39,562 nt of DNA from an uncultured Bacilli bacterium (GTDB lineage Bacteria; Bacillota_I; Bacilli_A; RF39; UBA660): assembly GCA_947627375.1 (NCBI GenBank), contig CANQVR010000005.1:1-39562 (forward strand). Direction: 5' to 3'. This document shows, one piece after another, positions 1 through 39,562 of the stretch. The notes below the pieces were generated by a model that saw only the letters and a program-made list of their open reading frames with translations, had not been told where the DNA came from and did not search any database. How positions within the stretch are numbered: the stretch's first letter is position 1; every line of letters starts with the position of its first letter. Position numbers and translations under genes: made by a program.

Positions 1-209
1 AAATGTTAAAAGACGATGAAGAAATATCTGATGGTGAAGTTTTAGAAGCTCAATATGAAGAAGTTAAGACATCTGTTGTAGGATCTAAGGATTCAAATAG
101 TAGTATAGATAATCCAAATACTTCAGATAAAATTATCGATATTGTTTTAACATTAATTCTTGCTAGTGGATGTGAACTTTTTATATGCTATAAGAAAAAT
201 AATGTCTAA
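1..209 (+). CDS. C-terminal part of a cell-surface protein with NPNTSD sorting-type signal (truncated by window start)
   Basis: Open frame reaching the window edge; C-term ...IDNPNTSDKIIDIVLTLILASGCELFICYKKNNV = motif + hydrophobic stretch + basic tail; same layout as the neighbour at 272-1531. Confidence 0.65.
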   Translation, partial: MLKDDEEISDGEVLEAQYEEVKTSVVGSKDSNSSIDNPNTSDKIIDIVLTLILASGCELFICYKKNNV

Positions 210-214
210 TTAAT

Positions 215-250
215 AAAAGAAGCTAGAGTTTGTCTCTACTTCTTTTGTTT
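215..250 (+). terminator. Intrinsic terminator
   Basis: aaaagaagctagag-tttgt-ctctacttctttt stem with T-rich 3' side after the ORF stop. Confidence 0.65.
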
Positions 251-271
251 TGTCTAATAATTGATATTATA

Positions 272-1531
272 TTAATTAAAACGTCTTTTTTTAATTGCAA
301 AACCAAATCCTAGTCCACTTAAAGCGATAAGACTAATCAACATAGACACATTAATGTCTGATGTATCCGGGTTTTTAGTATCATCATTTTGTTCTGGTGC
401 TTTTTCTGCAGGTTTTACAGAACTTGGATCTACTACTTTCCCATTTTCATTTTGTGTTACACCTTCAGATAAATATTCTGTAATATCACTGTTAAATTCA
501 CCACCACTTATAAAAGATACTTTTCCATTTACTTCTACTGCACCTTTTTCACTATTACCATTAAATACTCCTCCAGAAATAGAAATATCTAGATTTTCAT
601 TATCTCCAGGAGCAGATAAAGCATAATTATTCTCACTAGTTAATGTTCCACCTTTAATATCTACTTTTACATTTTCATCAGGATCAGGTGAAATAAAAAC
701 TGCAGAACCATTATCTTTTACAGAACCATCAGCACCCGGAGTAACAGTTGGATTTCCATTTCCTGTTCCTTTAATATTACCACCAGTAACATTTAAGTTA
801 CCATCAACCATAATGATACCTGAAAATCCAGAAATATTTCCTCCGTATACATTAACAGTTCCATTACCTCTTTCGAGTATTCCAGCACCTTGAGTACTAC
901 TGATATTAGCACCATTATAAACATTAATTATTGTTTCTTTTGCTGTATTTGCTCCATCAATTCCACTATATGTTCCAGTTTCACTAACTTTTCCATATAT
1001 ATTAATAGTACCGATACCATCTGTAGAATAATTAGCAATTGCTGAATTGTTTGTTGAACTTATTTCAGACTGTGCATCTACATTAAGACTATTCGTTTTA
1101 CCAGCCAAATTAATTGGTACTGCCTTTTCTTGACCTGAAACCTTTACTTTTTCTAATTTTAAATTCGAATTATTTAAAGTTATAGTAGAAGGAAATTCAT
1201 AACTAGTAGAAACATCTTCTGAAGTAATAGTACCATTCTTTAAAGTTACATTACTATTAAATAAATATAATCCAAGATTTATTAAATTTCCACTACCACT
1301 AAATGTAATTTTGTGGTTGTTCAAATCAATGGTAACATCTCTACTTATACTAATATAATCATTTGATGTTATATCATCTTCCAAAGTACAAACAGGTTGT
1401 TCTTTACTTTTTAAACAATCTTTTAATTCTTGTATGTCTGCAATTGAATCCGGGCTTGCAGCATGTACATTTGGCATTATAAACATACCAAAAACAAACA
1501 TTAAGCTAGCTAAAACAAATTTCTTTTTCAT
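272..1531 (-). CDS. Secreted, putatively wall-anchored beta-helix-like surface protein
   Basis: Signal peptide MKKKFVLASLMFVFGMFIMPNVHAA; repeated G/N/T-rich beta-strand segments; C-term NPDTSD + hydrophobic + KKRRFN; RBS AAAGGAG. Confidence 0.8.
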   Translation of the reverse strand: MKKKFVLASLMFVFGMFIMPNVHAASPDSIADIQELKDCLKSKEQPVCTLEDDITSNDYISISRDVTIDLNNHKITFSGSGNLINLGLYLFNSNVTLKNGTITSEDVSTSYEFPSTITLNNSNLKLEKVKVSGQEKAVPINLAGKTNSLNVDAQSEISSTNNSAIANYSTDGIGTINIYGKVSETGTYSGIDGANTAKETIINVYNGANISSTQGAGILERGNGTVNVYGGNISGFSGIIMVDGNLNVTGGNIKGTGNGNPTVTPGADGSVKDNGSAVFISPDPDENVKVDIKGGTLTSENNYALSAPGDNENLDISISGGVFNGNSEKGAVEVNGKVSFISGGEFNSDITEYLSEGVTQNENGKVVDPSSVKPAEKAPEQNDDTKNPDTSDINVSMLISLIALSGLGFGFAIKKRRFN

Positions 1532-1595
1532 ACTTTTTTCTCCTTTCTATTTTACTTGCTTTTTCACAAAACAAATAAAATGATTTAATAAATAT

Positions 1596-1625
1596 ATTAT
1601 ATAATGGTACCCCCCCCCACGTCAA
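1596..1625 (-). promoter_or_regulatory. SigA-type promoter with poly-G tract in the spacer (candidate phase-variable promoter)
   Basis: On minus strand: TTGACG (1625-1620), T, GGGGGGGGG (1618-1610), TACCATTA, TATAAT (1601-1596); spacer 18 nt. Confidence 0.8.
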
Positions 1626-1720
1626 TTTAAATCCTTATTTTTATAATACTTTACATTGTGCAAAAATTACACTTTTTTATTTTGTTTAATTTTTTTACTT
1701 TAACTGGAAATTTTTTATGA

Positions 1721-1840
1721 GATCTAACATTACAATTAGGAGATAATAAAAATGGAAAGGTAATAGTTTTAAGTTCTGTAAAACCTGCAGAAAAAACTCA
1801 TAACATTAAAAATCAAACTAAATATATTTATAAAAATTAA
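1721..1840 (+). pseudogene. Remnant / alternative C-terminal segment homologous to the surface protein at 272-1531
   Basis: Translates DLTLQLGDNKNGKVIVLSSVKPAEKTHNIKNQTKYIYKN*, matching ENGKVVDPSSVKPAEK of the minus-strand gene; 25-nt exact inverted match 1771-1795 vs 401-425. Confidence 0.75.
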
Positions 1841-1894
1841 TCTATCTAAAACTTAAAATAAAACTAGTGCTATTTATAAGAAAATTATAAGATA

Positions 1895-2269
1895 TTAGGT
1901 TAGTGCTATTTCAGTATCTAATTCTTTATCAAAAATAGCAATATATATCAAAATTAGACCTCCGATTAATATAAGAGTTGACGCTATAAAATTTAATTCG
2001 TTAAACTCTTTTTTTTGGGGATTATTATCTTTTTGATTTTTAATACTATTTAAACTATCTTGAAAAAAGTAAAAATATACTATTACAGCAATTGAAAAAA
2101 TGAATATATTTAATTTTCTATATTCTTTTTTGGCTTTTTGATTATTATATAAGTAATATTCTTTTTCAAAACTATTACTATAAATACTTAGAAGTATTAA
2201 AGCAATATAAATACACCATATAAAATTTTCTATGTCTATTTTTTTTAATATTTCATTTTTATCTTGCAT
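1895..2269 (-). CDS. Hypothetical membrane protein
   Basis: 124 aa ORF with several hydrophobic segments. Confidence 0.55.
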   Translation of the reverse strand: MQDKNEILKKIDIENFIWCIYIALILLSIYSNSFEKEYYLYNNQKAKKEYRKLNIFIFSIAVIVYFYFFQDSLNSIKNQKDNNPQKKEFNELNFIASTLILIGGLILIYIAIFDKELDTEIALT

Positions 2270-2319
2270 ATAAAAATATATTCCAAGAATATTAATAATA
2301 TAATTAATAAGGTGGTAGT

Positions 2320-2613
2320 ATGTCTCTTCCTAATGTTTCTGCAAAAACTTTTTCTTTCAGTGCAGTAATTGTTGGATATCTTCTTATTGATGATCTGACT
2401 GCAAATGAGCAAAACGCTTTAGGAAATTGGTTAATGTTAGTTGCTCAAGTATTGTGTACTAATGCTTTTTATAGACAAGTTCAACAAGAAAGAATAGAAA
2501 ACAATAATATTAATGATTCCAATATATCTAACGAAGACGGTATTGAAATGCTTGAAAAAATGGTAGAGGCTTTGCAGCAAGAAATTAACGATTTAAAAAA
2601 TAAGATAAAATAA
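2320..2613 (+). CDS. Hypothetical small protein with hydrophobic N-terminal half and coiled-coil C-terminus
   Basis: 97 aa ORF, RBS aaggtgg upstream, terminator downstream. Confidence 0.65.
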   Translation: MSLPNVSAKTFSFSAVIVGYLLIDDLTANEQNALGNWLMLVAQVLCTNAFYRQVQQERIENNNINDSNISNEDGIEMLEKMVEALQQEINDLKNKIK

Positions 2614-2645
2614 AAATAAAGTTTAGAATTACTAAGCTTTATTTT
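2614..2645. terminator. Bidirectional terminator between convergent genes
   Basis: AAAGTTTAG-aatta-CTAAGCTTT. Confidence 0.6.
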
Positions 2646-3865
2646 ATTTTTAAAATTTGACCTATTTTTAGAAGATTGCTAGTTAAATCATTAAGTCTTT
2701 TCAATTCGTCTACGGTTGTATTAAATTTTTTGGCAATTGAGTACAAACTATCTCCACTTACAACTGTATAAGTATTTTGCTTTGTCACTCCAGGAATTAT
2801 TAATTGATCTCCTATTTGTAAAGTAGTATTAAGTAACCCGTTTGTTTTGATTAAATCATTAACATTAATACCAAATCTTTTAGCAATAGAATATAAGCTA
2901 TCTCCTTTTTGCACTGTATAATAGAAAACTTCATCTTCTTCTATATCATTATTATTATCTGAAGGGATGTTTAGTATTTGACCAATCAGCAACTCGTTAG
3001 AAAATAAATCATTATACCTTTTTAATTCATCAACTGAAATACCATATTTTTTGGCAATTGAATATAATGTATCTCCCTTTTGAACTATATAAGTATTATT
3101 ATTTGGAGTATCTTCATTGGAAGGTACTTTTAAAATTTGGCCTATCACAATAGTATCAGTTGTTAAATTATTTAATCTTTTTAATGTATTTACTGTAATA
3201 TCATATTTTCTAGCAATCGAATATAGGCTATCTCCTTTTTGAACTGTATAAGTGTTTGTTGCATCCGGTAAATCTTCATTTTGTCCTGGGGGATAATAAG
3301 TATATCCAGCATATTCAGCAAGAGCTTTAACTGCTCCTTCTACATAATCTAAAAGATTATTTTTTAATTTATTGCTATCGGCAATATTATCTATAAAACC
3401 ATATTCAACAAGTACTGGTTCAACATTACCAGTAAGTCTTTGTATATAATAATAGTCTTTACTAGGATCTTCTGGCAATCTTCTTTGATATACTTTTCTT
3501 TTCTTTTGACCTGCTTCTCCTATATTATCTAAAATAGCAGTTGCAAGAGTATCATCATTTCTTAGTGCATATACTACTTCAGCACCTTCTCCACCTCCTG
3601 CATTTATGTGATTAGAGACTAAAATTACATTTGGATCATTTCCATAAGCATCTAAAATTCTTGAAACTCTTTCATCTCTTTCTAAAGTTTCATCAATATC
3701 TCTAGTTAAAGTTGTAGGAATACCTAACTCTTTTAATCTATCATACATATATTTTGCTGCTTGTAAGGTCAAATCCTTTTCTTTTAAACCATTTCCTATT
3801 GCACCAGGATCATTCCCTCCGTGTCCCGCATCTACAACAATACCTTTTATTTTCTTTTCATTCAT
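2639..3865 (-). CDS. N-acetylmuramoyl-L-alanine amidase (Amidase_3) with four C-terminal LysM repeats
   Basis: VVDAGHGGNDPGAIG, SNHINAGGGEG, VEYGFIDN motifs; four YTVQKGDSLYSIAKK...IGQILKIP repeats; ATG preferred over upstream GTG. Confidence 0.92.
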   Translation of the reverse strand: MNEKKIKGIVVDAGHGGNDPGAIGNGLKEKDLTLQAAKYMYDRLKELGIPTTLTRDIDETLERDERVSRILDAYGNDPNVILVSNHINAGGGEGAEVVYALRNDDTLATAILDNIGEAGQKKRKVYQRRLPEDPSKDYYYIQRLTGNVEPVLVEYGFIDNIADSNKLKNNLLDYVEGAVKALAEYAGYTYYPPGQNEDLPDATNTYTVQKGDSLYSIARKYDITVNTLKRLNNLTTDTIVIGQILKVPSNEDTPNNNTYIVQKGDTLYSIAKKYGISVDELKRYNDLFSNELLIGQILNIPSDNNNDIEEDEVFYYTVQKGDSLYSIAKRFGINVNDLIKTNGLLNTTLQIGDQLIIPGVTKQNTYTVVSGDSLYSIAKKFNTTVDELKRLNDLTSNLLKIGQILKIK

Positions 3866-4025
3866 TATCTTCACCTAATCTAGTGTATGATAAACTTAAA
3901 ATTATGTTAAATGTCTTTTGATATGCATTATTTGAAAAAAACTTTTCTATATATTAGTAATCATAAGAATCATAACTTTTAATATTCTTATATTCTTTTT
4001 AAGTTAAACATTATTTACAAACAAA

Positions 4026-4199
4026 CTATAAAAGCACTATAAAGACGTGCTCTTCTATTTTACTGTATTTCTTTACTACTATTATATAATCTTGCTTTTC
4101 ACCGTTTTCTGTTGTGACTTTAACTACTACTTTATTTTTACTATTTTTTAAATTCTTATTTCCTATAATTTTTTCTTTAATGTAATTATTTAATGTTTT
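4026..4199 (-). pseudogene. Remnant of a cadherin-like beta-sandwich domain protein C-terminus
   Basis: In-frame translation KTLNNYIKEKIIGNKNLKNSKNKVVVKVTTENGEKQDYIIVVKKYSKIEEHVFIVLL*; resembles GNxxLKxGxNxIxIxVTAENGxxxxYxIxV. Confidence 0.55.
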
Positions 4200-4202
4200 A
4201 GA

Positions 4203-5639
4203 TTAATATTGATTTATAATATCGATAATTTCATTATAATTTATAAACTCTTTAGAAATAATTAAATCAAATATATCATTTATTGATTTTTTTAACGATT
4301 TAACTTGTTCAGATAAAGTAATAATATTTAATGTTTTATTGGAATCGATATTACAATATAATTGACTAATTTTTTTCATTAATTCTCTAGGAAAATTAGG
4401 GATTATCACATCATTCCAGTATTTCATCGCTAAACTTCCACCCTGTCCACCAACAGACAAATATTCAAAGTATTTAATTTTTCTTAAATATCTTAAAAAG
4501 CAACATACAAAACCACTTTCTATCAAATCATGATCTAGCTTATTTAAAATTATTCCGTGTATATTAGTTATAACTTTATCATTATCAACATCACAAAACA
4601 TTGCACATTTTCCTATAGTACCCTCAGCAGAAAATACTATGTCTCCATTTTTTAATAATGATAAATTATTTTTATTACCTAAATAATTATATGAAGTTAC
4701 TGTACCATAATCAGATAAATTAGTAGGTTTAGCAATTTTATAAAAATTTCTTTGATATTCATTAGATTCTATGCTTTTCCCTATACAAGACACTTGCAAA
4801 TTTTGCCCTCTAGATATTTTATAACCAAAATCATTTAAATTACAATATCCATTTTTATAATTTTTAATTAATGAATGTATTCTTTTAAATTCCTCACAAT
4901 AATATCCAGCATCAATTCTATTTTTAGAAAATATTTCATTATATTTTGGCAAAGAATACTCTAGTATTTTGGAATTTACATTTAATTCTTTTTCTATTAG
5001 TTCATATATTTTGTTCTCTTTTATTTTTATTTGTTTTTCTTTATTAATGATATCCTTTACTATACTTTCTATTTTAGCAATTATTTTTTTTGAATCTTTT
5101 CCATTTGGAAAAGGTATATGGCAATCTAAAAACTTAGTTCCTGCATGTCTTATAGTTGCACCTCGTGGGATCATTAAGTCAAGTTGATTTTTAAAATGAT
5201 TTGTTTTCATAAAAGAAAAAATATAATATTTATTTCTTTTTAATGGAAGTCTATAAAAAGCACTGGCAACCATGCAATTAGGATAATCCTTATCTAATAT
5301 ACAACATTCTCCAATATTAGAATCTTTAGATATCAAAATATCTTCATATTTTAAATTTTGATTAACAAACGCATTATAATTCATAAATTCAAACGATTCA
5401 TTAGAAGATAAATCTATTGTATAATTATTCTTATTGGCAATTCTAGTCTTTAAAAATTTATATTCAGAATTTGTCATATAATTATTACTGCCAATGTCAG
5501 TTCCATTATCTTTTTTATTAAGTTCTCTTGCTAATAAATCTTCTAATCTAAAAGTATTTTTATTAGAATATTCCATTAATTGCAATTGATGAGGCGATAA
5601 AACAAATTTATTTTTAATTATATCATTATATTTAATCAT
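4203..5639 (-). CDS. Type I-like restriction-modification specificity (S) subunit
   Basis: Two half-repeats typical of HsdS (e.g. MIPRGATIRHAGTKFLDCHIPFPN... and ...SVGGQGGSLAMKYWNDVIIPNFP) separated by helical segments; directly downstream of N6 methylase. Confidence 0.85.
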   Translation of the reverse strand: MIKYNDIIKNKFVLSPHQLQLMEYSNKNTFRLEDLLARELNKKDNGTDIGSNNYMTNSEYKFLKTRIANKNNYTIDLSSNESFEFMNYNAFVNQNLKYEDILISKDSNIGECCILDKDYPNCMVASAFYRLPLKRNKYYIFSFMKTNHFKNQLDLMIPRGATIRHAGTKFLDCHIPFPNGKDSKKIIAKIESIVKDIINKEKQIKIKENKIYELIEKELNVNSKILEYSLPKYNEIFSKNRIDAGYYCEEFKRIHSLIKNYKNGYCNLNDFGYKISRGQNLQVSCIGKSIESNEYQRNFYKIAKPTNLSDYGTVTSYNYLGNKNNLSLLKNGDIVFSAEGTIGKCAMFCDVDNDKVITNIHGIILNKLDHDLIESGFVCCFLRYLRKIKYFEYLSVGGQGGSLAMKYWNDVIIPNFPRELMKKISQLYCNIDSNKTLNIITLSEQVKSLKKSINDIFDLIISKEFINYNEIIDIINQY

Positions 5640-5651
5640 TGCTATCACCTA

Positions 5652-7868
5652 TCAATCTAAAAACAAATCTTTCAATTGTTCTTCTTGCCCTAAACACCAT
5701 TTTTTAAAATCTTTTATTGTTTCTGTAAATTCCTCATCTAACATCGGATTGCCATCCTCATCCATTTCAATATTAAATGTTTTATTATCAATTTTATATA
5801 CTGGGTTAAAATATTTAACTCTTTTTGAAGTTCTAACTTCATATCCTATATTTTTAATATCTTTTACAAATATTTCATAGTTCCCTTTTTTGAGTTTTTC
5901 TAATTCTTTTGATTCTGGTTTATAAGCAACTATCATTGTAGTATTAACTCCAGTATCAGCAAAAATATCAGGTGGCAAATCAAATAAAGCTACTATTCTC
6001 ATATGTTCTAGGAGCCATTCTCTAGCTTTATTCCACCTATCTACAGAAGCAATAGAATTAGATAATATTATTCCCATCCTGCCATTTTTCTTTAAGATTC
6101 TATATGCGTTTTCAAGAAATACCAATCCTAAATCAATCCAATTACCACTTCTTGCAATATTCCATAACTCATACATTTCAATAATTTCTCTATCGACATC
6201 ATTTTTGGGTTCATATTTTCTATCTTCACCAAACGGTGGATTTGTTAATACTACATCAAATTCTTTAAGTTTCGTTTCATCCTTCCAATTGTCCCACTTA
6301 CCACCTTTATGTAACTTTGGATTTAATTCTACTAATTTATCACGATCATCAAATTTCCATAAAATTGATCCTTTATCAGGTTTAAAGTCAAGTTTTGCAT
6401 TTCCATCACCATTTAATAACATATTTAATTGTGCTAATCGAACCATATCACTATCATTATCAACACCATATAAATTATCATCTGATAATTCACCATGAGA
6501 ATTAACATAAGAAACAGATAAAAAGTCAGCAATACCTGATGTTGGATCGATTATTTTTTCATACCTTTTTGGATTAACAATTTTAACTAAAAATTCTATT
6601 AAGTGTATTGGAGTTATAAATTGTCCTTTATCTGTTTTGGAAAATTCATTAGCAAATTTATAAAACACAAGTTGATATAAATCTGTTTTTTCTGATTTAA
6701 CAAAACTATAATCTTGTAATTGTTCCACTATTTCACTAATAATCTTAATATGTTCTATTTTTCCCCAAATTATAGTTTCACTAACAGTTCGATTTAAAAT
6801 ATAATGATATTCTTGTGAAGCCTCTTTATATAAATTCTGCATCCTTTGAATAAAAGCTTGGACATTTTCATCATCTAATGTATAAAACGACTTTTCAGAA
6901 TCTGATATAAAAAATTGCAAACTATTTATTCCTAATCGTTCTAATGGTTCTTTTTCTTTTAAATTTTTATAAAATTTTAAATATTCTTTTTTACTAGATT
7001 TGGAATTAATTTTTTGATTCTTTTTTTCATCAAATATTTTTAATGCTAGTGTTTGTATCAAAATTTCATATCCACGAGTATTTTTCATTCCTACTTTATC
7101 AATAACTCTTAATATATTAGAAATACCATCTGTTAATTGTTTGCTATAAATACCACTTATTATTTCCAAATCATCTATAGTTCTTCTAGAGCGATCTATA
7201 TAATATGAATTTATTTTTCTTTGCAATTGTTCAAAAGTAGGAATTTTATTATACGCATCAGGTAAATGTAATGATAAATCTTTTATACCACTATTATCAT
7301 TTTTTAAATTTAGTGATTCATCAAGCCTTAAAAAAATGTTATTTTTCTTTTTAAATAAATACAATCTTTCAGCATCATATATAATTCCAATAGCAAAATT
7401 CGACTCAATTTCTTTTAATGCTGGTTTCAATTGTTGATTATAAATAACTTCTGTTTCTTTAGAATTTTCATTTTTAAATTCAATTACACAGATCAAATGT
7501 TTTCTTAACCAATCTAAATCGCATTGATTGTTATTTTTATGCCAATTTTTGTATTTTTCAAACCATTGTTTATCATCAAATATGGCTGCATCAAATTTTA
7601 TTGGTGAGGAGTTTTTATTTCCTTTAGGAAAATGTACTTCTTCTCCAATATAATCTTTTGAGTACATTCCAGAATTAATTAATGAATATATAAATTGACA
7701 TCTATAATATTCTTCATTTTTCTCACCTTTTTTATTTTTTATTTTAACTTTTTTATTGCAAGTTAAATGCATTGGAACTAAAGATTCATATTCACATTTA
7801 TTACTATATTTATCATCAAATTCACCTTTAATAATAGTAAAACTTATTATTTTATTTTCCATATACAT
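5652..7868 (-). CDS. N6-adenine DNA methylase with N-terminal HSDR_N-like PD-(D/E)XK domain
   Basis: DPTSGIADFLSVS, VLTNPPFGEDR (NPPF motif IV), N-terminal KFDAAIFDD...LICVIEFKNE nuclease-like motif. Confidence 0.88.
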   Translation of the reverse strand: MYMENKIISFTIIKGEFDDKYSNKCEYESLVPMHLTCNKKVKIKNKKGEKNEEYYRCQFIYSLINSGMYSKDYIGEEVHFPKGNKNSSPIKFDAAIFDDKQWFEKYKNWHKNNNQCDLDWLRKHLICVIEFKNENSKETEVIYNQQLKPALKEIESNFAIGIIYDAERLYLFKKKNNIFLRLDESLNLKNDNSGIKDLSLHLPDAYNKIPTFEQLQRKINSYYIDRSRRTIDDLEIISGIYSKQLTDGISNILRVIDKVGMKNTRGYEILIQTLALKIFDEKKNQKINSKSSKKEYLKFYKNLKEKEPLERLGINSLQFFISDSEKSFYTLDDENVQAFIQRMQNLYKEASQEYHYILNRTVSETIIWGKIEHIKIISEIVEQLQDYSFVKSEKTDLYQLVFYKFANEFSKTDKGQFITPIHLIEFLVKIVNPKRYEKIIDPTSGIADFLSVSYVNSHGELSDDNLYGVDNDSDMVRLAQLNMLLNGDGNAKLDFKPDKGSILWKFDDRDKLVELNPKLHKGGKWDNWKDETKLKEFDVVLTNPPFGEDRKYEPKNDVDREIIEMYELWNIARSGNWIDLGLVFLENAYRILKKNGRMGIILSNSIASVDRWNKAREWLLEHMRIVALFDLPPDIFADTGVNTTMIVAYKPESKELEKLKKGNYEIFVKDIKNIGYEVRTSKRVKYFNPVYKIDNKTFNIEMDEDGNPMLDEEFTETIKDFKKWCLGQEEQLKDLFLD

Positions 7869-7881
7869 CACCTACAATTCA

Positions 7882-7910
7882 ATTTTATCATTTCCATTCA
7901 GAGATGTCAA
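7882..7910 (-). promoter_or_regulatory. SigA-type promoter of the restriction-modification operon
   Basis: Minus strand TTGACA-17 nt-TAAAAT. Confidence 0.7.
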
Positions 7911-7964
7911 TGAAACTTTTGAATGTTTTTTGTTGCTTTTTATAAAACATATAAAAAAGACTTT

Positions 7965-8591
7965 TTAAGCCTTATAATATCTACAAAGTTTCTGAATTTT
8001 ACACTTTTCACATTCCGGTTTGATTGCTTTGCAGTGATATCTTCCAAATAATACTAGTTGTTTATGTCTTCTGCCCCAATCTTTTTTGGAAAATTTTTTC
8101 ATTAACTTTCTTTCAATGTCTTCTACATTATCTTTTTGATATGCTAATTTTAATCTTTTACTTACTCTTTCAACATGCGTATCAACAGCAAAAGCAGGAT
8201 AATCATATAATTCATTTAAAACTACATTAACTGTCTTTCTACCAACACCTGGCAAGCTTTCTAAACTTTTTCTATCAGTTGGAAAAATACCATTATATTT
8301 TTCATCTAAAGTTTTTGCAATAGTTTTTATAAAAAGTGATTTCTTTTTAAATGTACCTACTGGTCTAATAATATTTTCTAAATCTTTTATATCAGCATTT
8401 TTTAATTCTTTTAAACTCTTATATTTACTAAATAGTATTGGCGTTACACTATTTACCCTTTTATCAGTTGATTGAGCACTTAAAACAACTGCGATTAAAA
8501 GTTCATAATCTTTGTTATAATTCAATTCACATTTTGGATTTGGAATTAAATCATCTAAATAATTTTCAATTTCTAAAACTCTATTCATCAT
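7965..8591 (-). CDS. nth: Endonuclease III
   Basis: HhH LESLPGVGRKTVNVVL, DTHVERVSKRL, [4Fe-4S] CKAIKPECEKCKIQKLC; start codon uncertain. Confidence 0.93.
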   Translation of the reverse strand: MMNRVLEIENYLDDLIPNPKCELNYNKDYELLIAVVLSAQSTDKRVNSVTPILFSKYKSLKELKNADIKDLENIIRPVGTFKKKSLFIKTIAKTLDEKYNGIFPTDRKSLESLPGVGRKTVNVVLNELYDYPAFAVDTHVERVSKRLKLAYQKDNVEDIERKLMKKFSKKDWGRRHKQLVLFGRYHCKAIKPECEKCKIQKLCRYYKA

Positions 8592-9261
8592 TGTCATCTT
8601 CTTCAAACCAATCATAGTCAAAAACATCTATAGGATCTTCTTCACTCTTTCTTTCTTTATGTTTTTGTCTATTCTTTTCTATATCTTCAACTGTTTTAAT
8701 TCCCTTTTTTTCCCATTCATATAAAATTTTATCGATATATCTTAAATTTGATACACCATTATAAGTAGCTTCTTTGACTGCTTCTTTCATAACTTCATCA
8801 GTAAAACCATTTTCTACCCAAGCTTTCATAATTTCATATTCTATTGGACTTAAAGTTCTACCAAACTCTTTTTCTACTATTTCAAAAATATTACTACTAG
8901 ATGCATCATTTTGATTTACTTCTTCACTGATAATCAAAGATATTTTTTTATAAAATCCTTCCAAACTTATTTTTTCTTCTAAAGTATCCTTTTCATTCTT
9001 TAATGTTTTTAACTTTATAAAGTTTTTTTCAGTCAATAAAGAAATATAATTCATAACATCTTCAAGAGAAATGTTTAAACTATGAGAAATCTTTTCAGGA
9101 TCAAAAGTAAACTCTTCTCCTATATTATATAAATACATCAAAAAAACAAACTCATCTAAATTAATTTTTAACTCTTTTAGATGTTGCATTAAATAAAGGG
9201 GTATTACTATATTACCTTGCTTTAAAATATTAATCATTTTTGAACTTTTAATAATAATCAC
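8581..9261 (-). CDS. dnaD: DnaD-domain replication initiation protein
   Basis: FEIVEKEFGRTLSPIEYEIMKAWVENGFTDEVMKEAVKEA...NLRYIDKILYEWEKKGI. Confidence 0.9.
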   Translation of the reverse strand: MIIIKSSKMINILKQGNIVIPLYLMQHLKELKINLDEFVFLMYLYNIGEEFTFDPEKISHSLNISLEDVMNYISLLTEKNFIKLKTLKNEKDTLEEKISLEGFYKKISLIISEEVNQNDASSSNIFEIVEKEFGRTLSPIEYEIMKAWVENGFTDEVMKEAVKEATYNGVSNLRYIDKILYEWEKKGIKTVEDIEKNRQKHKERKSEEDPIDVFDYDWFEEDDNDE

Positions 9262-9272
9262 ACTCCTTTTTG

Positions 9273-10364
9273 TTAATTATATCTTTCTTTACAAAACTTT
9301 AAAATATCTTCTTTTTTATTTTCTAATCTCTTATATAATACTTCTTTTTCTATTTCTTCATAAATATTTTTTAAATATGGTCCAGGTTCTTTATTTAATT
9401 CTTTCATTATCTCTTCACTGCTAATTTGTAAATCACTTCTTTTGGTAATAGGAAGTTCAACATAGCTTTTGGCTATTTCTTTTTTAGGTATTCCTTTGAT
9501 AAGTCCTGCGACACTATTTATATAAAGTCCATATTTATAAAGATTATATGGATCTTTATTGTTTATTTGTAAGGCTTTTTGGACACTTTCTATCATGTCT
9601 TTTTCATGATTTGAAAAAGGATATATATCTATAACATCTAATATAGCCCAAACACCAATTAAAGAATCTGTACATTTAACTTTATTTAAGTTTTTAAGTT
9701 CAAGTTCTTTATCTAGTCCTAAATCTATTAGTAATTTTATACCTTCTAAGGCCCTATCACTAGTAAAGATCTTATCTAGCTCTTCTTTTTTTCTGTGATA
9801 TGATAACTTCTTTAAGAGATGTTTTTTTTCTAAAATAGCATTAATTACTTCATCACTCAAAGAAAAATTAAGACTTGTAGAGAAACGTAATGCCCTAAGC
9901 ATTCTAAGAGAATCTTCTTCAAAACGATCATTTGCATTACCAACTGTCTTTATGATTTTCTTATTTAAATCTTCTTTAGCATTTAAGTAATCGATTATTT
10001 CTCCTTTACTATCCATACAAATAGTATTAATAGTAAAGTCACGCCTTTTAAGATCTTCTTCTAAACTATCTATATATTCTATTTTTTCAGGTCTTCTATT
10101 ATCAAGATACTTATACTCTTTTCTAAAAGTAGTTATTTCAAATCTAACATTTTTTTTCATTACAGTAATAGAACCATAATCATCACTTAATATTATAACT
10201 TTTTTAAATATCTCTCTTAATTCTTTAGGCGTTGCATTAGTCGTAATATCTATATCATTAGATTCAATTCCTAAAAGATAATTTCTTACAAAACCTCCTA
10301 CAATATAGGCTTTGTAACCTTTTTCTTCAATCATCTTTAAAATATAAATTGCTTCTTCTAACAT
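9273..10364 (-). CDS. cca: CCA tRNA nucleotidyltransferase
   Basis: AYIVGGFVRNYLLGIESNDIDITT, RRDFTINTI, RFEEDSLRMLRALRF. Confidence 0.93.
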   Translation of the reverse strand: MLEEAIYILKMIEEKGYKAYIVGGFVRNYLLGIESNDIDITTNATPKELREIFKKVIILSDDYGSITVMKKNVRFEITTFRKEYKYLDNRRPEKIEYIDSLEEDLKRRDFTINTICMDSKGEIIDYLNAKEDLNKKIIKTVGNANDRFEEDSLRMLRALRFSTSLNFSLSDEVINAILEKKHLLKKLSYHRKKEELDKIFTSDRALEGIKLLIDLGLDKELELKNLNKVKCTDSLIGVWAILDVIDIYPFSNHEKDMIESVQKALQINNKDPYNLYKYGLYINSVAGLIKGIPKKEIAKSYVELPITKRSDLQISSEEIMKELNKEPGPYLKNIYEEIEKEVLYKRLENKKEDILKFCKERYN

Positions 10365-10464
10365 ATTATCATCTCTCTTTGATATATTGTATCAAAAATT
10401 AAAACAAAAGACTAGTTTCTCATATTGTTTTACTTTTATTTTGAGAATATTTTTCTATAAAAAA

Positions 10465-10490
10465 AGAAAAGGAAGTTAAAAAACTTCCAC
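10465..10490 (-). terminator. Terminator of HU gene
   Basis: GGAAGTT-ttttt-AACTTCC followed by T-rich tract on minus strand. Confidence 0.65.
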
Positions 10491-10502
10491 TTTCTAGTTT
10501 TA

Positions 10503-10778
10503 TTATTTGTTTACTGCTTCTTTTAATGCAGTACCAGGTTTAAATGAAACAGCATTTCTTGCAGCGATATGAACAGTTTCTCCAGTTCTTGGATTACGTC
10601 CTTCACGAGCTGCTCTTTTTGAAACAGCGAAAGTTCCAAAACCAACTAATGGTACTTTGTCTCCTTTTGCTAAAGCACCTTTAATTTCAGTTATTAGTGC
10701 TTCCATTGTTCTTGTTACATCTGCTTTTGTTAAACCAGTTTGGTTTGCAACTGCTTCTACTAATTCAACTTTTTTCAT
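10503..10778 (-). CDS. hup: HU family DNA-binding protein
   Basis: VPLVGFGTFAVSKRAAREGRNPRTGETVHIAARNAVSFKPGTALKEAVN. Confidence 0.97.
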   Translation of the reverse strand: MKKVELVEAVANQTGLTKADVTRTMEALITEIKGALAKGDKVPLVGFGTFAVSKRAAREGRNPRTGETVHIAARNAVSFKPGTALKEAVNK

Positions 10779-10910
10779 TTTTGTTCTACCTCCTCAAAAT
10801 TTAAGCATTATTAGTTATGCTTACATATTCAATTTACCATGACTAACAATAAAATGCAATAAAATTAACGTTTTTTTATCAAAAATTTAACATTTTTTTA
10901 ACATTTTTCA

Positions 10911-11282
10911 TTAATTTTGATCATTTTTCTTTCTTTTTGCTGGTTTTTTCGTTAATTTTTCATCTATAGATGTTAATAAACTGATGATGTGTCCTAAACC
11001 ATAAAAGAACAAACATAATAGAAAACTTATAAACCAAAAGAAGATAGTGAGCGAGATATTGAATTCAGTTTCAACACAACTTGTCGCACCATAAAGTGTT
11101 GAGGTACTTCCGCATGATGGAAATAAATTTCCAAGAATTAATCCTCCAAAGAAACTTACTATCATTGTAATACACGCTACAATCTGATAAACATTCATTT
11201 TTTGTTTTTTTACTTCTTTTGCAATATTATTTATCTTAGGTAAATCTTCTTTGTATTTGTCTATTTCTTCAAATAAGTTCAA
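10911..11282 (-). CDS. Hypothetical membrane protein
   Basis: Two hydrophobic segments; 4-nt overlap with upstream ORF. Confidence 0.6.
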   Translation of the reverse strand: MNLFEEIDKYKEDLPKINNIAKEVKKQKMNVYQIVACITMIVSFFGGLILGNLFPSCGSTSTLYGATSCVETEFNISLTIFFWFISFLLCLFFYGLGHIISLLTSIDEKLTKKPAKRKKNDQN

Positions 11283-11917
11283 GATTTCTTCACCTCTTTT
11301 TTCTCTCCTTGTTTTTTTTCTAAATAATCTTTATATAAATAGATGTATCTAGCAAATAACATAATACTAATAGAACCCAAAGTAGAAATTATAATACCAT
11401 CAAAAGATGAAGCCGCAATTAAATTTACTGCTAGATATATTACTGTTAAAATTATTATCGAATAAAAATACCAGTCATTAGTTACTTCATCAAATGGGAC
11501 TTTATATAAATCTATTTCATGCCATAATCTAGTATCTCTCATGAAAGTTCCTATTAAATATATGAAAATTATTAAATAAAGAATCAAATAAATTAATGAA
11601 GAAAGTCCAAAAGACTGAAAAATTGTAAGTAATGAAGCAATACTAACTAATGCATAAAATATTATTAATATGATATTTAAAAAATTAAAGTATCTTTTAC
11701 CAAATTTTGTTTTTAAAAATATAAAATATATTAATAATGCTATATGAATACTGTTATGATTTAAAATGCTTCTAAAGATTTCAGTAGATGACAAATCATT
11801 TTTTATCGCAAAAGCTTGAGATAATATAATAATACAAACTGTTAGACCTAATAAAAGATTTACAATCATGTTTGGGTTATCATACCATTCTATTTCTCTT
11901 TTTTCTTTTTCTAACAT
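11279..11917 (-). CDS. Hypothetical multi-pass membrane protein
   Basis: 212 aa, several TM-like stretches, RBS aaaggaggaaa. Confidence 0.65.
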   Translation of the reverse strand: MLEKEKREIEWYDNPNMIVNLLLGLTVCIIILSQAFAIKNDLSSTEIFRSILNHNSIHIALLIYFIFLKTKFGKRYFNFLNIILIIFYALVSIASLLTIFQSFGLSSLIYLILYLIIFIYLIGTFMRDTRLWHEIDLYKVPFDEVTNDWYFYSIIILTVIYLAVNLIAASSFDGIIISTLGSISIMLFARYIYLYKDYLEKKQGEKKEVKKS

Positions 11918-11988
11918 ATTTTCCTCCTTTTATTTTACATTTATATTATAACATAAATTTCACTATATGAAATAAGATATTTTCATTT

Positions 11989-12273
11989 TTATTTTTTTGG
12001 ATAATGTAAATATTTTGTTTTTTCTTGACTTTTATATTTTTTTACTTTCTTGAAACTATCAATTATATCATTATGAAAAATCCCTGTAGCATTTACTGTT
12101 TGAAAACCTGTCAAAAAGGTTGTTCCACCTAAAACTATTTCATTTAGAAAGGATAAATCACAAAATACCATGACACTAGACCCTAAAACTGTCAAAGATA
12201 AGGGAACTAAAACTTCTGCACCATAAATAAGTAAATTTTTTTCTTCTTCTTTCTTTTTCTTTTCTAAATCCAT
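11989..12273 (-). CDS. Hypothetical small membrane protein
   Basis: 94 aa, two hydrophobic segments. Confidence 0.5.
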   Translation of the reverse strand: MDLEKKKKEEEKNLLIYGAEVLVPLSLTVLGSSVMVFCDLSFLNEIVLGGTTFLTGFQTVNATGIFHNDIIDSFKKVKKYKSQEKTKYLHYPKK

Positions 12274-12404
12274 ACTAATACCTCTTCTTATATTATAATT
12301 ATATCATAAAAAACTAATTATCGATTAAGTATATTATAAAATGTTTATTTTGTGATAGTTTGTTTTTTATGTTATAATGTATGTGTTTAAAAGGAGGTGG
12401 CATT

Positions 12405-13718
12405 ATGGCATTACCTACAGTTGCTTTGGTTGGAAGACCTAATGTTGGGAAAAGTACTCTTTTCAATAAAATTGTGGGAAGACAAATCGCTATTACTGAA
12501 GATACTCCAGGAGTTACAAGAGATAGAATTTATCAAGAAGTTAATTTTCAAAATTATCGCTTTTATCTAATCGATACTGGAGGAATTGATGATGATAAAA
12601 ACAATTTTAATAAAGAAATAAAAGTACAAGCTTCTATCGCAATTAATGAAGCTGATGTTATCGTTTTTATAGTAGATGGAAAAGAAGGTCTTACTAGTAA
12701 TGATCTTGTTGTGAGAGACATCTTAAGAAAAAGCAAAAAAAGAGTTATTGTAGCAATTAATAAAATAGATACTAAAAAAGCTCAAGATAATATATATGAT
12801 TTTTATGAATTAGGTTTTGATGAATATATCCCTATAAGTAGTATTCATAATATTGGTTATTTAGACTTAATGGATAGTATCGTTAAAAACTTTAACACTT
12901 TTGAAGATGATGATAATGATCCACGACTTAAAATATCTATGATAGGACGTCCTAATGTCGGAAAAAGTTCTTTAATGAACGCTCTTTTGAATGAAGAAAG
13001 AGTGGTAGTAAGCAAATTAGCTGGAACTACTAGAGATTCAATTGACTCTATACTTACTTATAATAAGGAAGAATTTATTTTAATCGATACTGCTGGTATG
13101 AGAAAGAAAGGAAAAGTTTTTGAAGCTATCGAAAAATATAGTTTACTTCGTTCTTTAAAAGCTATAGATAGAAGTGATATTTGTCTTTTAGTAATCGATG
13201 CTCATGACGGTATTAAAGAAAACGATAAACATATTGCGGGATATGCTATCGAAAGAGGAAAAGGTTTAATTATTGTCGTTAATAAATGGGATATAAAAAA
13301 TGAGGAAGATACGATTAAGAATTTTACGGATTTAATACGAGCGGAATTTAAATTTGTCTCTTATGCTCCTATTGTCTTTGTATCAGCTCTAACTAAAAAA
13401 AGAATTCATACTTTAATGCCCGAAGTTTTAAAAGTAGCAAAAAATATAAATGTATCAATTAAAACAAGTCTTTTAAATAATGTTATTGAAGATGCTTACG
13501 ATTTAAATTTACCACCTACTTATAAAGGTAATAGATTAAAAATTTATTTTGTAAGTCAAACTGGAAATAAACCTCCTAAATTCACATTACGTGTTAATAA
13601 TAAAAAATTGGTTCATTTTTCTTACGAAAGATATTTAGAAAATAAATTGAGAGAAAACTTTGACTTAACAGGAACACCTATAATTTTACAATTTAAGAAT
13701 AGGAGTGGTGATGAATAA
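12405..13718 (+). CDS. der: Ribosome biogenesis GTPase Der (EngA)
   Basis: Tandem G domains (VGRPNVGKSTLF... and IGRPNVGKSSLM...), KH-like C-term; start at ATG after aaaggaggtggcatt; upstream TTGTGA-17-TATAAT promoter. Confidence 0.96.
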   Translation: MALPTVALVGRPNVGKSTLFNKIVGRQIAITEDTPGVTRDRIYQEVNFQNYRFYLIDTGGIDDDKNNFNKEIKVQASIAINEADVIVFIVDGKEGLTSNDLVVRDILRKSKKRVIVAINKIDTKKAQDNIYDFYELGFDEYIPISSIHNIGYLDLMDSIVKNFNTFEDDDNDPRLKISMIGRPNVGKSSLMNALLNEERVVVSKLAGTTRDSIDSILTYNKEEFILIDTAGMRKKGKVFEAIEKYSLLRSLKAIDRSDICLLVIDAHDGIKENDKHIAGYAIERGKGLIIVVNKWDIKNEEDTIKNFTDLIRAEFKFVSYAPIVFVSALTKKRIHTLMPEVLKVAKNINVSIKTSLLNNVIEDAYDLNLPPTYKGNRLKIYFVSQTGNKPPKFTLRVNNKKLVHFSYERYLENKLRENFDLTGTPIILQFKNRSGDE

Positions 13719-13906
13719 TGTTTTGGACTAAACTTCCTTCTAAAGAAACTTTAGAAAAAGAACTTGCTGGTTTAGATAAAGCTTTAGAATTGTTAAACAA
13801 AAGATATGAAGAAAAAACTATTGATATTGAAAGTTTCAAACAACAATGTGAAAAGATGGCTGAAAAAAGAAAAAAAATTTTAAAACAATTAGAGAAATAT
13901 AATTAA
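13718..13906 (+). CDS. Small coiled-coil hypothetical protein
   Basis: 62 aa, start overlaps der stop. Confidence 0.6.
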   Translation: MFWTKLPSKETLEKELAGLDKALELLNKRYEEKTIDIESFKQQCEKMAEKRKKILKQLEKYN

Positions 13907-13907
13907 T

Positions 13908-13934
13908 AACAAAAATCTCTTGTTACATATAATA
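13908..13934 (+). promoter_or_regulatory. SigK-like promoter of SpoVIF-like gene
   Basis: AACA ... CATATAAT (CATANNNT), 16 nt after the AC. Confidence 0.45.
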
Positions 13935-13950
13935 AGACAGGAGGTTTTTT

Positions 13951-14190
13951 ATGTTTAAAGATAATTTTTTTAAAAAAGTAGAAAACAAAACTAATGTTAA
14001 TAAAGAGACCATAATGTCACTTGCAAAAAAACTTCAAAGCTCTAATATGAAAGATGAGAAAGTAATACGTGAAGTTATTCAAGAAGTTGGAAATATTTCT
14101 GGTAAAGATGTATCTAAAGAAAAAGAAGATAAAATTGTTAAAGCTATAGTTTCTGATAATGTTCCTACTAATATTGATAAAATGTTTTAG
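13951..14190 (+). CDS. Stage VI sporulation protein F-like
   Basis: FFKKVENKTNVNKETIMSLAKKLQ...DEKVIREVIQEVGNISGKDVSKEKEDKIVKAIV resembles SpoVIF. Confidence 0.75.
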   Translation: MFKDNFFKKVENKTNVNKETIMSLAKKLQSSNMKDEKVIREVIQEVGNISGKDVSKEKEDKIVKAIVSDNVPTNIDKMF

Positions 14191-14273
14191 AGAAAATCTA
14201 AAACTTTTTTTATTTTTAATTGCTTTACAAAAAAAGTCATGTTACAATTAATTTAAGATAGGGAGTGGTTTGA

Positions 14274-14334
14274 ATGAGAAAAAATAAAAGTGAGGACATT
14301 ATTTAAAGAGACATTTTTTATGTGCTCTTTTTTA
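14274..14334 (+). promoter_or_regulatory. Candidate leader: 10-codon ORF (MRKNKSEDII*) followed by terminator-like hairpin
   Basis: gggagtgg SD 6-9 nt before ATG; aaagagaca-ttttttat-gtgctcttttttt hairpin (one bulge) ahead of the next gene. Confidence 0.4.
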
Positions 14335-14351
14335 TTGATTGGAGGTAGAAA

Positions 14352-16349
14352 ATGAAAGAAAATAAAATAAAAAACGAAGAAGAAATAATTACTATTTTAA
14401 CTGAAAACACAAGAGAAATTAACCTAACATCCCTTTGTGAAACTTTACAAGTAGAAGAAGTAGATGTCTTAGGTATAATAAATAAACTGAGAAATGATGG
14501 GATAAATATCGTTGTTAAAAAATTTGATGATGGACTTCACTTATTTAATAGAGGAGAAAGAGATTTCGAAGAAGAACATTCTTATAATTTTAAAACTAAC
14601 GAAAATAATGAATTTAAATTTGTAGCAATTTCTGATACTAGATTTGGTTCTAAATCACAACAACTTTCTATATTAAAAGATATTTATGAAAAAGCCAAAG
14701 AAATGGGATATGATAAAGTAATACATTGTGGTAATATGACAGAAGGTCTATATTCGATGAACAATATTTATGCAGAGACAAATTTTTTAGATGACACCTT
14801 AAGACAAGTTGATTATATTATCAATAATTATCCTAAAGTTGATGGAATAAAAACTTATTTCATTACAGGTGCGAGAGATGAAAAACATTTAAAAACTAAT
14901 AAAATTGATATCGGTAAAAGAATTAGCGAAGCTAGAAATGATATGATTTATTTAGGATATAATTCTTGTAATGTAACAATAGATAATACTAAAATGTTAA
15001 TTTTTAATCCTAAATTAAGTAAAACTTATACTGTTTCATATCGTGCTCAACAACAAGTAGATTCTTTCCGTAGTGAAGATAAACCTGATATCCTACTTTA
15101 TGGTGGACTTCTACAAATGGACAAGTTTAATTATCGTAAAGTAGATTGTATTTCAGTACCTAGTGTTTGTGCAACAACAAAAGAAATGAATGATAAAAGA
15201 TTTTCTAATACTGTTGGAGCTTGGTATATAACTGTTAAAACTAATAATAAAGGACAACTTGAAAGTATTAAAGCGGTAGATTCTATTTATTATCAAACCA
15301 ACAAAGATGATTATCAAAAGAACTTTCAAACTATAACAAATAAAGAATCTTCTAATGATCAACATTTAAAAAAGACAAATAAAATTTATCGTAGTATAAA
15401 AAATGGAATGCCTATTAATGAATTCATGGAGAAATTTAACTGTGATTATAATGAAATTGCAGGTATGTTAGAATTATGTAGAATTTATGGTAAAAATATT
15501 GATATTGTTCCAAATAAAGGAGAACTTGTTTTTGCAAAAACTCCTGTACCTAAAAAGAAAATTAATTTAAAAGATAGTATTGATTTAAACAAACTTAATC
15601 ATACTAAACTTTGTATTGTATCTGATACTCATTTTGGAAGTATTCATCAACAACTTCATTTATTAAATAAAATTTATGAAGAAGCATATATGCGTGGTAT
15701 AGATACAGTTTTGCATTGTGGTGATATGGTCGATGGAAATTATACAAATCGCCTAGAACAACCTCGTCAACAATTCCTTCATGGTTTTGATGAACAAGTA
15801 GGTTATGTTGTTGATATGTATCCTAAAGTTAAAGGAATTACTACAAAATATATTTTAGGTAGTCATGATGAGACACATTATAAAAATGGACAAGCAACAG
15901 TTAATGAATGGTTATCAAGATGTAGAACAGATATGATTTTCCTAGGTCAAGATAACGCTACTATTAATATCAATAATATGAAAATTGTTATGGATCATCC
16001 AGGTGGTGGTTCTGCTCAATCTATATCTTATAAACCTCAAAAGAGAATTGAAATATTAGAGTCAAAATTTAAACCACATATAATGTTAATTGGTCATTAC
16101 CATAAAAGTTATTCTTTCGTTTATCGTAATGTACGTGGTATTGAAGTTCCAGCTTTATGTGATAAAACTCAATTCCAACAAAAACAAGGATTATCTAATT
16201 ATGTTGGGGGATATTTCTTAGATATTTATTCTGATAAAAAAGGAAATATTCAATATTTTGCTCCTGAAGAAATTTTATTTGGAACAAAAGATATGTGGGA
16301 AGAAGCTGGTAAAGATAAAAAGAAAGTCAAACAATTAGTAATTAAATAA
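14352..16349 (+). CDS. Tandem-duplicated wHTH + calcineurin-like metallophosphoesterase protein, first phosphoesterase copy degenerate
   Basis: Second half: SDTHFGS, HCGDMVDG, LGSHDETHY, IGHYHKSY; first half: SDTRFGS, HCGNMTEG, TGARDEKHL, YGGLLQMD at equivalent positions. Confidence 0.8.
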   Translation: MKENKIKNEEEIITILTENTREINLTSLCETLQVEEVDVLGIINKLRNDGINIVVKKFDDGLHLFNRGERDFEEEHSYNFKTNENNEFKFVAISDTRFGSKSQQLSILKDIYEKAKEMGYDKVIHCGNMTEGLYSMNNIYAETNFLDDTLRQVDYIINNYPKVDGIKTYFITGARDEKHLKTNKIDIGKRISEARNDMIYLGYNSCNVTIDNTKMLIFNPKLSKTYTVSYRAQQQVDSFRSEDKPDILLYGGLLQMDKFNYRKVDCISVPSVCATTKEMNDKRFSNTVGAWYITVKTNNKGQLESIKAVDSIYYQTNKDDYQKNFQTITNKESSNDQHLKKTNKIYRSIKNGMPINEFMEKFNCDYNEIAGMLELCRIYGKNIDIVPNKGELVFAKTPVPKKKINLKDSIDLNKLNHTKLCIVSDTHFGSIHQQLHLLNKIYEEAYMRGIDTVLHCGDMVDGNYTNRLEQPRQQFLHGFDEQVGYVVDMYPKVKGITTKYILGSHDETHYKNGQATVNEWLSRCRTDMIFLGQDNATININNMKIVMDHPGGGSAQSISYKPQKRIEILESKFKPHIMLIGHYHKSYSFVYRNVRGIEVPALCDKTQFQQKQGLSNYVGGYFLDIYSDKKGNIQYFAPEEILFGTKDMWEEAGKDKKKVKQLVIK

Positions 16350-16376
16350 CGTTTTAGTAATCTAGAACGTTTTTTT
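16348..16376 (+). terminator. Intrinsic terminator
   Basis: AACGTT..agtaatct..AACGTTTTTTT. Confidence 0.55.
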
Positions 16377-16378
16377 GT

Positions 16379-16407
16379 GCATATATCAACATTATTTCTC
16401 ATAGATT
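16379..16407 (+). promoter_or_regulatory. SigE-like promoter of spoIVA
   Basis: GCATATA - 14 nt - CATAGATT vs SigE kMATATT/CATACAnT. Confidence 0.5.
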
Positions 16408-16434
16408 TAAATTGAATAAAAGGAGAAATGATTT

Positions 16435-17910
16435 ATGGAAAAACATGAGATTATAAAAAATATTGCTGAAAGATCTGGCGGAGATATTTATCTTGGAGTT
16501 GTTGGGGCAGTTAGAACTGGTAAAAGTACATTTATCAAAAGAATGATTGAAACTCTTGTTGTCCCTAATATAGAAGATGAATATGAAAGAAAAAGAGCTC
16601 TCGATGAAATACCACAAAGTGCTCAAGGTAAAACAATTATGACTACTGAGCCTAAATTTGTTCCTAATACTGCGGCCAAAATAAAAATTGATGATTTTGA
16701 ATGTAAGATTAGAATGATTGACTGTGTTGGTTATATGATTGAAAATGCATTAGGAGCAACTGATGAAAATGGACCTCGTATGGTTAAAACTCCATGGTAT
16801 TCTGAAGAAATTAGTTTTTATGAAGCAGCTGAGATTGGTACTGAAAAAGTAATTAATGATCACTCTACTATCGGTATTGTAGTTACTACTGATGGATCTA
16901 TTGGAGAATTCGATAGAAATGATTATTTAGAAGCTGAAACAAGAGTTATTAATGAACTAAAAAATATTGGTAAACCATTTATTGTAATTTTAAATACTAC
17001 ACATCCTACTCTTCCTGAAACGGAACGTATTGCTGAACAACTAAAAGAGGAACATAATGTTCCAGTTATTCCTTTAAATGTCGATGCGATGAATGAAAAA
17101 GAAATGTACGATATTTTAAGAGAAGCATTATACGAATTCCCAATTGTTGAAGTTAGAGTTAATATGCCTGAATGGATTACTATTTTAAATCATAAACATC
17201 CATTGAAAAAACACTATATCGAAAAAATTAGAGAAAGTGTTGTAGAAATAGATAAACTTAGAGATATCGAAAATATTACTACTAAATTTTTAGATGATGA
17301 AACTATCGAAAAAGCATTCCTTTCAGCAGTAGATCCTGCGACTGGTACTGTAACAGTTCAACTTACTGCACCTAGTGAACTTTATAGTAAAACTTTAAAT
17401 GAGATAATTGACTTTGATGTTAAAAATAAAGCTGATTTACTTTCATTATTCCAAGACTTAAATATTGCTAAGAAAGAATATGATCAAATTAAATATGCTT
17501 TGAAAATGGTTAAACAAACTGGATATGGTGTAGCAACTCCTACTCTTGAAGATATGAAACTTGATGAACCTAAAGTTATTAAACAAGGCCAAAAATATGG
17601 AGTTAAATTAAAAGCAGTTGCACCCTCTATCCATATGATAAGAGTAGATGTAGAAAGTACTTTTGAACCTATTATCGGTACAGAGTCACAAAGTAAAGAA
17701 TTAATTGATTATTTAATGAAAGATGAAAATAAAGACTCTAATAATATTTGGAAAAGTGAAATATTCGGACGTAGCCTAGATGTTATTGTTCAAGAAGGTA
17801 TTCAATCAAAAATAAATCTTATGCCTGAAAATATCCGTTATAAATTACAACAAACTTTAGCGAAAGTTGTTAATAAAGGATCTAACAATATGATAGCCAT
17901 AGTTATTTAA
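16435..17910 (+). CDS. spoIVA: Stage IV sporulation protein A
   Basis: VVGAVRTGKSTFIKRMIETLVVPNI...RALDEIPQSAQGKTIMTTEPKFVPNTAA; SpoIVA full-length similarity recognised. Confidence 0.97.
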   Translation: MEKHEIIKNIAERSGGDIYLGVVGAVRTGKSTFIKRMIETLVVPNIEDEYERKRALDEIPQSAQGKTIMTTEPKFVPNTAAKIKIDDFECKIRMIDCVGYMIENALGATDENGPRMVKTPWYSEEISFYEAAEIGTEKVINDHSTIGIVVTTDGSIGEFDRNDYLEAETRVINELKNIGKPFIVILNTTHPTLPETERIAEQLKEEHNVPVIPLNVDAMNEKEMYDILREALYEFPIVEVRVNMPEWITILNHKHPLKKHYIEKIRESVVEIDKLRDIENITTKFLDDETIEKAFLSAVDPATGTVTVQLTAPSELYSKTLNEIIDFDVKNKADLLSLFQDLNIAKKEYDQIKYALKMVKQTGYGVATPTLEDMKLDEPKVIKQGQKYGVKLKAVAPSIHMIRVDVESTFEPIIGTESQSKELIDYLMKDENKDSNNIWKSEIFGRSLDVIVQEGIQSKINLMPENIRYKLQQTLAKVVNKGSNNMIAIVI

Positions 17911-17928
17911 ACTATGAGCTTTTTTCTT
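17894..17928 (+). terminator. Terminator overlapping spoIVA stop
   Basis: GCCATAGTT-attta-AACTATGaGCTTTTTT. Confidence 0.6.
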
Positions 17929-18380
17929 TTTATACCTTTATATAACATTTCAGGTATCTCTGCTTCATATATGATTTCTCCTTTTTCAATAAAATTTACT
18001 ACTTCTTCTTTAATATCATCTACTTTTACATAGTAAAAATCATTATAAATTATATAATCATTACCATTAGGTATATCTTCATAATCATAAAATTTAAAAA
18101 ATATTTTTTCTTGAAAATCTACTATTATTCTTAATTCTATACTATCATAATCATCTTCATCTAATCTTTCCATTTCAACAAATGTACCTATTTTTTTATT
18201 AGGAAAAACTTTTACTTTATAAAATCCTTTTAGTTTAATACGATAATTATTCTTTAGTCTTATTATAAAATCTTTTATTGTTTTAATAATTTGTTCTTTA
18301 TCATCCCATATTTCTCTTTTAAAAAAAACATTATTAATATAAATTATTAATTTATCTTTTGAAATAATTTCAACTTTCAT
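17907..18380 (-). CDS. Hypothetical protein
   Basis: 157 aa ORF convergent with spoIVA. Confidence 0.55.
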   Translation of the reverse strand: MKVEIISKDKLIIYINNVFFKREIWDDKEQIIKTIKDFIIRLKNNYRIKLKGFYKVKVFPNKKIGTFVEMERLDEDDYDSIELRIIVDFQEKIFFKFYDYEDIPNGNDYIIYNDFYYVKVDDIKEEVVNFIEKGEIIYEAEIPEMLYKGIKRKKLIV

Positions 18381-18401
18381 GAGACCACCTACATTATAGT
18401 A

Positions 18402-18440
18402 TGAAAAAAAGACTTAGATTGTTTCTATAACTAAGTCTTC
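18402..18440 (-). terminator. Terminator of engB, overlapping its 3' end
   Basis: AAGACTTAG...CTAAGTCTTTTTTTC on minus strand. Confidence 0.6.
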
Positions 18441-19007
18441 TAATTTTTTTAATATTTCTTCTCTTCCTGTTCCATCGACGCTTGAGAATACTACTAAATC
18501 ATCACCTACTACAAGATCTAAAGTATTAGTAATATTTTTTATTTGTCTATTTTGTTTACTTGTCCCAACTTTATCTGCTTTGGTTACTATAATCGTAACA
18601 GGTAAATTATAATATTTTAAAAAGTTATACATTAAAACATCATCTTCACTAGGTTTATGTCTTATATCTACTAACATAAAAACTCTTTTTAATTCTTGTC
18701 TTTTTTCTAAGTATTCTTCTATTAGTTTACCAAACTTAGCTTGTGTTTTTTTATCGACTGCTGCATATCCATATCCAGGAGCATCAATAAAATAAAAATC
18801 ATTATTTATTAAATAGAAATTTAAAGTTTGAGTTTTCCCTGGTTTAGATGAAGTGTAAGCAAGTTCTTTTCTCATTAACATACGATTAATAAAACTACTT
18901 TTACCTACATTACTTCGTCCAACAAGTAAAAATTCTGGCAGTCCTAATGTTGGATATTGACTACGACGACTAGCCATTATATCTAATTTAGATTCTTTAA
19001 TTACCAT
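18414..19007 (-). CDS. engB: Ribosome biogenesis GTP-binding protein YsxC/EngB
   Basis: FLLVGRSNVGKSSFINRML, KPGKTQTLNFYLIN, DAPGYGYA, TKADKV. Confidence 0.96.
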   Translation of the reverse strand: MVIKESKLDIMASRRSQYPTLGLPEFLLVGRSNVGKSSFINRMLMRKELAYTSSKPGKTQTLNFYLINNDFYFIDAPGYGYAAVDKKTQAKFGKLIEEYLEKRQELKRVFMLVDIRHKPSEDDVLMYNFLKYYNLPVTIIVTKADKVGTSKQNRQIKNITNTLDLVVGDDLVVFSSVDGTGREEILKKLEDLVIETI

Positions 19008-19008
19008 T

Positions 19009-19962
19009 TTATCTTTCCTTTTCTTCTAAATATTTTTTTGTCACTTCATCTAGATCGTTAATTAATTTCATTGCATCATCAAAAGTCTTTACTTTGGCAC
19101 CACTTGCATACATGTGACCTCCACCATTATAATTTTCTGCAACAGCATTAATTATTGGTCCACGTGAACGAATCGATATTCTAATAATGTCATTTTTTAT
19201 ATCTTCAGTAATTGTTACCCAAACTAATATCTCTTCAATAAAATTAAAGTTATTTATCATATTACCTGGTGAAGCTGAATCAGCACCGAACTTTTCTAGT
19301 AATTTATTAGTAATTTTTATATAACCAACTTTATTATCAGTTACAATCATATTTTCACCAATATAACCTTCAAGTCTTACTTCTTTTAAGGGTCTATTAT
19401 ATACTTTTTGATTTAATTCATTGATACTGAATTTATAATTTTCTAAGTAATATGAAACAAGTGAAAAAGTTCTAGGACTACAACTATCAAATAAAAAACG
19501 ATTAGAATCAGCAACAAGCCCTATATATAAAGTTTCGGCGATTTCTTTGTTACATAATAATTTAGTTTCTTTTATTAAATTCATAATTATTTCACAAGCA
19601 CTACATGCTGTATCTTCTATACACTCTATATCACAAAATTCTTCTACAAATGGATGATGATCTATTTTTATTTTATGTTTAAATAAATCAACATTTGGAA
19701 TATCCACTCTTTTTTTGTCTGGAGTGTCAGTTACTATTAAAAGAGTATTATCATCTATATTTCCTAATTTATCAAGTGCTCCAATATGAGAAAATTTGCT
19801 ACTACCATTTCCAACTGCAACAACTTTTTTTTCAGGAAAAGTTAGACGAATTGAATCTCTTAATGCTATTTGACTAGCAAGCGCATCAGGATCTACCCCA
19901 ATGTGTCTAGCAATTACGATATTATCATATTTTTTTATTGCTTTAAATATTCTTTTATACAT
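19009..19962 (-). CDS. DHH/DHHA1 phosphoesterase (NrnA-like oligoribonuclease/PAP phosphatase)
   Basis: HIGVDPDALASQ, VTDTPDKKR, KIDHHPF, C-term NYNGGGHMYASGAKV. Confidence 0.88.
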   Translation of the reverse strand: MYKRIFKAIKKYDNIVIARHIGVDPDALASQIALRDSIRLTFPEKKVVAVGNGSSKFSHIGALDKLGNIDDNTLLIVTDTPDKKRVDIPNVDLFKHKIKIDHHPFVEEFCDIECIEDTACSACEIIMNLIKETKLLCNKEIAETLYIGLVADSNRFLFDSCSPRTFSLVSYYLENYKFSINELNQKVYNRPLKEVRLEGYIGENMIVTDNKVGYIKITNKLLEKFGADSASPGNMINNFNFIEEILVWVTITEDIKNDIIRISIRSRGPIINAVAENYNGGGHMYASGAKVKTFDDAMKLINDLDEVTKKYLEEKER

Positions 19963-19972
19963 AACACTATTC

Positions 19973-21157
19973 CTATCTATTTTCTATTATAGCTTTGGTA
20001 TCTCTTGCAATCATTAATTCTTCATTAGTAGGAACTATATAAACTTCACTCTTAGAATCAGGTGTGCTGATACGTTTAAATTCTCCACGTACGTTATTTG
20101 CATCTATATCTATTTTTATTCCAAGACACGCTAGTTCTTCTACTATTTTTAAACGTGTGTTAATACTATTTTCACCAATACCAGCAGTGAATGCAATAAC
20201 GTCAACACCTTCAAGTAATACATAATATTGAGCTATATAGTTAACAACACTTCTTACAAATTTTTCTTCTGCTATAACACAATTTCTTTTTCCTTCAGTA
20301 ATTCCTTGTTCAATATCTCTTGAATCACTACTGTATTGACTAATACCTAAAAATCCTGATTTTTTATTTAAATCATCTAAAACTTCATGAACATTTTTAC
20401 CCTCTTTTTCCATAACAAATGGAATGATAGAAGCATCAACATCTCCTGAACGTGTTCCCATTATAACACCAGTAAGTGGCGTAAAGCCCATAGATGTATC
20501 AACACATTTTCCATTTTTTATTGCCGCCAAAGAGGCTCCTTGACCTAAATGACAACTGATGATTTTTAAATCATCTCTACCTAATTTTTCAGCTAATGTC
20601 TTAGCTATAAATTTATGACTTGTTCCATGGAAACCATATTTACGTACTTGATAATCAGTATACCATTTATATGGTACTGGATATAGGTAATTAACTTCAT
20701 CTATTGTTTGATGAAAAGCAGTATCAAATACTGCTACCATAGGTACATTTGGTAACACTTCTTTAAAAGCTTTGATACCAAGTAAGTTTGCTGGATTATG
20801 AATTGGTGCAAACTCTTTGAATTTATCAATATCTTCAATTACTTCATCTGTTATTAATACTGAATCAGTATACTTATCTCTACCATGAACTGTTCTATGT
20901 CCTACTGCATCTATTTCATCAAATGAAGAAATAATATTTAAACTTATTAATTTATCAAGTAATATTTTTACAGCATCAGAATGATCTTTCATTTCTATTT
21001 CTTCTTTTACTTTTTTACCAGTATATTTGATACTGTAACAACTTCCTTCTATTCCTATTCTTTCAAATAGTCCACTAGCTAAAACTGTTTCATCATCCAT
21101 ATTAAAAAGTTGAAACTTTAAGGAACTACTTCCTGCATTTATTGAAATTATTTTCAT
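19973..21157 (-). CDS. ackA: Acetate kinase
   Basis: MKIISINAGSSSLKFQLF, VFDTAFHQT, YGFHGTSHKFI, SCHLGQGASL, FTAGIGENS; start at SD-proximal ATG. Confidence 0.97.
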   Translation of the reverse strand: MKIISINAGSSSLKFQLFNMDDETVLASGLFERIGIEGSCYSIKYTGKKVKEEIEMKDHSDAVKILLDKLISLNIISSFDEIDAVGHRTVHGRDKYTDSVLITDEVIEDIDKFKEFAPIHNPANLLGIKAFKEVLPNVPMVAVFDTAFHQTIDEVNYLYPVPYKWYTDYQVRKYGFHGTSHKFIAKTLAEKLGRDDLKIISCHLGQGASLAAIKNGKCVDTSMGFTPLTGVIMGTRSGDVDASIIPFVMEKEGKNVHEVLDDLNKKSGFLGISQYSSDSRDIEQGITEGKRNCVIAEEKFVRSVVNYIAQYYVLLEGVDVIAFTAGIGENSINTRLKIVEELACLGIKIDIDANNVRGEFKRISTPDSKSEVYIVPTNEELMIARDTKAIIENR

Positions 21158-21250
21158 ACTATCCATCTCCTTCATGTATAATATTATACTATAATTTACT
21201 TTGTAAGACAATGAAAAAGATTTTAGTTAAAAAATTTTAATATCAAAAAA

Positions 21251-21267
21251 GATAGGTTAAACCTATC
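21251..21267 (-). terminator. Terminator of SASP gene
   Basis: GATAGGT-tta-ACCTATC followed by T run. Confidence 0.65.
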
Positions 21268-21284
21268 TTTTAAGCTATAATCTA

Positions 21285-21500
21285 TTATTTATTATTGTAG
21301 CTTCCACTTACTTGATTTAATCCGTTTTGAACTAAACGTCTAGTAATTTCACCACCAACACTACCGTTAGCACGGCTAGTTGCATCTGGTCCTAAATTAA
21401 CACCAAGTTCATTAGCTATTTCATATTTCATTTTATCAATAGCTTGTTTAGCTCCTGGTACTCTCATTTTCATTGAAGAATTGTTATTTGAGTTGCTCAT
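21285..21500 (-). CDS. Alpha/beta-type small acid-soluble spore protein
   Basis: [40 protein letters not shown] (conserved SASP motifs). Confidence 0.95.
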
Positions 21501-21522
21501 GGTTTCACCTCCTATACATTTA

Positions 21523-21552
21523 TAGAATGTGAACTTATCTACAATTTAATAC
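21523..21552 (-). promoter_or_regulatory. SigG/SigF-like promoter of SASP gene
   Basis: Minus strand GTATT - 18 nt - CATTCTA. Confidence 0.55.
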
Positions 21553-21575
21553 ATTTTTTTTCTGGTAATTTATAC

Positions 21576-22763
21576 CTACAATAATTCTTCAAATTTTTTA
21601 GTTTCTTCAGCAGTTATCTTTATAGTAAAAGTATCATTTATAGCTAGACCAATTAATTTTTGATAATCAAATTTTTGCTCTTCTTCTTTGGCAATTTCCA
21701 GTTTAGGATTTATTACGGGATGTTTAGGTACAAATACAGTACAACAATCTTCATAAGGTAAGATACTAGTTTCGTATGTATCTATTTTTTTAGCAATATT
21801 CATAATTTCTAATTTATCAAGACAAGCAACTGGTCTAATAATAGGAAAGTTAGTAACTTCATTTATAACATTTATGCTAGTTAAGGTTTGACTGGCAACT
21901 TGACCAATACTTTCTCCATTAATGATAACTAAAGCATTATTCTTTTTAGCAAGACCTTCCATTATACGATACATCATTCTTCTCATAATAGTAATAGTAT
22001 ATGCTGGATGACAGTTTTTATATATCTCTTCTTGAATAGCGGTAAATGGTACTACATGCAGTCTAATTTCATTTGTATATTCTACTAATTTTTTAGCAAG
22101 ACTTTCTACTTTTTTTCGAGCTTCAATACTAGTATGAGGAATTGCTTCAAAATATACTGCATCAATTACAATTCCACGTTTTAAAGATAAAAATCCTGCT
22201 ACTGGTGAATCTATACCACCGCTTAACATAAGCATTCCTTTAGGTTGACTTCCAACAGGATATCCACCTAAACCATAATAAGTATTTGTATAAATATAAC
22301 TTTTATCTTTTTTTATTTCTACTTTAAATAATACTTCAGGATTTTTAACATCTACTTTAATATTTTTAATATTTTTTAAAATTACTCCTCCTAAATGTTT
22401 TGATATTTCCATACTATTTAAAGGAAAACTTTTTAAACTTCTTTTTGTTTCTACTTTAAAAGTTTTAAAATCTTTTTCTTTTGCAATAGCTATAATCTCT
22501 TGATCTAAGCTTTCAATATTAGTATCTACAACATTTGCAACTTGATACGCATGGATTCCAAAAACTTTAGATAATTTTTCATTAATAATTTTAAAATCTT
22601 TATCATTAAATTCTATTTGCATAAAACTTTTATTTTTATGAATTTTTATATCTATATTTTTTAGTTTATTCATAATATTTTGTTCAAGCTTAGTCACAAA
22701 GAAATTTCTATTTCCTTTCTTTGTAAATAATTCTCCATATTTAATTAATATTATTTTTTTCAT
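21576..22763 (-). CDS. thiI: tRNA 4-thiouridine sulfurtransferase ThiI
   Basis: MKKIILIKYGELFTKKGNRNFFV, LMLSGGIDSPVAGF, GESIGQVASQTL. Confidence 0.95.
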   Translation of the reverse strand: MKKIILIKYGELFTKKGNRNFFVTKLEQNIMNKLKNIDIKIHKNKSFMQIEFNDKDFKIINEKLSKVFGIHAYQVANVVDTNIESLDQEIIAIAKEKDFKTFKVETKRSLKSFPLNSMEISKHLGGVILKNIKNIKVDVKNPEVLFKVEIKKDKSYIYTNTYYGLGGYPVGSQPKGMLMLSGGIDSPVAGFLSLKRGIVIDAVYFEAIPHTSIEARKKVESLAKKLVEYTNEIRLHVVPFTAIQEEIYKNCHPAYTITIMRRMMYRIMEGLAKKNNALVIINGESIGQVASQTLTSINVINEVTNFPIIRPVACLDKLEIMNIAKKIDTYETSILPYEDCCTVFVPKHPVINPKLEIAKEEEQKFDYQKLIGLAINDTFTIKITAEETKKFEELL

Positions 22764-22802
22764 AATTTTCACATATAATTAATCTTATAGATTAATTCCT
22801 TT

Positions 22803-24140
22803 CTATTTAATATTTTTTAAGATGTATGCATCGTAAATTCTTAGAGTATTAATTTTTTTACCATTTTCTAATATGTACTTTTTAGCTTTTAAATCAGTTT
22901 GATAATCTCTATCATTACCTCTTGTAACTATGAAGATAGCATCTTTATTTTTCTTTATTTCTTTTAATAATTTTTGACTGCCATTAAATCCCCAATTACC
23001 GGTATTTATTAAATCTAAATAATTAATTTCTATATCGTTTACTAATTTAAAATAATATCCATTAGCATTTATAAATATTATTTTTTTAGCTTTGTTTTTC
23101 TTAATGAATTTACTAACTTCTTTAGTAAAAGAAACATCATCGTTTGTTAATCTTCTATATTCAAAGTGATTTATATCATTTGGATAAGAAAAATCATTTG
23201 TAATAAACGTATTTATACCTAATAAGGTAAAACATATAATAACACAAATTGAAAATAATTGATAATTAAAATTATTGGGTAATTTAAAATTGAGTAATAA
23301 GAAAATGGCAAGAACTATTAAACAAAATTGGAAATGATAAAAACCAAATATAGGAATAAGTATAGTATAGAATGCTAGAGCATAATAGTTTTTTATATCT
23401 TTGGGATTTTTCTTTATAAAATAGATAGTAAATAATTCTAGTAATATAAAGAAAACAACATATATATTAAAACCTGCTTTATTAGTATTAGCAAAATCAA
23501 ATAATCCTAAAACACATAAATCAATAAAATTATTTAAAGAATTTGTTATTAAAAGATAACATAAAAATATTCCTAATGGTATTAAAGTTCCTAAAAATCT
23601 TTTTTTGAATTTCTTGGGTTCTTTGAGAAAGAATAGTGTTGTCAAAAACATACAAAATCCTACACTTTGTTTTGTTAAAATAAATAGTCCTAGAATTATA
23701 CCTATTAAAAAATCTTGGTCTTTTTTTGATTCTAAAAAAATTAAAAATATATACAAAAAAAGTAAAAACCAATTATAGTTTGGAAGCAATTTACAAAAAG
23801 GAAAAAACAATATTAAAATAAGCCAAGTTTTTTTATCAAAAAGTTTAAATAATAAAAAAGTAATTATTAATAAAATACATATATGTGTTATATGAAATAC
23901 TAAGATATTTGAGCCAAACAGATGAAATGGAATACTCATTAACATGGGATAAATTGGTGTTACTACCATATTAAAATCTTTATAAGGTATTAATCCTTTA
24001 TAAATATTATGGGCAAAGCCATAATTCCATATTTCATCTCCATCAGTTGGTAAAATTATCAATGTCCATATTAAAAAAAATATAAATAAAAATACATATG
24101 GCAAACTTTTTTTTATTTTTTCCATGTATTGCACTTCCAA
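22803..24140 (-). CDS. Multi-pass membrane protein, GT-C glycosyltransferase-like (paralogue of 26691-28037)
   Basis: DGDEIWNYGFAHNIYKGLIPYKDFNMVVTPIYP; about ten hydrophobic segments. Confidence 0.7.
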   Translation of the reverse strand: MEVQYMEKIKKSLPYVFLFIFFLIWTLIILPTDGDEIWNYGFAHNIYKGLIPYKDFNMVVTPIYPMLMSIPFHLFGSNILVFHITHICILLIITFLLFKLFDKKTWLILILFFPFCKLLPNYNWFLLFLYIFLIFLESKKDQDFLIGIILGLFILTKQSVGFCMFLTTLFFLKEPKKFKKRFLGTLIPLGIFLCYLLITNSLNNFIDLCVLGLFDFANTNKAGFNIYVVFFILLELFTIYFIKKNPKDIKNYYALAFYTILIPIFGFYHFQFCLIVLAIFLLLNFKLPNNFNYQLFSICVIICFTLLGINTFITNDFSYPNDINHFEYRRLTNDDVSFTKEVSKFIKKNKAKKIIFINANGYYFKLVNDIEINYLDLINTGNWGFNGSQKLLKEIKKNKDAIFIVTRGNDRDYQTDLKAKKYILENGKKINTLRIYDAYILKNIK

Positions 24141-24187
24141 TCTATTACATTATATCAAAAAAAAATAGTACTAACAAATTATTAATA

Positions 24188-24850
24188 CTATTTAACATCA
24201 ACTTTAGCAACTTCAGTTTTCTTTCGATAATAAGTTTTGCTATAAACATTAAAATCACTTGGTATTTCTTCTACATCATTATATTCATAATCATTCTCTA
24301 AATTGAATGCATATAAGAACATATTTTTTTCGTAAGATTCTTTGAAGACATCATTACCATTTTCATCTTTATAATTGTATAAAATCGTTTCTTGGTTATC
24401 ACCACTTTTTTTAGTTTCATGCCAAGCAGTTATTTTATAAATTGTAAATTTCTTTTCAGCGACATATTGATTATCAATAACATACTCGCCACATTTTAAA
24501 GTAACATACTTTTTATCTCCTTCAAAAACTAACTTGGAATTAGCAGTATCGCAATATTTAGTATCATAAAATGGATTTTTAACATTAGACATGGCTCCAA
24601 AATCTATCATTTCTTTTAGATAAACTTCATTATTAATACTTTGAAATTGAAAACCTGTTGCATTAACAGCAAGTTGAGTAGCATTATATTGCATCACTTG
24701 ATATTTATCATTATAACTAGATTGTAAAGCAATTACTAAAAATACTGCTGCAATAATCAAGCAGACTACAGCTACAGATAATAATTCAAGTCCACCAAAT
24801 CCTTTTTCATGTTTCCTATTTTTTATTCTTTTCTCTTCTTTAATCATCAT
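24188..24850 (-). CDS. Prepilin-like protein
   Basis: Type IV pilin-like N-term: ...RKHEKG/FGGLELLSVAVVCLIIAAVFLVIAL (G|F, E at +5, hydrophobic helix). Confidence 0.6.
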   Translation of the reverse strand: MMIKEEKRIKNRKHEKGFGGLELLSVAVVCLIIAAVFLVIALQSSYNDKYQVMQYNATQLAVNATGFQFQSINNEVYLKEMIDFGAMSNVKNPFYDTKYCDTANSKLVFEGDKKYVTLKCGEYVIDNQYVAEKKFTIYKITAWHETKKSGDNQETILYNYKDENGNDVFKESYEKNMFLYAFNLENDYEYNDVEEIPSDFNVYSKTYYRKKTEVAKVDVK

Positions 24851-26552
24851 ACACCGCCAATAATTTCTTATAGATATTTTCATCAACTATAGAAGTTGCT
24901 TTAATGGAAATATCTAAAGATTTTTTATACTCCCCTTTATAAAATGCAACTGTAGCCTCATTTATTCCATTTTCTACTTCTTTATAACTAGAAATATATC
25001 TATTTCCATAAACTATAGCTTTTTCAGCAAGCATCGCAGTTTTTACCATTTCGTTAGTAGTCTTATATAATTTTAAAACTAAATCTCTTGCAGTATCTAC
25101 TCTAGTGTTTAAAGTTTTAATAACAATTGGTTTCTTTTCTAATTCTTTTATTACTTCTAAAATTGCTTCATTAGCTTCTGATAATTCTACAAAATACTTA
25201 TCAGTAATGATTGGTAATTTATAACTTCTAATTTTAGTTTTAGATTGTTTTAAAAATTCCTGTATTTCATTTAATTGTTCACGGGCACGAACTTCATCAT
25301 CATACATATTTCCAAGAGATTTTAAAGCTACGTCTAATTGTTCTTCCATATTTTTAAGTCTTACCGTTAAATCTTCGATTTCTTTATGAACTACTGAATA
25401 TGGAGATGAGCCATTTTTCACTGTTGCTTTTAATTTTTTATAATCATCATTAATTTTAACTAAAGATTTATTAGCTTCGTCTATTATTATGACATCTTCA
25501 TCATTTAGATCATACATATTTTTTATATCGTCTAATTGATTATATATCTCCTTTACCATTTTATTAATTTTTTGAATTTTTTTAGAAAAATCTTTATTGA
25601 TTTCTTCATATACTTTACGACTAAGTCTTTCTTTTTCAAAATCTACAAATAGAGAATCTAAATAATCAAGAATTGTTTTTAAATCAAACATACATCCTTC
25701 AAGATTTAACATTTTTACTTTGTCCATGATATTTTCAATATTCTTTTTAGATTCTTCTAAATTATAGTCAATATTTAAATAGTCTAGTGGATAACCTTCT
25801 TTTATCATTTCTTCTTTAGTATTTTTTATTTCTTTAATTCTCTTTGGAATAAGTTCATTAGCCATTAGTAAAACATCTGGAGTTTCATTAATAATTATAT
25901 CCATATGATCTACCATAGCATCAAGAGCTTTAACGATATGTACTACTTCATCATATTCATTTTTTTCCATTACTTTTTCAAAATCTAAAAATCTTTTTTC
26001 AATATTCTCAAGTTGTAATTCGATTGCTTCTTGCATTCCTTCGTATAATGTTTTATGTTGTTCAAATTCTTTATTAAATTTACGATATTTTGTTTTAAGT
26101 TTTGTAACAATATTACGATATTTTGTTTCACTAGAGGTAACATCTTTTATTTGTTCAAGTAAGTTATCTGCTACCTGTTTACTTTTATAAATTTCAAGTT
26201 CAGTTTTAGCATATTTGTTTCTGTATTCCTTATAGTTTTTATCTTCTATTAGAGTCTCAAGTTCAATAATCATATCATTAATTTTAGAAATATTTTTATC
26301 TTTTAAATCTTCAAATTTCTTTTGCCATTTATTATACTTTTCTTCCATTTTTTCATTATTAATAATAGATTCTACTTTAGATAATTCCAAAAGAACTGGA
26401 GTACTCGCAATTAAATTAACATTGCGCTCTAATTCTCTAACTTTATCAGTATATCTTTTTGTTTTCTTTTTTCGGATTAATTGAAGTGTAACAACTACAA
26501 TTACAATCACGATAATTAAAACAGTTGAAATAATTAATATTTGTCCTTGCAT
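24840..26552 (-). CDS. ezrA: Septation ring formation regulator EzrA
   Basis: Single N-terminal TM then spectrin-like coiled coil; RELERNVNLIASTPVLLELSKVESIINNEKMEEKYNKWQKKFEDL. Confidence 0.9.
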   Translation of the reverse strand: MQGQILIISTVLIIVIVIVVVTLQLIRKKKTKRYTDKVRELERNVNLIASTPVLLELSKVESIINNEKMEEKYNKWQKKFEDLKDKNISKINDMIIELETLIEDKNYKEYRNKYAKTELEIYKSKQVADNLLEQIKDVTSSETKYRNIVTKLKTKYRKFNKEFEQHKTLYEGMQEAIELQLENIEKRFLDFEKVMEKNEYDEVVHIVKALDAMVDHMDIIINETPDVLLMANELIPKRIKEIKNTKEEMIKEGYPLDYLNIDYNLEESKKNIENIMDKVKMLNLEGCMFDLKTILDYLDSLFVDFEKERLSRKVYEEINKDFSKKIQKINKMVKEIYNQLDDIKNMYDLNDEDVIIIDEANKSLVKINDDYKKLKATVKNGSSPYSVVHKEIEDLTVRLKNMEEQLDVALKSLGNMYDDEVRAREQLNEIQEFLKQSKTKIRSYKLPIITDKYFVELSEANEAILEVIKELEKKPIVIKTLNTRVDTARDLVLKLYKTTNEMVKTAMLAEKAIVYGNRYISSYKEVENGINEATVAFYKGEYKKSLDISIKATSIVDENIYKKLLAVYDD

Positions 26553-26690
26553 ATGTTTCCACCCCATATCATATATAACTATATTATCACAAGTTATAAT
26601 TTTTTTCTACAAAATATGAAAAAATAACAATAATTAATTAAATATATTTTTTATAATCTTTATGCTATAATTATAATTAGGAGTGTATGT

Positions 26691-28037
26691 ATGGTAAAAA
26701 TTAAATCTTTTTGGAAATTTATTTTTATTTTTATATTTTTTTTACTTATATTAGTAATATTTGGATTTCATAATAATCAATTTGATCCAATGTGGAATTT
26801 TGGATATTCTTATGCCATGAGTATAGGAGAAATACCTTATAAAGATTTTACTTTGTTAACTACTCCTTTATTTCCTTTTTTATTTTCAATAGGACTTAGA
26901 ATTTTTGGACATGATAATATTGTTTTTTTAACTGAACAAGCTTTACTTATTACTTTTACTTTTTATTTTTTATTTAAAATCTACGATAAAAAAGCTTGGA
27001 TTATGATGTTTGCTTTTATTTTCCCTTTTTTAAATAATATTGTTCCAACATATAACTTTTTAGCTTATTCTTTAATGATTGTTGTAATTTATTTAGAAAA
27101 AGAAAATAAAAATGATTATCTAATTGGTTTTATTCTCGGTTTAATTTTTTTAACAAAACAAAGTATTGGTCTATGTATGATAATTCCAAGTATTATTTTT
27201 TATTATAAAAAATATAAAGTATTACTTAAAAGAGCAATTGGTTTCCTTTTTCCTTGTATTATTTTCTTTATCTATTTACTTATTACTGGAAGTTTATTTA
27301 ATTTTATAGACATCTGTTTTTTAGGAATGTTTGATTTCGCTTCCAATAATTCTAATGTATTTACAGTATTTTTCTTTTTAGCATTAGTTATGGTAGGTAT
27401 ATTATTACTTATTATCAAGAAAAATAGAAAAGATATTATTAATTACTATATTTTGTGTTCTTTTAGCTTTTTAATTCCAATCTTTACAGAATATCATTTT
27501 TACATGTTCTTTATGTGTTTTATACTTGCTTTGCTACCTTTTGTTTCAGCTCCTAATAAAACTTTGATTTTTATTATCAATATTGTATGTATCTCAATTT
27601 GTTTATTTTGTTTTATAGTAGTTTATTCTGGTCTTCATACTGTTTTCTTAAAAGATGTTCATAATTTTAAATATTATTTAATAGATAAAGGCTCTAAAAA
27701 AAGTCTTATCGATACTTTAGATTTATATCAACGTTATAAGACAAAGGAAAAGTCTCCAATATTTTTAGGTACTCAAAGTGTTTATTTCACTATAGCAAAC
27801 GAAGAAAAAATAGATTATTTTGATATTTTAAATCGTGGTAATTATGGTTATAAAGGTACTCAAAAGATGATAAATAAAATTAAAAAAATGAAAAATCAAA
27901 TTTTTATAATTAATATGAATAAGTATAAACATACAGGAGTAGAAGATCAATTAGATAAAGATATTATAAAATATGTAATTAAACATAGTAAAAAAATAGA
28001 TAATTTAGCATATTATTACGTATATTTAAAAGAATAA
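26691..28037 (+). CDS. Multi-pass membrane protein, GT-C glycosyltransferase-like
   Basis: FDPMWNFGYSYAMSIGEIPYKDFTLLTTPLFPFLFSIGLRIFG; paralogous to 22803-24140. Confidence 0.7.
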   Translation: MVKIKSFWKFIFIFIFFLLILVIFGFHNNQFDPMWNFGYSYAMSIGEIPYKDFTLLTTPLFPFLFSIGLRIFGHDNIVFLTEQALLITFTFYFLFKIYDKKAWIMMFAFIFPFLNNIVPTYNFLAYSLMIVVIYLEKENKNDYLIGFILGLIFLTKQSIGLCMIIPSIIFYYKKYKVLLKRAIGFLFPCIIFFIYLLITGSLFNFIDICFLGMFDFASNNSNVFTVFFFLALVMVGILLLIIKKNRKDIINYYILCSFSFLIPIFTEYHFYMFFMCFILALLPFVSAPNKTLIFIINIVCISICLFCFIVVYSGLHTVFLKDVHNFKYYLIDKGSKKSLIDTLDLYQRYKTKEKSPIFLGTQSVYFTIANEEKIDYFDILNRGNYGYKGTQKMINKIKKMKNQIFIINMNKYKHTGVEDQLDKDIIKYVIKHSKKIDNLAYYYVYLKE

Positions 28038-28039
28038 AC

Positions 28040-28068
28040 TTGACTTATTTAGTATTTACCTTTATAAT
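28040..28068 (+). promoter_or_regulatory. SigA promoter of rpsD
   Basis: TTGACT-17-TATAAT. Confidence 0.75.
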
Positions 28069-28074
28069 TAAGAG

Positions 28075-28232
28075 TGCAATTTACTTGAAACAGCAGTATT
28101 TTGACATATTCAATGTGTTTTCCGAATAATATTCTAGTAACTTTGCTGTTTAAGCGAAAGAGAAGGAAAACTCCCTAATATGTAGAAAATACATTTCAAG
28201 AAATATGTAATATAATAGGAAAGGAGAAAATT
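28075..28232 (+). ncRNA. Candidate S4 autoregulatory mRNA leader
   Basis: ~158-nt 5' UTR between promoter and rpsD with closing stem AAACAGCA (28088-28095)/TGCTGTTT (28144-28151). Confidence 0.55.
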
Positions 28233-28835
28233 ATGGCAAGATATACTGGTCCAACTTATAAGAAAGCTCGTCGTGTTGGTTTTTCAATCAGTGAAACAGG
28301 AAAAGAACTTGCTCGTCGTCCATACGGACCTGGTCAACATGGTAATGCCCGTAGAGGTAAACTTTCTGACTATGGAGTTCAATTAAAAGAAAAACAAAAA
28401 GTTCGTTTTATGTATGGAGTAAACGAAAGACAATTTAGAAATACTTTTGAAAAAGCAGCTAAGATGAAAGGTATTCATGGTGAAAACTTTTTAAAATTAC
28501 TTGAATCTCGTCTTGATAATTTAGTATATAGAATTGGTTTTTCTTCAACTCGTCGTGGTGCAAGACAACTTGTTAATCATGGACATGTAACTGTTAATGG
28601 TAAAAAAGTTGATATTCCTTCATATACTGTTAAAGTTGGAGATGTAATTTCTTTAAAGGATAAAGATAAAGAGTTAAAAGTTGTTCTTGAATCTTTAGAA
28701 AAAATATCTAAAAGAGTTGAATTTATTAAATACGATGATAAGAAAATGGAAGCAACTTATGTTAGATATCCTCAAAGAAATGAACTTAATGCTGATATCA
28801 ATGAAGCATTAATCGTTGAATTTTATAACAAATAA
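28233..28835 (+). CDS. rpsD: 30S ribosomal protein S4
   Basis: [19 protein letters not shown]...[35 protein letters not shown]. Confidence 0.98.
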
Positions 28836-28860
28836 AAAATTGGGAACTTCCCAATTTTTT
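28834..28860. terminator. Terminator downstream of rpsD
   Basis: AAAAATTGGGAAcTTCCCAATTTTTT. Confidence 0.8.
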
Positions 28861-29398
28861 ATTTTATCTCTAATTTTTCGCAGTAACAATTATCTATATC
28901 TATCTGCGTTAATTCCTCTTTAATATCATCATAATCTAAATTATAATCATTTAATATATAATGAAGACAAGCGATAACTATACCATGAGAAACAATTAAA
29001 ATATTTTCATTTTGATATTTTTCTTTTAATTTATAAGCAAACTTTTTACATCTATCAAAAACTTTATCGTTTCCTTCTATATCTTGTACTTTTTCATTTT
29101 TTTGAGAAAGTTTTTTTATTTCTTCTTTCGTTATTCCTTCAAGACATTTAATTTCTCTTTCCCTTAAAGTATCATCTTTTTCTATTACTACTTTATCTCC
29201 TACTAAAATCATGGCAGTTTGTACCGCTCTAAAAATAGGTGAACATAAACAAGTATCAAAATTTATATTTTTAAGTTTTTCCCGTAATTCATAACACTGC
29301 ATTTCTCCTATTTTACTCAAATGAACAGGAAGAGTACCTTGAACTCTTCCTTCTTCGTTATACTTAGTTTTACCATGACGAACTAAATATACTTTCAT
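28859..29398 (-). CDS. Histidine phosphatase family protein (phosphoglycerate mutase-like)
   Basis: VYLVRHGKTKYNEEGRVQG...LREREIKCLEG...ILIVSHGIVI. Confidence 0.9.
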   Translation of the reverse strand: MKVYLVRHGKTKYNEEGRVQGTLPVHLSKIGEMQCYELREKLKNINFDTCLCSPIFRAVQTAMILVGDKVVIEKDDTLREREIKCLEGITKEEIKKLSQKNEKVQDIEGNDKVFDRCKKFAYKLKEKYQNENILIVSHGIVIACLHYILNDYNLDYDDIKEELTQIDIDNCYCEKLEIK

Positions 29399-30657
29399 TA
29401 TTTAACCTCCAAGCTTTTTCCTTGCTTGCTATAGGTGATAAATTTAGATAAAAAGCCATCTTTTTTATAACTAGAATATCCACTAATTAAATAATCATTA
29501 TTGATTTCTTTTATATCAGTAAAGTAATCATCAAGATTATCTTCACCATAGTTTTCAATATAAATTTTCTTTAAACTAGTTTTATATTTGGCAAGTATAC
29601 CATCATATTTAAAGACATTTAAATTTTTTGTTGTTTTCTTTTTATCTAATACTGCCGTATGACCTACTAAGACAAGATTATGATTAGAATCTAAAATAAT
29701 TTTATTGAATCTCTCCATACCTTTACCTTTATAAGTAACTTCATCTAGTTGGTCACCATCTAAATCATATTTGACTATTAAAGCATCAGTATCAAAGTCA
29801 TTCTTATCTTCACTTAGTTTTTTAGATCCGACAACTATTAATTGATTCCCTGCTTTGACAATACTTGAAAAACCTAACATATCAGTATATTCATAATTAG
29901 TTGTAGATATTCTTTCTCCATTACTATTATACTTGACTAAAATACCAACACGGGCAGCATCTTTTCCAACTACATAAATATTATCTTTATCTACTAAAAT
30001 ATCATTAAATAAACCTGATTTGCTACCACCATAATTAGATCTCCATATTTCTTTTCCTGTTTTATCATATTTAATGATAATTCCACCACCACGTTTATCT
30101 ACACCTAAAGTCATATTTTCAAAAATACTTTGTCCTACTACAATATATCCATCATCAACAACAGCAACATTAGTAAATTTAGAGTCTCCTAAAATTTGTA
30201 AATTCTTTTCAAAAATAATTTTTCCATTTTCATCATATTTTACAAAAAGTGCAGTTCTAACTTTATCTTTCTTTTCAGTTTTAGTCTTTTCATAACTTCC
30301 TACCGCTAGAAAGTTTTTACCATCACTTTTAACACTATAAAATGTACTATTGTATCCTTTATTATAGAATTTTTCCCATATTTTTTCTTTCTTATTATCA
30401 TATTTAGTAATTTTAGCTTTTTCGTATGATTTATTATTGTTGTTATTGCTACCTACTAAGATATAGCCATCCGCAATTTTTTCAAATGAATTAGCACTAT
30501 CTAAATAGACCTTATTATTTTGTCTTTCAATATATTTATATAATATAAATATTCCTTCAGCAAGTAAAATAAGAAGACATATAACTACTATGGAAAACAT
30601 TATTTTTTTATATCTTGTCTCTTTATCTGCTTTTGTTATTTTTTTCTTTTTACTCAT
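29398..30657 (-). CDS. Membrane-anchored beta-propeller-like hypothetical protein
   Basis: N-terminal TM; recurrent GYILVGS/..VKYDENGK..W/..NYGG units. Confidence 0.65.
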   Translation of the reverse strand: MSKKKKITKADKETRYKKIMFSIVVICLLILLAEGIFILYKYIERQNNKVYLDSANSFEKIADGYILVGSNNNNNKSYEKAKITKYDNKKEKIWEKFYNKGYNSTFYSVKSDGKNFLAVGSYEKTKTEKKDKVRTALFVKYDENGKIIFEKNLQILGDSKFTNVAVVDDGYIVVGQSIFENMTLGVDKRGGGIIIKYDKTGKEIWRSNYGGSKSGLFNDILVDKDNIYVVGKDAARVGILVKYNSNGERISTTNYEYTDMLGFSSIVKAGNQLIVVGSKKLSEDKNDFDTDALIVKYDLDGDQLDEVTYKGKGMERFNKIILDSNHNLVLVGHTAVLDKKKTTKNLNVFKYDGILAKYKTSLKKIYIENYGEDNLDDYFTDIKEINNDYLISGYSSYKKDGFLSKFITYSKQGKSLEVK

Positions 30658-30716
30658 TTTATCACCCTTTCGATTTTGCTTTTTTATTGTAACAAAAATA
30701 TTTTTATTTTTCAAAT

Positions 30717-31952
30717 TTACTTTTCTAATACTACTAAAAAGTATTTCTTTTTTCCACGCCTTATAACTAAGTATTTTTGTTCTATGAATTCATTTTTAGT
30801 TATTTGAAGCGTATCATCTGTTATCTTTTCACCATTCAAAGTAATGCTATTATTATTTAAAAATTCTCGTGCTTGTCTTTTACTAGATACAACATTTGCT
30901 TCTACTAATAAATCAACTATATTTGTCTCTTCATTAATAATATGTGGTGTAATGCCTTTAAAGGCAGCTTCTATTTCTTTTCCATTTAATTTTTTTATAT
31001 CTCCATTAAATAAAGTTTCACTGATCTTTATTGCTTCTTCTAAAGCCTCTTTTCCATGAATATCAGTAATTATTTCTCGCGCTAAAGCTTTATGTGCTTC
31101 TCTTAAATGAGGATTCTCTTTATTTTTTTCTTCTAATTTTTCTATTTCCTCTTTCGATAAAAAAGTAAATATTTTTAAATAATCTATTACCATTTCATCA
31201 TCAACATTTATTAAATATTGGTATAGTTCATAACTAGTAGTTTTTTCTTTGTCCAACCATAAAGCATTACCTTCACTCTTACCAAATTTATTACCGTATT
31301 TATCAGTAACAAGAGGCATCGTAAAGCCATAAGCATCACAACCTAATTTTTTCTTAATTAATTCAAGTCCTGTTGTTATATTTCCCCATTGATCAGATCC
31401 TTCTACTTGTAAAATACAATTTTTTTCTTGATATAAGTGAAGAAAATCATATCCTTGAATCAAAGTATAAGAAAATTCTGCAAAAGTAATACCTGTTTCT
31501 AATCTTCTATTTATAATATCTTTATCTAGCATGTAATTAACATTAATATATTTACCTATATCACGTAAAAATTCTAAAAAGCTATATTCTTTCATCCAAT
31601 CATAATTGTTTACTACTTCTACATTACCAGCAAATAGTTTTTCTACTTGTTTTTTTATAGAAATTAAATTTCTTTCCACTTCTTCTTTAGAAATCATTTC
31701 TCTTTCTGCGGTCGGACGAGGATCTCCGATTAATCCTGTTGCACCTCCGATAAGTAAAAGAGGATGATGGCCTGCTTTAGCAAGGCGTTTAGCTGTAACA
31801 AGTGATGAATAATGTCCAAGATGTAAACTATCTGCAGTAGGATCAGTTCCCCAATAGAAAGTTAGTTTTTCATTATTTAATTTATCTTCTAAATCGTTTC
31901 CTGCAGTATCTTTAATTAAGCCTCTCCACTTTAATTCTTCGTATAAAGTCAT
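30717..31952 (-). CDS. tyrS: Tyrosyl-tRNA synthetase
   Basis: YWGTDPTADSLHLGHY, GSDQWGNITTGLELI, KFGKSEG, C-term S4 domain. Confidence 0.97.
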   Translation of the reverse strand: MTLYEELKWRGLIKDTAGNDLEDKLNNEKLTFYWGTDPTADSLHLGHYSSLVTAKRLAKAGHHPLLLIGGATGLIGDPRPTAEREMISKEEVERNLISIKKQVEKLFAGNVEVVNNYDWMKEYSFLEFLRDIGKYINVNYMLDKDIINRRLETGITFAEFSYTLIQGYDFLHLYQEKNCILQVEGSDQWGNITTGLELIKKKLGCDAYGFTMPLVTDKYGNKFGKSEGNALWLDKEKTTSYELYQYLINVDDEMVIDYLKIFTFLSKEEIEKLEEKNKENPHLREAHKALAREIITDIHGKEALEEAIKISETLFNGDIKKLNGKEIEAAFKGITPHIINEETNIVDLLVEANVVSSKRQAREFLNNNSITLNGEKITDDTLQITKNEFIEQKYLVIRRGKKKYFLVVLEK

Positions 31953-31971
31953 ATTATTCCTCCTTTTTCAA

Positions 31972-32189
31972 AATAAAAGTTCTTCATATATAAGGACGAA
32001 AAAACCGCGGTACCACCTTATTTCATGAAGAACATGCACTTTATTTGTTAACGCCAACTACGACTTTTCTCCTAATTTGTATTTCAAAAAATATTTTATT
32101 TTAGTTTCCACCAACCACTAAATCTCTATATTAAAAAAATATTTTTCTACTCGATAATTATTCATACGAAAAGTAATAATAAATTTATA
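31972..32189 (-). promoter_or_regulatory. T-box leader of tyrS (Tyr specifier UAC proposed)
   Basis: Minus strand AAGGTGGTACCGCGG (32020-32006); terminator GTTCTTCAT...ATGAAGAAC + T-rich; GAAA-UAC-AAA specifier candidate near 32082-32080. Confidence 0.92.
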
Positions 32190-32231
32190 TTTACTATCAT
32201 AACATAAATAAGTTTATAAAGTAAGTCTTTT

Positions 32232-32645
32232 TTATTTTATTTCTGCTTTTTCTAATTTCTTTAAAACTTCTTTTGTAACATCAATTGCTTTTAATCTTAG
32301 TTCATCTGCTGCTTTTTTCACTACTGGAGTTCCTTTTTCTTTAGCAACTTCAGCAAGTTTTTCAGTCTTATCTATTAATTCTTTTGATTTTTTCTTTGCA
32401 ATTTTTAAAACTTTTTCACGATCTAAATCTTGTAATTCAAGCTTTATTTCTTCGACTCTAACCATTAGATCTTCTTTTACTTGTTCTTTATCAATTCCTT
32501 CTATTTCTTTTTTTAATTCTTGTAGTTTGTTCATTAAATCCTTTCTAGTTTCGGATCCTTTTTTTGGTGCGAATAAAAGTCCAAGTCCTAATCCTGTTAA
32601 AGCCCCAAGAATAAATTTACCATTATTGTTCTTCTTCATATTCAT
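32232..32645 (-). CDS. YtxH domain-containing protein
   Basis: GKFILGALTGLGLGLLFAPKKGSETRKDL. Confidence 0.85.
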   Translation of the reverse strand: MNMKKNNNGKFILGALTGLGLGLLFAPKKGSETRKDLMNKLQELKKEIEGIDKEQVKEDLMVRVEEIKLELQDLDREKVLKIAKKKSKELIDKTEKLAEVAKEKGTPVVKKAADELRLKAIDVTKEVLKKLEKAEIK

Positions 32646-32907
32646 TATCTTCCTTTCTTTTTCTTTTAATAATATCTATGATTTTACCAACAATTCTATC
32701 GCTCATAATGGCAATAGCATCCGTTGCTCTATCAACAATTGAGAAAAGTCCATTCAATGAATTAACTTTTTCACTTACATCATCCGTTAATTTGTCTATT
32801 TTATTTAATAATTGAATTAAACGAATACCTAAAATAATTAAGACTATTAAAAGTACTATGCCAAATATATATAATAATATCGGTAAAAGTATGTTTAAAA
32901 ACTCCAT
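32623..32907 (-). CDS. DUF948-like membrane protein
   Basis: N-terminal TM, coiled-coil region, paired with YtxH gene. Confidence 0.65.
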   Translation of the reverse strand: MEFLNILLPILLYIFGIVLLIVLIILGIRLIQLLNKIDKLTDDVSEKVNSLNGLFSIVDRATDAIAIMSDRIVGKIIDIIKRKRKEDNEYEEEQ

Positions 32908-32927
32908 ATTATCACCATCTTTTCTTC

Positions 32928-33968
32928 TTATTCTTTTTCATACATCGAATCAATTAAATCAAATAAATTTTCATCTTCTGATTTTTCTTCTGGTTTATTT
33001 TCTTCTATTTTAGTATTTTCTTCTTCTATTTTTTCTCTTGTTTCTTTATTTTCTACGACTCTTCTACCAGTTGCTTTTTCTTTACTTACATCTATATAAT
33101 CATTGTTATATTCTAATCCTAAATCTTCAAAATACTCTTCAGCATCTCCTACGGTTACTTTTGAAACTGATGGAGTTTCATTTTGATCAGTTAAATCTAA
33201 TAAATCATTATTATCTTCGTTTTCAATATCTTCTTCAATATCATGCATGTTTTCTTCTTCTACATCAAACAACATATTTGTATCAGGTTTTATACCGTAT
33301 GCTCTATTTCTTACTTCATCAATATCTAAATGTTCATTTTCAAATGAAGGCATTCTAACCTCTCTTTTAGAAACTATCTCATCTTTTTGATAATTCTTAT
33401 CTAAAACTCCATAAATAGGAGAGATTATTGGAGATGGTTTAAAACTTGATTTTGTCGGTCTAGAATCATACGTATGAGAAGTATTATAATTCTTTTCAAA
33501 ACCAAAAGTTTCCTCTTTCTTGCCTCCTGAGTATAATGGTTTTTCTTCTTTTTTAGGCTCAGGTTTCTTTTCTTCAAGAACTGGCTTTCTCGAATAAAAT
33601 TGTGGTTCAATTTTAGGCTTTTCTTCTTCGTATGAAAAATCATCATCTAAAATTTCTTGGAATTTAAAATCATTATTTCCTTTTAATTCATTTCTATCTT
33701 CCTCAAAATCATCTAGTTGCTCCAAGTGATCGATTTCTTCTTGTTCTTCTTCTTTTGGTGTAGCAATCTTTTTAACTATCGGTTTTTCTTCTTCGATATC
33801 TTCTCTTGCTTGTTCTCTTCCTTTTTTCTTAATCTGCTCAATATCTTTTTCTTTTCTTTTCTCTCTTTTAAATTTTTTTTCTTTTTTCTTTTCTTTTTTA
33901 GGTTTTTCTTCTACATCAACATATTCTTCTTCAAAAAGAGCATTTTTTAATTTTTCCATTAATTTCAT
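32928..33968 (-). CDS. Highly charged, disordered hypothetical protein
   Basis: N-term LMEKLKNALFEEEYVDVEE, K/E-rich linkers, isolated FKPSPIISPIYGVLDKNY motif. Confidence 0.65.
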   Translation of the reverse strand: MKLMEKLKNALFEEEYVDVEEKPKKEKKKEKKFKREKRKEKDIEQIKKKGREQAREDIEEEKPIVKKIATPKEEEQEEIDHLEQLDDFEEDRNELKGNNDFKFQEILDDDFSYEEEKPKIEPQFYSRKPVLEEKKPEPKKEEKPLYSGGKKEETFGFEKNYNTSHTYDSRPTKSSFKPSPIISPIYGVLDKNYQKDEIVSKREVRMPSFENEHLDIDEVRNRAYGIKPDTNMLFDVEEENMHDIEEDIENEDNNDLLDLTDQNETPSVSKVTVGDAEEYFEDLGLEYNNDYIDVSKEKATGRRVVENKETREKIEEENTKIEENKPEEKSEDENLFDLIDSMYEKE

Positions 33969-33986
33969 ACAAGCACCTCTTTCTTG

Positions 33987-34664
33987 TTATTCAACATTAT
34001 CGATTTCTAGATTTTCTTCATCGTTTGCGGCTTTTGTATCTTTTGCAGCATCTTTTTCATATTCTTTTACATAATCTAGAAAGCTATCTGCATTCTTATT
34101 TGGATTTAAAATACTATACTTTTCCTCTTTATAGTTTAGTTTTTTATTGCCTATTAAAGTTCCTAAAACCTTACGATTATATTTGATATTAGATAATAAA
34201 CTACTAATATTCATGACACTTTCTTCTAAAGTATCTTTAGAAATATAGGCTTCTACTTTCATATAATTATACATTGCTTCTATAAAGTACTTATCTTCTT
34301 TTTCAGTTATCTCAAAATAACCAAATTTGTTATCATGTTTAAGTTCTTTTGATAAATAAATATCATTATCTTTTTTATATTTACTTTTTACTTTGTGGTA
34401 GAAACTAATCGCATCTACATAAATATAATAATAATTATTATACTTGTCTTTAAATGTCGCATTATACTCTTCTTTATTAATAAATTTCAAGCCATTTGGA
34501 ACATAATACTTATATCCTTCGTAGTTTACATTATGCATTTTAGGACTATCATAGATAATATCTTCAATAGTTTGATCAATATCACTTATATTCATAATAT
34601 AAACACTACTACATCCTGTTGTGAGAAATACTAAAACAGAGAGTAAAACAATTAATTTTTTCAT
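33987..34664 (-). CDS. Putative lipoprotein
   Basis: MKKLIVLLSVLVFLTTGCSS lipobox. Confidence 0.75.
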   Translation of the reverse strand: MKKLIVLLSVLVFLTTGCSSVYIMNISDIDQTIEDIIYDSPKMHNVNYEGYKYYVPNGLKFINKEEYNATFKDKYNNYYYIYVDAISFYHKVKSKYKKDNDIYLSKELKHDNKFGYFEITEKEDKYFIEAMYNYMKVEAYISKDTLEESVMNISSLLSNIKYNRKVLGTLIGNKKLNYKEEKYSILNPNKNADSFLDYVKEYEKDAAKDTKAANDEENLEIDNVE

Positions 34665-34720
34665 ATTTCACCTACTCTTATACTATTATAACAAACTTTT
34701 ATTAAAATCAAAATGTTTTT

Positions 34721-35356
34721 CTATTTTTTCTTACTTTTAAATGCTTTCAATGCATATATAGGCATATCAAATTTGACGAATTTATCTTCATATTCAGTAG
34801 TTATTAAGTTATCTTGTTTACTATGTAAATCTAATGTAACATCTTTTAAAATAAACTTTTCTTTACTTAAAGTTTCAATAGAATAACAAAATAAATCTTT
34901 ATTATCAGTACGAAGATATATTTCTTCATCCTCTTTAAAACAATTTTTATATTTATCTAAAAATACTTGACTAGTAAGTCTTCTCTTATGGTGACGAACT
35001 TTAGGCCAAGGATCAGAAAAATTAAGATATATCCTATCAATTTCTTTAGAAAATACTTCATCGATATTATAAGCATCCATTCTTACAATATAAAGATTTT
35101 CTATATCGGCATCTATTTTCTTAATAGCTTTAGCAAGAATACTATCAAATCTTTCGATTCCTATATAATTAATATTAGGATTCTTTAAAGCATTTTCTTT
35201 TATAAACTTACCTTTTCCCATACCTATTTCAATATATATAGGATTATCATTTTTAAATAAATCTTTCCAATGTCCATTATAATCCTTAGGATTATCTATA
35301 AATTTAGAACAATTATTTAATATCTCTTCTTTATTTTTAACATTACGAATACGCAT
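34721..35356 (-). CDS. trmB: tRNA (guanine-N7-)-methyltransferase
   Basis: IEIGMGKGKFI, GIERFDSI, FSDPWPKVRHHKRRL. Confidence 0.95.
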   Translation of the reverse strand: MRIRNVKNKEEILNNCSKFIDNPKDYNGHWKDLFKNDNPIYIEIGMGKGKFIKENALKNPNINYIGIERFDSILAKAIKKIDADIENLYIVRMDAYNIDEVFSKEIDRIYLNFSDPWPKVRHHKRRLTSQVFLDKYKNCFKEDEEIYLRTDNKDLFCYSIETLSKEKFILKDVTLDLHSKQDNLITTEYEDKFVKFDMPIYALKAFKSKKK

Positions 35357-35381
35357 AATTCACCTCGCCTTTATATTTTAG

Positions 35382-35407
35382 CACAAATATTGTCTCTTGC
35401 ATACAAT
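35382..35407 (+). promoter_or_regulatory. Mother-cell sigma (SigK/SigE)-like promoter
   Basis: CACA ... CATACAAT with 15 nt after the AC. Confidence 0.45.
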
Positions 35408-35428
35408 AAATATAGGGAGGAAGCGTTT

Positions 35429-35677
35429 ATGAATCAAGGATTTTATCCATTTATGCCTAATATGCAGATGATGCCAGGAAATCCTAATTTTCCAAATTAT
35501 TATGGAGAAAAAGGAAATGATTATGATTTAGTTAATCGAGTTGAAAGATTAGAAAGAGAAGTAAAAAAATTGGAAAGTAGAGTTTATCGTTTAGAAAAAA
35601 ATAATAATGATGACTATCATATTATGTCTAAGGAATATATCAAAGAAGAAGATGATGATAGTTTATATATGGTTTAA
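35429..35677 (+). CDS. Small P/M/N/Y-rich protein, candidate spore coat component
   Basis: MNQGFYPFMPNMQMMPGNPNFPNYYGEKG + coiled coil; SD gggaggaag upstream of ATG. Confidence 0.6.
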   Translation: MNQGFYPFMPNMQMMPGNPNFPNYYGEKGNDYDLVNRVERLEREVKKLESRVYRLEKNNNDDYHIMSKEYIKEEDDDSLYMV

Positions 35678-35687
35678 ATAGAAAAAA

Positions 35688-35711
35688 CACATAAATTTAT
35701 ATGTGTTTAAG
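35688..35711 (+). terminator. Terminator-like hairpin after the small protein gene
   Basis: AAACACATAAA-TTTATATGTGTTT. Confidence 0.5.
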
Positions 35712-35742
35712 CTCATAAGTACCTAGTTGGTACTTTATTTTT

Positions 35743-36645
35743 TTACATCATACACATGATGTTTTTTATTTCTTTTTTACCCATACCAGTAATGTCGCTT
35801 ATAGTGTTAGTATCATAATTCTTTTTTAGCATTTTCTTTACTATATCAGTCTTATTTTGGTTCATTCCAGCATCTCTTCCTACGTTATAAGCATATCTAT
35901 CTTCTATTGCATCTATCTCGGCTTGGGTTAAAAATTCTTCTGTCACTGCCTCTTTGGCATCTTTCCTATATTCTTCCATTATTTCTATTCCTCCTATCTC
36001 TTCTTCTAATCTTTTACTATCTTCTTCATTCATGGCAAGCATAAACTTCTCAAGCATATTTAGTTTCTCATTACGTTGAAACTTCTCTCTAATTCTTGGT
36101 AGTTCTACATGATAAATATATATGTAATCTGTTAATAAGTTCTTTTCTCTTTCTATTAAATCAGATAATCCATATTTTGTCACTGGTGTTTTATTTCCAA
36201 TTATGGAAAAATTATTTAAATCTATTAGTCTTACTTTCTTATAATTATATTTATCTCCTCTTAGTCTTATATTTGAAAATGTCTTACATAAATATTCTAG
36301 GTTACGTAGTAATCTACTTTTATCTATTTGTCCATTCATTTCTATTATTATAATTTCATTATTTACACTACATATAAAATCTGTCATCGTTATTGCATTT
36401 TTAACTTTACTTTGATCTATTTTATTATTTAATAGAATCATATTAGTATAAATATAATTATAATCTTCTTTTAAGACTTCTGAGATTATAAATGCTGCAT
36501 ATTTCTTTTTAGCCTCATTATTTATTATAGTTAGAAACATAGGATTATTAACTGCTGGAACAAACTCATGTTCTTTTACTTTTTTTAAATCTACTAACTT
36601 ATAGGAATTAATATTACTAAATTCATATTCTAGTAATGGCTTCAT
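35743..36645 (-). CDS. Rpn/PD-(D/E)XK nuclease family (transposase-like) protein
   Basis: FMLTI/NNEAKKKYAAFIISEVL, TDFICSVNNEIIIIEMN core, C-terminal region ITGMGKKEIKNIM. Confidence 0.75.
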   Translation of the reverse strand: MKPLLEYEFSNINSYKLVDLKKVKEHEFVPAVNNPMFLTIINNEAKKKYAAFIISEVLKEDYNYIYTNMILLNNKIDQSKVKNAITMTDFICSVNNEIIIIEMNGQIDKSRLLRNLEYLCKTFSNIRLRGDKYNYKKVRLIDLNNFSIIGNKTPVTKYGLSDLIEREKNLLTDYIYIYHVELPRIREKFQRNEKLNMLEKFMLAMNEEDSKRLEEEIGGIEIMEEYRKDAKEAVTEEFLTQAEIDAIEDRYAYNVGRDAGMNQNKTDIVKKMLKKNYDTNTISDITGMGKKEIKNIMCMM

Positions 36646-36890
36646 ATTATGCCTCCTTTCGTCCATAGTTTTAACACAAGAGTAAAACTTATGCAAACGA
36701 CCAATTTTTAAAATTCACTTCAAAAATAAAAGGAATTTAACAAATTCCCCTTAGGCGAATTTATTAAATTCCTAGCTATTTTTATCTTGAAAAAACAAAA
36801 TTCATACTTTTTTAATTTTTTTTACAATAATTTATTAAATGTTTGATTTGTGATATACTAATATTAGTAATAAAACCCGAGGTGATAAAA

Positions 36891-38174
36891 GTGGAATTTA
36901 TTGATAATTTAAATAAAGAAGAATATGAAGAATTTGTCTCAAAAAGTAAATATAATCATTTTATGCAAAGTTATGATTTCGGACAAATAAGAAAAGAAAA
37001 AGGTTTTATTCCTCATTATGTTGGATTAAAAAATAATGGAAACCTAGTTTGTACCGCATTACTTTTAGAAAAGAAATTACCTTTTTCTTACTGTTATTTA
37101 TATTCACCTAGAGGTTATGTAATTGATTTTAATAATAAAGAATTAGTTAAAGAATTCACTTCATATTTAAAAGATTATGCTAAAAAACTTAAAGCTATTT
37201 TTATAAAAATAGATCCTGGAATTAAATTACATGATATTGATCAAAATGGAAATATTATAGGAGACTTTGATAATCATGAATTAGTTACTTTCTTAGAAAG
37301 TATTAACTATAAACACTTAGGTTATAACTTAGGATTTGAACATGAACAACCTAGATTTACTTTTAGAATCAATCTAGATAAAAGTTTCGAAGAAATTTAT
37401 CAAAATATGCATCCTACTACTAGAAAAATTCTAAACAAAGGTAATCAATATAACTTAAATTTATATATTGGAGATGAAACTGATATAGATGACTTTTATA
37501 TTACGATGAAAGAAACTTCCAAAAGAGAAGGTATTATCCAAGCCCCTGTTAAATATTATCTAAATTTTTATAAAACTTTCAATAAAGATGGATTAAGTGA
37601 TCTTTATCTTGTTAAAGCTAATATAGAACAAGTTACTAGTATTTTTGTTAATAGAATTAATAATATAAAAGATAAAATAGAAAGTTATAATAATGATAAT
37701 AAATATAAAAATAAAGATAAAGTTCAAAATAAAATAACTGAAGCACAAAATCAACTTAATAAACTAGGTAAAGAGCTAGAAGAAATAAAAAAAATAGAAG
37801 AAAAAGAGGTAGTATTATCTTCTATTATTACAGTTAAATATGGAGATAAAATTTGGACTGTCCATGGTGGAAACAACTCTTGTCTTATGAACTTAAATGC
37901 TAATTATTTACTTTATTATACTATTATGAAAGATGCTTATGATAATGGTTATAAAGTAATGGACTGTTTTGGTACTTGTGGTATTGCTAATCCTGATAAA
38001 GATAATCCTATTTATGGAATTCATTCTTTTAAGAAAAGATTAGGAGGAGAATATACGGAATTTATTGGTGAATTTGATTATGTAATTAAACCATTTATGT
38101 ATTTTCTATTTACTAAGTTAATTCCTATATATAGAAAGATTATGAAGAAAAAAGCTAGGAAGGAGGAGAATTAA
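36891..38174 (+). CDS. FemAB-family peptidyltransferase (aminoacyl-tRNA:lipid II interpeptide bridge)
   Basis: HFMQSYDFGQIRKEKGF, YSPRGYVIDF, RFTFRINLDKSFEEIYQNMHPTTRK, helical arm, YGIHSFKKRLGGEYTEFIGEFD; GTG start after gaggtg. Confidence 0.9.
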   Translation: MEFIDNLNKEEYEEFVSKSKYNHFMQSYDFGQIRKEKGFIPHYVGLKNNGNLVCTALLLEKKLPFSYCYLYSPRGYVIDFNNKELVKEFTSYLKDYAKKLKAIFIKIDPGIKLHDIDQNGNIIGDFDNHELVTFLESINYKHLGYNLGFEHEQPRFTFRINLDKSFEEIYQNMHPTTRKILNKGNQYNLNLYIGDETDIDDFYITMKETSKREGIIQAPVKYYLNFYKTFNKDGLSDLYLVKANIEQVTSIFVNRINNIKDKIESYNNDNKYKNKDKVQNKITEAQNQLNKLGKELEEIKKIEEKEVVLSSIITVKYGDKIWTVHGGNNSCLMNLNANYLLYYTIMKDAYDNGYKVMDCFGTCGIANPDKDNPIYGIHSFKKRLGGEYTEFIGEFDYVIKPFMYFLFTKLIPIYRKIMKKKARKEEN

Positions 38175-39472
38175 TGAAACTTGTTAAACTAAATGAAAAA
38201 GAATTTAAAGAATTTGTAGATAAAAGTGAACAAGTTACTTTTCATCAAACTAAGAATTGGGCAGAACTCAAAAAAACTAATGGTTGGAAATCTTATTTTC
38301 TAGGACTTGATGATAATGATGAAATCAAAGCTGCTGCGCTTATTTTAGCGAAAAAAGTTCCTTTTGTTAAAAAGAAAATGTTCTATAGTCCAAGAGGTTT
38401 TATAATAGATTATAATAATCTAGATCTACTTGATTTTTTTACTAAAGAATTAAAGACTTTTGCTAAAAGAGAAGGAGCAATATTTGTAAGAATAGATCCT
38501 TATGTTATGTATAAACAAAGAGATATTAATGGTAATTTAGTAGAAGATGGTATTGATAATAGTGATATAGTACGTAAATTAAAATTTTTAGGTTATAAAC
38601 ATTTTGGATTTAACTTGATGCAAGAGACACTTCAACCTAGATGGATGCATGTTATTAATACTGAAGGAAGAAGTCTAGATGATGTGATGAAAGATATGGA
38701 ATCTAAAACTAGACAAATAATTAGAAAAAATGAACGTAATGGTATTCATGTTAGAGAAATAAAAAAAGATGAACTTTCTATATTTAAAGATATAATGCAA
38801 CAAACTAGTGAAAGAAGAGACTTTCTTGATAGACCTCTTTCTTATTATGAAAATATGTGGGATGTAATGCATGATGATGGAATTCTTAAGATAATGATTG
38901 CTTATATTGATTTCGATGAATATTTAGAAAATACAACTAATGAAAAAGAAAAATTAAAAGAAGAGATGCATGATAGAAAAGAGAAAAAAGAAAAAAATAT
39001 TTTAAAAATGAATGAAAAAAAATATGAACAAAAACAAAAATTTAGTAAAAATGAAATAGATAGACTTAATAAAGAAATTAAAAAAATAAAAAAATATCAA
39101 AAAGAATATGGTCATAAATTAAATCTAGGAGGAATATTATTTTTAATTTATGGTAATGAAGTATTATCTTTATTTGGAGGTAGTTTAGAGAAATTTATGA
39201 ATTTCCAATCTGCTTATACTTTGCATTTCGAAGGAATAAAATATGCTGTAGAACATGGATATAAAAGATATAATTTCTATGGTATTACAGGAGACTTTTC
39301 TAAAGATAATCCTTTATATGGTCTTTATCTATTTAAAAAAAGTTTTGGAGGAGAAGTAGTAGAATTAATTGGAGAATTTGATTTAGTAATAAGTAAGTTT
39401 TGGTATTTTGTTTATAAATTTGCTTTTGCATCTTATAAAAAATTAAAAAAGATAAAAAACAAAAATGACTAA
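38174..39472 (+). CDS. FemAB-family peptidyltransferase, tandem paralogue
   Basis: FHQTKNWAELKKTNGW, YSPRGFIIDY, MESKTRQIIRKNERNGI, YGLYLFKKSFGGEVVELIGEFD. Confidence 0.9.
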   Translation: MKLVKLNEKEFKEFVDKSEQVTFHQTKNWAELKKTNGWKSYFLGLDDNDEIKAAALILAKKVPFVKKKMFYSPRGFIIDYNNLDLLDFFTKELKTFAKREGAIFVRIDPYVMYKQRDINGNLVEDGIDNSDIVRKLKFLGYKHFGFNLMQETLQPRWMHVINTEGRSLDDVMKDMESKTRQIIRKNERNGIHVREIKKDELSIFKDIMQQTSERRDFLDRPLSYYENMWDVMHDDGILKIMIAYIDFDEYLENTTNEKEKLKEEMHDRKEKKEKNILKMNEKKYEQKQKFSKNEIDRLNKEIKKIKKYQKEYGHKLNLGGILFLIYGNEVLSLFGGSLEKFMNFQSAYTLHFEGIKYAVEHGYKRYNFYGITGDFSKDNPLYGLYLFKKSFGGEVVELIGEFDLVISKFWYFVYKFAFASYKKLKKIKNKND

Positions 39473-39490
39473 TCAATCATTTTTGTTTTT
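39455..39490 (+). terminator. Terminator of femAB pair
   Basis: 14-bp perfect stem AAAAACAAAAATGA...TCATTTTTGTTTTT. Confidence 0.75.
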
Positions 39491-39521
39491 GAGTATGTAA
39501 ATAAATTTGTGTAAAGATAAA

Positions 39522-39562
39522 TCCTTTCTATGGTAATATAGAAATATATAACCAAGAAAGGA
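39522..39562 (+). promoter_or_regulatory. Hairpin pairing with an SD-like AGAAAGGA at the window edge
   Basis: TCCTTTCTaTGGT ... ACCAAGAAAGGA, 8 bp perfect plus 4 bp after a bulge. Confidence 0.4.

Follow-up and report, generated by a model that had tools for sequence, protein, structure and literature searches.

Most of the known promoter switches that act by slipped-strand mispairing come from pathogens. In Neisseria meningitidis the promoters of the surface genes porA and fetA carry a poly-G tract between the -35 and -10 hexamers, and the optimum for spacing of the porA type lies near 17 nt (PMC2791445, PMC7864442). Treponema pallidum tp0126, which encodes an OmpW homologue, likewise has a poly-G between -35 and -10 and is best transcribed at a distance of 17 nt (PMC7864442), while the poly-C of N. 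meningitidis opc encompasses the -35 (PMC7864442). In Mycoplasma hyorhinis the vlp genes form a surface-gene family in which each member has its own variable promoter tract (PMC10502178).

The locus considered here lies in a stretch of 39,562 nucleotides from an uncultured Bacilli bacterium (the window), which is contig C5 of a genome of 1.24 Mb in 91 contigs (G000). Read directly, positions 1625-1596 of the minus strand are TTGACG-T-GGGGGGGGG-TACCATTA-TATAAT, a near-consensus -35 and a consensus -10 separated by an 18-nt spacer of which a run of nine Gs (G9) makes up half, and the end of TATAAT stands 64 nt from the ATG at 1531 (Table 1). The preliminary description had given the same hexamers, tract and spacer, with a surface gene about 65 nt downstream, and had called the tract the only long G/C homopolymer in the window; both statements hold, as the G9 at 1610-1618 is the sole G/C run of at least six in a window of 25.4% GC, for which a first-order Markov model of the window predicts 0.0017 runs of at least nine. 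The tract is pure, is of a length at which slippage can occur, and lies strictly between a recognisable -35 and -10, as in porA and tp0126. There is strong support for an architecture in which poly-G occupies the spacer of a putative sigma-A-type promoter of a surface gene, and we consider it likely that the locus is a contingency locus acting through promoter spacing.

Table 1. Features of the window promoter and its gene, and further tract promoters of the same genome
Feature	Position	Strand	Basis or remark
-35 hexamer TTGACG	1620..1625	-	sequence; TTGA/TTGAC adjoins G7-G12 tracts in 27 genomes
Single T between -35 and tract	1619	-	sequence
G9 homopolymer (C9 on +), proposed variable element	1610..1618	-	sequence
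Spacer remainder TACCATTA	1602..1609	-	sequence
-10 hexamer TATAAT	1596..1601	-	sequence
GAAAGGAG, ribosome-binding-site-like	1540..1547	-	sequence
Surface protein gene, 419 aa	272..1531	-	open reading frame; no match in Pfam search
N-terminal signal peptide MKKKFVLASLMFVFGMFIMPNVHA	1460..1531	-	hydropathy and sequence (predicted); conserved in tract-driven paralogues
C-terminal anchor: NPDTSD, hydrophobic stretch, KKRRFN (sortase-type)	275..373	-	sequence
Paralogous promoter and gene start, G10	G000:C15		sequence
TTGACCT-G8-TAGTTT-TATAAT	G000:C58		ahead of 588-aa protein with N-terminal membrane segment
G10-TAATATTA-TATAAT, without good -35	G000:C72		ahead of 473-aa protein with N-terminal membrane segment

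The genome as a whole holds six G/C runs of at least eight, against 0.36 expected (G and C summed, under the first-order Markov model of the window). Four of the six sit 6-8 nt upstream of TATAAT and ahead of genes of surface or secreted type, and in three a TTGAC -35 is directly upstream. The other two, a G8 on C13 and a G9 on C1, are not promoters. The first (26436-26443, L211) lies inside what was judged by eye to be a likely family-2 glycosyltransferase coding sequence, with the frame open as assembled, and is possibly a translational switch of surface glycans. The second (4449-4457, L212) falls some nine codons from the start of a short open frame (MKSLLKIN-GGG-...), and the frame that follows it repeats the phrase VLKDKLGNILNP.IPRYEK.

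Across the family, the pattern TTGA-N1-6-G7-N3-11-TATAAT was present in 27 of 196 genomes, at 139 sites in total and with a maximum of 41 in one genome (G107), and the reversed pattern used as a control was found in none of the 196. Outside the family, a version with G8 occurred in one of the 289 genomes of a phylum sample. The matches listed when GTDB genomes were scanned came chiefly from uncultured Bacilli of the rabbit ('Lapin') and goat gut, and Clostridia, Faecalibacterium, Treponema ruminis and Candidatus Ancillula were also represented; some of the matches in GC-rich genomes are probably due to chance. The listed loci with poly-G spacers in unrelated lineages are L108, L116, L143 (Faecalibacterium gallistercoris), L134 and L167, together with L074, L099, L115, L128, L151 (Ancillula) and L107 (Treponema ruminis). 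Those of F. gallistercoris share TTGACACC-G8/G10-TATGC-TATAAT, and the Ancillula tracts range from G9 to G13. Five IMG/VR viral contigs (L192-L196) also contain the motif. One genome of a related genus (G023) has dozens of G8-G9 runs and no TTGAC...TATAAT match; at four of its loci (L283, L284, L286 and L288) a recurring ATGCAACT-G8/9-TGCAATACAAT stands ahead of genes for signal-peptide proteins and is probably this design built from different hexamers.

The product of the window gene would be exposed at the cell surface, having both a signal peptide and an anchor made up of NPDTSD, a membrane segment and KKRRFN, and its counterparts elsewhere appear to be of similar kind. At the sites that were fetched the next gene has an N-terminal hydrophobic segment in nearly all cases, with four exceptions, as compared with 11 of the 36 window genes; the products of these genes are almost all signal-peptide or membrane-anchored proteins. 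Anchors of the NPDTSD, NPNTSD and NPDTAD types recur among the tract-driven genes, and 16 proteins that were checked, several of them from the same genus, carry NPDTSD, NPNTSD or a similar motif at the C-terminus, followed by a membrane segment. Because of these ends, and because the genome of the window has seven sortase-domain hits, the proteins are probably anchored by sortase. Other tract-driven proteins have a camelysin-type N-terminus (PF12389), two combining a GDSL lipase or laminin-G-like domain, and one is a Band-7 protein. At one further locus (L041, G016:C7) a G9 lies within the first codons of an open frame (ATGATGAAAAAAAGAGTCT-G9) and a membrane-segment protein follows out of frame, a possible translational switch.

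Among 118 listed sites the tract was G7 at 3, G8 at 48, G9 at 48, G10 at 14, G11 at 3 and G12 at 2, and the same genomes hold three versions with exactly G6 and three with an interrupted tract. An alternative to a contingency locus, in our view unlikely, is a fixed, factor-dependent element in which the G run serves as a binding site or a stiff spacer of set length, and in which off-optimal spacing (16 or 19-20 nt) marks weak, activator-dependent promoters. Such an element would account for the narrow range of lengths within genomes (G8 at 8 of 8 sites in G034 and 12 of 13 in G060, G9 at 16 of 20 in G107) and for the closest paralogues, in which the tract differed in 0 of 17 pairs with at least 95% downstream identity; it would also sit easily with MutS1, which is encoded in this genome and in 187 of the 196 genomes of the family and should slow slippage. 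It fits less well with ten within-genome groups of promoters in which hexamers and immediate flanks are identical but G counts differ, or with differences between close homologues: the G9 promoter of the window and the G10 promoter on C15 share 94% identity across the next 100 nt, between C15 and a congeneric G9 site (G001:C21) the extra G is the sole indel from the -35 to the signal peptide, and G001:C3 and G002:C39, likewise from congeners, differ as G9 and G10, with small changes in the flanks too. Moreover, it is the tract and not its flanks that these promoters have in common, their total spacing is mostly 15-22 nt, interrupted tracts are rare, and the architecture matches switches proven elsewhere. 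As judged from paralogues and congeneric homologues, some of which differ by one G while the closest paralogues are alike, tract length is variable over evolutionary time.

Hypermutability of the tracts relative to A/T runs was not demonstrated in paralogue pairs; among those with at least 80% identity the tract differed in 13 of 64 and A/T runs in 4 of 33, without a clear excess. Loss of mismatch repair as a general cause of the abundant tracts was rejected on the distribution of mutS1 given above. In G085, two interrupted tracts (C13:10905, GGGGAGGGG, and C14:557, GGGGGTGGG) stand in promoters that otherwise resemble those with pure tracts in this genome, and are possibly locked versions of the switch.

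The spacing of the tract promoters, which clusters at 16 and 18-20 nt and not at 17, also speaks for a fixed element. Ordinary TTGACA/TATAAT matches listed for five genomes with tracts, a minority of which are chance by the reversed-pattern counts, are spaced at 17 nt in 63 of 122 cases, as against 4 of 118 tract promoters (Fisher p about 1e-18, for sites that are not independent), and within the range of 15-20 nt in these five genomes the figures are 63 of 99 ordinary and 2 of 45 tract promoters. The four tract promoters at 17 nt are confined to two of 24 genera. Among the matches listed from GTDB loci below 36% GC, which overlap partly with the family set, 3 of 65 are at 17 nt and the peaks are at 16 and 19-20 nt; listed matches from GC-richer loci have a broad distribution without a gap at 17 nt. 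This avoidance is a pattern noticed in the data and not one predicted beforehand. Assembled sequence would usually represent a majority state away from the optimum, one to three G changes short of reaching it, and a regulator-dependent promoter would explain the avoidance too. A tract length that compensates for the rest of the spacer so as to hold 17 nt was not found (rho 0.14). The 12-nt spacers of four sites in G098 probably reflect a wrong choice of -10, because in the one copy that was read TACAAT gives a spacer of 20 nt. The preliminary description had read the tract as a phase-variable switch, and what stands of that reading is the architecture itself, a poly-G in the spacer of a surface-gene promoter, which was seen in 27 family genomes without any control match and differs in length between some promoters that are identical in other respects; the avoidance of 17 nt and the near-uniform lengths within several genomes complicate the reading.

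It is also conceivable, though we regard it as very improbable, that the tract is a passenger, in that duplication or recombination distributes a block comprising promoter, 5' leader and signal peptide among surface genes, and the tract travels with it without any switching function. The blocks from promoter to signal peptide are near-identical while the DNA upstream diverges, and numerous sites are no more than about 200 bases from the end of a contig (many of them in G107, G197 and G034, and also G000:C15), as repeated sequence would, as if a shared promoter-leader block were breaking the assemblies there. Against passive spread, the architecture is found in 24 genera, unrelated lineages included, with differing hexamer contexts, flanks and gene families, and because of these differing contexts the tract appears to have been maintained or re-evolved apart from any one cassette. 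Chance or assembly artefact is scarcely credible and a chance origin of the tracts was rejected, for although these are draft assemblies, mostly of uncultured bacteria, in which the consensus length of a homopolymer can be off by one, the 139 sites against no control match and the six runs against 0.36 expected limit the uncertainty to the exact G count.

A contingency locus at this promoter would operate as follows. Slipped-strand mispairing during replication would add or remove Gs within the population, each step shifting the distance between -35 and -10 by one nt, and that distance would in turn alter transcription of the surface gene. It had been pointed out that loss of one G yields 17 nt; the arithmetic is correct, and 17 nt is the modal spacing of ordinary matches listed for this genome (15 of 28). 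Since that is the commonest ordinary spacer, high expression is predicted at G8, and the proposed order of high expression at G8, reduced at G9 and low at G10 would agree with this mode. The locus would be one of a set, with three further tract promoters in its own genome and up to 41 in relatives, and as the genes of the set are mostly different surface or secreted genes, the cells of a population would differ in the combination of surface proteins that they display. We put forward more tentatively, as a possibility short of an even chance, that in this family of uncultured gut Bacilli the switches form one contingency system that spans a regulon: dozens of surface genes in each genome would stand one to three Gs off the 17-nt optimum, most cells would keep most of them low, and rare slips would switch on single genes, giving a combinatorial surface mosaic from a genome of about 1 Mb with mismatch repair. 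If the promoter does switch in the way its sequence would indicate, uncultured gut commensals with very small genomes apply slipped-strand promoter switching across a whole regulon, and the state of each switch can be taken directly from metagenomic reads, with no need of culture; the avoidance of 17 nt leads to a clear quantitative prediction on the default state of tract promoters. In a limited literature search no paper on phase variation in RF39 was found, and within the limits of that search it appears to be new that such promoters occur in this host group, that one genome carries so many of them and that they avoid 17 nt.

Set beside the described systems, the family vlp of M. hyorhinis, a species that also belongs to the class Bacilli in current genome taxonomy, and vmm of M. 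mycoides resemble the present case in having a family of surface genes with a variable tract in each promoter; the vlp tract is poly-A and that of vmm a dinucleotide repeat, whereas the tracts here are poly-G, and, unlike vlp, the genes they precede are of several unrelated types. The opc promoter is similar in that a homopolymer in a surface-gene promoter makes expression length-dependent, but its tract lies over the -35, whereas an intact TTGACG stands upstream of the window tract; of the precedents named in the preliminary description, porA matches in design and opc does not. A poly-G between -35 and -10 is shared with tp0126, which belongs to a different phylum and gene class and in which the effect of length on transcription has been tested, while the present case is known from sequence. 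Shared with porA and fetA is a homopolymer strictly between both hexamers of a surface-gene promoter. Those are a few loci in a Gram-negative species, in contrast to as many as 41 copies in about 1.2 Mb in AT-rich uncultured Bacilli, and the proteins concerned here are, to judge by their sequences, sortase-anchored and camelysin-like. By its architecture and the class of its gene, the window locus would work in the manner of the porA type.
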